Below are positions 1 through 47,709 of a DNA stretch of 47,709 bases, in pieces. The notes under the pieces are model-generated. The model saw nothing but the letters and a program-made list of their open reading frames with translations, was not told where the DNA came from and searched no databases. How positions within the stretch are numbered: position 1 is the stretch's first letter; every line of letters starts with the position of its first letter. The stretch comes from Methanobacteriota archaeon (lineage in GTDB: Archaea; Thermoplasmatota; Thermoplasmata; RBG-16-68-12): positions 1-47,709 of the forward strand of contig JAIBJG010000001.1 in assembly GCA_020029475.1 (NCBI GenBank), read 5' to 3'. A program made the position numbers and the translations under genes.

Positions 1-324
1 GAGGGGGAGCCCCGCGAGGGTCCATCGCCGTTCGAGAGCGTCGTACTCGCCGCGGGTGGATGCACGGCGTTCGATGTCGTCGACATCCTGCGGAAGAAGA
101 GGGAGCCCGTGGAGTCCTTCCGGATCGAGCTGGAGTCCCAGAGGGCGCAAGGGCCGCCCGCCGTCCTCGAGAAGCTTCACATCACGTACGTGCTGAGGGG
201 GCCGAAGAAGGAGGCGAACGTGGCTCGGGCCATCGAGGTCTCCCAGGAAAAGTACTGCTCCGTGAACATCATGCTGAAGCGCGCGGGCGTCGAGGTGACG
301 ACGAGCTACCGCATCGAATCCTGA
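1..324 (+). CDS. OsmC-like family protein, 5'-truncated by window edge
   Basis: Frame 1 reads EGEPREGPSPFESVVLAAGGCTAFDVVDILRKKREPVESFRIELESQR...CSVNIMLKRAGVEVTTSYRIES*, matching OsmC 'SP.E..LAA.GGCTA.DVV.IL.KKR' plus the late Cys. Confidence 0.85.
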   Translation, partial: EGEPREGPSPFESVVLAAGGCTAFDVVDILRKKREPVESFRIELESQRAQGPPAVLEKLHITYVLRGPKKEANVARAIEVSQEKYCSVNIMLKRAGVEVTTSYRIES

Positions 325-366
325 AGAGTGTATCAGGTCCGAGACTGCAATGACATCCTTTTAAGT

Positions 367-1152
367 ATGCACATCGAGTTCGCACTCCGTTCCATGGACG
401 GAATCCAGATCTACGAGCTCCGCAGGATGGACCTCCGCGGCGCGACCGTGATCGACGGCTTCCCGAGCGTGGGGCTCGTCTCGAGCATCGTCGCGAACTA
501 CCTGATCAACGCGCTGAACCTCGTCCAGATTGGGATCATGGACTCTGTCCAGTTCCCGACGGTCTCCCTCGTCCGGGACGGCGAGCCGATGAACCCCGTC
601 CGGATCTACGGCGGGCCGAAGCAGGAGGGACGGGACCAGATCGTCGTGTTCATCTCCGAGTTCCAGCCGCCCCCGAACCTGATCAAGGCGATCGCCTCCA
701 CGGTGCTGGATTGGACCCAGGACCAGAAGTGCAACCTCCTCGTCTGCCCGGAGGGGCTGATCGTGGACGCGGAGAGCGCGACAGACCGCCAGGCGGAGGT
801 GTACGGGATTGGCTCCACGGACAAGGCGAACGACCTCCTGCGAAAGAACTCCGTGATGCCCTTCGAGGAGGGTGTGATCACGGGCGTGGCGGGCGTCCTT
901 CTGAACGAGGGCCGCCGGCGGGACTTCGACGTGATCACGCTCCTCAGCGAGGCCCACCCGGACTACCCGGACGCGCGGGCGGCCGCGCGGGTGATCGAGG
1001 TCGTCGACAAGCTCATGCTCCACACGGAGCTCGACGCCCGCCCGCTGTACGAGGAGGCGGAGCGGATCGAGATGCAGCTGAAGTCGATCCAGCACCAGAC
1101 GGAGGCCGCGAAGAAGCCCTCCGGCCCCGTGCGGCCGAGCATGTACGGCTAG
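367..1152 (+). CDS. PAC2 family (proteasome assembly chaperone-like) protein
   Basis: ATVIDGFPSVGLVSSIVANYLINAL...YGGPK...ISEFQPPPNLIKAIASTVLDW typical of archaeal PAC2; ATG at 367 preferred over the GTG at 328. Confidence 0.8.
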   Translation: MHIEFALRSMDGIQIYELRRMDLRGATVIDGFPSVGLVSSIVANYLINALNLVQIGIMDSVQFPTVSLVRDGEPMNPVRIYGGPKQEGRDQIVVFISEFQPPPNLIKAIASTVLDWTQDQKCNLLVCPEGLIVDAESATDRQAEVYGIGSTDKANDLLRKNSVMPFEEGVITGVAGVLLNEGRRRDFDVITLLSEAHPDYPDARAAARVIEVVDKLMLHTELDARPLYEEAERIEMQLKSIQHQTEAAKKPSGPVRPSMYG

Positions 1153-2192
1153 GACCGGTCCACCGGGGTCACGCGGACCCGCGAGATCCCGCCCTCCGAG
1201 GAGGCGTGGAACTGGGTCCCGAGGAAGGAGCCGAGGAGCCACATCATCGTGCGCGCGTGCTCGGTGACCTCTCGCACGAGGAACTCGGACGGGCTTGCCG
1301 CCATCGCCGCGTACGCGAGGACCTGGTCGCTCGCGTGGACGTCCAGGGTCGCCCGGCTCTCGATCTCTTTGAGGAGCGAGGTCGCGGCCTGCTCGCCGAC
1401 TTTCTCCGCCCGCTTCCCCTTCTCCGCGAGCGCGGAAGCGCCGAGGATCGTCTCCGGGGTCTCCGCCCACAGGACGATCGCGCCGCCGGGGCCCACCGCC
1501 CGGTCCGGGCCGAGGGTCTCGGAGTGGATCCGCACGGACGTGTACTTCGCGAACTGGCGGATTGCGGCAGACTTCATCCGGTCCGTGACGTCCTCGGGCA
1601 GGTTCGAGGCGTGTGCGCGGCCCGCGATTCGGACAATGCCGCCCCGGCCCGGAAGGAGGAGCGGCCGCCACCGGGATGTTCGCTCCACCCGCACCCGGAC
1701 GAGTCCGCCCCCTCGGGGATAGTATCCCCGCATCGCGACCTCGACCTCCGCCCGGCCCCCCATCTTCTGGAGGAGCCCGAGGAACACGTGCCCGAAGTAG
1801 TCCAGGGGCGGGGACCACGGCACGTCCGTCCCGCCACGGACCTCGAGCTCCGTGTCCCCGGCCTGGAACGCGGCGGGCAGGCAAGCCTGGAGGACGAGCG
1901 TGACGGACCCCGCGGTGCCGACGTCGACGGCGATCTTTCCGCCATGGAGGGGGCCCGGGGTGAAGGTGAACGCGCCCGAGCCGACCTCCGCGCCCTCGAC
2001 GCGGGCGTCGCACAGTCGCGCCACGGCCCGGATCGCGGTCGCGTGCTGGGCGGCGAGCCCCGGTTTCGCGCGCTTCGCCCGGACGTTCATGACCCGCACC
2101 GGCGTGGACGTGATTGCGGAGAGCGCGACCGCCATGCGGACGATCTGCCCGCCGCCCTCCCCATGGGAGCCGTCGATCTCGAGGCCGCTCAC
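1149..2192 (-). CDS. rtcA: RNA 3'-terminal phosphate cyclase
   Basis: LEIDGSHGEGGGQIVRMAVALSAITSTPVRV...KPGLAAQHATAIRAVA...RGYYPRGGG motifs of RtcA. Confidence 0.93.
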   Translation of the reverse strand: MSGLEIDGSHGEGGGQIVRMAVALSAITSTPVRVMNVRAKRAKPGLAAQHATAIRAVARLCDARVEGAEVGSGAFTFTPGPLHGGKIAVDVGTAGSVTLVLQACLPAAFQAGDTELEVRGGTDVPWSPPLDYFGHVFLGLLQKMGGRAEVEVAMRGYYPRGGGLVRVRVERTSRWRPLLLPGRGGIVRIAGRAHASNLPEDVTDRMKSAAIRQFAKYTSVRIHSETLGPDRAVGPGGAIVLWAETPETILGASALAEKGKRAEKVGEQAATSLLKEIESRATLDVHASDQVLAYAAMAASPSEFLVREVTEHARTMMWLLGSFLGTQFHASSEGGISRVRVTPVDRS

Positions 2193-4933
2193 GGCGTCGG
2201 CGATGGCGGGGACGCCACGTTAAGCCTGCGCTCCCGCCGGCGGCGGGCCCACTTCTCCAGTTCCACCGCGAAGAACACGGTGCTCGCGACGAGGGTCGCG
2301 CCGAGGGCCTCGTTCCACGGCAGGGACCGGGTCTGGAACGGCACCTGGAGGGCGGGGACGTACACGACCGCGAGCTGGAGGGCGACCGTGAGGAGGACCG
2401 CGCCGATCAGGTACGGGTTCCGGAAGAACCCCTCCTTGAACACGGATTCCCGGGAGACCCGGATCGCGAGGACGTGGAACACCTGGAACATCGCGACCGT
2501 GTAGAAGACGAGGGTCCGGGCTTCCTCCGGCTGGAGGCGGGGAAGGGCCCACAGGTACAGCCCGAGGGACCCGACCGCCATCAGGGACCCGACCCATGCG
2601 ATGTGGAGCCCCATCCCCTCCGCGAGGATCCCCGTCTTCGGGTCCCTCGGCTTCCGGTCCATCAGGCCCCGTTCCTTGGGCTCCACGCCGAGCGCGAGGG
2701 CGGGGAAGCCGTCCGTGATCAGGTTGATCCAGAGGAGCTGGAGCGGGAGCAGTGGAAGCGGGAGGAAGAGCGTGGACGCGATGAACAGGACGAGGACCTC
2801 CCCGGAGTTCGTGCTCAGAAGGTACCGGACGAACTTCCGGATGTTCTCGTACACCCCGCGGCCCTCCTCGACGGCGGCGATGATCGACGCGAAGTTGTCG
2901 TCCAGGAGGACCATGTCCGCGGCCTCCTTCGCGACGTCCGTCCCCGTGATCCCCATCGCGATCCCGAGGTCCGCCGTCTTCAGGGCCGGCGCGTCGTTCA
3001 CGCCGTCCCCCGTCATCGCGACGATGTCCCCCCGGGCCTTCCAGGCGCGGACGATCCGGAGCTTGTGCTCCGGGGACACGCGGGCGTACACGAGGACCCG
3101 CTCCACCTCCTCGCGGAGCGCTTCGTCCGACAGGGCGTCCAGCTCCTCCCCGGTGAGCGCGGGCTCCCCCTTCTCGAGGATCCCCATCTCCCGCGCGACC
3201 GCCATCGCGGTGAGCTTGTGGTCCCCGGTGATCATCACGACCGTGATCCCCGCGCGCTTCGCCCGGCGGATCGCGTCGATCGCGTCCCTCCGCGGGGCGT
3301 CCATCATCCCCGCGAGCCCGAGGAACACGAGCCCCCGCTCGATGACCGCCTCCTCCGGGGCGGGCGTCCCCTCGACCTCCTTGTACGCGAGGGCGAGGAC
3401 CCGGAGGGCCCGCGTCGCCATCTCCTGGTTCCGGAACAGGACCTGCTTCTTCGTGAAGTCGTCGAGGGGGCGGACGGTGCCGCCCTCGAGGATCCGGTCG
3501 CACACCGCGAGCACCCGCTCCGGCGCGCCCTTCACGTACACGCGGGTCTGCCCGGGGCTCGCACGGGGGGCGTGGACCGTCGACATCATCTTCCGCTCCG
3601 AGCTGAACCCGATCTCCCCGACCCGGGGTGACTCCGCCTCGACATCCTGCTTCCGGAGGCCCGCGCGCATCCCCGCGACGAGGAGGGCGACCTCCGTGCT
3701 GTCCCCCTCCACGGAGTACCGCCGGCGATCCGTGCGGACGGAGGCGTCGTTGCACAGCATCCCGCACCGGAGGGCCGCCTCGAGGTCCCGGTGGTCCCGG
3801 AGGTCGACACGGGCGCCGTTCCACCTGATCTCTCCGCGCGGGTCGAACCCCTCCCCATCCACCTCGTACTCCCTCCCCCCCGCCAGGATCGACCGGACGT
3901 TCATCTCCCCCTTCGTGAGGGTCCCGGTCTTGTCCGAACAGATCACGCTCGTGGAGCCCAGGGCCTCGACGGCGGGGAGGTTCCGGATCAGCGCGTTGCG
4001 CTTCACCATCCTCTGGAGGCCCAGCGCGAGGCTGATCGTGACGATCGCGGGCAGCCCCTCGGGGATCGCGGCGACGGAGAGGCTCACGGAGGTGAGGAAG
4101 AGGACCTCGAGGTTCGCGGTGCCGCCGAGGTACCCCAGGGCGAACACGAACGCGCTGATCGCGAGGATCACGACCCCGAGCTGCTTCCCGAGGCGGTTCA
4201 GCTGCCGCTGGAGCGGGGTCTCCGACTCCCCCGCCTTCTGGACCAGGCCCGCGATCTTCCCGAGCTCCGTCCGCATCCCCGTGGCGATCACGACCCCCCG
4301 GCCGCGGCCCGCCTCGACGAGGGTCCCCGCGTAGACCGTGTTCCGGCGGTCCGCGAGGAACGTGTTCCGGGGGAGGGGGTCGACGGCCTTGGATACGGGC
4401 AGGGACTCCCCCGTGAGGGAGGCCTCGTTCGTCCGGAGGGCGACGACCTCGATCAGGCGGCAGTCCGCGGGGACCTTGTCCCCCGTGGAGAGGACGACGA
4501 TGTCCCCGGGGACGAGCTCCCGCGCGGGGATCGCCATGGGTTCCCCGCCCCGCACGATGTGGGCCCGGGGGGCCGCGAGGCTCCGGAGGGCCTCGAGGGA
4601 CCGCTCCGCCCGGTACTCCTGGACGAACCCGAGGATCGCGTTCAGGATGATGATGACCGTGATCAGGGCCGCGTCGTACAGCTCCTCCGCCGTCCCCTGG
4701 ACGAACGCGATCGCCCCCGAGATCACCGCCGCGGCGATCAGGACGATGACGAGGACGTCGAGGAACTGGGACAGGAAGATCTTCAACGGGCTGATCTTCG
4801 CGAGCTGCTGGAGCTCGTTCGGGCCGTATGTCGAGAGCCGGGCCCTCGCCTCGTCGGGAGGGAGCCCGGCGGGCGAGGACTCGAGTCGCTGGAGGACGGC
4901 CTCGAAGGGGATCGCGTGCCAGTCGTCATCCAC
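2189..4933 (-). CDS. Cation-transporting P-type ATPase (PMR1/SERCA-like, P2 type)
   Basis: CSDKTGTLTKGEMNV, PEGLPAIVTISLALG, MTGDGVNDAPALKTADLGIAMG. GTG start at 4933 with CTATAAAT (minus ATTTATAG) about 25 nt upstream at 4957-4964; the upstream part of the 1488-aa ORF is antisense to the antiporter. Confidence 0.92.
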   Translation of the reverse strand: MDDDWHAIPFEAVLQRLESSPAGLPPDEARARLSTYGPNELQQLAKISPLKIFLSQFLDVLVIVLIAAAVISGAIAFVQGTAEELYDAALITVIIILNAILGFVQEYRAERSLEALRSLAAPRAHIVRGGEPMAIPARELVPGDIVVLSTGDKVPADCRLIEVVALRTNEASLTGESLPVSKAVDPLPRNTFLADRRNTVYAGTLVEAGRGRGVVIATGMRTELGKIAGLVQKAGESETPLQRQLNRLGKQLGVVILAISAFVFALGYLGGTANLEVLFLTSVSLSVAAIPEGLPAIVTISLALGLQRMVKRNALIRNLPAVEALGSTSVICSDKTGTLTKGEMNVRSILAGGREYEVDGEGFDPRGEIRWNGARVDLRDHRDLEAALRCGMLCNDASVRTDRRRYSVEGDSTEVALLVAGMRAGLRKQDVEAESPRVGEIGFSSERKMMSTVHAPRASPGQTRVYVKGAPERVLAVCDRILEGGTVRPLDDFTKKQVLFRNQEMATRALRVLALAYKEVEGTPAPEEAVIERGLVFLGLAGMMDAPRRDAIDAIRRAKRAGITVVMITGDHKLTAMAVAREMGILEKGEPALTGEELDALSDEALREEVERVLVYARVSPEHKLRIVRAWKARGDIVAMTGDGVNDAPALKTADLGIAMGITGTDVAKEAADMVLLDDNFASIIAAVEEGRGVYENIRKFVRYLLSTNSGEVLVLFIASTLFLPLPLLPLQLLWINLITDGFPALALGVEPKERGLMDRKPRDPKTGILAEGMGLHIAWVGSLMAVGSLGLYLWALPRLQPEEARTLVFYTVAMFQVFHVLAIRVSRESVFKEGFFRNPYLIGAVLLTVALQLAVVYVPALQVPFQTRSLPWNEALGATLVASTVFFAVELEKWARRRRERRLNVASPPSPTP

Positions 4934-5134
4934 GGCGGGGCTCCCAACGAGTGGGGCTATAAATCCGCTTCGCGGGAACCCCCGCAGCCCGCCCTCCGCC
5001 TGTTTGTCAACTGTGACCGGGGCGTGGACGGCAGATATTTGTAGGGTCGCCCCGCCTTTCGCGGGCCGGGATGGGAGAAGCGGCAGCAATCCCAATCGCG
5101 TCAGCGCGGGCCCTCGGCCCCGGAGGTGCGTGAG

Positions 5135-6904
5135 ATGGCGGAGACGACCGCCCTCATGTTCGAGGTCGGGATCATCATGCTCGTCGCGTTCATGGGCGCG
5201 GCGATCGCGTCCCGGTTCCGGCTCAGCGTGATCATCGGCTACATCGTGGCGGGGATCCTGATCGGCCCGCACGTCCGGCTCGACGTGGGCGGCCTGAGCT
5301 ACCGGGGGGTCATCACGGACAACGCGTTCATCACGGACCTCAGCCGGGTCGGGCTGATCCTCCTCCTGTTCTTCGTCGGCCTCCAGTTCAGCATCGAGAA
5401 GCTGAAGCGGACGAAGCAGGCCGCCGTCGTCCTCGCCCTCGTGAACCTCGGGGTGAACCTGTTCGCGGGGTTCGTCCTCGGGACGTATCTCGGGTGGCCC
5501 CTGATCGACACGATCTTCCTGGCGGGGGTCGTCGCGATGTCGAGCTCCGCGATCACGGCGAAGTCCCTGATCGAGCTCCGGCGGCTCAGCAACAACGAGA
5601 CGGAGTTCCTCCTGGGGATGGTGATCCTCGAGTCGTTCATGGCGATGTTCCTCCTCACCCTCGTGAACGGGCTCGTGATCAGCTCGGACGCCGCCCCGAT
5701 CAGCCCCATGCACCTGTTCGTCGGCGTGGCCCTGTTCATCGGGTTCTTCGCGTTCCTCGCCCTCGTCGTGATCCCCCGGGCCGCCTCCCTCTTCGAGCGG
5801 ATCAAGAGCGAAGAGCTCTTCGTCCTCTTCGCCCTCGGGATCGTGTTCACCGCGGCGGCCCTCGCGGAGGCGTTCCGGATCCCCGCGATCATCGGCGGTT
5901 TCTTCATCGGCATGGTGTTCGCGGACACGAAACTCGTGACGCGGTTCGAGACGAAGCTCGAGCCCCTGCGGGACGCGTTCGTCGCGGTGTTCTTCCTCTC
6001 CTTCGGGATGATGATCGACCCCGCGATGTTCCCGGTGATCCTGCCGATGATCCTGATCGCGATCCCGCTGATCTTCCTGAACGACCTCTTCCTCACGTCC
6101 GCCCTCGCGTACTTCATCGGGTTCAGCGGGCGCTCCTCGACGGCGATCGGTACGAGCCTCCTCGGGCGGAACGAGGAGGCGATTCTGTACGCGAGCGTGG
6201 GCACGCGTGCGATCCGGTCGAACCCGAACCTCCCGGGGGACCACGCGGGGACCCTCCTCTCCCCCTTCGCGGGCCTCCTCTGCATCATCATGTCCGCCCT
6301 CACGCCGACGATGATGCGGCGGTCCGACGCGATCGCGGGGTGGTTCTCCCGCCACCTGCCGAAGTACATCACGTTCGGCGGGGACCTCGTGAAGCGGACT
6401 CTGAAGACGTTCGTCCTCCCCGCCTCCCTCCCTCTCTTCAAGCACAGCAGGGTCTTCGTCGTCGCCCTGTTCGGGTACGTCGCGTACATCGTCGCCCTCG
6501 CCCTCGCGCCGGGGTGGTTCCACCTCGGGATGACCCTCGCGCTGCCCGCGGTCGTGTACGGGGTGTGGGGGATCGCCCTGACGACGTTCGAGCATCCCGT
6601 GCGGCACACGAACTACGGGTTCGGCGGGACCCTCGCCTCGAAGGGCGAGATTCACTCCCTCGTCTCCGGGATCGTCGTCGGGGCCCTCGCGAGCGCGGGG
6701 GCCGTGGCGGCGGTCTGGCAGTTCTGGTGGCCCGCGACCCTCGTCGTCCTGTACGCGTACTTCCTGTTCGTCGTATTCTCGATGAGGGCGACGTACCGGT
6801 CCCTCGTCCTCGGGAAGGGCCGCCGGGTGGAGTCGTCGATCCTCGGAAGGATGCGCCCCCTGAGGAACTCGTGGGCCCCGCGGGCCGCGAACGGGCGGAA
6901 GTAG
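5135..6904 (+). CDS. Cation:proton antiporter (CPA2/KefB-type membrane protein)
   Basis: MAETTALMFEVGIIMLVAFMGAAIASRFRLSVIIGYIVAGILIGPH...ITDLSRVGLILLLFFVGLQF; about 12+ TM; SD-like GGAGGTG at 5122-5128. Confidence 0.88.
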   Translation: MAETTALMFEVGIIMLVAFMGAAIASRFRLSVIIGYIVAGILIGPHVRLDVGGLSYRGVITDNAFITDLSRVGLILLLFFVGLQFSIEKLKRTKQAAVVLALVNLGVNLFAGFVLGTYLGWPLIDTIFLAGVVAMSSSAITAKSLIELRRLSNNETEFLLGMVILESFMAMFLLTLVNGLVISSDAAPISPMHLFVGVALFIGFFAFLALVVIPRAASLFERIKSEELFVLFALGIVFTAAALAEAFRIPAIIGGFFIGMVFADTKLVTRFETKLEPLRDAFVAVFFLSFGMMIDPAMFPVILPMILIAIPLIFLNDLFLTSALAYFIGFSGRSSTAIGTSLLGRNEEAILYASVGTRAIRSNPNLPGDHAGTLLSPFAGLLCIIMSALTPTMMRRSDAIAGWFSRHLPKYITFGGDLVKRTLKTFVLPASLPLFKHSRVFVVALFGYVAYIVALALAPGWFHLGMTLALPAVVYGVWGIALTTFEHPVRHTNYGFGGTLASKGEIHSLVSGIVVGALASAGAVAAVWQFWWPATLVVLYAYFLFVVFSMRATYRSLVLGKGRRVESSILGRMRPLRNSWAPRAANGRK

Positions 6905-6922
6905 GCGGACGGCCCCGCGTCC

Positions 6923-7561
6923 TCACCGGAGGAGCGGGTACTCGAGGTCCGCAATCCAGGACTCGTTCCTCAGTGTCGTCGCGGGCCCGTGGCCGGGCAG
7001 GACACGCGTGTCCCCCGGGAGCCCCCGGTACAGCCGTCGGAGCGTGAACGTCATCTTCCCGGGGCTCCCGTCCCGGAGGTCCGTCCGCCCCGACGTTCCC
7101 GCCATCACGGTGTCCCCGGAGAACAGGACCCCTTCGTTCGCCACCCAGAACACCGCGGAGCCCGGGGAGTGGCCGGGCGCATGCATCGTCGTCAGGACCG
7201 TGTTCCCGAGCCTGATCTCGGAGCCCTCCTTGAGGAGCAGGTCCGGCTTCGCAGCGGGGGTCGGCTTTTCGAGGAATGGTCTGGGGTCCTTCGCGTTCCG
7301 CTCGAGCCAGTATGCGTCGACCTCGTGGATCCCGAGCTTCGCCCCCGTCGCCTCCCTGAGATTCGCGTCGTCCGCGGTGTGGTCCGCGTGCCCGTGCGTG
7401 TTCAGGACGTACTTCACGACGGCCCCGGAGAGCTTCAGGGATGCGAGGATCTTCTCGGCCCCCAGCCCGGGGTCGATCACCGCCGCCTCCAGGCTCGACT
7501 CGTCGACGACGAGGTACGCGTCGTTCCTCAAGGGCGGGACCGTGAACGAGGTGACCCGCAT
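6923..7561 (-). CDS. MBL-fold metallo-hydrolase (glyoxalase II-like)
   Basis: VLNTHGHADHTADDANL, MHAPGHSPGSAVFW, LFSGDTVMAGTSGRTDL, VLPGHGPATTL motifs. Confidence 0.92.
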   Translation of the reverse strand: MRVTSFTVPPLRNDAYLVVDESSLEAAVIDPGLGAEKILASLKLSGAVVKYVLNTHGHADHTADDANLREATGAKLGIHEVDAYWLERNAKDPRPFLEKPTPAAKPDLLLKEGSEIRLGNTVLTTMHAPGHSPGSAVFWVANEGVLFSGDTVMAGTSGRTDLRDGSPGKMTFTLRRLYRGLPGDTRVLPGHGPATTLRNESWIADLEYPLLR

Positions 7562-7669
7562 CGGGCGCGAGGAACCGAGGGCCGGGGATAAACCTGCCGT
7601 CCGGTCGCCGGACTCCCGCCGCAAGAACGTTTTTCTCGCCCCAGTCCATCCTCCCGCGGGGAGGCGGGG

Positions 7670-9352
7670 ATGGCGCGGAAGCCCGGGGCAGCTCCAGCGG
7701 TGGGGAAGGTCGCGCAGCAGATCCTGACGGCGCGGTGGGGGTTCCACCCGACGAGCGCGGCGGGGATGGGGCTCCACCGGTACGACGGCCGTCTCCCGAC
7801 CTACTCCCCGGCTGCGCTCAAGCGCCGCGCGACGCAGATTCGGAAGCAGCTCGAGACGCTCGATGGAATCGCCCGCCGTGGCGGGCTCCCGCCCGTCGCA
7901 AAGCTCGAGCTCGGCGTCCTTCGGGGGATGCTCCTCACCGAGCAGTTCGACCATTCGGACCTGCGCGAGCCCCACACCCTCCCGCCGTACTTCCTGTACC
8001 GGCTGAGCATCGTCGGGTACGTGATGCGGAACTACGCGCCCCTGGACCGCCGGCTCCGCGCGGTCGCGAGGATGCAGTCCCAGGTACCCCGGTTCCTGAG
8101 GGAGATGCGGGCGACGACGGACCGCCGGCTCCCGGAGACGTACTACGAGATGGCGGAGATGGCGGCCCGCGGGATGATCGACGCGTACGAGCGGGAGCTC
8201 CCGGAGCACCTCGGGGGCGCGTCCCCCGCCGTGCGGCGGCTCGTGGAGCGGACGAACGGGAAGGCGATCAACGAGCTCAAGATCCTCGCGCACGAGCTGG
8301 AGACAAGGTACAAGCCCCGCGTGAAGACCGTGTTCGCCCTCGGGCGGCGGAAGTACGAGCGGATGATCCGCTCGGAGCACCTCACCCCGATCCCGATCGA
8401 GGAGCTCCTGGAGGCGGGCGGGAGGGACCTCGCCGGGAACCGGGCCCAGTTCCTGGAGACCGCGAAGAAGATCGATCCGTCGAAGACCCCGCAGCAGGTC
8501 GTCGAGGAGATCTCGCAGGACCACCCCACCGCGGACTCCCTGATCCCGGACACCCGGGACATGCTCGAGGAGATCCGGTCCTTCGTCGTCGACCGCGACG
8601 TCGTCTCCGTCCCCTCCGAGGACCGCGCCCAGGCGATCGAGACGCCGCGGTTCTACCGCTTCGCGACCGCCGCGATGAACTCCCCGGGGAGCTTCGAGAA
8701 GGTCGCGAAGGAGGCGTACTACTACGTGACCCCCGTGGAGCCGTCGTGGCCTCCGCAGAAGCAGGAGGAGTGGCTCCGCCACCTGAACTACACGAGCCTC
8801 CGGAACATCAGCGTCCACGAGTGCTACCCGGGCCATTACGTCCACTTCCTCCACCGCCGGAATGTCGCGTCCCCCGTGCTCCGGAGCTACTACTCGTACG
8901 CGTTCACGGAGGGGTGGGCGCACTACTGCGAGGAGATGATGGTCGAGCAGGGGTTCGGGGACGCGCGCCTCCGGCTCGCGCAGCTCCAGGACGCCCTCCT
9001 CCGGGACTGCCGGTACATCTCCTCGATCCGGATGCACACGGCGGGGTGGTCATGGGAAGAAGCGACGAAGTTCTTCATGGAGAACGCGTTCCTCGATCGA
9101 CACCCCGCGGAGCGGGAGGCGAAGCGGGGGACGTGGGACCCCGGGTACCTGAACTACACCCTCGGGAAGCTGATGATCAAGAAGCTCCGGCGGGACTGGT
9201 TCCGATTGAAGCTCGGGAGCCCCGTTTCCACGCGGCCCACGATTGACGCGAGCCTGCGGGAGTTCCACGACGCGCTGATGGCCCTCGGCGCACCGCCGCT
9301 CGGCCTCGCGCGAGAGCACCTACTCGGTCCGGAGGCGGGCCCCGCTCTGTGA
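7670..9352 (+). CDS. DUF885 family putative metallopeptidase
   Basis: ISVHECYPGHYVHFLHRR...YAFTEGWAHYCEEMMVEQGF and C-terminal WDPGYLNYTLGKLMI match the DUF885 HExxxGH signature. Confidence 0.87.
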   Translation: MARKPGAAPAVGKVAQQILTARWGFHPTSAAGMGLHRYDGRLPTYSPAALKRRATQIRKQLETLDGIARRGGLPPVAKLELGVLRGMLLTEQFDHSDLREPHTLPPYFLYRLSIVGYVMRNYAPLDRRLRAVARMQSQVPRFLREMRATTDRRLPETYYEMAEMAARGMIDAYERELPEHLGGASPAVRRLVERTNGKAINELKILAHELETRYKPRVKTVFALGRRKYERMIRSEHLTPIPIEELLEAGGRDLAGNRAQFLETAKKIDPSKTPQQVVEEISQDHPTADSLIPDTRDMLEEIRSFVVDRDVVSVPSEDRAQAIETPRFYRFATAAMNSPGSFEKVAKEAYYYVTPVEPSWPPQKQEEWLRHLNYTSLRNISVHECYPGHYVHFLHRRNVASPVLRSYYSYAFTEGWAHYCEEMMVEQGFGDARLRLAQLQDALLRDCRYISSIRMHTAGWSWEEATKFFMENAFLDRHPAEREAKRGTWDPGYLNYTLGKLMIKKLRRDWFRLKLGSPVSTRPTIDASLREFHDALMALGAPPLGLAREHLLGPEAGPAL

Positions 9353-9397
9353 GACGATGCGCAATCATTAAGCGCAATCCGGCAATCGGTCCTTGAG

Positions 9398-9541
9398 ATG
9401 TGGGACCAGGGGGCGCGCCTCCGGAAGTGGTTCGCGAAGTTGACCCCTGAGGAGCGGCTTCGGGTCGCGTTCGAGATCGAGCGATTCCGACGGGAGGCGC
9501 GGTTTGTCCGAGTTCGAAGGCGTGCTCGCCGCCCTCAATAG
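9398..9541 (+). CDS. Small 47-aa ORF preceding and overlapping nucleotidyltransferase gene
   Basis: MWDQGARLRKWFAKLTPEERLRVAFEIERFRREARFVRVRRRARRPQ*; overlaps the downstream TTG start at 9504; TATA-like CATTAAG about 30 nt upstream. Confidence 0.5.
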   Translation: MWDQGARLRKWFAKLTPEERLRVAFEIERFRREARFVRVRRRARRPQ

Positions 9542-9938
9542 GTCCCGCGTCCGGTACCTCCTCATCGGCGGTGTCGCGAGCGTTCTGCACGGCGTGCTTC
9601 GTACGACCACGGACATCGATCTGGCACTGGACCCGACCGTTGAGAACGTGGCCCGTGCGCTTCGTGCGTTGAAGAAGATTGGGCTCGTCCCCGACACGGA
9701 GGCGGTAGACGACATCCTCGCGCAGGGCGGAGTTACCGCGAGCAATCGTCTCGCAATCGACCTACTCACCTCGCTTCCAACCGGGACCTTCGCGGGGCTG
9801 TGGCGGCGACGGAAGCCCTTTCGATACGGTCGGACACGGTCCTTCGCGGTCTCGAAAGCAGACCAGATCCGCCTGCTAAGGGCGGCGGGGCGGAGGAAAG
9901 ATCTCGAAGACGCAGACTACCTTGAGTCTCTCGGGTAA
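9504..9938 (+). CDS. Minimal nucleotidyltransferase (MNT/AbiEii-like fold)
   Basis: YLLIGGVASVLHGVLRTTTDIDLAL = GG-S...HG..R.T.DIDL nucleotidyltransferase motif. Confidence 0.75.
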   Translation: MSEFEGVLAALNRSRVRYLLIGGVASVLHGVLRTTTDIDLALDPTVENVARALRALKKIGLVPDTEAVDDILAQGGVTASNRLAIDLLTSLPTGTFAGLWRRRKPFRYGRTRSFAVSKADQIRLLRAAGRRKDLEDADYLESLG

Positions 9939-10001
9939 GGGCCAGCCGATCCGGAGCCCCGAGGAGGAAGCCCATTATAGCGGCCCGCCATCCCTCCCGG
10001 G

Positions 10002-10166
10002 ATGACGACGGGGGCGGTCCAGTATTCCTGCCCGAAGTGCGGGAACCCGCTGTTCTTCACGTTCAAGGTCGAGGACGCACGGGAGAAACTCACCCGCAAG
10101 GTCCACTGTCCGGGATGCAACACTCTCTACGTCGCGGACCTCACGATCGCGGAGGGCGCGAAGTAG
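10002..10166 (+). CDS. Small zinc-ribbon protein (54 aa)
   Basis: MTTGAVQYSCPKCGNPLFFTFKVEDAREKLTRKVHCPGCNTLYVADLTIAEGAK*; two CxxC knuckles; ATTATAG about 25 nt upstream. Below the ORF-track size cut-off. Confidence 0.7.
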   Translation: MTTGAVQYSCPKCGNPLFFTFKVEDAREKLTRKVHCPGCNTLYVADLTIAEGAK

Positions 10167-10179
10167 GGCGCAAGAACAC

Positions 10180-10250
10180 TGCGGGCGACGGGAATCGAAC
10201 CCGTGCTAGGAGCTTGGGAAGCTCCTGTTCTACCACTAGACTACGCCCGC
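10180..10250 (-). tRNA. tRNA-Gly (anticodon CCC)
   Basis: Minus strand GCGGGCG-TA-GTCTAGTGGTAGAAC-A-GGAGC-TTCCCAA-GCTCC-TAGCA-CGGGT-TCGATTC-CCGTC-GCCCGC folds as a cloverleaf; acceptor GCGGGCG/CGCCCGC; no encoded CCA. Confidence 0.95.
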
Positions 10251-10293
10251 GCGAGTCGCGGGAAGCTGGCAGGCGTTGATTAAGCTTTCTTGG

Positions 10294-10455
10294 CTAGGAC
10301 TTCGGGAGCTGCCCGATTGCGAGCACAAGACAGACGGCAGCGAGGACGTGGCCCAGCACGGCCCATACGAGCACCTTCCGGAACGTCGTCGTGTTCAGCA
10401 CGGGCTGTCGGTTCGCGAGGAAGGCCGCGAGAGGCGCGGCAAACGCTCCGATCAC
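10294..10455 (-). CDS. Small membrane protein (53 aa), possibly 3' part of a frameshifted gene
   Basis: MIGAFAAPLAAFLANRQPVLNTTTFRKVLVWAVLGHVLAAVCLVLAIGQLPKS*; GTG start overlaps the TGA of the upstream TM micro-ORF. Confidence 0.5.
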   Translation of the reverse strand: MIGAFAAPLAAFLANRQPVLNTTTFRKVLVWAVLGHVLAAVCLVLAIGQLPKS

Positions 10456-10523
10456 ATCGCGGCGGCAGCGTAGCCGACCGCGGGAGCCACCAGGAAGTAG
10501 AGAAGGAGCTCCTCCACAGCCAC
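10452..10523 (-). CDS. Candidate 23-aa hydrophobic micro-ORF, possibly 5' part of the same membrane protein
   Basis: MAVEELLLYFLVAPAVGYAAAAM*; stop overlaps GTG start at 10455 (GTGA); lies 24 nt downstream of the UPF0147 stop. Confidence 0.3.
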   Translation of the reverse strand: MAVEELLLYFLVAPAVGYAAAAM

Positions 10524-10547
10524 GGCGGCGGAATCCGTGGTCGAACC

Positions 10548-10814
10548 TTAAGACTTCGCGGTCTTCACGGTCTCGAGCGCGGAGATGATGTTCCATATCT
10601 GCGTGCGGCCGTGGAGCGGGAGGTTCGGGTCGTTCGCCAGGTCGTCCATGATCATGATCGCGGACTGGATCCGGAGGTCCAAGGCGTCGTCCTTCTTCAT
10701 CAACCGGTTCTTCGCGTCCGTCGCCCCGCGACGGATATTCCTAGGGACGGACGTGTCCTCCGCGAGCTGGTCGAGGACCTCCATTATCGATTTGAGCCGT
10801 GATTCCGTGTCCAT
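10548..10814 (-). CDS. UPF0147 family protein
   Basis: IMEVLDQLAEDTSVPRNIRRGATDAKNRLMKKDDALDLRIQSAIMIMDDLANDPNLPLHGRTQIWNIISALE matches archaeal UPF0147. Confidence 0.93.
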   Translation of the reverse strand: MDTESRLKSIMEVLDQLAEDTSVPRNIRRGATDAKNRLMKKDDALDLRIQSAIMIMDDLANDPNLPLHGRTQIWNIISALETVKTAKS

Positions 10815-10846
10815 CGACCTGCCTCCTGACGACCACGTTAAGTGCC

Positions 10847-11167
10847 TCAGCTTGTGGGCTTTTTCGTTCCGAACTCCTTGTAAGTGGTCACGACCATTAA
10901 TGTTTTGGTGTCCTTCACCCCCGTGATCGGGGCGAGGCTGTTCAGGACGAAGTCCTTCAGGCCGCGGTAGTTCAGGAACCGGGCCTTCGCGATGATGTCC
11001 GTGTCCCCGGTGACGAGGAACACGTCCTGGATCACGTCGAACTTTGCGATCGCGGTCGCGATCCGGTCCGCCTCCTTCGTGTCCACCTTCAGGGTGATGA
11101 TCGCAGCGACCTGGTCCTCCCCGTACAGCAGGTTCAGGGCCTGCTCCATGTCCCCCGAGGTCGCCAT
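10847..11167 (-). CDS. Stand-alone Lrp/AsnC ligand-binding (RAM) domain protein
   Basis: AAIITLKVDTKEADRIATAIAKFDVIQDVFLVTGDTDIIAKARFLNYRGLKDFVLNSLAPITGVKDTKTLMVV; no HTH. Confidence 0.82.
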   Translation of the reverse strand: MATSGDMEQALNLLYGEDQVAAIITLKVDTKEADRIATAIAKFDVIQDVFLVTGDTDIIAKARFLNYRGLKDFVLNSLAPITGVKDTKTLMVVTTYKEFGTKKPTS

Positions 11168-11214
11168 GGCTCCGCGGGATTCCCCGCGGACCACATAAAG
11201 CTATTAGGGCGGGT

Positions 11215-12054
11215 TCAGGGGATCGCGGTCCCGCACTTCCGGCAGAACGTGTCGTCCGCCTTCAGGTCCGCCCCGCACTTCGAGCACGACGTCGGTCGCT
11301 CGACCTTCACCCCGCACTTCCGGCAGAACGGGTCCCCGACGAGGAGCTCCGCCCCGCAGCTCGCACACGCACGGTTCGCAGGGCGGGGGATCTCGCCCTG
11401 GGACGGCATCGGGGTCCTCGCCTCCTCCTCCGCGGTGGCCTCGCCGTCCGCGGTCCGCCGGGACTTCACCGCGAGCTTCAGGGCCCCGTCGTAGTCCTGC
11501 GCGTCGAAGCTCGCCCGCGCGGTCGCGAGGAGGGCCTCCGCGGGCGCGGTCCCCCGGCCCGCCACCCGGGACGCGGCGATCCGCTCCTCCGCCAGGGACA
11601 AGGTGAACTTCGCCTGGATGTAGTTCGGCGGATGCTCCTTCTGCAGGACCTCCTTCGTCGTGGGCTCGTCGGAGGCCCCGCCCCGGACCTTCTGGAGCCG
11701 CGTCAGGTCCCCGATTCGGTCGTGCCTCGCCTTCTCCGCCTTCAGGGCCGCCTTCGCCCTCTCCGCGAGCTCGATGGTGACGCGGTACGCGCGCCGCCGG
11801 TACGCGGCCTCCGCCTCCGCGATGACGTCGTCCGCGGACGCGGTCACGACCCCGGAGGTCCGGAGGGTGTTCGCGATCGCCTTGCTCGTGAGGAGCGCGT
11901 TGTGGGCCTGGTCGGGGAGGTCCTGGCGGGTCTGCCTCTTCTTCATGAACGACCGGAAGTACCGGAGCTCGAGGAACGTGACGATCGTGAGGACGATCAC
12001 GACGATCACGACGATGAGGAGGGTGGTGTCGACGATCACCCCGGTGTCGGCCAT
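11215..12054 (-). CDS. Membrane-anchored helical protein with C-terminal zinc ribbons
   Basis: N-terminal TM (TTLLIVVIVVIVLTIVTFLEL), helical repeats, CASCG..FCRKCG and CSKCG..FCRKCG double zinc ribbon. Confidence 0.75.
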   Translation of the reverse strand: MADTGVIVDTTLLIVVIVVIVLTIVTFLELRYFRSFMKKRQTRQDLPDQAHNALLTSKAIANTLRTSGVVTASADDVIAEAEAAYRRRAYRVTIELAERAKAALKAEKARHDRIGDLTRLQKVRGGASDEPTTKEVLQKEHPPNYIQAKFTLSLAEERIAASRVAGRGTAPAEALLATARASFDAQDYDGALKLAVKSRRTADGEATAEEEARTPMPSQGEIPRPANRACASCGAELLVGDPFCRKCGVKVERPTSCSKCGADLKADDTFCRKCGTAIP

Positions 12055-12172
12055 CGCGCGGTTCCCACGGCGGCCGCGGGGCTTAATCATTTCCCCGCCC
12101 TTTTCTCCGCTGATTCGATTCCGTCGGGGCGTCGGGAAACCTCGATATACACTCCGCCCCTCCCGGAGCCCG

Positions 12173-13372
12173 ATGGGCGCGCTCGCGGTGCCACGTTCTG
12201 CGGACGCCGTCGTGGTCGGCGGAGGGTGCATGGGGGCGAGCACCGCGTTCCACCTCGCCCGCCAGGGGCTCGGCGTCGTCCTCGTCGAGAAGGGCCACGT
12301 CGGCTCGGGCGCCACGGGCCACAGCGGCGCGATCGTGCGGCAGCACTACGAGTCCCGCGTCGGGATCCGGCTCGCCCGGGACAGCCTCGCGTTCTTCTCC
12401 CGGTTCGAGGAGGAGACGGGCCTCCCGTGCGATTTCCGGCGGACCGGATTCCTCTCCGGGTCGCGCGAGCGGGACCTCCCCGCCTTCGAGGCCCTCCTCG
12501 GCCTCCTCCGTTCGGAGGGAGTGCGGGCGGAGAGGGTCGGGTCTGACGAGGCGACGGAGATGGAGCCGCGGCTGGACGTCTCGGACTATGCCGCCCTCGT
12601 GCACGACCCGGACGCCGGGTACGCGGATCCGATCGCGACCGCGGTGGGCTTCGCCGAGGGCGCGGGCCGGAGCGGGGCGAGGGTCCTCGAGGGGCGGGGC
12701 GTGGTCGAGATCGTCGTCCGGAAGGGCCGCGTGGCGGGCGTGAAGCTCCGGGGCGGCGGCTCGATCAACTCGAGCCGGATCGTCCTCGCGGCGGGGAACT
12801 GGACGCCCGCGATCGCGCGGAGGGCGGGGGTGCGGCTCCCGGTCCGGTTCGTCCGGGGGGAGGTCGCGATCCTCCGCTGCCCCCCCGGCTTCGGCGCGCC
12901 TCCGCGCATCCACTTCGACTTCTACGGGAACACGTACTCCAGGCCCGAGGCGGAGAAGGACGTCCTCGTGGGGTACATGGACACGGACCCTCGGAAGGCG
13001 GTCCGGGGACCCGAGCTGAGGGACGACGCGATCGCCGCGGCGACCGTCCGGGACCTGCGGGGGAGGCTTGCACGGCGATTCCCGATCATCGCCCGCGCGC
13101 AGCCCCGGGGCGGGTGGTCCGGCCTCTACGACGTCACGCCGGACGCGTACCCGATCCTGGACGCGGTGGGTCCTGAAGGCCTCTTCGTCGCCGTCGGGTT
13201 CAGCGGACACGGGTTCAAGCTGTGCCCGGAGGTCGGTCGGCTCCTCGCGGAGTACGTCGCTTCCGGGCGGCGGCCTGAGGCGCTCGCCGCGTTGCGCGAG
13301 TCCCGGTACCGCGAGCGGAAGCCCGTCGTGCCGGACGCTCCCTTCCCCCGGCGACGGCGCCGGCTTCCGTGA
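12173..13372 (+). CDS. FAD-dependent oxidoreductase (DAO/sarcosine oxidase beta-like)
   Basis: DAVVVGGGCMGASTAFHLARQGLGVVLVEKGHVGSGATGHSGAIVRQHY...GFSGHGFKLCPEVGRLLAEYV. Confidence 0.92.
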   Translation: MGALAVPRSADAVVVGGGCMGASTAFHLARQGLGVVLVEKGHVGSGATGHSGAIVRQHYESRVGIRLARDSLAFFSRFEEETGLPCDFRRTGFLSGSRERDLPAFEALLGLLRSEGVRAERVGSDEATEMEPRLDVSDYAALVHDPDAGYADPIATAVGFAEGAGRSGARVLEGRGVVEIVVRKGRVAGVKLRGGGSINSSRIVLAAGNWTPAIARRAGVRLPVRFVRGEVAILRCPPGFGAPPRIHFDFYGNTYSRPEAEKDVLVGYMDTDPRKAVRGPELRDDAIAAATVRDLRGRLARRFPIIARAQPRGGWSGLYDVTPDAYPILDAVGPEGLFVAVGFSGHGFKLCPEVGRLLAEYVASGRRPEALAALRESRYRERKPVVPDAPFPRRRRRLP

Positions 13373-14042
13373 CCTCGGCGGGCAACAGAGACCGACGGTA
13401 CGCGGTCAGCACTTCGGCCGCCGTCGTCCAGGCCTTCAGGGGTTTCGGATGGATCGATACGGTGCGTTTCGTAATCGTCGCGACCGGACTCCGGAACGTC
13501 CCGTGCGGGAACCCGCCGATCACCGCCACGAGGTCCCCGGTGTGGCGGGAGAACTCCCGCCGCACGTCCACGGTCTCGCCGCCCTCCGCGAACGTCCACG
13601 CCTCCGCCCCGAGCTTCGCGAGGAGCTCCTTCAAGGTCACCCCGCGGTCCATCCGGATCAGCGGGCTGTCCTCGGGCACCTCCCCCTTCTCGAAGAGGTC
13701 TTCCATGAGGCCCACGAAGCGCGTGTAGTTCTTCGGGATCCTCGTCTCGGGGGCGAACTGGATTACTTCATCGTTGCGGGTGTGGACGAACAGCCGTAAT
13801 CCACCCTCGAGATTCAGGATCGAGTCGAGCGCCACCACGAGGACGATGTGCGCGATGTCCGGCCGACCCCGCCGTTCTCCGTCCGGTACCTTCCTCAGGG
13901 CGGGATGGTGCAGGCTCGATTCCAGGAGGATCGAGGCGGGGGACCGTCCTCGTTTCCGGGCGCTGGCCCGCACGGAAGGGTGGCGCTGGATCTCCACGGG
14001 CACCCGCTCCAGTTCCGTGTCCGCGAGGACGAGGGTCAGCAT
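13215..14042 (-). CDS. nep1: Ribosome biogenesis / 16S rRNA pseudouridine-N1 methyltransferase Nep1 (Emg1)
   Basis: LVLADTELERVP..IQRHPSV..SARKRGR.PASILLESSLHH...GRRGRPDIAHIVLVVALDSILN..GGLRLFVHTRNDEVIQFAPETRIPKNYTRFVGLMEDLF. Confidence 0.9.
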   Translation of the reverse strand: MLTLVLADTELERVPVEIQRHPSVRASARKRGRSPASILLESSLHHPALRKVPDGERRGRPDIAHIVLVVALDSILNLEGGLRLFVHTRNDEVIQFAPETRIPKNYTRFVGLMEDLFEKGEVPEDSPLIRMDRGVTLKELLAKLGAEAWTFAEGGETVDVRREFSRHTGDLVAVIGGFPHGTFRSPVATITKRTVSIHPKPLKAWTTAAEVLTAYRRSLLPAEVTEAGAVAGGRERPARRASARGTGTRATRRAPQAAARKRRTPRGADRPPGTA

Positions 14043-14075
14043 CCGCCGTTTCCCATCCCCAGCTTGTTTCGACCC

Positions 14076-14330
14076 CTAGTCATAGATGCCCCTCCGATGA
14101 CCCACCTTCAGGACAAGGATTCGCAGTAGGCGGCCCTGGATATCGAGGATGACGCGATAGTCACCGACCCGGAGTCGGTAGTAGGGCGAGTTCACCAGCC
14201 TTCGAACCCGGCGGAACGGATTCTCTCGGAGGTCGCTCACCTGATCGAAGATTCGGCGGGCGATGACCCGGTCAAGCTTCTTCAGTTGGGCGAGGGCGGG
14301 AACAGACCAAACGATTTCGAACCTGGTCAA
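14076..14330 (-). CDS. RelE/ParE-family toxin (type II TA)
   Basis: FEIVWSVPALAQLKKLDRVIARRIFDQVSDLRENPFRRVRRLVNSPYYRLRVGDYRVILDIQGRLLRILVLKVGHRRGIYD; TTG start overlaps antitoxin stop. Confidence 0.88.
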   Translation of the reverse strand: MTRFEIVWSVPALAQLKKLDRVIARRIFDQVSDLRENPFRRVRRLVNSPYYRLRVGDYRVILDIQGRLLRILVLKVGHRRGIYD

Positions 14331-14548
14331 AAGCCCATCTCGCGCTTGACATCCTCGTGGGTCCGGAACTTACCCTCTTCGACTTCCCGTCTCGCCTTCT
14401 CGATTTCCCGTTTCGTCTGCGCGCTCAACTCGCGGAGATCCTCGAGGATTCTCTCAAGGACCTCCTCGTAGGTCTCCCGCGGATGGAGTTTCAGGGCCTG
14501 AATCTTCTTCTTCATTCGAGTGCTGAGCTGGACGCTGCTCGTTGCCAC
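14327..14548 (-). CDS. Antitoxin partner of RelE-family toxin
   Basis: MATSSVQLSTRMKKKIQALKLHPRETYEEVLERILEDLRELSAQTKREIEKARREVEEGKFRTHEDVKREMGF; short, charged, immediately upstream of and overlapping the toxin. Confidence 0.82.
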   Translation of the reverse strand: MATSSVQLSTRMKKKIQALKLHPRETYEEVLERILEDLRELSAQTKREIEKARREVEEGKFRTHEDVKREMGF

Positions 14549-14583
14549 GAGATGGAAAAGGGCTCCGCCCCAGATATAGATTC

Positions 14584-14599
14584 CTATAGCGAACTATAG
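14584..14599. promoter_or_regulatory. CTATAG-cgaa-CTATAG double palindrome upstream of TA operon
   Basis: Two perfect CTATAG hexamers in exact 10-bp phase; a separate TATA-like CTATATC (minus) lies at about 14572-14578, between them and the antitoxin ATG (14548). Confidence 0.45.
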
Positions 14600-14610
14600 A
14601 ACGAGCGATC

Positions 14611-15675
14611 TCAGCTCACGACGTCCATCAGGCGGCCCGCTTTCCGCGCGAGCTTGATCTCCCGCGCGATCCGGCGGCCCGTGGACATCCCGGACTCCGC
14701 GAGATCGGAGTACGGGCTCCCGCCGACGAACAGGTTCGTCCCCGCCACGATGCGGGTGCTGATCTCGAAGACCTTGAACTTCAGGTCGTCCTGGACGATT
14801 GTCTCCAGGCAGAACGGCCCGATCATCCCCCCGAAGAGGTCCATGGACCGCTCCACGACGTTCTCCCCCATCTCGAGGGCCGCGGGGAGGAGGGACTCCC
14901 GAAGGACGACGGGCATGTTCCCAGTCACGACGAACGTCGGGTAGAGGCCGAGCTCCCGCAGCCGCTCCTGCGCCCCGAGCTTGTACATCTCGTCGATGTT
15001 CGCCTCGTCCCGTCGGTCGATTCCAAGCATCTCCAGGGAGCCCTTCGAGAGCCGGTACCCCTTCTCCACGATCGGGCTGTAGAAGTAGTGGATGTAGTAC
15101 CGCGTCCCGATGATGTACTCCTGGATCGCGAACTTCATCCCCGGCCGGATGGAGGCGCGGAACTCCTCCTCGTTCTTCGCGATGAACGCCCCCCGCCCGC
15201 CCTTCGCGCCGTAGTACTTCACGAAGACGGGGCGGTCGATGTCTTGCGGGCGCTCAATCTTCCGGGGCATGTCCACGCCCGCGGACGTCAGCCATGCCCG
15301 CTGCTTCTCGCGATCCGTCTCCCACCGCAGGACCTCGCGGTTCCCGAACGTCGGGACGGACATCTTCGCGAACCGGTCCGCGCCGAGGTATTCGACGAAG
15401 GACCCGTGGGGGACCGTGATCACATTCCTCGCAACGAGATCGTCCGCGCGGTCCGGGATCTCCTTGTAGCTGTCCACGACGAGGAACTCGTCCGGCTTCG
15501 CGAGGGGGAACGCGTCGTAGAACTTCGGCCGCTTCCCGACCGCGATCCCGAGGGTCCGGAACCCTTCCTGGCGGGCTCCATGGAAGATCTGGAGGGAGGA
15601 ATGAGAACACACGGTCGCGACCGTGATGTCCTCGTAGTCCTCGAGGATCGACCCGATCTGCGACCGGGAAACCAT
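14611..15675 (-). CDS. purP: 5-formaminoimidazole-4-carboxamide ribonucleotide synthetase (formate-dependent, PurP)
   Basis: VATVCSHSSLQIFHGARQEGFRTLGIAV...FVKYYGAKGGRGAFIAKNEEEF...EYIIGTRYYIHYFYSP...GPFCLETIV. Confidence 0.93.
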   Translation of the reverse strand: MVSRSQIGSILEDYEDITVATVCSHSSLQIFHGARQEGFRTLGIAVGKRPKFYDAFPLAKPDEFLVVDSYKEIPDRADDLVARNVITVPHGSFVEYLGADRFAKMSVPTFGNREVLRWETDREKQRAWLTSAGVDMPRKIERPQDIDRPVFVKYYGAKGGRGAFIAKNEEEFRASIRPGMKFAIQEYIIGTRYYIHYFYSPIVEKGYRLSKGSLEMLGIDRRDEANIDEMYKLGAQERLRELGLYPTFVVTGNMPVVLRESLLPAALEMGENVVERSMDLFGGMIGPFCLETIVQDDLKFKVFEISTRIVAGTNLFVGGSPYSDLAESGMSTGRRIAREIKLARKAGRLMDVVS

Positions 15676-15699
15676 TAGGGAACCAATACCTTCGCAATT

Positions 15700-16563
15700 T
15701 TAAAGGTTTTCAGCATCGCGGACCGGCTCCGAGAGCCGGGTCGGGCTCCGGAGGAAGCGGACGGTCGCCCCGACATCGTGGACCCGCACGATGTCCGCGC
15801 CCGCGAGGACCGCGGCGGCCAGCGCGGCGAGGGAGGCCCCCCGGCGGGGGAGGTCCCCCTCCGCGAACGTCTTCGGCGGGAACGACTTCCCGGAGACCCC
15901 GACGAGGATGGGCCGCTCCATCGCATGGAGCTCCCCCAGTCCCCCGAGCACGGCCGCGTTCTGTTCCGGGGTCTTCCCGAACCCGAACCCGGGGTCGAGG
16001 ACGATCGTCTCGCGAGGGACGCCACCCGCCATCGCGGAGGCCATCCGATGGAACAGGAACGCCCGCACCTCCGCCACGACGTCTGCGTATCGCGGGTCCT
16101 GGTTCATCGTGGCGGGCTCCCCCTGCATGTGGAGGATCACCGCACCCGCCCCCGAGTTCGAGACGACCCGCACCATCCTGGGGTCCCGGAGGCCATGGAC
16201 ATCGTTCACGATCACCGCGCCCGCGCGGATCGCCTTCCGCGCGATCTCGGGCTTGTACGTGTCCACGGAGATCGGGACGTCGGACGTCCGGGCGATGCCC
16301 GCGATCACGCCCCCAATCCGCCGCCACTCCTCCTCCGCGTCCACGGGCAGGGCCTCGGGGCGGGTGGACTCCCCGCCGACGTCGAGGATGTCCGCGCCCT
16401 CCTCCGCGAGGTGGAGCGCGTGGGCGATCGCGGCCCTCTCCTCGGAGTGCTCCCCGCCATCGAGGAACGAGTCCGGCGTCGCGTTCACGATCCCCATCAC
16501 GAGGGGGCGGTCGAGGGTCCACTCGACGTCCCGCGCGCGCCACACGAACCGCGCGTCCGCCAT
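15700..16563 (-). CDS. folP: Dihydropteroate synthase family protein
   Basis: LVMGIVNATPDSFLDGG, ADILDVGGESTRPEA, IVNDVHGLRDPRM, DPGFGFGKTPEQN, IVRVHDV motifs; start 16563 or 16575. Confidence 0.9.
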   Translation of the reverse strand: MADARFVWRARDVEWTLDRPLVMGIVNATPDSFLDGGEHSEERAAIAHALHLAEEGADILDVGGESTRPEALPVDAEEEWRRIGGVIAGIARTSDVPISVDTYKPEIARKAIRAGAVIVNDVHGLRDPRMVRVVSNSGAGAVILHMQGEPATMNQDPRYADVVAEVRAFLFHRMASAMAGGVPRETIVLDPGFGFGKTPEQNAAVLGGLGELHAMERPILVGVSGKSFPPKTFAEGDLPRRGASLAALAAAVLAGADIVRVHDVGATVRFLRSPTRLSEPVRDAENL

Positions 16564-16633
16564 CGCGCGCACCATCCCGAGGGCCCTATTCAAGGATGCC
16601 CTTTTATGGGGAAGCACAGTTCCTTGGCCCGCC

Positions 16634-18532
16634 ATGCGGGTCCTCTTCCTGCACTGCGATCTCCTCGAGTACGAGGTGAGGGAGAAGGCGCTCCCCTCCG
16701 CGGAGGACCTTCCACCGGAGAAGCGGAAAGGCCGGATCGAGGACGCCTTGGTCTGCTTCATCAGCGCGGAGAAGGAGGACGAGGCGGACCCCGAGGGGAC
16801 CGTGCGGGAGGCGGTCCGGAACATCGAGGAGGTCGCTTCCCAAGTGAAGGCGACGCGGGTCGCGATCTACCCGTACGCGCACCTGAGCTCTTCCCTCGCG
16901 TCCTCGGGGCCCGCCCAGAAGATCTTCGGGCTCCTGGAGGAGCGGCTCCGGAAGGGCGGCTTCCACGTCCTCGCGTCCCCGTTCGGATACTACAAGTCCT
17001 TCAAGGTGAGCGTGAAGGGCCACCCGCTATCCGAGCTCTCCCGCGAGATCCACGCGACCGGGGCGGCCGCCGCGAAGGAGGAGGCCTCGGAGGCGGTGAA
17101 GGCGGAGCAGAAGCTCGTCTCCGAGTGGTTCGTCCTGGAGCCCGGCGGGGCGCTCCACCCGCTCCGGCTCGAGGGCGGGAAGGTCGCGGGCTTCGACTTC
17201 GCGGGCCACGAGAACCTCCGGAAGTTCGCGAGCTACGAGATGGCGAAGTCCCGGGAGGCGAAGGAAGAGCCGCCCCACGTGCGGCTGATGCGGGAGCTCG
17301 AGCTCGTGGACTACGAGCCCGGGAGTGACCCGGGGAACCTGCGGTTCTACGCGAAGGGGCGCCTGATCAAGGGGCTCCTGGAGGAGTTCGTCACGCAGCG
17401 GGTCGTCGAGTACGGCGGGATGGAGGTCGAGTCCCCCGTGATGTACGACTTCGAGCACCCCGCCCTCCAGTCGTACCTGAACCGGTTCCCCGCCCGCCAG
17501 TACATCGTGCAGACCCCGAACAAGAAGGCATTCCTCCGGTTCAGCGCGTGCTTCGGGCAGTTCCTGATCGCCCACGACATGGTGATCTCGTACAAACAGC
17601 TCCCCGTCGCCCTGTACGAGCTCACGCGGTATTCGTTCCGCGCGGAGCAGCGCGGGGAGCTCTCGGGCCTGCGCCGGTTGCGGGCGTTCACGATGCCGGA
17701 CTGCCACGCCCTGTGCGCGGACCTCCCGCAGGCGAGGGAGCAGCTCATGGTCCGGTTCGAGCTCGCGTGGACGCTCCTCCAGGACATCGGCTTCCGGATG
17801 CCGGAGGACTTCGAGGTCGGGATGCGGGTCACGAAGGAGTTCTACGAGGCGAACAAGGACTTCGTGAACGCGTACGCGAAGCGGTGGGGACGGCCCGTGC
17901 TGATGGAGCGGTGGTCCCACCAGTTCTTCTACTACGTGTTCAAGTACGAATGGAACTTCGTGGACGCGAACCTCAAGGCGGCCGCGCTCACGACGGACCA
18001 GATCGACACGGAGAACGCGAAGCGGTTCGGGATCACGTACACGGACGCGGCGGGGAAGGAGCAGTTCCCGTACATCCTCCACCTCTCCCCGAGCGGGGCG
18101 ATCGAGCGGGTGATGTACGGGCTCCTCGAGAAGGCCGCGTTCGACCGGGAGGCGGGGAGGGCGCCGATGTTCCCGACGTGGCTCGCGCCCGTGCAGGTCC
18201 GCTTGATCCCGGTCTCCGAGGACCAGCTCTCATACTGCGAGACGCTGCTCTCCGAATTCGTCGGCGTGCGCGCAGACCTCGATGACATGGGGGACACGCT
18301 GAACAAGTCGATCCGGCGGGCGGAGAAGGAGTGGGTCCCGTACATCGCCGTCGTCGGCAAGAAGGAGGTCGAGTCAAACTCCCTGACCGTGCGGGTGCGG
18401 GGCACGAAGGAGCAGCAGATGATGTCGCCCGCCCAGTTGCGGGGGCTCGTCACCGCGGAGCGCGCGGGCCGGCCGTTCCGACCTCTGCCGCTCCCGGATC
18501 ACCTGAGCCGCCGGCCCACGTTCCGGGGCTGA
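16634..18532 (+). CDS. thrS: Threonyl-tRNA synthetase (archaeal type)
   Basis: MRVLFLHCDLLEYEVREKAL archaeal N-terminal domain; YSFRAEQRGELSGLRRLRAFTMPDCHALC class II motif; C-terminal anticodon-binding domain. TATA-like CTTTTATG about 30 nt upstream. Confidence 0.95.
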   Translation: MRVLFLHCDLLEYEVREKALPSAEDLPPEKRKGRIEDALVCFISAEKEDEADPEGTVREAVRNIEEVASQVKATRVAIYPYAHLSSSLASSGPAQKIFGLLEERLRKGGFHVLASPFGYYKSFKVSVKGHPLSELSREIHATGAAAAKEEASEAVKAEQKLVSEWFVLEPGGALHPLRLEGGKVAGFDFAGHENLRKFASYEMAKSREAKEEPPHVRLMRELELVDYEPGSDPGNLRFYAKGRLIKGLLEEFVTQRVVEYGGMEVESPVMYDFEHPALQSYLNRFPARQYIVQTPNKKAFLRFSACFGQFLIAHDMVISYKQLPVALYELTRYSFRAEQRGELSGLRRLRAFTMPDCHALCADLPQAREQLMVRFELAWTLLQDIGFRMPEDFEVGMRVTKEFYEANKDFVNAYAKRWGRPVLMERWSHQFFYYVFKYEWNFVDANLKAAALTTDQIDTENAKRFGITYTDAAGKEQFPYILHLSPSGAIERVMYGLLEKAAFDREAGRAPMFPTWLAPVQVRLIPVSEDQLSYCETLLSEFVGVRADLDDMGDTLNKSIRRAEKEWVPYIAVVGKKEVESNSLTVRVRGTKEQQMMSPAQLRGLVTAERAGRPFRPLPLPDHLSRRPTFRG

Positions 18533-18584
18533 GCGACGGGCGACCGCAACCGCTATATGTGCCCAGCCCCTCGTCGCCCGGGCC

Positions 18585-18866
18585 ATGGCCGCGAAGGAGC
18601 ACACGGGACAGGTTCTCAGCTTCCGGCGGGGGAAGCAGGTCGTCCATCCCTTAGTGACCGTCGTCAAGCTCGACGGGGACGTGGACCGGAACACCCTCAT
18701 CGGAGCGAAGGTCGTGTGGAAGCGGGAGGACGGCCTCCAGATCCGGGGCTGGGTCCAGGCCCGCCACGGAAACGGTCGCGCCGTCATCGTGCGGTGGCGG
18801 AAGGGATTCCCGCCGCAGGCGTTCGGCTCTCGGGTCACGATCCGGAAGGCGGCGGCCCCGAAGTAG
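18585..18866 (+). CDS. rpl35ae: Ribosomal protein L35Ae
   Basis: GKQVVHPLVTVVKLDGDVDRNTLIGAKVVWKREDGLQIRGWVQARHGNGRAVIVRWRKGFPPQAFGSRVTIR. Confidence 0.9.
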   Translation: MAAKEHTGQVLSFRRGKQVVHPLVTVVKLDGDVDRNTLIGAKVVWKREDGLQIRGWVQARHGNGRAVIVRWRKGFPPQAFGSRVTIRKAAAPK

Positions 18867-18897
18867 CGCGTCGAGGGCTTCCGCTCGCCTGCGAAAC

Positions 18898-18955
18898 AGA
18901 AAAAGGGGAGGAGGTTAGCTTCTGACCCCTCCGGGAAAAAAAGGAGGAGGGGTCA
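18898..18955 (-). terminator. Candidate terminator of ftsZ: hairpin plus T-tracts
   Basis: GACCCCTCC (18924-18932) / GGAGGGGTC (18946-18954) inverted repeat; on the minus strand TTTTTTT in the loop and TTTTT at about 18900; overlaps ftsZ stop codon. Confidence 0.55.
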
Positions 18956-19993
18956 TCGTAACCTCGGATAGAGGGAGAGCGGGTTCACCGTCTCGAGATT
19001 GGGGGCGGCCTCAACGGGCACATCGAGGTCCGGCGCCTTCAGCCCCGTGAGGACCGCGATCACGCGGATGATGTCGTGGTGGCGGGGGTCCACCCGGACG
19101 CCGAAAATCACGTTCGCGTCGCTCCGCATGTTCGCCGTGATGCCGTCCACGACGCGGAACGCGGTCCGAAGGGAGAGGGAGGGGCCCGAGGAGATGTGGA
19201 TCAGGGCCGCGCGGGCCCCCTTCGTGTCCACGTCGAGGAGGGGGTTCGACAGGGTCTCGCTCACGACCCGGTCCGGGTCGTCGATCGAGTTCTCTCCATA
19301 GAGGATCGTGGACGTCCCGCCTTCCGAGAGGACGGTTCGGACGTCGTTGAAGTCGAGGTTGATCAGGGACGGGAGGTTGATCGCCTCCGTCACCCCCTTG
19401 ATCACCTCCGCGATCAGGACGTCCATCACGCTGAACGCCCGCTCCACGGGGAGGTTCGGGACGAGGTCGAGGAGCCGGTTGTTGTCGAGGATGATGAGGG
19501 AGTCGCAGTTCGGCCGGAGGCGCTGAATCCCGGCCTGGGCGGTGCGAATCCGTCCGCGCTCGGCCTTGAATGGCGTCGTCGCGACCGCGATCACGACCGC
19601 CCCGCTCGCGGAGGCGAGCTCCGCGATGTGGGGCGCGACGCCGGTGCCCGTCCCGCCTCCGAGGCCGACGGTGAGGAAGACGAGGTCCTGGCTCATCACG
19701 AGGTTCCGGAGTTCGTCGTCCGCGAGGTCCGCGCACCGCTCCCCGATTTCGGGCCGGCCGCCCGCCCCCATCCCTCGGGTCACGGTCTGGCCGATCAGGA
19801 GCTTCCGGTCCGCCTCGACAGTCTCCAGGTGGGCGCGGTCCGTGTTCACGATTGCGGTCCGGGCGCCCGCGACGCCGAGGCGGTGGAGCCGTCCGACGCT
19901 GTTCCCGCCCGCCCCGCCGCATCCCACGATGAGGACCCGCGGTTTCGGGCAGGTGACGCTCGCTTCCCATCCCGTCGCGTTCGCCGTTCCCAT
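18953..19993 (-). CDS. ftsZ: Cell division GTPase FtsZ
   Basis: VLIVGCGGAGGNSVGRL, AIVNTDRAHLE, GLGGGTGTGVAPHIAELA tubulin signature, VIAVATTPFKAERGRIR, DSLIILDNNRLLDL, LINLDFNDVRTVL. Confidence 0.95.
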   Translation of the reverse strand: MGTANATGWEASVTCPKPRVLIVGCGGAGGNSVGRLHRLGVAGARTAIVNTDRAHLETVEADRKLLIGQTVTRGMGAGGRPEIGERCADLADDELRNLVMSQDLVFLTVGLGGGTGTGVAPHIAELASASGAVVIAVATTPFKAERGRIRTAQAGIQRLRPNCDSLIILDNNRLLDLVPNLPVERAFSVMDVLIAEVIKGVTEAINLPSLINLDFNDVRTVLSEGGTSTILYGENSIDDPDRVVSETLSNPLLDVDTKGARAALIHISSGPSLSLRTAFRVVDGITANMRSDANVIFGVRVDPRHHDIIRVIAVLTGLKAPDLDVPVEAAPNLETVNPLSLYPRLR

Positions 19994-20068
19994 CCCGTTC
20001 CTGCGGCGGCGCCGACGCCCCGCCGCGGTGCATCCCGTCCCGCCCCGTTGGCGGTGCGAGTGCGATCC

Positions 20069-20386
20069 CTAGCGTTCCGCCTTCTCGATCGCCCGCGTGA
20101 CCCGTCGCCGCACGTACTCCCGCACCGCGTTCCGGATCGCGTCCTCGACGCTCACGGAATCGCCCTGCTTCACGAGGTGCTGGAGCTCGACGACGTTCCC
20201 CTTGGGCAGCTCGATCGTCAGCTTCCGGATGTAGTCGGGAGCGAACTTCTGGTCGATGAACCGGTCGATCGCGGCGCGAATCGCGTCCGAGATCGTGTCG
20301 TAGTCCCCCTGCTTCACGAGCTGGTGCAGGTGCTGGATCTTGTCCGGGGGTATGCGGATCGTCACGCGCTCGGATTCCGACGCCAT
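20069..20386 (-). CDS. Tandem ribbon-helix-helix DNA-binding protein (CdrS-like by context)
   Basis: Two RHH units: VTIRIPPDKIQHLHQLVKQGDYDTISDAIRAAIDRFID and LTIELPKGNVVELQHLVKQGDSVSVEDAIRNAVREYVRR; directly upstream of and codirectional with ftsZ. Confidence 0.85.
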   Translation of the reverse strand: MASESERVTIRIPPDKIQHLHQLVKQGDYDTISDAIRAAIDRFIDQKFAPDYIRKLTIELPKGNVVELQHLVKQGDSVSVEDAIRNAVREYVRRRVTRAIEKAER

Positions 20387-20402
20387 CGTTCGGTCCCTGT
20401 CC

Positions 20403-20436
20403 TTGTCCGACACTTTCGCGAGCTTTGTCTGACAAA
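20403..20436. promoter_or_regulatory. Paired TGTCnGACA palindromes in the RHH-ftsZ promoter
   Basis: TGTCCGACA (20404-20412) and TTTGTCTGACAAA (20424-20436), centres 22 bp apart, downstream of minus-strand TATA-like CTTTAAGTAAG (about 20447-20457). Confidence 0.6.
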
Positions 20437-20538
20437 TGGCGGCACGCTTACTTAAAGATATGTCAATAATGGGCGTCAATAATGGGCCCGGAGCGGGATG
20501 AGCGCGCCCGTTCGGGCCGCTCTGCGGGGGTCCCCGGG

Positions 20539-23364
20539 TCATCGCTTCCGGGGCGGTCGGGTCCGAGCCATCGCCGGGACTTTCAGGAAGGAGAGCATCG
20601 CGATGACGGCGGCCATGCCCCAGGCCCCGTTCCAGAGGACGAGGGTCCCGGCGCTTCCCGGGTCCAGTCGGCGTCCGTACACCCCAACGAGTTCCCCGTC
20701 GACCTCGAAGACGGACAGGGACTGGCCCTGGGACCGGAGGACGGGAACCCGGGCCTCGATTGCCCGTTGCTCCGGCGACCCCTCCCGCACCAACCGATCC
20801 AGTTCGTGTTCCGCGAGAAGCGGGTTGTTGACGTCGTCCCAGAATCTTTGCGTCTCCCGGGCCTGTTCGTCGAGGGGAGTATCGAAGGTCCGGGATGTGC
20901 GGCCGCTGCTCAGCAGGGTGCTGCCGGATCCCGGCCCCGTGGCACCGGGACCCTGCAGCGTCCCTCCGCCGAAGAGATCGAGATCGAGGCCGAACGGGTC
21001 CGAGGAGCCAACCGAGGGCGTCCCGGGCGGCGGCGTCGTGGGAATCGTGACGAGGATCGAGGTGTACGGGGTGACGATCCGGTTCGCGGTGGCGAGCGAC
21101 GTGAGCTCGGCGATCGTCGCCTTGTCCCCCGTGGAGGCGATTTCCTCGAGGAGGGCGTGGACGCGGGTGAGGACCCAGGTCTTCTTCAGGAGGGGCTGGA
21201 CGGGGATCTCGGGTCCCGCATAGGTCCGAGTGAACACCCGCGGGCTGTTGTCCGGCGCCGTCCAGGTCAGCTCGACGGTCACCGGGTCGTCCGTGGTGCC
21301 CGTCAGTTTCGCGATCACGACGGACTCTCCCCCCTGCGGGACATCCTGCGGGTTGTGGGAGGCGACGGCGAGGTTCTCCGCCCCGGGGAAGTTCGCGCCG
21401 ACTCCGACGAGGACCGGCACCCGGATCAAAGAGAGGGCCGCGAGCACCCCGACGTCGACCGCGCCCGGATGGACCGTGATCAGGTCCCCGTGGTTGAAGT
21501 GGGACACGTTCCGGAGGAGGTTCTCATCGGCGTGGATAGCTGGCTCGATGGCGAGCGCGAACACCGGCATGTCGCCCTGGTAGGATCGCTCTCGGTACGC
21601 GGTCTCGATGTCGATCGGCACCGTGTTCACCGTCGGCCGCCCATCGGAGATCAGGAACAGGACGGGCTGCTGGCCTCTCGCCTCGGCCGCCCGTCCCCAC
21701 TGTGCTGCGATTGGGAGGGCGACCGTGAGGCTCGTGCTTCCCCGGGGTTCGACCGAGTTCAGGAACGTCGCGAGACGGGTCGCCGTCGACGCGTCCCACT
21801 CCTGGAGGCCCGGTGCGAACGGGACGACCGTGTTCCCGTGGAACGCCGCCACGGCGAAGCCCTCCCCGGCTCGGAGGCCGCCTCCCAGCCCGAAGACCGC
21901 GTTCCGCGCGAGGTCCCACCGCCCGCGAAGCCCCATGCTCCCCGACGCGTCGAGGAGGACGATGAAGGATCGCGGGAGCGGGGAGAGGGAGTCCGCGAAA
22001 GCGGGGTCGCCCGCGTCGAGGGAGAAACGAAGGTACCGCTCGCGGACCGTCGCGTTGTGGACGACCGCGGTCGTCGCGAACTGTCCGATCGAGGATCCGG
22101 AAGAGCGGAACTGGACCCTGAGGTCCCGCCGGAGGGATGCCTCCGTGCCGTTGATCCACGCGTCCGCGATGCGGGTCCCTGTGTGTTTGATCTCGACGGC
22201 CGGGTGGGTGGGGATCCGGAGCTCTCCCATTGGCGCGGACGTCTCCACCCGAAGGTGCAGTCGGAGATATTCTCTGCTGTGCCCCGCGTCCACGGACAGG
22301 CGGTAGTCGTACGTGTACGCTTCGTCCCGCATCGTGAGGGGCATCTCAAGGGTCGTGATGGTCGTCCTCGACTCCCCGGGTGGGATCGTGACGGCGAGCC
22401 AGTACACGTCCCGCGGCGGGTCGTACTGGACGAGGGCGGCGTCCTTCCCGTTCGCGAGGGAGTCGAGGAAATCGTCGAGCGCGCCTTGGCGGTCCTGCCC
22501 GGAACCTGCGTACACGACGTTTCCGATCTTTAGACTCAAGTCCGTGATGAGTTCGTGTCCCTTCTCGAGGGGGAAGAAGATCTGTCCCTCCTTCACGCGG
22601 TCGCTCGGATTGAAGAACTCCTTGATGATCACGACCCGCGCGAACCCCTCCGTGAGCCGGATCTCGATTTGGGTCCCCTTCACCTCCGTGGGCAGGTCCG
22701 TCGGCGGTTCGAGGATCTCGCAGAACGCCTGCGCGGGGACCGCGGGGATGAGGAGCGCGACGGAAGCGGCGGACAGGATGAGGAGGCCACGAAGGGCTTT
22801 ACGAGAAGCGCCGGTCCTTCGGGATCGCGAGCACCTGGCGCACATCCATCCGATCCTGCCCCATCCCCCCGCATCGACAAGGGCCCGCCGTCCGCAGCTC
22901 GCGCATGTCGAGGTCCGATCCCTCCGGTCGAAACGGCCCAAGAAGAACGCTTCCCGCGCCCGCGCGCCTTCGTGGAATGCGATGAACATCAGAAGGGCCA
23001 CGAGCGCCACGAGCAGTCCGACGGGTTGGAGTACATACAAGACCGCCCCGTTCAGGACTCCGGAGATTACGATCCCCAGGAACGACGTCAGCCACCCGAC
23101 GGTCGCGAAGCCTCGACCCGCCTCGCCCGGCCTCCGGATGGCGCTGTGGGATGCTCGATGCGCCCAGCGGAGGCCCGCGAGGCCGACGACGATCGACCCG
23201 GCCGTGAGGACATGGGCGACCGCAATCTGGAACCACGGGCCGAACGTCGCGAGCGCGGTGAACAGGAGAAACAGACTCGCAAGCCCGGCCTGCAGGGCTC
23301 GAAGGGAATCCGTCCCGACCTTCCAAAGGGCGCCGCCGTCCTGCAGGACCGCTTGCTCGGGCAT
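20539..23364 (-). CDS. VIT + von Willebrand factor A domain membrane protein with N-terminal multi-TM/zinc-ribbon region
   Basis: N-terminal TMs, CASCG...CARC ribbon, internal signal-like ALRGLLILSAASVALLIPAVPAQAF, VIT region (FFNPSDRVKEGQIFFPLE), MIDAS DASGSMG, C-terminal TM. Confidence 0.82.
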   Translation of the reverse strand: MPEQAVLQDGGALWKVGTDSLRALQAGLASLFLLFTALATFGPWFQIAVAHVLTAGSIVVGLAGLRWAHRASHSAIRRPGEAGRGFATVGWLTSFLGIVISGVLNGAVLYVLQPVGLLVALVALLMFIAFHEGARAREAFFLGRFDRRDRTSTCASCGRRALVDAGGWGRIGWMCARCSRSRRTGASRKALRGLLILSAASVALLIPAVPAQAFCEILEPPTDLPTEVKGTQIEIRLTEGFARVVIIKEFFNPSDRVKEGQIFFPLEKGHELITDLSLKIGNVVYAGSGQDRQGALDDFLDSLANGKDAALVQYDPPRDVYWLAVTIPPGESRTTITTLEMPLTMRDEAYTYDYRLSVDAGHSREYLRLHLRVETSAPMGELRIPTHPAVEIKHTGTRIADAWINGTEASLRRDLRVQFRSSGSSIGQFATTAVVHNATVRERYLRFSLDAGDPAFADSLSPLPRSFIVLLDASGSMGLRGRWDLARNAVFGLGGGLRAGEGFAVAAFHGNTVVPFAPGLQEWDASTATRLATFLNSVEPRGSTSLTVALPIAAQWGRAAEARGQQPVLFLISDGRPTVNTVPIDIETAYRERSYQGDMPVFALAIEPAIHADENLLRNVSHFNHGDLITVHPGAVDVGVLAALSLIRVPVLVGVGANFPGAENLAVASHNPQDVPQGGESVVIAKLTGTTDDPVTVELTWTAPDNSPRVFTRTYAGPEIPVQPLLKKTWVLTRVHALLEEIASTGDKATIAELTSLATANRIVTPYTSILVTIPTTPPPGTPSVGSSDPFGLDLDLFGGGTLQGPGATGPGSGSTLLSSGRTSRTFDTPLDEQARETQRFWDDVNNPLLAEHELDRLVREGSPEQRAIEARVPVLRSQGQSLSVFEVDGELVGVYGRRLDPGSAGTLVLWNGAWGMAAVIAMLSFLKVPAMARTRPPRKR

Positions 23365-23508
23365 GGACGGGTATTGGCACGTTGTCGATACTAGAAGAGA
23401 TTGGAACCGTTAGTTGTGAGCCGAACACGGGGCGGTTCCTTCGCACCTCTGTCGTGGATCGCCACCCGGGGGCCGTCCTCGCCGCGCCACTCTCGTGCAC
23501 GACGTCGT

Positions 23509-24045
23509 TCAACGCCCGTCCCGGAGGAAGGCCTCTTTCCAGATGCGATGGTCCTCCTCGTAGTCCTCCCGGAACGCCATGTCGTTCGGCAGGTCTTCGA
23601 ACCATCGGGCCTCCCGCACCTCGTGGTCGTCCGGGCGCAGCCCATGAGAAACGGCCCTCGCGACGAATTGAACGAAGTAGAACGGGTACCGCTTTCCCGA
23701 CGGCTCCTCGTACGCATTGTTGAAGATCCTTGTGACCTGGAGGTCCTTCACGTCGAGGCCGGTTTCCTCACGAACCTCCCGCCGGAATCCACCGTCCGCG
23801 GGCTCGCCCTCCTCGAGCATCCCTCCCGGCGGCACCCACACATCCTCCCATCCGCGGTCCGCATGGTGCCGGACGAGCGCGACCCGGCCGGCCGCGTCGA
23901 ACACGAGGCCGCCCGCGACCCACGCCGCAATCTTCCAGTCCCCCTTAATCTTGCCCGACTCGACGGGGAGGATCCGCTGGATGATCAGGGGCCGACCGAA
24001 CTTCGCGATGAGGTCCGCAAGGACGTCCTTGCACGCGCCGACCAT
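23509..24045 (-). CDS. NUDIX hydrolase
   Basis: Nudix box: GGMLEEGEPADGGFRREVREETGLDV. Confidence 0.92.
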   Translation of the reverse strand: MVGACKDVLADLIAKFGRPLIIQRILPVESGKIKGDWKIAAWVAGGLVFDAAGRVALVRHHADRGWEDVWVPPGGMLEEGEPADGGFRREVREETGLDVKDLQVTRIFNNAYEEPSGKRYPFYFVQFVARAVSHGLRPDDHEVREARWFEDLPNDMAFREDYEEDHRIWKEAFLRDGR

Positions 24046-24116
24046 CGGGGGAAATCAGCGAGGAAACCTTATTTAAGCCCTCGGGGCTACCACGGCAATT
24101 CGAGGAGAGGTACCGG

Positions 24117-24335
24117 ATGCCCGAGGACACGTCGGACCGCGCGTCGAAGGTGTACGACGCGATGAAGTCCGCCGGCATGACGACCGAGGACAAGATGCGG
24201 GACGCGGACTCGATCACGAAGATGGTGAAGCTCCCCAAGGGGATGGTCCTCTCCGCCCTCCAGGAACTTGAGTCGAAGGGGTACGCGAAGCGGCGGGCCC
24301 GCGAGAAGGCGGCGGGCTACTACCTCGTCAAGTGA
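24117..24335 (+). CDS. Small winged-helix-like protein
   Basis: MPEDTSDRASKVYDAMKSAGMTTEDKMRDADSITKMVKLPKGMVLSALQELESKGYAKRRAREKAAGYYLVK resembles a wHTH; TTATTTAAG about 40-50 nt upstream. Confidence 0.7.
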   Translation: MPEDTSDRASKVYDAMKSAGMTTEDKMRDADSITKMVKLPKGMVLSALQELESKGYAKRRAREKAAGYYLVK

Positions 24336-24368
24336 GCCGGTCGCGCTCGTTGTCACCAATTGTTTTCA

Positions 24369-25316
24369 TCAGCGTCCGCGCTCGAGTGCGGCGGCGACCA
24401 TCACCGGGAGGAGCGTGGTGGCATCCCCCTCAATCGTCACCTGGCGGGCGGTCTCCTTCACCTTCCCCCAGGAGATCCCTTCGCGGACTCGCGCGCCACT
24501 GAGGGACCCGTCGTGCTCCGGGGCCGTCGTGATGTACACGGCATGGTCGAGCCCGCCCCGGAACTGGTTCCACCAGATCGTGTGATGCTTCGACACGCCC
24601 CCGCCGATCATCAGGGCCCCCGTCCGTTTCGCGGTGAACACGATGTCTGCGAGGTCCGTCTCGTCCCGGAACTCCTCGATCCGGAAGTCCTTGTGGTCCT
24701 GCCAGAACGCCCAGAGCTGGTAGCCGACGGCGCCGTCCGTGATCGCGGGGACGACGACGGGGATCCGGTTTCGAGAGCACCAGTACAGGATCGAGTCCGT
24801 GTTCCCGGTGCGCCGCCCGAACTCCCAGAGGAGCTCCTTCGTCGACCACGCCTTCTTCTTCCGGTGCATCTCCCGGAGCCACGGCTGGAGCTTCTTCTCC
24901 AGCACGATCCCGTACGACTCGTTCGGCACAAGGACGTTCCCGAGGCGGTTCACCCCGAGGCGGTGGAGCTCGACGTCGTCCATCTCGAAGTCCCCGTGGT
25001 AGTAGTCCTTCCACGTGCGGGCGAGGTCGTGGTCCGCGGTCCCGCACGTCGTGATCACGACGTCGACGAGCTTCCTCCGCACGAGGGTCCTCAGGACCCC
25101 CCGCACCCCTGTCGCGACGAGGGCCGCGGGGAACGAGAGGAAGGTGACGCACTTCGGGTCCGCGAACATCGCACGCAGGATGTCCACGCCGACGCCGACC
25201 TTCTTCGCGGTGAACCCGCCGCCCGCCTCCATCTTCGAGACGAGGTCCGCGACCCCCTTCCCGCCCCGGAGCTCGATGTCCCGCACGGGGCGGCGGAGGA
25301 GGTCCGACTTCCGCAT
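24369..25316 (-). CDS. dys: Deoxyhypusine synthase
   Basis: VVITTCGTADHDLAR, CSRNRIPVVVPAITDGAVGYQLW, IGGGVSKHHTIWWNQFRGGLDHAVYITTAPEHDGSLSGARVREGISWGKV. Confidence 0.93.
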   Translation of the reverse strand: MRKSDLLRRPVRDIELRGGKGVADLVSKMEAGGGFTAKKVGVGVDILRAMFADPKCVTFLSFPAALVATGVRGVLRTLVRRKLVDVVITTCGTADHDLARTWKDYYHGDFEMDDVELHRLGVNRLGNVLVPNESYGIVLEKKLQPWLREMHRKKKAWSTKELLWEFGRRTGNTDSILYWCSRNRIPVVVPAITDGAVGYQLWAFWQDHKDFRIEEFRDETDLADIVFTAKRTGALMIGGGVSKHHTIWWNQFRGGLDHAVYITTAPEHDGSLSGARVREGISWGKVKETARQVTIEGDATTLLPVMVAAALERGR

Positions 25317-25340
25317 CGGGTCGCGGGAGAGGCCCGCCGC

Positions 25341-26207
25341 TCAAATAGATTCCGCGGACTGTTTCATCCGGAGCGGGAAGATCCGCCCGCCGATGACGCC
25401 CGCGATCGCGCCCACGATCCCGGAGAGGACGCCGAGGATCGCCGGGGCCGCGATCCCCGCGGACCCCGGGAGGGACCCGAGGAGCACCTCGATCAGGGAG
25501 ATCCCGGGAGACCGGGTGAGGCCGGGGAACGCCCACCCGAGGGCGGAGACGACGTAGAACGTGACGGGGAGCCAGACGGTGACGAACGCGGCGGCGAGTC
25601 CCCGCAACGCGGAGCGGCCCCAGATGCCGGACCACCACGGCGCGAGGACGAGGAGGAGGCCCACCATCAACGGGTCGTTCCGGCGGTACGGGCCCTCCGG
25701 GGCCCAGAACAGGAGGTACGCGGCCCCCGTGAGCCCGATCACGGTCCCCAGGAACCACGTCACCGTTCCGGTCTTGAGGCTGAAGAAGATCCACTCCGGG
25801 ATGTTCGTCGGCGTGCGTCGGAACTGTGGGTCCACCGGCCGCTCCATGTCGTCCCGCCGGAGTCCGGGGAGGATGTCCGCCAGGGTCCGCTCGCTCGCAG
25901 CGTCCCGCTGCATCGCGCCGAACACGCCCTGCTGCATCAGGAACCGGCCCTTGTCCTGGGGGAGGTCCTCGTGGGGGACGACGAGGACGTGCACGTCGAG
26001 CCCCTTCGGGCGGCGGCGCCGGATCTCGATCTCGACCCCCGGGCCCACGCCGGACCGCGGGAGCGCCTGGAGGAGCGCGCGGTTCTCATCCCGGTCCGCA
26101 TCCAGCACGAGGAAGCCGGAGTTCTGGAGGACGCCGAGGACCGTGGGGTAGTAGCGGTCGTATTCCGCGCGTTTCAGCGAGAAGTGGGACGAGGCTCCGC
26201 GGGCCAT
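25341..26207 (-). CDS. Hypothetical membrane protein
   Basis: Soluble N-terminal domain followed by several TM segments (VTWFLGTVIGLTGAAYLLFW, AAPAILGVLSGIVGAIAGVIGG). Confidence 0.65.
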   Translation of the reverse strand: MARGASSHFSLKRAEYDRYYPTVLGVLQNSGFLVLDADRDENRALLQALPRSGVGPGVEIEIRRRRPKGLDVHVLVVPHEDLPQDKGRFLMQQGVFGAMQRDAASERTLADILPGLRRDDMERPVDPQFRRTPTNIPEWIFFSLKTGTVTWFLGTVIGLTGAAYLLFWAPEGPYRRNDPLMVGLLLVLAPWWSGIWGRSALRGLAAAFVTVWLPVTFYVVSALGWAFPGLTRSPGISLIEVLLGSLPGSAGIAAPAILGVLSGIVGAIAGVIGGRIFPLRMKQSAESI

Positions 26208-26311
26208 CGCGGGCTCGCGAGCGCCCGCAGCGCTATGAATCTGCCGCCTCCCGTATCGAGCCCGTCACGGTGGCGGGAGAACTCTCCGGTATTCCTCGGG
26301 ACTATCGAGAC

Positions 26312-27853
26312 CTAGTCCCGCAGGGCAGAGACGAACCGCTCCCAGCGCCCCGCGGGCACCCGCCATCGGAACATGTGTCCGCAGTCGATGCATTTCCCCG
26401 TCCCGTCGTCCGCGAACGAGAGCCGGGTGGACCCGCAGTTCCCGCACACGCCCTTCTCCGGTTTCAGGATCCCCCGCTTCGCGCGCTCCTCGACGACCTT
26501 CGGCTCGAGCCTCCGGGCGACCTCCGCCGCGTTCTTCGCGTACACGGTGCCGTTCACGTAGTCCCCCTTCGCGAGGACGTCCCGGGCCTGCCGGAGGAGG
26601 GTCTGCGCCTCCATTACGTCGATGTCGAACCGGTCCGCCTCATCGATGAGGGGTTCCACGGCCTCGATCACGGCCTGCGCCTTCTCCACCTGGCGCCGGC
26701 GGAGCTCCATCGCCTTCTCGATCTGGTGGTGCTGGCTCTGCATCGCGGCCCGCTCCGCGCGCTTCACGAGCTCCCCCGCGAGGACGTGCTCCCGCCCTGC
26801 CGCGGCGACCCTCGCCTTCTCGAGCCACCGGTCCGCCTCCCCCACGTCGGCCCCGACGTTCCGGGCCTCCGTGATGATCGAGGCGGTGAGGGGGATCGCG
26901 TCCTCGATCTCCTTGATCCGAGCCTTCCGGGTCTCGTTCGTCAGCCGCTCCGCCTCCCCCGCGAGCTGGAGGGCGAGGAGGGGATCGTTCCGCCGCAGGC
27001 CGTCCCGCGCGCGGTTCAGCGCCTCGTCCGGCAGGACGACGTTCGCCCCCATGTTCGCGGCGTTCCCGATGATCTCCTGGACCCGGTAGATCTCCGCGCG
27101 GGACCGCTGGATCTCCTGGCTGTACAGGTTCCGGGACACCTCCTGGAGCCGGACGAGGAGGTCCGGCTGGGCGATGAGGGCGTTCGTCCGGAACGCCTTC
27201 TTCACCTCGAGGAGGAGGGCGGCAGCGTCGTCGACCTCCCGCCCCGCCTTCCCGCAGTCCTCGATCAGCCGCTGGCAGGAGAGGATCGCGTACGCCCACG
27301 CGGACCGCTGGAGGGCCTCCGCGTTCGCGCGGATCAGGTTCGCGGCCTCGTCCGCGGCGCCGATGGACCGCTCGAAGTTCCGCTCCTCGAACCGCATCCG
27401 CGCCTGGTCGAGCAGGTCCTCGGAACGCCCGAGGTCGACCTCCGCGTTCTTGCTCGCGTACAGGAGGATGTCCGCGTCCGCGTCGTCCATCGGCGGCAGG
27501 GTGAGCTTCGGAGGAGGCGCCACCGCGACGGCTTCGAGTTGGGGACGCACCTCGTCGTAGATCGACTGCGCGCGGGGGCTCGTGACGAGGGCCTCCGCGA
27601 TCTCCTTCTTCTTCCGGAGCTTCGAGACGTCCACGCCGTGGCGGGCGGCGAGGTCCCTCAGGTCCTTCAGCTTCATCACGGAGAGGAGCCGCTCCAGGCT
27701 CGGGGGCTTCGGCGCGACTCCGTTCTTCACGAGGACCTCCACGAAGTCCTCCTTCGACTGCAACCCGGACGTGTCGACTTTCGTCGAGTCCGCGAGTTCC
27801 TTCAGCTCGTCGAGGGACAGCGTCGTGAGCTGATCTCTGAGGTCGGACGCCAT
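26312..27853 (-). CDS. Tandem SAP-like domain, long helical repeat region, C-terminal zinc ribbon protein
   Basis: LSLDELKELADSTKVDTSGLQSKEDFVEVLVKNG and MKLKDLRDLAARHGVDVSKLRKKKEIAEALV repeats; helices; CGNCGSTRLSFADDGTGKCIDCG. Confidence 0.75.
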   Translation of the reverse strand: MASDLRDQLTTLSLDELKELADSTKVDTSGLQSKEDFVEVLVKNGVAPKPPSLERLLSVMKLKDLRDLAARHGVDVSKLRKKKEIAEALVTSPRAQSIYDEVRPQLEAVAVAPPPKLTLPPMDDADADILLYASKNAEVDLGRSEDLLDQARMRFEERNFERSIGAADEAANLIRANAEALQRSAWAYAILSCQRLIEDCGKAGREVDDAAALLLEVKKAFRTNALIAQPDLLVRLQEVSRNLYSQEIQRSRAEIYRVQEIIGNAANMGANVVLPDEALNRARDGLRRNDPLLALQLAGEAERLTNETRKARIKEIEDAIPLTASIITEARNVGADVGEADRWLEKARVAAAGREHVLAGELVKRAERAAMQSQHHQIEKAMELRRRQVEKAQAVIEAVEPLIDEADRFDIDVMEAQTLLRQARDVLAKGDYVNGTVYAKNAAEVARRLEPKVVEERAKRGILKPEKGVCGNCGSTRLSFADDGTGKCIDCGHMFRWRVPAGRWERFVSALRD

Positions 27854-27952
27854 GGACGGATGCTCCCCCTAGGAGGCGAGGATGGTGTCCATGCGGGCGG
27901 GGTGCAATAAAAATATCGGCCCCGGTTCCGGAAACGGCGAGGCTCCGGCGGG

Positions 27953-28348
27953 TCACCGGGAGGCGTCGTCCGCCCGGTACTCCTCCGGCGGGCGGTACTT
28001 CCTCAGGACCTCCACGGCCCATTGGACCCGGCGGAACTCCTCCGGGTCTCCGCCCGCGTCCGGGTGGACCCGCTTCACTCGGTCCCGGTACCGTTTCTCG
28101 ACATCCTCCCGCGATGGCCAGCCCCGTCCGAACCGCGGCGGGTGGATCCGGACCCCCTCGAAACCGAGGATCTGGAGGGCCGCCTGGACCCCTTTCGTCT
28201 GCAGGTAGAACTCCCGGATGTGGGACTGGATCGCGGAGGTGGACGCGTCCGTCTCGATATCGAACCGGGCGTGGCTCCGGCCGAGCGCGGAGCCCGTGTC
28301 GTGCCGGCGGAGGCAGGTATAACAGTAGAACGTCTCCCGCCCCGCCAT
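27953..28348 (-). CDS. J-domain-like protein with N-terminal CxxC
   Basis: MAGRETFYCYTCLRRHDTG...SREDVEKRYRDRVKRVHPDAGGDPEEFRRVQWAVEVLRKY with HPD motif. Confidence 0.72.
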   Translation of the reverse strand: MAGRETFYCYTCLRRHDTGSALGRSHARFDIETDASTSAIQSHIREFYLQTKGVQAALQILGFEGVRIHPPRFGRGWPSREDVEKRYRDRVKRVHPDAGGDPEEFRRVQWAVEVLRKYRPPEEYRADDASR

Positions 28349-28407
28349 CGCCCCGCCATGGAGCCCCCCGCCAAAGCTTTTATTCGCGCCCCTCCCTACC
28401 AATCAAG

Positions 28408-29592
28408 ATGAGTTTCCGCGCGGGGCCCTCCGTGTTCAAGGACCGGTCGAAGGTCTCCTTCGACTACATCCCGGAGAAGCTCCCGCACCGGGACGCCCAG
28501 ATGCAACGTCTCTTCTCGATGTTCCGCCCCGTCGGGGACAGCGGGCTCGCGTCGAACGCGTTCCTGTACGGCTCCGTGGGGACGGGGAAGACGCACACCG
28601 CGAAGCGGTTCTGTGAGGACTTCCGGCTGTACGCGAACAAGCAGGGCCGCGGGTTCGACCATGTCCACGTGAACTGCCGCCAGAAGATGGGGGACGACGC
28701 GGTCCTCCTCCACATCCTGAAGCACTTCGACGCGCGGTTCCCGGACCGCGGATTCTCGATCCCGGAGAAGCTCGACTCCCTGCGGAAGTGGCTGGAGAAG
28801 CAGCAGGTCCACCTCGCGATCATCCTGGACGAGGTCGACGTCCTCCTGAAGAAGAGCGGATCCGAGCTCGTGTACACGTTCTCCCGGTTCGGCGAGGAGG
28901 CGGGGAAGGGTAACGTGTCCCTGATCCTGATCTCCCAGCGCCGGGACTCGATCGACCGCCTGGACGCGGCGGCGATGAGCACGTTCCGCCGGACGAACGC
29001 GGTGGAGTTCCCGAAGTACTCCGAGGAGGAGCTTGCGGACATCCTGAAGACCCGGGTGGGGCTCGCGTTCCACCCCGGGACTGTGGACGACAAGATCATC
29101 GCCCTGATCGCGGACATCGCGTCCGAGTACGGGGACGCGCGGTACGCGATCGACCTCGTCGAGAGCGCGGGGTCCGCGGCGGACGCCGAGGTCGCGGATG
29201 AAGTCGGCCCGGAGCACGTGCGGATCGCGAAGGCGGGAGTGACCCAGAGCGACCTCCAGGAGCGCCTCGCAGAGCTGGACCGGAACCAGAGGCTCGTCCT
29301 CCTCGGGATTGCCCGCAAGATCCGGAAGAAGACGTACATCACGACGGGGGACGCGGAGGAGGCGTACCACGTCGTCTGCGAGGAGTTCCACGAGAAGCGG
29401 CGCGCCCACACGCAGTTCTGGAAGTACCTCCAGGACCTCGACGCGATGGGCCTGATCGACGCGAAGAAGAGCGGGGAGGGCGTCGTCGGGAAGACGACGA
29501 TGATCTCGCTGCCCGGGATCCCCGCGAAGACGCTTTCCGACAAGCTTGCGGAGATGGTTACAAAGCGTTCTAAGGGAGGGACGTTCGGGTAG
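28408..29592 (+). CDS. cdc6: Orc1/Cdc6-type DNA replication initiator
   Basis: YIPEKLPHRDAQMQRL, YGSVGTGKTHTAKRF (Walker A), LAIILDEVDVLL (Walker B), C-terminal winged helix; TTTTATTC about 30 nt upstream. Confidence 0.9.
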   Translation: MSFRAGPSVFKDRSKVSFDYIPEKLPHRDAQMQRLFSMFRPVGDSGLASNAFLYGSVGTGKTHTAKRFCEDFRLYANKQGRGFDHVHVNCRQKMGDDAVLLHILKHFDARFPDRGFSIPEKLDSLRKWLEKQQVHLAIILDEVDVLLKKSGSELVYTFSRFGEEAGKGNVSLILISQRRDSIDRLDAAAMSTFRRTNAVEFPKYSEEELADILKTRVGLAFHPGTVDDKIIALIADIASEYGDARYAIDLVESAGSAADAEVADEVGPEHVRIAKAGVTQSDLQERLAELDRNQRLVLLGIARKIRKKTYITTGDAEEAYHVVCEEFHEKRRAHTQFWKYLQDLDAMGLIDAKKSGEGVVGKTTMISLPGIPAKTLSDKLAEMVTKRSKGGTFG

Positions 29593-29656
29593 CGTCGCGC
29601 ACGCCGGTAGCGGGGAGTATATCAATCGGGGTGGGATTGCCTGGTGAGGCGTACGG

Positions 29657-29953
29657 ATGTCTGATCGGTGTGCGTTCGCTGCGGAAGGAGGCTGTTGGCC
29701 GGTCGGGTCGGTCGTCGCGGACCTGGAGTACAAGATTCCGATTTTGGGGGAAAGCGGTTCGCTTCCGTTGTGTGCGGTCCACGCTGCGCGGCCTTATCTG
29801 ATGGCGACTTTCATGCGTCAGATTCTGGGGAAGAAGGCGGCGGTTCGTCTGAAGGTTGTGCCTCGGGAGCCGTTTGCGAGCCTTCTTGGTGTGAAGGGGG
29901 GTCGAAAGAAGGCCGTGAAGGCGGGTCGAAAGAAGAGTCGCAAGAGGAAGTAG
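29657..29953 (+). CDS. Small conserved-looking protein with Cys/His motifs and a K/R-rich tail
   Basis: MSDRCAFAAEGGCW...LCAVHAARPYLMATFMRQILGKKAAVRLKVV...GGRKKAVKAGRKKSRKRK; GTATATC about 40 nt upstream. Confidence 0.6.
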   Translation: MSDRCAFAAEGGCWPVGSVVADLEYKIPILGESGSLPLCAVHAARPYLMATFMRQILGKKAAVRLKVVPREPFASLLGVKGGRKKAVKAGRKKSRKRK

Positions 29954-30229
29954 GTGTAGTTGAGGAAGGTCCTCCCCGGCGGCCGGTTGCCGTGGGGGAG
30001 GGCGGGCGTCGCGAGCCTCCGCGGCCTTGTATTGTCGGCCCCGATGGATAAGTATGATGGCCTGATTGGCGAGGGGCCCCCGATCGGCCCGGTAGCGCCG
30101 GGAGTTCGATCTTCGCGGCGAGTTCGTCGAACTGGGCTCTGTACTTCTGATAATCTTGGGTCAATGTTAAAACGACGAAAAGCGTTGTAGTGGACCGGGA
30201 TGGGAAGACGGGTACGGTCGAGGGGCTCG

Positions 30230-30790
30230 ATGGGATCAGCGGTTGAGCACGTCAGCGAGAGTGGGAGCGCCGTTCCCCTGGCCCCCGGCGCGTGCTACCT
30301 GATCAAGGAGAAGAAGCCGGACCTGAGTTACCGGCTGTTCACGATGCTCACCCGGGACGCGACCCCGGGACTCATCATCACCCGCCAGTACCCGGAGCGG
30401 GTGCGGAGGGAGCGGGGGATCGCGGACCGCCGGATCGTCTGGCTCAGCCACACCCCCGGGGAGGACTACCACAACCCGACCGCGATCGGGTCCCTCGCGA
30501 AGCTGATCTCGGGGTTCGTGGAGGAGGGCCAGGGGACCGCCGTGATCCTCCTGGACGGCATCGAGTACCTCTCGATCAACAACGGATTCCTGCAGACCCT
30601 GATGTTCGTCGAGCACGTGAACGAGTTCGTGATGCAGCGGAAGGCGATCGTGATCCTCCCCGTGTCCCCGGACGCGCTCGAGGAGAAGGAGCTCGCCCTG
30701 CTCGAGAGGAACATCGAGGTCCTCGAGTCGCCGATCGTGAAGATGGACCTCGAGACCCGCGAGGTCTCGAACCTCCTCGACCGGTACTGA
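30230..30790 (+). CDS. DUF835 domain protein
   Basis: LAPGACYLIKEKKPDLSYRLFTMLTRDATPGLIITRQYPERVRRERG...RIVWLSHT...VILLDGIEYLSINNGFLQTLMFVEHVNEFV; start could be 30200. Confidence 0.85.
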   Translation: MGSAVEHVSESGSAVPLAPGACYLIKEKKPDLSYRLFTMLTRDATPGLIITRQYPERVRRERGIADRRIVWLSHTPGEDYHNPTAIGSLAKLISGFVEEGQGTAVILLDGIEYLSINNGFLQTLMFVEHVNEFVMQRKAIVILPVSPDALEEKELALLERNIEVLESPIVKMDLETREVSNLLDRY

Positions 30791-30852
30791 TCCACGGAGG
30801 GACGGGAGCGCTCCGGGACATCCGCGACGAGACGGGGCGGGCCGACCTCGAC

Positions 30853-31560
30853 ATGGTCCGACGCGCCTACGAGTCCGTGCAGGCCGCGTACGCGAAATTG
30901 GGCGTGGCGCCCCAGTGGCCCGTGAGCCTCGTCGTCGAGAACATGGAGATCATGGGGGCGACTCAGAGCCGCCCCGGCGGTGGCCACCTGATCCACGTCT
31001 CCCTCCGGGCCGCGAAGAGCGAGATGCTCGCGGGGCTGATCGCGCACGAGATGGGCCACATCGCTCGCACGGAGGCCCGCCATCCGTCCCACAACCCCAC
31101 GATCCACGATCGCGCGATGGCCCGCCTTCGGGTGCCCCCAGGGTTCCGGCGGGGATTCCCCAGGCTCGCGCACAACGCGATCAACCACGTCGAGGACATC
31201 TACGCGGACGACTACGCGATGACCGTGATAGGGACGGACCGGGCCCACGGGTTCTTCGCGGAATGGGTGGGGAACGCGGCCTCGATCGCCGCGGCGGGGA
31301 CCCGGTGGGACGAGGTCGCCGGCGCACTCGACATCGCGTTCTCCCTCGGGAACCTCGCCCGCCATCGGCTCCTGCGTGCGAACGACCCGCTGCGGCGGGA
31401 GGCAGAGACGTTCGCGAAGACCCACGGGATCGAGGCGCTGGACGCGCTGACGGCTCTCTTCCGGGATCTCCCCGACCCCGTCTCCGACGCGGAGTGCGAG
31501 GAGATCCTCGTGACCCTCCTCGAGACGACCCTGAGGGAGCTCCAGCGGGCGTCCGCCTAG
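30853..31560 (+). CDS. Putative HExxH zinc metallopeptidase-like protein
   Basis: LIAHEMGHIARTEARHPSHN; HVEDIYADDYA as possible third ligand region; start uncertain. Confidence 0.72.
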   Translation: MVRRAYESVQAAYAKLGVAPQWPVSLVVENMEIMGATQSRPGGGHLIHVSLRAAKSEMLAGLIAHEMGHIARTEARHPSHNPTIHDRAMARLRVPPGFRRGFPRLAHNAINHVEDIYADDYAMTVIGTDRAHGFFAEWVGNAASIAAAGTRWDEVAGALDIAFSLGNLARHRLLRANDPLRREAETFAKTHGIEALDALTALFRDLPDPVSDAECEEILVTLLETTLRELQRASA

Positions 31561-32924
31561 GGCTCCGCGGGTTTCGGGGCGAGCTGGCGGCCCACGATCT
31601 CGTCCACGAGGGTGAGGAACTTCTCCTCCTTCCCCTTCGGGATCGAGGCCCCGCTCGCGATGTTGTGGCCGCCCCCGTCCCCGCCGAGCTGGGACGAGGC
31701 CTCCCGCAGCGCGACCGCGAGGTCGAGCCCCTTCGCGACGAGTGCCTTCGTCGCCCGCGCGGAGACCTTCGTGGACCGCTCCATCACGCTCAGCCCCAGG
31801 GTCGGCTTCCTATGGTCCAGGAAGTAGTTCATCGCAATCGTCGCGACGGACCCCGCGAGGGTCGGCTCCTCCGTGTAGAAGAACTGGATGTGCTTCTTCG
31901 TGAACGGCCCCCCCGACTCGAGCTTGTGGAGGTACGCGAGGAGGCGGTCGTCGAACTCCTTCCGGATCGACTCCGCCCGCGCGAACGCTTCCTTGTCCCC
32001 GAGGCACAGGGAGAGGCCGAGCCCCTCGTACCCGAGGCGGGCGCACCCGTCCACGTACGCGCTCAGCTCGTCCGCGTACACGCCGTCCGTCGGGGTCCAG
32101 TACCGCTCCTTCACGAGGGCCTCCACGGCCTCCGCGTCCGCGCCCTGCTTCAGGAGGACCGTCGCGAGGAGGGACGTGAGGCGCCGCCGCTCCTCCGGGA
32201 CGAGCTCGTTCACGGGGACCGTCGGGTCGATCTTTAGTTCCCCCAGGAGCTTGCGGGCCCCCTCCGGGCGGCCGGAGATCCCGACGAAGTACGGGACCAC
32301 GCACCGGGCGAGGGCCTCCTCCACCGGGGCGGTCGCGAGGGCGAGGCCCCGCTCCTTCGTGAGGACGTTGCGCGCGAGGGCCTCCTCGAAGAGGGCGGCG
32401 TTCATGCCGGAGAACCCGCCGAGGTGCTGCATGTCCCCGATCGCCCCCGCCATCGCGACCCCCGCGAGGTCCCAGTTCCGCTCGTCGAGGGCCAGGGTGA
32501 AGAGCCACGTCGTCGTCGCGCCGCACGCCTCCCGGGTGCCGTCGACCCCGAAGAGGGCGGGGTTCACGTGGACGACCTTCTCGGAGTCCCGGAGGGGCTT
32601 GTGATGGTCCAGGACGATCGCGGGGCACGGGAGGCCCTCGACCCGGTCCAGCTGCCCGGAGCCCATGTCGCTCATGATCACGAGCTCGTTCGACTCCTCC
32701 TTCAACCGCTTCACGAGGGCCTCGTCGATCACGGTCGACGTGGACGCGTGGAACGCCTTCCCCGCCCGGAGCATCGCGCGCGCGAGGACCGCGGCGGAGG
32801 TCGTCCCGTCCGGGTCGTAGTGGCCGAGGATCCGGACGCGGGAGACGCCGTCGACGAGGTCGATCCCCCTCCGGGCCCGGTCGAGAAGCTCCTTCGGGAC
32901 GAGGTCCGCCAGGCTCCGCGCCAC
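31557..32924 (-). CDS. DHH/DHHA1 family phosphoesterase (RecJ-like / GAN)
   Basis: ILGHYDPDGTTSAAV, IMSDMGSG, VLDHHKPL, GAIGDMQH, GGDGGGHNIASGASIP; adjacent to S15. Confidence 0.9.
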   Translation of the reverse strand: MARSLADLVPKELLDRARRGIDLVDGVSRVRILGHYDPDGTTSAAVLARAMLRAGKAFHASTSTVIDEALVKRLKEESNELVIMSDMGSGQLDRVEGLPCPAIVLDHHKPLRDSEKVVHVNPALFGVDGTREACGATTTWLFTLALDERNWDLAGVAMAGAIGDMQHLGGFSGMNAALFEEALARNVLTKERGLALATAPVEEALARCVVPYFVGISGRPEGARKLLGELKIDPTVPVNELVPEERRRLTSLLATVLLKQGADAEAVEALVKERYWTPTDGVYADELSAYVDGCARLGYEGLGLSLCLGDKEAFARAESIRKEFDDRLLAYLHKLESGGPFTKKHIQFFYTEEPTLAGSVATIAMNYFLDHRKPTLGLSVMERSTKVSARATKALVAKGLDLAVALREASSQLGGDGGGHNIASGASIPKGKEEKFLTLVDEIVGRQLAPKPAEP

Positions 32925-32934
32925 GGCCCCCGCC

Positions 32935-33390
32935 TCACTTCACCTGGAGCTCCGCGAGGGTGCGGGAGTAGTCCCAGTCCGCGGGGAGGACGCCCTCTTC
33001 CCTGTAGTACCGGGAGAGCCGCCGGATCTTCGACTCGATGAGCTGGAGGCCGCGCTTGTTCGAGAGGTCCGCCTTGTGCGTCTTCAGGTGGCCCTGGAGG
33101 TCCACGGCCTTCTTCATCAGGCTGCTGAGGTCCTCCGGGATCTCCCGCGTGAGCCCCTTCCCCGTGAGGATCTGGGCGACGGACTTCCCCGTCGCGAGCC
33201 GGACGTTCGGGACCGCGTACGCGTCCCGGAGGCGGGCGCCAATCGCGGCCTTCGACGCGCCCTCCCCGTGGAGCTTCACGATGATCTCGACGATCTCCTC
33301 CGCGTCGAGGGGGACCCACTCCGGGTTCTTCGAGATGAACGGGCGGGTGGAGCCGTGCTGCCCCTTCCTCTTCGCGTGGATTCTCGCCAT
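32935..33390 (-). CDS. rps15: Ribosomal protein S15 (S13e)
   Basis: MARIHAKRKGQHGSTRP...LHGEGASKAAIGARLRDAYAVPNVRLATGKSVAQIL...LIESKIRRLSRYYREEGVLPADWDY. Confidence 0.95.
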   Translation of the reverse strand: MARIHAKRKGQHGSTRPFISKNPEWVPLDAEEIVEIIVKLHGEGASKAAIGARLRDAYAVPNVRLATGKSVAQILTGKGLTREIPEDLSSLMKKAVDLQGHLKTHKADLSNKRGLQLIESKIRRLSRYYREEGVLPADWDYSRTLAELQVK

Positions 33391-33444
33391 GAGGGCGTCG
33401 CCATACCTCGCATCTCTATTTGAGGGTTGCGCGCGCCGTGCTCT

Positions 33445-35385
33445 TCATCCCGCTAACGAAGCCTCGGAGGCCTTCGCCTGCACCATGAACATCCCTCGGG
33501 GGACCGCCCGCGAGTTCTTGCACGCCGGGTAGTTCGAGCACCCGAGGAACCGCGACCCTCGGCGGCTCTTGCGGAGCATCATCCGTCCCTCCCCGCACTT
33601 CTCGCACGGTCCATGGTCCTGCTCCCACACGAACGTCTCCCGGATCCAGCGGGCGATCGCCTCCCCATGGACCCGGAGTTCTCGCAGGGCCTCCCGCAGC
33701 AACGCACGGGACTCCGCGATCACCTCGCTCGGCGTCGCGGTCCCCTGGGCGATCGCATCGAGGCGAGATTCCAACTCTGCCGTCGTCTCGTGGCGGGTGA
33801 TCGTCGGCGCATGGACGATGAGCGCCTCGACGACGGCCCGTCCGCTTTCCGTGGGTCGGACCCGCCGCCCGCCGACGTACCCGCGGTCGTACAGCTTCTG
33901 CACGATCTCGTGGCGGGTGGACTTCGTCCCGAGGCCGAGCCGCTCCATCTCCTGGACCAGGGAGCCCTGGCTGAACCGCGGGGGCGGCGGCGTCGCCCCC
34001 TCCTCCACGCGGAGGGAGCGGACCTCCAAGTCCCCGCCACGGCCGAGGTCCGGAAGAGGCGCTTCCATGGTTTCTGAGGGCAGGACCTGCCGCCATCCCG
34101 GGTCCACGACCCGCCGGCCCGTCGCGATGAACCGCGCGTCGTCGAGGTCGATCTGCACCGTCGTCACCTCGTGGGCGGCGGGGGGCGACAGGGTCGCGAG
34201 GAACCGCCGCGCGATCCCCTCGTACACGCGCCATGCGTCCGGCTTCAGCTTCGCCCGCCGCGCGGCCCCCGTCGGGTAAATCGGTGGATGATCCGTGGAG
34301 GCCGTCCGCCCACGGGTGGGCCGGATCTCCGGGAGGGCGAGGACCCGCTTCGCCTCCTCCGCGAGATCGGACTCCAGGAGCTCCTCGACCGCGCGCCTCA
34401 GACCCATCGTCCGCGGGTACACCGTGTTGTCCGTCCGCGGGTAGCTGATCAGCCCGTCGCGGTACAGCGCTTCCGCGATCGCCATCGCCCGGGCGGCGGT
34501 GAACCCGTCCCGGCTCGCGAGCGCGACGAAGAGGGTCGTGTTCAGCGGGACCGGCGGGCGCTCCTCCTGCATGTCCGAATCGATCGAGGCGATCCACCCC
34601 TCCGTCGCGAGGCCTGAGAGCCCCCGGGCCGCCTCCGCCTCGTCCCGGTGCCAGAACGGGCTCTGCGCGTGCTCCGCCCGGAACTCGTGGCCGTCCCGCG
34701 CGAACGTCGCGACGACCCGCCACCACGGCGTCGGGACGTACTCCTCGATCTCCCGCTCCCGCTCCTCGAGGAGGGCGAGGGTCGGGGTCTGGACCCGTCC
34801 CACGGACAGGATGTCCCGCCCGCGGCGGTCGCACGCGATCGAAAGGAACCGGGTGAGGACTGCGCCCCACGCGAGGTCGACGACCTCCCTTGTGGCGGCG
34901 GAGGACGCGAGTTTCTCATCGAGTTCTCCAAGGTTCTCGAAGGTCGCGAGGAGCTCGGGGCGGGTCAGGGCGGAGAACCGGGCCCTCCGGACGCCGGCAG
35001 ATGGGGAGGCCTCGTGGACGACCCGGACCGCCTCGGACCCGATCAACTCGCCCTCGCGGTCGAAGTCCGTCGCGACGATCACTTCGTCCACGGTCTCGGA
35101 GGCTTTCCGGAGGGCCTCCACGGTCTCCGGATCCGTGATCGTCGGCACGGGCTCCGCGTCGATCAGCGCGTCCAGGTCCGTGGAGTCCCAGTCGTTCAGC
35201 TCCGTCGGGTAGTCGAGGTTCAAGAAGTGGCCGCGGAGCGGAAACGCCCGCCAATCGTCCCCGGCCCTCGAGAACGTGAACTGGCTGACGCCGTCCGCCC
35301 GAAGCCGCTTCGCCTTCCCTTCGGACAGCACCGTGGCCAAGCGGAGTGCGGCGGAGAACTTCTCGGCCACAAGGAGCCGGTGCAC
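33445..35385 (-). CDS. topA: DNA topoisomerase I (type IA)
   Basis: LLVAEKFSAALRLA, ATDFDREGELIG, SVGRVQTPTLALL, LISYPRTDNTVYPRT active-site region, C-terminal CEKCG...CSNYPAC zinc finger; GTG start with TTAAATAG upstream. Confidence 0.95.
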   Translation of the reverse strand: MHRLLVAEKFSAALRLATVLSEGKAKRLRADGVSQFTFSRAGDDWRAFPLRGHFLNLDYPTELNDWDSTDLDALIDAEPVPTITDPETVEALRKASETVDEVIVATDFDREGELIGSEAVRVVHEASPSAGVRRARFSALTRPELLATFENLGELDEKLASSAATREVVDLAWGAVLTRFLSIACDRRGRDILSVGRVQTPTLALLEEREREIEEYVPTPWWRVVATFARDGHEFRAEHAQSPFWHRDEAEAARGLSGLATEGWIASIDSDMQEERPPVPLNTTLFVALASRDGFTAARAMAIAEALYRDGLISYPRTDNTVYPRTMGLRRAVEELLESDLAEEAKRVLALPEIRPTRGRTASTDHPPIYPTGAARRAKLKPDAWRVYEGIARRFLATLSPPAAHEVTTVQIDLDDARFIATGRRVVDPGWRQVLPSETMEAPLPDLGRGGDLEVRSLRVEEGATPPPPRFSQGSLVQEMERLGLGTKSTRHEIVQKLYDRGYVGGRRVRPTESGRAVVEALIVHAPTITRHETTAELESRLDAIAQGTATPSEVIAESRALLREALRELRVHGEAIARWIRETFVWEQDHGPCEKCGEGRMMLRKSRRGSRFLGCSNYPACKNSRAVPRGMFMVQAKASEASLAG

Positions 35386-35438
35386 CCCGTGGTCCGATGT
35401 GCCATGCTACTATTTAACACTCTGTCAAAGGGGAGGAC

Positions 35439-35840
35439 TCACGATGGGGCGATCGCCGCCACTTTCGGCGGCGGTGGCTCCGCATGGAGGTCGTGTTTCG
35501 CGGCCCAGTCCCGGAGGCTGTCGAAGACGGGCCGGAGGTCGTACGTCTTCGGGGTCGCGTCGTAGTCCACCCGGGGCGGGATCTCGTTGTACGGCGTGCG
35601 GGAGAGGAGTCCTGCATGCACGAGGTCCTTCAGCCGGTCCGAGAGGGTGTTCGGGGACATCCTCAGCCGGGTCTGGAGCTCGACGAACCGCCTCGGTCCC
35701 CCGCCCTCCTGGAGGAAGACGTGGAGGACCTCAAGGACATACGTCTTCCCGAGGACATGGAACAGCTCCCCGATCTCGCAGCCAACGTCCCCGTCCTCGC
35801 ACCCCTTGTCCATGGCGGCCTTCGTTCTCGTTCGCGCCAT
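35439..35840 (-). CDS. HxlR-family transcriptional regulator
   Basis: GKTYVLEVLHVFLQEGGGPRRFVELQTRLRMSPNTLSDRLKDLVHAGLLSRTPYNEIPPRVDYDATPKTYDLRPVFDSLRDWA. True start may be the Met at 35813 given TATA placement. Confidence 0.87.
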   Translation of the reverse strand: MARTRTKAAMDKGCEDGDVGCEIGELFHVLGKTYVLEVLHVFLQEGGGPRRFVELQTRLRMSPNTLSDRLKDLVHAGLLSRTPYNEIPPRVDYDATPKTYDLRPVFDSLRDWAAKHDLHAEPPPPKVAAIAPS

Positions 35841-35869
35841 CGCCCTTCGCTATAGTTCAAGTAGCATTA

Positions 35870-36478
35870 ATGCTTGTTGGTACAGAGCAGGTGCCGATCG
35901 TGACGTTCGAGGAGATGTATTCGGGGACCCCGCCCTGGGACATCGGGCGGCCCCAGAAGGAGTTCGTCCGTCTCGAAGAGGCGGGGGAGATTGCCGGGAG
36001 GGTGCTCGACGTCGGGTGCGGGACGGGGGAGAACGCGCTCTTCCTCGCGGCGCGCGGGCACGAGGTCTGGGGCGTCGACGCGGCGCCGACCGCGATCGCG
36101 AAGGCGAACTCGAAGGCGAAGGGCCGGGACATCGCGGCGACGTTCCGGGTCCACGATGCCCTCGCGCTCAAGAAGCTCGGTCGGACGTTCGACACGATCA
36201 TCGACTCCGGGTTGTTCCATACGTTCACAGACGAGGAACGGCCGTCGTATTCGAAGAGCCTCGCGTCCGTCCTACCAAAGAAAGGGCGGTACCTGATGAT
36301 GTGCTTCAACGAGCGCGAACCCGGGACCTGGGGCCCGCGGCGCGTGACGCAGGCGGAGATCAAGTCGACCTTCCGAGAAGGGTGGCGGATCGCATGGATC
36401 CACGCGGCGCGGTTCGAGGCGCGGATGGAGGGCGGCGGGAACACGGCCCAGGCGTGGCTCGCGAAGATCATTCGGTGA
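35870..36478 (+). CDS. Class I SAM-dependent methyltransferase
   Basis: WDIGRPQKEFV, GRVLDVGCGTGENALFLAARGHEVWGVDAAPTAIAKA, IIDSGLFHTFTDEER; alternative GTG start at 35891. Confidence 0.9.
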   Translation: MLVGTEQVPIVTFEEMYSGTPPWDIGRPQKEFVRLEEAGEIAGRVLDVGCGTGENALFLAARGHEVWGVDAAPTAIAKANSKAKGRDIAATFRVHDALALKKLGRTFDTIIDSGLFHTFTDEERPSYSKSLASVLPKKGRYLMMCFNEREPGTWGPRRVTQAEIKSTFREGWRIAWIHAARFEARMEGGGNTAQAWLAKIIR

Positions 36479-36542
36479 CCCCGGTTTCGGCCATCCCCCG
36501 GACGAAGCTTGAAATCCCGTCACGGGCTTCCCCGCGGGCTAC

Positions 36543-36833
36543 ATGGTCGAGGGGGAGATGGGGGTACGGGTCGAGCTTCCGGCGGGCCTGCGGGAGTACG
36601 CGGGCGGGAAGGGCTCGTTCGAGGTCCGTGCGTCGACCCTCGCGGACGCAATCCGCGAGATCAACGCGCAGCACGCGGGCCTCGCGTACCGGCTCCTCGA
36701 CGACCAGGGGCGGATGCGGAGGTTCGTCCTCGTCTTCGTGAACGAGGACCCCGTGGCCCACCTCCCGCCGGAGGACGTCCGGCTGAAGGTCGGGGACACG
36801 GTGCGGATCCTGCCCTCCGTGGCGGGTGGTTGA
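36543..36833 (+). CDS. MoaD/ThiS-family small protein with C-terminal Gly-Gly
   Basis: MGVRVELPAGLREYAGGKGSFEVRASTLADAIREINAQH...VFVNEDPVAHLPPEDVRLKVGDTVRILPSVAGG*; beta-grasp pattern. Confidence 0.87.
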   Translation: MVEGEMGVRVELPAGLREYAGGKGSFEVRASTLADAIREINAQHAGLAYRLLDDQGRMRRFVLVFVNEDPVAHLPPEDVRLKVGDTVRILPSVAGG

Positions 36834-36834
36834 C

Positions 36835-37953
36835 ATGGCGGACGCGAAGAAGGGCGACACGGTCGTGACGGTGGGGACGCGGAAGGGACTGTTCATCTTC
36901 CATTCGAAGGATCGGAAGCGGTGGAAGAAGCGGGGGCCGTACTTCGAGGGGGTCGAGATCCGCCACGCAATTCTCGATCCGGCGGAGGGGAAGACCCTGT
37001 ACGCCGGGGTCACGAGCGAGCACTGGGGCCCGATGGTGTCGCGGTCCACGAACCTCGGCGGCCGCTGGGAGCTGGGCAAGGAGGGCCCGCGATTCACGAA
37101 GGAGTCCGGGCTCACCGTGACGCGGATCTGGCAGCTCCAGCAGGGCGTGGACGGGTCTTTGTACGCGGGCACGGAGCCCGCGGGGCTGTTCCGGAGCGAG
37201 AACAACGGGGTCACGTGGTCCTCCGTGGACTCGTTGAACTACATGAAGGGGCGGGACAAGTGGAACCCGGGCGGCGGGGGCCTGTGCCTTCACACGATCC
37301 TCCCGTACCCGAAGGACGTCAAGCGGATGCTCATCGGGATCTCCGCGGCGGGGATCTTCGCGACGAACGATGGCGGGGACTCCTGGCGGATGTACGGCGC
37401 GGGAATCCGGGAGTACGGCAAGCAGAAGTTCGTCGACCGCGAGGACGTGAGCACGTGCGTCCACAAGATGGCCCGCGACCCGACGGACCCCGCGATCGTG
37501 TACCAGCAGAACCACGCAGGGGTCTTCCGCCGGAACCGCGGCGACTCGAGGTGGTCCCTGATGGAGAAGGGCCTTCCCATCGCCAAGAGCACGGGCGGAC
37601 CCTTTGGCTTCCCGATGGTCGCGCACCCTCACGACCGCGGCACCGCGTACCTCGTTCCCCTCGTCGGGGACTACAACCGCGTCACGCCGAACGGCGCGAT
37701 GGCGGTGTTCCGGACGACGAACGGCGGGAAGCGGTGGGACCGCCTCTCGAAGGGCCTCCCTCAGAAAGACGCGTGGTTCACGGTTCTGCGGGACGGGATG
37801 CGGGCGGACGACGGCGACCCGGCAGGGGTGTACGTCGGGACGACGACGGGCCAGCTGTACGCGAGCCGCAACGATGGGGATTCGTGGTCCCTGATTGCGG
37901 ACCACCTGCCGCAGGTCCAGTCCGTCGAGGCAGGGACGATCGGCGGCCGCTGA
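36835..37953 (+). CDS. BNR/sialidase-like beta-propeller protein
   Basis: Repeated LFRSENNGVTWSSV, IFATNDGGDSWRMY, VFRTTNGGKRWDRL, LYASRNDGDSWSLI Asp-box-like repeats. Confidence 0.85.
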   Translation: MADAKKGDTVVTVGTRKGLFIFHSKDRKRWKKRGPYFEGVEIRHAILDPAEGKTLYAGVTSEHWGPMVSRSTNLGGRWELGKEGPRFTKESGLTVTRIWQLQQGVDGSLYAGTEPAGLFRSENNGVTWSSVDSLNYMKGRDKWNPGGGGLCLHTILPYPKDVKRMLIGISAAGIFATNDGGDSWRMYGAGIREYGKQKFVDREDVSTCVHKMARDPTDPAIVYQQNHAGVFRRNRGDSRWSLMEKGLPIAKSTGGPFGFPMVAHPHDRGTAYLVPLVGDYNRVTPNGAMAVFRTTNGGKRWDRLSKGLPQKDAWFTVLRDGMRADDGDPAGVYVGTTTGQLYASRNDGDSWSLIADHLPQVQSVEAGTIGGR

Positions 37954-38010
37954 GCGAGTACATTCCACAGGTCCATACGACTGGCCGCGTGGGATGGACT
38001 CGGGTGCGGG

Positions 38011-38937
38011 ATGCGGGTCTTCGTCACTGGCGGGACGGGGTTCATCGGGAGCGCGCTCGTCCGCCAGCTCGTCTCGGCGGGACATAACGTCACGGGACTG
38101 GCCCGGACTCCGGAGAAGGCCCGACGCCTCGAGGGGATGGGGGCGTCCGCGATTGTGGGGGACGTCCGGACCCCCGCCGTGCTCCGCGAAGGCGTGAATG
38201 ACGCGGACGGGGTCGCGCACCTCGCGCTCCCGAGGGCGGGGGAGAAGGACCACGAGACCGCCTCGGACGTCGCGAAGCGGGGGACCCAGGGAGTGTTGGA
38301 CGCGTGTCGGGGCCGCTCTCTGCGATCCTTCGTGTTCGCAAGCGGGGCACTCGGGATCTACCGCCACGCCCCCGGCGAGTGGATCGACGAGATGTCCCCG
38401 GAGGCGCCGACGGCCCCGCCGATGCACGAGCGGTGGATGCTCGACAACGTCGTGCGGGCCGCGCACCGGGAGTGGGGACTCCCCGCCACGATCCTCCGAC
38501 CGCCGATCGTGTACGGCCCCGCCGGGGCGTTCCGCGAGTTCTTCCTCGACCTGATGCGGCGGGGCTTCTTCCGGGTCCCCGGCGACGGCTCGTACTACGT
38601 GAACTTCGTGAGCGTCGAGGACTGCGCCGCGGCGTACCGCCTCGCGCTGGAGCGGGCCCCCGCGGGGGAAACGTTCCTCGTGGTGGACGACGAGCCCGTC
38701 ACGATGCGGGCCTTCGCGGACTTTCTCGCGGCGGAGATGGGACGACGCCGCCCCGGGAAGATCCCGCCGTTCCTCGCGAAGCTCGTGGCGGGGCGGGAAG
38801 CGGTGGACGTCATGATGGAGTCGGTCCGCCTTCGGAACCGGAAGATCAAGGAGCGCCTTGGATGGGCCCCAAAGTATCCGTCGTATCGCGACGGCATCCC
38901 GGAGGCGGTGCGGGCGTACCTCCGGCCGGCGGGGTGA
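38011..38937 (+). CDS. NAD-dependent epimerase/dehydratase (extended SDR)
   Basis: MRVFVTGGTGFIGSALVRQLVSAGHNVTGLAR Rossmann; VFASGALGIY; LRPPIVYGP. Confidence 0.9.
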   Translation: MRVFVTGGTGFIGSALVRQLVSAGHNVTGLARTPEKARRLEGMGASAIVGDVRTPAVLREGVNDADGVAHLALPRAGEKDHETASDVAKRGTQGVLDACRGRSLRSFVFASGALGIYRHAPGEWIDEMSPEAPTAPPMHERWMLDNVVRAAHREWGLPATILRPPIVYGPAGAFREFFLDLMRRGFFRVPGDGSYYVNFVSVEDCAAAYRLALERAPAGETFLVVDDEPVTMRAFADFLAAEMGRRRPGKIPPFLAKLVAGREAVDVMMESVRLRNRKIKERLGWAPKYPSYRDGIPEAVRAYLRPAG

Positions 38938-38975
38938 CGGGGAAAGCTCTTGGCGGGCGGGAGGTTCCTCGAACC

Positions 38976-39596
38976 GTGCTCGACGTCCTGGAGGTCCGGC
39001 TGCTGTCCGCCCTCCTCGCGGTCGGCGCCGTGATCGGGATCCTCCTGCTCCGGCAGCTCGGCCTCTCCCTCCGGGGGCCCCAGGAGGTGCGGGCGAGCGT
39101 TCCGATGCCCCGGGTCCTGGAGGTCCTGTGGCCCGCCGTGGTGAACCTGCCGACCGTCGCCGTCTTCGCGGGGGCGGGCTGGCCCGAGCTCCTGTACGCC
39201 ACACCCCTCCACGTCTCGTTCCCGGGGGATACCGCCATCCAGGTCCTCGGGTTCGTGGCCTTCGGAATCGGCGGGCTCCTCGCCCTCCAGGCGTTCCGCC
39301 ACCTCGGGAAGCACATGGTCGTCCAGATCGCCGTGGCGCGGGACCACCGCCTCGTCACGAGCGGACCGTACGCGCGGATCCGCCACCCCGCGTACACGGG
39401 GGCGATCCTCCTGTCCGTCGGTGCCGGGCTCTTCTTCCTGAACCTCGTGTTCCTCGTGAACCTCGTCCTCGTGGTCGCCCTCGCAACGTATCGCGCGCGG
39501 CTCGAGGAGCGACTCCTCTCGTCCCCCCAGGGGTTCGGCCTCCAGTACCGGGCGTACGTCGCGCGGACGGGTCGGTTCCTGCCGCGGCTCCGCTAG
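38976..39596 (+). CDS. Isoprenylcysteine carboxyl methyltransferase (ICMT/PEMT)-like membrane protein
   Basis: HRLVTSGPYARIRHPAYTGAILLSVGAGL, C-terminal RLEERLLSSPQGFGLQYRAYVARTGRFLPRL. Confidence 0.83.
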   Translation: MLDVLEVRLLSALLAVGAVIGILLLRQLGLSLRGPQEVRASVPMPRVLEVLWPAVVNLPTVAVFAGAGWPELLYATPLHVSFPGDTAIQVLGFVAFGIGGLLALQAFRHLGKHMVVQIAVARDHRLVTSGPYARIRHPAYTGAILLSVGAGLFFLNLVFLVNLVLVVALATYRARLEERLLSSPQGFGLQYRAYVARTGRFLPRLR

Positions 39597-40123
39597 CGGC
39601 GCTTCCGCTTCGGGGCCGGGACCTTCAGCCCGATGTTCCGCGCGAGGCGACGCCAGTCCTTGTCGTCCATCCACGGGACCTTGAGGTACTCGAGGACCTC
39701 CTTGTCCGTCATCCCGAGGCGCCGGCCCTCCGCGATGCACACCCGGTACGCCTCGATCTCCGTGGGGGCGGTGGAGTACTCGAACCCTTCCGGGAACAGC
39801 TTCCGACCGTCCCCGAACTGCTTCACGTGGACGAGCTCGTGGACGACGTCGAGGTAGATGTCCCTCGGGTTCCCGGTCCTCAGGTAGTGCGCGGACACGA
39901 CGAGGTGGCCGTCCTCGTCGCTAACGCCCATGTACCCCCACTTCGAGGAGAAGAACTCGACCTTCAGGGATCGCAGGACGCGGGAGGTCTGCGCGCCGAA
40001 TGTCTTCCGGACCGCCTCGACCTGGTCGAAGCCTTTGAAGTACCTCGTGAACGGCCGGTACTCGATCTTCACGTTCCGCGGGAACCAGACCCCGACGCTC
40101 CGGGGGTCGAACTTCTTCGCCAT
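39593..40123 (-). CDS. Putative HExxH metallopeptidase-like protein
   Basis: IYLDVVHELVHVKQFGDGRKLFPEGFEYSTAPTEIEAYRVC: HELVH plus downstream E.EAY. Confidence 0.7.
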   Translation of the reverse strand: MAKKFDPRSVGVWFPRNVKIEYRPFTRYFKGFDQVEAVRKTFGAQTSRVLRSLKVEFFSSKWGYMGVSDEDGHLVVSAHYLRTGNPRDIYLDVVHELVHVKQFGDGRKLFPEGFEYSTAPTEIEAYRVCIAEGRRLGMTDKEVLEYLKVPWMDDKDWRRLARNIGLKVPAPKRKRR

Positions 40124-40269
40124 GGACCCGCCGGAATCCGAGGAGGCAAATCAAGGTGCGGGTGGCTACCGCGGGCGGCACTCGAGCCGGCATCCGGGGT
40201 CGCAGGGCCCGCAGCCCCGGGCCTCGCGGGCCTTCTCCCGCACGAGCGCGTCCACGAGGGCGGTCGAGA

Positions 40270-41001
40270 TCACGTCCTCGCCTCCTTCGGCTTGATCGCG
40301 CGGAGGGTCAGGGCGGACGCGTCGACCCCTGCGGGGCTCTCCCGCCACGGCCGGTCCTCGATCACGTGCAGATCCTCGAACCCCGCACCCCGGATCGTCG
40401 TCAGGTAGTCGGCACGGAGCATCGCGTTCGACACGCATCCGCAGTCGTCGTCCATGATCAGGAGGGGTCTCTCCTGGACGATGTCCGAGATCACGAGCCG
40501 TCCGCCGGGCCTCAAGACCCGGAACGCCTCCCGGAACACGGCCGTCTTGTCCGGGCTCAGGTTGATCACGCAGTTGCTAAGGACGACGTCTGCGGTCCCG
40601 TCCTCCACGGGGAGGGTCTCGATGACGCCCTCGCGGAACTCCACGTTCCGTGCGCCCGTCGAGGCCGCCGCCCGCCGCGCGCGGTCCAGCATCTCCGGCG
40701 TCATGTCCACGCCGATCGCCCGCCCTCTCGGGCCCACGCGGCTCGCGGCGAGGAACACGTCCACGCCCGCCCCGCTCCCGAGGTCCACGACGACCTCGCC
40801 GTCCTGGAGGTCCGCATGGCGGACGGGGTTCCCGCTCCCCTCGCCGAGGAACGCCTCCTCGGGGATCCGCGCGAGTTCCTCCTTCGAATACCCCGCGGGG
40901 CTGCAGCAGCCCGGCCCGCAACAGTCCTCCGCGGTCGAGACCGCCTTCCTTCCGTACTGCTCCCGCACCCGTGCCCGGATCGTGTCCGTGTCTGCGTTCA
41001 T
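40270..41001 (-). CDS. arsM: Arsenite methyltransferase (ArsM)-like SAM methyltransferase
   Basis: EDCCGPGCCSPAGYSKEELARIPEEAFLGEGSGNPVRHADLQDGEVVVDLGSGAGVDVFLAASRVGPRGRAIGVDMTPEML...LSNCVINLSPDK. Confidence 0.92.
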   Translation of the reverse strand: MNADTDTIRARVREQYGRKAVSTAEDCCGPGCCSPAGYSKEELARIPEEAFLGEGSGNPVRHADLQDGEVVVDLGSGAGVDVFLAASRVGPRGRAIGVDMTPEMLDRARRAAASTGARNVEFREGVIETLPVEDGTADVVLSNCVINLSPDKTAVFREAFRVLRPGGRLVISDIVQERPLLIMDDDCGCVSNAMLRADYLTTIRGAGFEDLHVIEDRPWRESPAGVDASALTLRAIKPKEART

Positions 41002-41006
41002 ACTAT

Positions 41007-41026
41007 CTACTACCACAATGTAGTAG
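41007..41026. promoter_or_regulatory. Inverted repeat CTACTAC-cacaat-GTAGTAG in the arsM/trmB-like intergenic region
   Basis: Perfect 7-bp arms; lies between shared TATA-like CTTAAATAG/CTATTTAAG (41032-41040) and the arsM start (41001). Confidence 0.65.
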
Positions 41027-41063
41027 AGAATCTTAAATAGCCTCCCTTCCATCCGCTGAGGAG

Positions 41064-41855
41064 ATGACGGAAGCCCGGACGAGGGCGAACGTGCTCCTCG
41101 AAGAGGCCGCGAGGCCGTCCCTGGAGGAGATCGCGGCGACGTTGCGGGATCTCGGGATCGGCGGATACGCGGCGGACGCCTTCTGCGCGCTCGTGCGCGT
41201 GCCCAACGCCACGGCGGGGGACCTCATGCTGAAGACGGGAATCCCGGACTCCAAGATCTATTACGCCCTCGACGAGCTCGCGGAGAAGGGGCTGGTCGAG
41301 GTCCAGGCGGGGAAGCCGAAGACGTACCGCGCGGTCCCCTCCCGGGAGGCGGAGGCCCGCCTCGCGGGGGTCCTCGACGCGAAGCATGAGCGGGAGCGGG
41401 GGGCCGTGAAGCGGGTGTCCGCGCTCCTCGAGCCGCTCCGGGCCGCGATGACGTCCCCGTCGACGGACCTGGCGTTCATCGTGAAGGGCCTGCCGAACGT
41501 CGTCGCGCGAGCGCAGTCGATGATCGCGTCGGCGCGGCGGGAGGTCGTCGTGCTCGCATCGGACGAGGCGTTCTTCCGCAAACTCGAGGCGGACCTCGTG
41601 AAGGCGGGCCGCCGTCGGGTGAAGCTCCGGATCGCGGTGCCCGACATCACCATCGACAAGGACCTCGAGAAGTCCGCGGAGCTGCGGGCCATTGTCTGCT
41701 CGTGCATGATCCTCGTCGTCGACGGGCAGCAGGTCCTCACGGTGACCCGGACGACCGCGGACGAGGCGTACGGGATTACGTCCACGGACGAGACCCTCGT
41801 GCGGCTCGGGATGGAGTACTGGGAGAGCCCGCGCTGCTGCGTGGAATGCGACTAG
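41064..41855 (+). CDS. TrmB-family transcriptional regulator with C-terminal CCxxC
   Basis: LRDLGIGGYAADAFCALVRVPNATAGDLMLKTGIPDSKIYYALDELAEKGLVEVQAGKPKTYRAVPSREA wHTH, PLD-like effector domain, C-terminal ESPRCCVECD. Confidence 0.87.
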   Translation: MTEARTRANVLLEEAARPSLEEIAATLRDLGIGGYAADAFCALVRVPNATAGDLMLKTGIPDSKIYYALDELAEKGLVEVQAGKPKTYRAVPSREAEARLAGVLDAKHERERGAVKRVSALLEPLRAAMTSPSTDLAFIVKGLPNVVARAQSMIASARREVVVLASDEAFFRKLEADLVKAGRRRVKLRIAVPDITIDKDLEKSAELRAIVCSCMILVVDGQQVLTVTRTTADEAYGITSTDETLVRLGMEYWESPRCCVECD

Positions 41856-41879
41856 AACGGGAGCGGGAATCAGAAGGGT

Positions 41880-41905
41880 GCCCCGCGGGGTTCGCGGGGC
41901 TTCTT
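41880..41905 (+). terminator. Candidate terminator hairpin after TrmB-like gene
   Basis: GCCCCGCG-gggtt-CGCGGGGC (41880-41900) followed by TTCTT. Confidence 0.5.
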
Positions 41906-41915
41906 GGTCGCTCCC

Positions 41916-43895
41916 TCAGGCGGGCGGCGGGGGCGGGAGCTGGGAGTTCTGCGAGGGCGGGATCGGCCTCCCTTGCGGCTTCTCCCGGCGCCGCCACATC
42001 GTGAACGCGAGAAGCCCGACGACTGCCAGGCCCACCGCGAGGATCGCGATGATCCAGTCCAGCGTGTGGATCATCCCCAGGAGCTCCCCGGTCGTTGGGG
42101 AGACCGGGCGGACCGTCACCGTGAACCGTACGGTCTGGGAATTCCCTTCCGAGTCCGTCACCGTCAGGGAGGCGTCGTACGTCCCTCGGGTCGCGTACAC
42201 GTGGGTGACCGCGGCCTGGGAGGAGGTCGAGTTGTCGCCGAAGTCCCACAGGTACACCGCAACGCCGACGTTGTCCGTGGAGCCGCTCGCGTCGAAGAAG
42301 AGAGGCTGCCCCTCGTCGACGGTCCGGTCTCCGCCGCCCCGCACCATGGGGGCGATCGTGTCCCGCACCGTGATCGTCACGACGGTCGAACCCGCGTTCC
42401 CGGACCGGTCCGTGACCGTGAGGGTCGCGGAGTACGTGCCGGGGCTCGCGTACGCGTGGCTCACGGAGACTCCGCTGCCGGTCGTCCCGTCGCCGAAGTC
42501 CCAGGCGTACGTCGCGATCCCGAGGTTGTCCGTCGAGGCGGTGCCGGCGAGGACGAGACCCACGCCCTGGTCCACGGTCCGGCTCGCGCCCGCGTCCGCG
42601 GTGGGGGCGACGACGTCCAGGGCGGACGTGAACACGTCCTGCCCGGACATCCGGCCGTCGAGCCAGGCGACGAACGTGTTCCCGGAGCCGTCGACGGTGA
42701 TCGTCGTCATGTCCTGGACATTCGTGGAGAGGGAGTCATCCGTGACCTTCATGTTCGACTCCCACGCGAGGCCGTCCGGGGAGGACGCGCTGTAGACGTC
42801 CCGCCACGTCGAGCCGCGGGTCCGCTCGTCCGCCCAGGCCGCGTGGACCCGGCCCGCGTTCGCCGCGAGGCTCGGGGACCCCTGGTACACCGCACCGAGG
42901 TCGTCGTTTACCCGGGCGTTCGCCGCGAAGGAGGCGCCGCCGTTGATCGAGCGGGTCCCATAGATGTCCGGGCCCGTGTTCGTGTCCCGACTGTCCGACC
43001 AGGCGACGTAGACCGTGTTGAGGGCGTCGATGGCGACATCCGGCGCGCTCTGGGGCCGGTTCCCCGTGTCGTCGTTCAGGAAGAAGTTCGGGGACCATGT
43101 GGCCCCGAGGTCTGTGGACTTCGAGAAGTAGATGTCCGAGCCGCGAGCGCCGTTCCGCGGGTCCGTCCACACTGCGTAGACGGAGCGGTCCGACGCGACC
43201 GCGATCGCGGGCTCGCCCTGCTCCGCGCCGACCGCGTCGTTGTTCACGCGGAGGCTCGGGTTGAAGCTGAGCCCGCCATCCGTCGAGTTCGCGTAGTAGA
43301 TGTCGGGCCCCGTGGAGAAGGCGTTCCGCCCGTCCGTCCACATCACGTGGATCAGGCCCGTCCCGTCCACCGCGACGTCGGGCTGGGTCTGGAAGGTCGC
43401 GGTCACGTCGTTCACGCGGACGTTCGCGGAGAAGCTCAGGCCCCGGTCCGTGGACTTCGAGAAGAACACGTCCTGGTTCCCGTTCCGGTTGTCCGTCCAG
43501 GCGAGGTAGATGACCGCGTTGTGGTCGATGAACAGGGACGGCTCCGTCTGGAACGCGCCCCCGATGTCGTTGTTCACCTTGAACGGCGCGGACCACGTCC
43601 GACCGCCGTCCATCGACTTCGTGAAGAAGAGGTCCGCCTGGGTCGTGGACCCGCCCCACCCGCCGAATGCGAGGTAGAGGACGCCCTCGCCGTCGATTCC
43701 GATCGAGGGCTGATACCCGGTGTACGCCGGGGGTGCGTTCACGATCACGTTCGGGCCGAACCACGGGGCCGTGGGCGCGGCCGCAGGCACGGGCACTGCG
43801 AACGCGAGGAGGCCCGCGGCCGCGAAGGCCACGACGAGGCTCGCCACGATCGTCCGGGATGCCCAGCGGGGGGAGACGGTAGAAGACATCGCCAC
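41916..43895 (-). CDS. Surface/secreted BNR beta-propeller + two PKD domains + C-terminal TM anchor
   Basis: Signal peptide-like N-terminus, at least six Asp-box-like repeats, two PKD repeats (YAWDFGDGTTGSG, YLWDFGDNSTSSQ), C-terminal TM and Pro-rich tail. Start may be 43889. Confidence 0.85.
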   Translation of the reverse strand: MAMSSTVSPRWASRTIVASLVVAFAAAGLLAFAVPVPAAAPTAPWFGPNVIVNAPPAYTGYQPSIGIDGEGVLYLAFGGWGGSTTQADLFFTKSMDGGRTWSAPFKVNNDIGGAFQTEPSLFIDHNAVIYLAWTDNRNGNQDVFFSKSTDRGLSFSANVRVNDVTATFQTQPDVAVDGTGLIHVMWTDGRNAFSTGPDIYYANSTDGGLSFNPSLRVNNDAVGAEQGEPAIAVASDRSVYAVWTDPRNGARGSDIYFSKSTDLGATWSPNFFLNDDTGNRPQSAPDVAIDALNTVYVAWSDSRDTNTGPDIYGTRSINGGASFAANARVNDDLGAVYQGSPSLAANAGRVHAAWADERTRGSTWRDVYSASSPDGLAWESNMKVTDDSLSTNVQDMTTITVDGSGNTFVAWLDGRMSGQDVFTSALDVVAPTADAGASRTVDQGVGLVLAGTASTDNLGIATYAWDFGDGTTGSGVSVSHAYASPGTYSATLTVTDRSGNAGSTVVTITVRDTIAPMVRGGGDRTVDEGQPLFFDASGSTDNVGVAVYLWDFGDNSTSSQAAVTHVYATRGTYDASLTVTDSEGNSQTVRFTVTVRPVSPTTGELLGMIHTLDWIIAILAVGLAVVGLLAFTMWRRREKPQGRPIPPSQNSQLPPPPPA

Positions 43896-43991
43896 ACTTC
43901 TCCTTGTGGAAACGTGTCGTTCGACCCGCGTTACTTAAGGAGAACGGTCCGGTTATCGAATGGAAGATTCACCCAAGGGGTGAGTGGACCG

Positions 43992-44783
43992 ATGAAGCGA
44001 AGCGCGAAGAGGCGGGGCGACATCCCCGCGACGATGGCGGGAGATCGCGAGGTCGCGGTCGCGACGGCGGACATCGGGGGCCGCGCGGAGATGGAGGACG
44101 AGCACGTCCTCGAGGTCGAGAGCGTCCGCCCGCTCCGGGTCCTTGGCGGGGTGTTCGACGGCCATGGCGGGGTCTCCGTGGCGCGCCTTGCGAGGGCCCG
44201 CTTCGGGGCTCTCTTCCGGGCCTCGCTCCCGTCCGGGCCAGACTCCGCGTTCCGGGCGGCGTACGCCGCGATTCACAGGGAATCGGAAGGGATGGCGGGG
44301 GGCGCCGTGGCGGCGACGTTCTGGATCGACGGACCCCGCGTGGCGGTGGCGAACGCGGGGGACGCCCACGTCGTCGCCGTGGCGGGGGACCGTGCCGTGC
44401 GGCTCACAGAAGACCACAGGATCACGAACAAGATCGAATTGAAGCGTGTCGTCGACGCGGGCGCGACGATCTGGGGCCCGTACGTGTGCCTCCCGGACGG
44501 GCGGGGGATCATGCCGACTCGGACCCTCGGGGACCACGTGCTCACGAAGGTCGGGGTCCTCTCCGATCCCGTCGTCTCGACCCACCCCCTCGAGCCCGGC
44601 TTCCTGATCGCGGCGTGCGACGGGCTGTGGGACGTGATGGAGACCGAGGAGCTGCCGGAGATCCTCGCGGGGCTCTCCACCGCACCGGAGGCTGCCGGGC
44701 GGCTCCGGCGGGAGGCCCTCGACGTCCGGAAGACCTCTGACAACCTCACCGTGGTCGCGGTCCGGATCGGGTCGGGCCCCTAG
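43992..44783 (+). CDS. PP2C-family protein phosphatase
   Basis: VLGGVFDGHGGVSVA, VAVANAGDAHVVAV, TRTLGDH, LIAACDGLWDVM, TSDNLTVVAVRI. Confidence 0.9.
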   Translation: MKRSAKRRGDIPATMAGDREVAVATADIGGRAEMEDEHVLEVESVRPLRVLGGVFDGHGGVSVARLARARFGALFRASLPSGPDSAFRAAYAAIHRESEGMAGGAVAATFWIDGPRVAVANAGDAHVVAVAGDRAVRLTEDHRITNKIELKRVVDAGATIWGPYVCLPDGRGIMPTRTLGDHVLTKVGVLSDPVVSTHPLEPGFLIAACDGLWDVMETEELPEILAGLSTAPEAAGRLRREALDVRKTSDNLTVVAVRIGSGP

Positions 44784-44814
44784 CTTTTTGGCGGGGAGCG
44801 CGTTCGCTTCGTCC

Positions 44815-45984
44815 ATGGGGACCACGTACGCCGTGTTGGGAGCGGGGCGGCAGGGCACCGCGACGGCCTACGACTTCGCCGTCCATGGCCGGGCGGACGA
44901 GGTGCGCCTCGCGGACCTGGACCTGAAGAGGGCGAGTGCGGCGGCGGGTAGACTAGAGGCCCTCACAGGGAAGGACATCGCCACGGCAGTCCGCGTGGAC
45001 GTCACGAAGGGCGAGTCCGTCCTCGCCGCCCTGAAGGGGGTCGACGTGTTCCTGAGCGCGGTCCCGTACCCGTTCAACCTCGGGATTGCGAAGGCCGCGG
45101 TGAAGGCGAAGGCCTCGATGGTGGACCTCGGAGGGCACACGGAGACCGCGAGGAAGCAGCTCGCATTCGACCCGCAGGCGAGGAAGGCGGGGATCACGAT
45201 CATCCCCGAGTGCGGGATGGGACCGGGTGCGAACATCACGCTCGCGGTCCACGCAATCCAAATGCTGGACAAGGCGGAGGAGGTGCGCGTGTACGACGGC
45301 GGCCTCCCGCAGCGGCCCCGCCCTCCATGGAACTACGAGCTCACGTTCAACGTGGCGGGGCTGACGAACGAGTACACGGGGACCGCGACGTTCCTCCGGG
45401 GCGGCCGGCTCGTCGAGGTCCCCGGTCTCTCCGAGGTCGAGGCGGTCGACATCCCGCCCCTCGGCCGCCTGGAGGCTGCGGTGACGACGGGCGGACTGTC
45501 CACGATGCCCTGGACGTACCGGGGTTCCCTCCGAGTCCTCGAGAACAAGACATTGCGGTACCCGGGCCATTGGGAGAGGATCCGCGGATTCGCAGACCTC
45601 GGGCTCCTGTCGGAGAGACCGATCACGGTGGACGGCGCGAAGGTCGTGCCCCGGGAGCTGTTTCACACGCTGTTCGAGCCCCAGATCACCCCGAAGGAGA
45701 TCCGCGACATCGCCGTCACCCATGTCGTCGCGCGGGGGCGGAAGGACGGCCACCCCTCGGAGGCGGTCGTGGACATGGTGGACCTTTTCGACGAGCGCAC
45801 GGGGTTCCGGGCGATGGAGCGGGTCACCGGTTGGCACGCGGCGATCGCGGCGGAGATGATCGCCCGCGGAGAGATCGGGCCCGGCGCGCACCCCGTGGAG
45901 ACCGGCATCCCCCCGGACCGGTTCGTCGAGGAGGCCCGCCAGCGGGGGTTCTCCATCAAGACGCGCGTCACGGCCACGGGGTAG
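44815..45984 (+). CDS. Saccharopine dehydrogenase-family oxidoreductase
   Basis: YAVLGAGRQGTATAYDFAVHGRADEVRLADLDL Rossmann; VDLGGHTETARKQLAFDPQARKAGITIIPECGMGPG. Confidence 0.9.
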   Translation: MGTTYAVLGAGRQGTATAYDFAVHGRADEVRLADLDLKRASAAAGRLEALTGKDIATAVRVDVTKGESVLAALKGVDVFLSAVPYPFNLGIAKAAVKAKASMVDLGGHTETARKQLAFDPQARKAGITIIPECGMGPGANITLAVHAIQMLDKAEEVRVYDGGLPQRPRPPWNYELTFNVAGLTNEYTGTATFLRGGRLVEVPGLSEVEAVDIPPLGRLEAAVTTGGLSTMPWTYRGSLRVLENKTLRYPGHWERIRGFADLGLLSERPITVDGAKVVPRELFHTLFEPQITPKEIRDIAVTHVVARGRKDGHPSEAVVDMVDLFDERTGFRAMERVTGWHAAIAAEMIARGEIGPGAHPVETGIPPDRFVEEARQRGFSIKTRVTATG

Positions 45985-46022
45985 GACGAGGGCTTTTCTC
46001 CCGTCCCGCCATCGCGTCCGTC

Positions 46023-46361
46023 GTGCCGCGGGACCCGGAGCGGGAAGCGTTCGTCAAGCGCGTGAAGGCGATCGACCTCGTGTTCAAGGCGGGCGACGTC
46101 GAGGGCACCCTCCGGCTCCTGCCCTCCCTGATGGCGATGGGCCCGGACCGGGCGATCCTCTCCCAGAAGAAGTCTCACTACCTCGCGAGCCTCGCTCTCC
46201 GCTCCCTGAGGAAGAGCGATTCCCGGTCCGCGATTCGGTTCCTGGACCTCGCGGACGCCCACATCCGGGACGACCATCTGATCCCGCTCCTGCGGTCAGA
46301 GCGAACGAGGTTTCGGACGGAGGCCACGCGCGCGATGCGCGAGGACGGCGCGAAGGGCTGA
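46023..46361 (+). CDS. Hypothetical helical protein (GTG start)
   Basis: VPRDPEREAFVKRVKAIDLVFKAGDVEGTLRLLPSLMAMGPDRAILSQKKSHYLASLALRSLRKSDSRSAIRFLDLADAHIRDDH... Confidence 0.65.
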   Translation: MPRDPEREAFVKRVKAIDLVFKAGDVEGTLRLLPSLMAMGPDRAILSQKKSHYLASLALRSLRKSDSRSAIRFLDLADAHIRDDHLIPLLRSERTRFRTEATRAMREDGAKG

Positions 46362-46368
46362 GGACGCC

Positions 46369-46533
46369 TCACTTCCGCAGTCGGAGGTCGGAGCCGCTCC
46401 GGAGGTACGCCCAGGCCCCGCCGGCGCCCGCGTACGTGGCGGGGTTCCGGAAGAACGGGCATCCGAGGGCGGCGGACACCGCCGCGACGATCGAGAACAG
46501 GGCGATCGCGATGTACATGAGCCGCTTGTTCAC
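46369..46533 (-). CDS. Small membrane protein (54 aa)
   Basis: MNKRLMYIAIALFSIVAAVSAALGCPFFRNPATYAGAGGAWAYLRSGSDLRLRK*; GTG start with CTTTATCC (minus) about 30 nt upstream. Confidence 0.6.
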   Translation of the reverse strand: MNKRLMYIAIALFSIVAAVSAALGCPFFRNPATYAGAGGAWAYLRSGSDLRLRK

Positions 46534-46583
46534 GTGCCCACCGGCGCGGCGAAAGCCCGCCCGGGGGATAAAGATGCCGCGGG

Positions 46584-47465
46584 TCAGATTCCTTCGACCT
46601 GCTTCCCGTACGGCTCCGTGAACCCCGTCTCCCCCGCCTCGAGGAGGTTCTTCAGGCCGACGAGGAGGTCGGACCACCGGCACCGGACCCGGAGGGCCTC
46701 GGCGGGTGGGACGCCCTCGTGGACGAAGTACAGTCCCGTCCGATTCCCGCCCTTCTCCTCGAGGGAGAACGTCCCGCGCGTCGGGTGGCCCGCCATCGGC
46801 CATGTGACCGTCAGGTTCGTTCCGGGGCCGAGCTCGGCGATCGTCCCGGGCGCCCCCGCTGGCCCACCGAACCCATAGACCCCGCCCACTCGCGGATCGA
46901 TCCGGGGGGCCCCGGATTCCGTCCACGCCCCCAGGGCCCCTGGCTCCACGAGCGAGGCGAAGACTCTCGAAGCAGGTGCGTCGAGGAGGACATTGAGGCG
47001 GATCCGGCCGTCCTGAACCGGCGAGCTGTCGGGCCGGAGGGAGTCGTCCCGCGCCTCCGCGACCGCCTTCAGGTTCCCCACGCAGACCCGCCAGGCGTCG
47101 TGGAACCGCCCGCACGTGGAGTCCGCCTTCGGGAGGCCGTCGTGGCCGACCCGGAGGACGGAGCCGTCGGCGGCGTCCTCCACCCGCCAGTCGACTCGCG
47201 TGTCCGCTCCGAACACGGGCCACGTGAAGGAGACGGTCCGGAGCACATCCCCCTTGAGGATCGTGCAGGGCCATCCCGGCGGGTCCGTCGCAACGATCGC
47301 GTAGTCCCCGCCGAACCGGAACTTCGAGCCGATCGCGGGCCCCTTCGGGTCGAACTGCGTGAAGTTGCAGAACCAGCGGGCGAGGTGGTGCGGGGTGAGG
47401 AGGTGCTGGAACACGAACTCCCGCGGCGCGCGGATGTGGATCCCCATGCGGAGGCTCAACGCCAT
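46584..47465 (-). CDS. Tandem SRPBCC/AHSA1-like domain protein
   Basis: Two START-like halves: IRAPREFVFQHLLTPHHLARWFCNF... and LDAPASRVFASLVEPGALGAWTE.... Confidence 0.78.
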   Translation of the reverse strand: MALSLRMGIHIRAPREFVFQHLLTPHHLARWFCNFTQFDPKGPAIGSKFRFGGDYAIVATDPPGWPCTILKGDVLRTVSFTWPVFGADTRVDWRVEDAADGSVLRVGHDGLPKADSTCGRFHDAWRVCVGNLKAVAEARDDSLRPDSSPVQDGRIRLNVLLDAPASRVFASLVEPGALGAWTESGAPRIDPRVGGVYGFGGPAGAPGTIAELGPGTNLTVTWPMAGHPTRGTFSLEEKGGNRTGLYFVHEGVPPAEALRVRCRWSDLLVGLKNLLEAGETGFTEPYGKQVEGI

Positions 47466-47568
47466 GGACACATGGAGGCGAACCGGGCGGGATACATCAA
47501 CCTGAGGGCCCTCCGGTGTGGACAAAGTCTTTTTCTTGGATGAGAGCGGATTGCGCACCGGGATTCGG

Positions 47569-47709
47569 ATGGGATACTTCGCACGTCGGATCGTCGGGTA
47601 CACCGTGTTCCTGGCGGTCCTGGGATTCCTGTCGACGCTCGCGGTGAACGCGGACTCCGCCTCCGGTGGGACCCTGATGGCGGGGGCGAACGGCGCGAAG
47701 ATCGGGATC
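47569..47709 (+). CDS. N-terminus of a membrane protein, possibly an ABC-type permease; truncated by window end
   Basis: MGYFARRIVGYTVFLAVLGFLSTLAVNADSASGGTLMAGANGAKIGI...; runs off the window. Confidence 0.45.
   Translation, partial: MGYFARRIVGYTVFLAVLGFLSTLAVNADSASGGTLMAGANGAKIGI

Follow-up and report, generated by a model that had tools for sequence, protein, structure and literature searches.

What is known of how archaea time their division comes largely from haloarchaea and Sulfolobales. The closest described counterpart of the protein reported here is the haloarchaeal CdrS (NF058555; PMC7439475, PMC8406309), with which it shares a ribbon-helix-helix (RHH_1) unit with the strand RVTxR[IL]P, a position as the first gene before a codirectional ftsZ2, a putative GTCNGAC recognition box at ftsZ1, and an expected role in division. 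However, CdrS has 55 to 61 aa and one RHH unit, whereas our protein has 105 aa and two units with unlike contact residues. Its boxes lie 22 bp apart instead of about 11, and its own promoter carries a box, whereas Halobacterium relies on CdrL there. That single cdrS genes are syntenic with ftsZ2 in archaea at large has already been published, in a text without mention of a tandem form (PMC7439475). In Sulfolobales, aCcr1 (PMC7617429) is likewise a small archaeal RHH cell-cycle regulator, controlling the division gene cdvA; however, it has one RHH unit and belongs to ESCRT-based division, and the model match is weak (E = 0.17). A search of open-access papers for CdrS together with Thermoplasmata found none. 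TraY of F-like plasmids also combines two RHH units in tandem in a single chain, but it is a conjugation relaxosome protein, and the likeness drawn here is one of architecture.

In the 47,709-nucleotide stretch analyzed here (the window), which belongs to a 1.94-Mb assembly, the gene of a protein that Pfam RHH_1 matches twice (E = 1.5e-10) lies 75 nt upstream of ftsZ, both on the minus strand (Table 1), which confirms the preliminary description of a directly upstream, codirectional gene. The listed ORF of 157 aa starts at an upstream ATG that is absent from relatives, and the promoter lies inside its additional segment. The upstream neighbor of the RHH gene is a separate gene for a VIT/VWA protein. 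D1 and D2 are identical at 15 of 41 positions, and the repeat comprises the whole RHH unit. While the two RHH units first described are real, the string HLVKQGD that they were said to share is exact only as LVKQGD (QLVKQGD in D1 and HLVKQGD in D2), and it is local to this genome. The downstream protein passes NCBIfam TIGR00065 with 331 bits against a cut-off of 295. No TATA-like sequence was found when the gap between the two genes was scanned by sequence, which is consistent with a single rhh–ftsZ2 operon.

Table 1 Features of the rhh–ftsZ2 locus, in window coordinates
Feature	Coordinates	Strand	Basis or remark
TATA-like box, TTTAAGTAA	20448..20456	-	upstream of the operator boxes; sequence; aligned TATA-like boxes in relatives
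Putative operator box 1, TGTCAGACA	20426..20434		lies where transcription is expected to start; no second such pair in the genome
Putative operator box 2, TGTCGGACA	20404..20412		center 22 bp from box 1
CdrS-type tandem RHH gene with two RHH units	20069..20386	-	105 aa, stop included; ATG 20386, stop 20069
First RHH unit (D1)	20249..20371	-	strand ERVTIRIP; contact residues R-T-R, as in CdrS
Second RHH unit (D2)	20105..20227	-	strand RKLTIELP; contact residues K-T-E
rhh–ftsZ spacer, 75 nt, G+C-rich	19994..20068	-	sequence; no TATA-like sequence
ftsZ, FtsZ2-type, 346 aa	18953..19993	-	TIGR00065; tree placement

Among the NCBIfam models, CdrS was the best match of the whole protein (2.2e-16), followed by NikR (4.5e-6), and it was also the top match of each half alone (E = 9.9e-11 for D1 and 1.3e-4 for D2). 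NikR, whose half-sites on DNA are separated by about two helical turns, consists of one RHH unit and a nickel-binding C-terminal domain; a Pfam search of our protein revealed no such domain, and identity with NikR was thus ruled out. Although CdrS is the best-matching model, the score of 59.6 bits is below the NF058555 equivalog cut-off of 100 bits, but this model is haloarchaeal, and single-RHH genes beside ftsZ2 outside Halobacteria fail the cut-off too. Both halves align to Haloferax CdrS, D1 with 37% identity, and the CdrS reading strand RVT[IL]R[IL]P is present in the first half only. With its length and two units, the protein is outside the single-domain size of CdrS (about 55–61 aa), whereas its position directly upstream of and codirectional with an FtsZ2-type gene, a class-wide arrangement, is that of CdrS. 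Among the loci searched, single RHH genes were found directly before ftsZ in Haloferax, Haladaptatus, Methanoculleus, Methanoperedens, Archaeoglobales, Thermococci, Bathyarchaeota, and sister Thermoplasmatota; the single form of CdrS was seen in Haloferax, Haladaptatus, Methanoculleus, Archaeoglobales, and sister Thermoplasmatota. By its placement, its box, and its first half, the protein is CdrS-like, and by the criteria tested it is a tandem variant rather than a CdrS equivalog. In a tree of FtsZ proteins, the window FtsZ is placed outside the FtsZ1 clade (support 99) and near the FtsZs linked to cdrS or rhh, and it is therefore assigned to the FtsZ2 type; the FtsZ1 clade includes the copies of this genome on contigs C76, C5, and C65.

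In a tree of the halves built on 48 columns, the first halves group as a single clade (95/92) adjacent to single CdrS, while the second halves form a separate cluster with long-branch exceptions. The two class-wide clusters therefore fit one old duplication and fusion, and a recent local duplication was ruled out, as the first halves are one clade across the class. Of the original proposal that an RHH gene duplicated and fused, an old fusion of two units fits the tree, whereas D2 may be either a duplicate of CdrS or another RHH unit that joined, and the 48-column tree fits both.

A homologue of the tandem RHH protein is present in 56 of 61 relatives, so that the observation goes far beyond chance. 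The preliminary description held that a lack of conserved linkage to ftsZ in related genomes would speak against a division regulator. With family f22 set apart, an FtsZ domain on the RHH-coding strand begins less than 400 nt past the RHH stop in 64 of the 68 distinct class loci that have enough flank. Among the remaining loci, L043 has FtsZ at 1.1 kb, and L053, L074, and L075 are without it. In f22, which is Thermoplasmatales-like (L092–L096, L058), the tandem RHH protein is kept, but the linkage to ftsZ is found in none of five loci; G059 has no strong FtsZ1 match. The two-unit chain is retained class-wide, and a few tandem RHH–ftsZ pairs occur outside the class (L091, L286, L287, L366). Chance adjacency to ftsZ is ruled out by the class-wide linkage, and together with CdrS as the best model for both halves, this linkage supports the proposal of a CdrS-equivalent division regulator coupled to ftsZ. 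McrA is carried by two families of the same class, as in Methanomassiliicoccales, from which the class is taken to be Thermoplasmata; the order of the window is not among the McrA families sampled. In G060, a second, divergent tandem RHH gene precedes an additional ftsZ, and one TGTCAGACA box is present (L066). In sister groups (L368–L374), other tandem RHH proteins of ~128 aa occur without linked ftsZ, mostly with GTCCGAC boxes upstream.

What is new here is the putative operator, a pair of 9-bp palindromes carrying GTCNGAC, 22 bp apart in the promoter between the TATA-like box and the start codon. The pattern GTCNGAC-N15-GTCNGAC occurs once in the 1.94-Mb genome, at this promoter. Across the 61 genomes it has 47 sites, 36 of which (in 33 genomes) are in the promoter of the tandem RHH gene, while the reversed control pattern has two. 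At least one box lies within 120 nt in 68 of 71 tandem promoters, compared with 1.6 expected from shuffles. Among the 11 other pair sites, three are upstream of another ftsZ (L281, L282, L283), and several have the look of chance occurrences, the DNA being G+C-rich. Two more (L278:3780-4139 and L279:3646-4110, in G050 and G060 of one genus) stand before related small secreted acidic proline-rich proteins that have no Pfam match and are possible further regulon members. A cluster of boxes is also present in a genome whose RHH match is no more than weak (L280, G058:C8:56156-56285). Upstream of the TATA-like box of the window, at 20457-20484, a 12-bp direct repeat (CCCATTATTGAC, two copies) was noted that was not seen in the promoters of relatives.

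The same box is found at ftsZ1. In this genome, the ftsZ1 gene on contig C76 has GTCCGACAGACGTATGAC immediately upstream of its TATA box, in the form GTCCGAC-N4-GTATGAC, of which one half only is perfect; 23 relatives have a similar sequence. Directly upstream of the ftsZ1 TATA, GTCNGAC-N4-G(T)ATGAC is present in 24 of 30 close loci, phased at 11 bp; in the order-mates f2 and f3, the box was not found at ftsZ1. In Haloferax gibbonsii, ftsZ1 is preceded by GTCGGAC-N4-GTCTGAC, one of five perfect GTCNGAC-N4-GTCNGAC pairs (11 bp) in that genome, and another has hisB (Pfam IGPD, E = 2e-62) on one side and a gene for a small membrane protein on the other. The ftsZ1 and hisB loci are among the 18 CdrS ChIP-seq sites in H. 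volcanii (PMC8406309). As the GTCNGAC box marks the same two loci in H. gibbonsii, it is very probably the CdrS motif, a match made by target locus and not by published logo. A further whole class, methanogens included, has a recognizable CdrS-type regulator whose precise putative operator marks ftsZ2 and, in some of its members, ftsZ1 as well. This makes the circuit predictable from sequence, and the DNA box allows a direct test, so that archaeal division wiring can now be tested outside salt-loving species.

Comparing the promoters of tandem and single forms, a second box at +22 (at least five of six letters) accompanies perfect boxes in 49% of tandem promoters and in 5% of single-RHH promoters, the sets being related by descent and thinned only by simple identity. 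Single-RHH promoters show a weak enrichment at about 10 to 11 bp. In tandem promoters, the site at +11 is not conserved (mean 1.55/6 against a background of 1.38), and that at −11 is a weak partial one (2.21). Judged by eye, Methanoculleus (L217), with its single RHH, also has two boxes spaced by 22 bp, so the contrast is statistical and not absolute. It is quite possible, although short of an even chance, that the fusion of the RHH units and the doubling of the operator period went together, single-RHH lineages retaining boxes that stand singly or about 10 to 11 bp apart and tandem lineages strong boxes at 22 bp, and that a tandem dimer covers two turns of DNA, one of its units being specific and the second relaxed. 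If true, a joint change in size of regulator and operator would be naturally recorded here, in a core division circuit that reaches ftsZ1 and ftsZ2. The class offers a natural case of a fused, putatively duplicated RHH protein with two differently specialized halves, and of operator spacing that is unlike between single and tandem forms.

From these data, we consider it probable that the tandem CdrS-type protein is a repressor of the ftsZ2 operon to which it belongs and a regulator of ftsZ1, probably an activator. Two chains would pair D1 with D1 and D2 with D2. The D1 pair would read each palindrome via Arg-Thr-Arg as CdrS does, while the D2 pair, with Lys and Glu bridging across the strands, would lie on or near the neighboring turn of DNA and join neighboring units, and one tandem dimer would span about 22 bp. 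With start sites predicted from the TATA box, the box over the predicted start suggests autorepression, and binding there would subject the rhh–ftsZ2 operon to negative feedback. In H. volcanii, ftsZ1 falls upon cdrS repression (PMC8406309); as the box upstream of the ftsZ1 TATA resembles that of Haloferax, binding at this site would probably activate ftsZ1, and the levels of FtsZ1 and FtsZ2 may thereby be kept in balance. CdrS has not been reported to bind its own promoter in H. volcanii, and in Halobacterium it is CdrL that binds there (PMC7439475), so that autorepression is not carried over from earlier work. Counting against the proposed circuit are the CdrS score below the cut-off, the imperfect box on C76, the missing ftsZ1 box in f2 and f3, the unlinked loci of f22, and the weak conservation in the 11-bp register beside the strong boxes.

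The preliminary description saw in the fused protein an intramolecular pseudo-dimer. Its two halves would be paired within the chain, and it would behave like a single CdrS dimer at a single palindrome. A strand pair requires two RHH units, and these can function when joined by design in one chain, as with Arc; perfect single palindromes do exist, and the class retains the two-unit chain throughout. However, the DNA-facing strand positions of D1 are R, T, and R in 54, 54, and 56 of 56 sequences, whereas the outer two of D2 are K/R and D/E in 48 of 56, and such half-specific contacts (R-T-R and K-T-E) would read a symmetric box unequally. AlphaFold monomer models from two runs (22 and 56 sequences) contain four helices and a linker, from the second helix to the next strand, of only about 6 to 7 residues, and neither run produced paired strands within the chain, at pTM values of 0.41 to 0.42 that make this a weak argument. 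Moreover, the shift of the box spacing to 22 bp in tandem lineages fits a two-unit footprint and not a drop-in dimer. In RHH geometry, K and E would face each other across a D2–D2′ strand pair, whereas D1–D2 pairing sets R against K; homotypic pairing is therefore favored, and pairing between two chains is likelier than within one. With symmetric boxes, unlike halves, and monomer models devoid of strand pairing, the pseudo-dimer is unsupported, and we regard it as improbable. A rather unlikely arrangement, though less so, is that only D1 binds DNA, with D2 as a module for dimerization or for binding a partner such as another regulator and the 22-bp pair as two CdrS-type sites on one helix face. 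This would agree with the acidic residue of D2 where CdrS and D1 have arginine (in the same 48 of 56) and with the unconserved +11 site, but D2 is by eye the more conserved half, a weak partial site remains at −11, and at ftsZ1 the neighbor 11 bp away is constant, GTATGAC.

The opposite signs that our preferred circuit assigns to the two operons are likewise open to challenge, as the regulator might instead activate both or repress both. Halobacterium CdrS activates ftsZ2 (PMC7439475), which would suit regulation of one sign, whereas the box is over the predicted start at rhh–ftsZ2 and upstream of the TATA at ftsZ1; a common sign is conceivable but on balance doubtful. That the protein is a toxin–antitoxin antitoxin, or another RHH protein beside ftsZ by chance, is extremely improbable. 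ParD RHH folds are the best Foldseek matches of the model halves, but none has E < 1e-3, and a PDB sequence search gave weak antitoxin matches only (E of 0.1 and worse). CdrS outscores the ParD models by ten orders of magnitude, no toxin gene is present at the locus, and the class as a whole preserves both the ftsZ linkage and the box. A ParD-type antitoxin was thus rejected, the downstream gene being ftsZ and not a toxin in the 64 linked loci and the operator being conserved.

Two further elements were noted at other loci. The haloarchaeal cdrS promoters L214 and L215 have GTAAGAC-N4-GTCTTAC in place of the GTCNGAC pair; as CdrL occupies this promoter in Halobacterium, the sequence is possibly the CdrL box. 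In many relatives, the ftsZ1 leaders (L311–L340) contain a repeated GGGATGGGATG just before the start codon, and GGGATG is also present in the rhh–ftsZ2 gap of the window.
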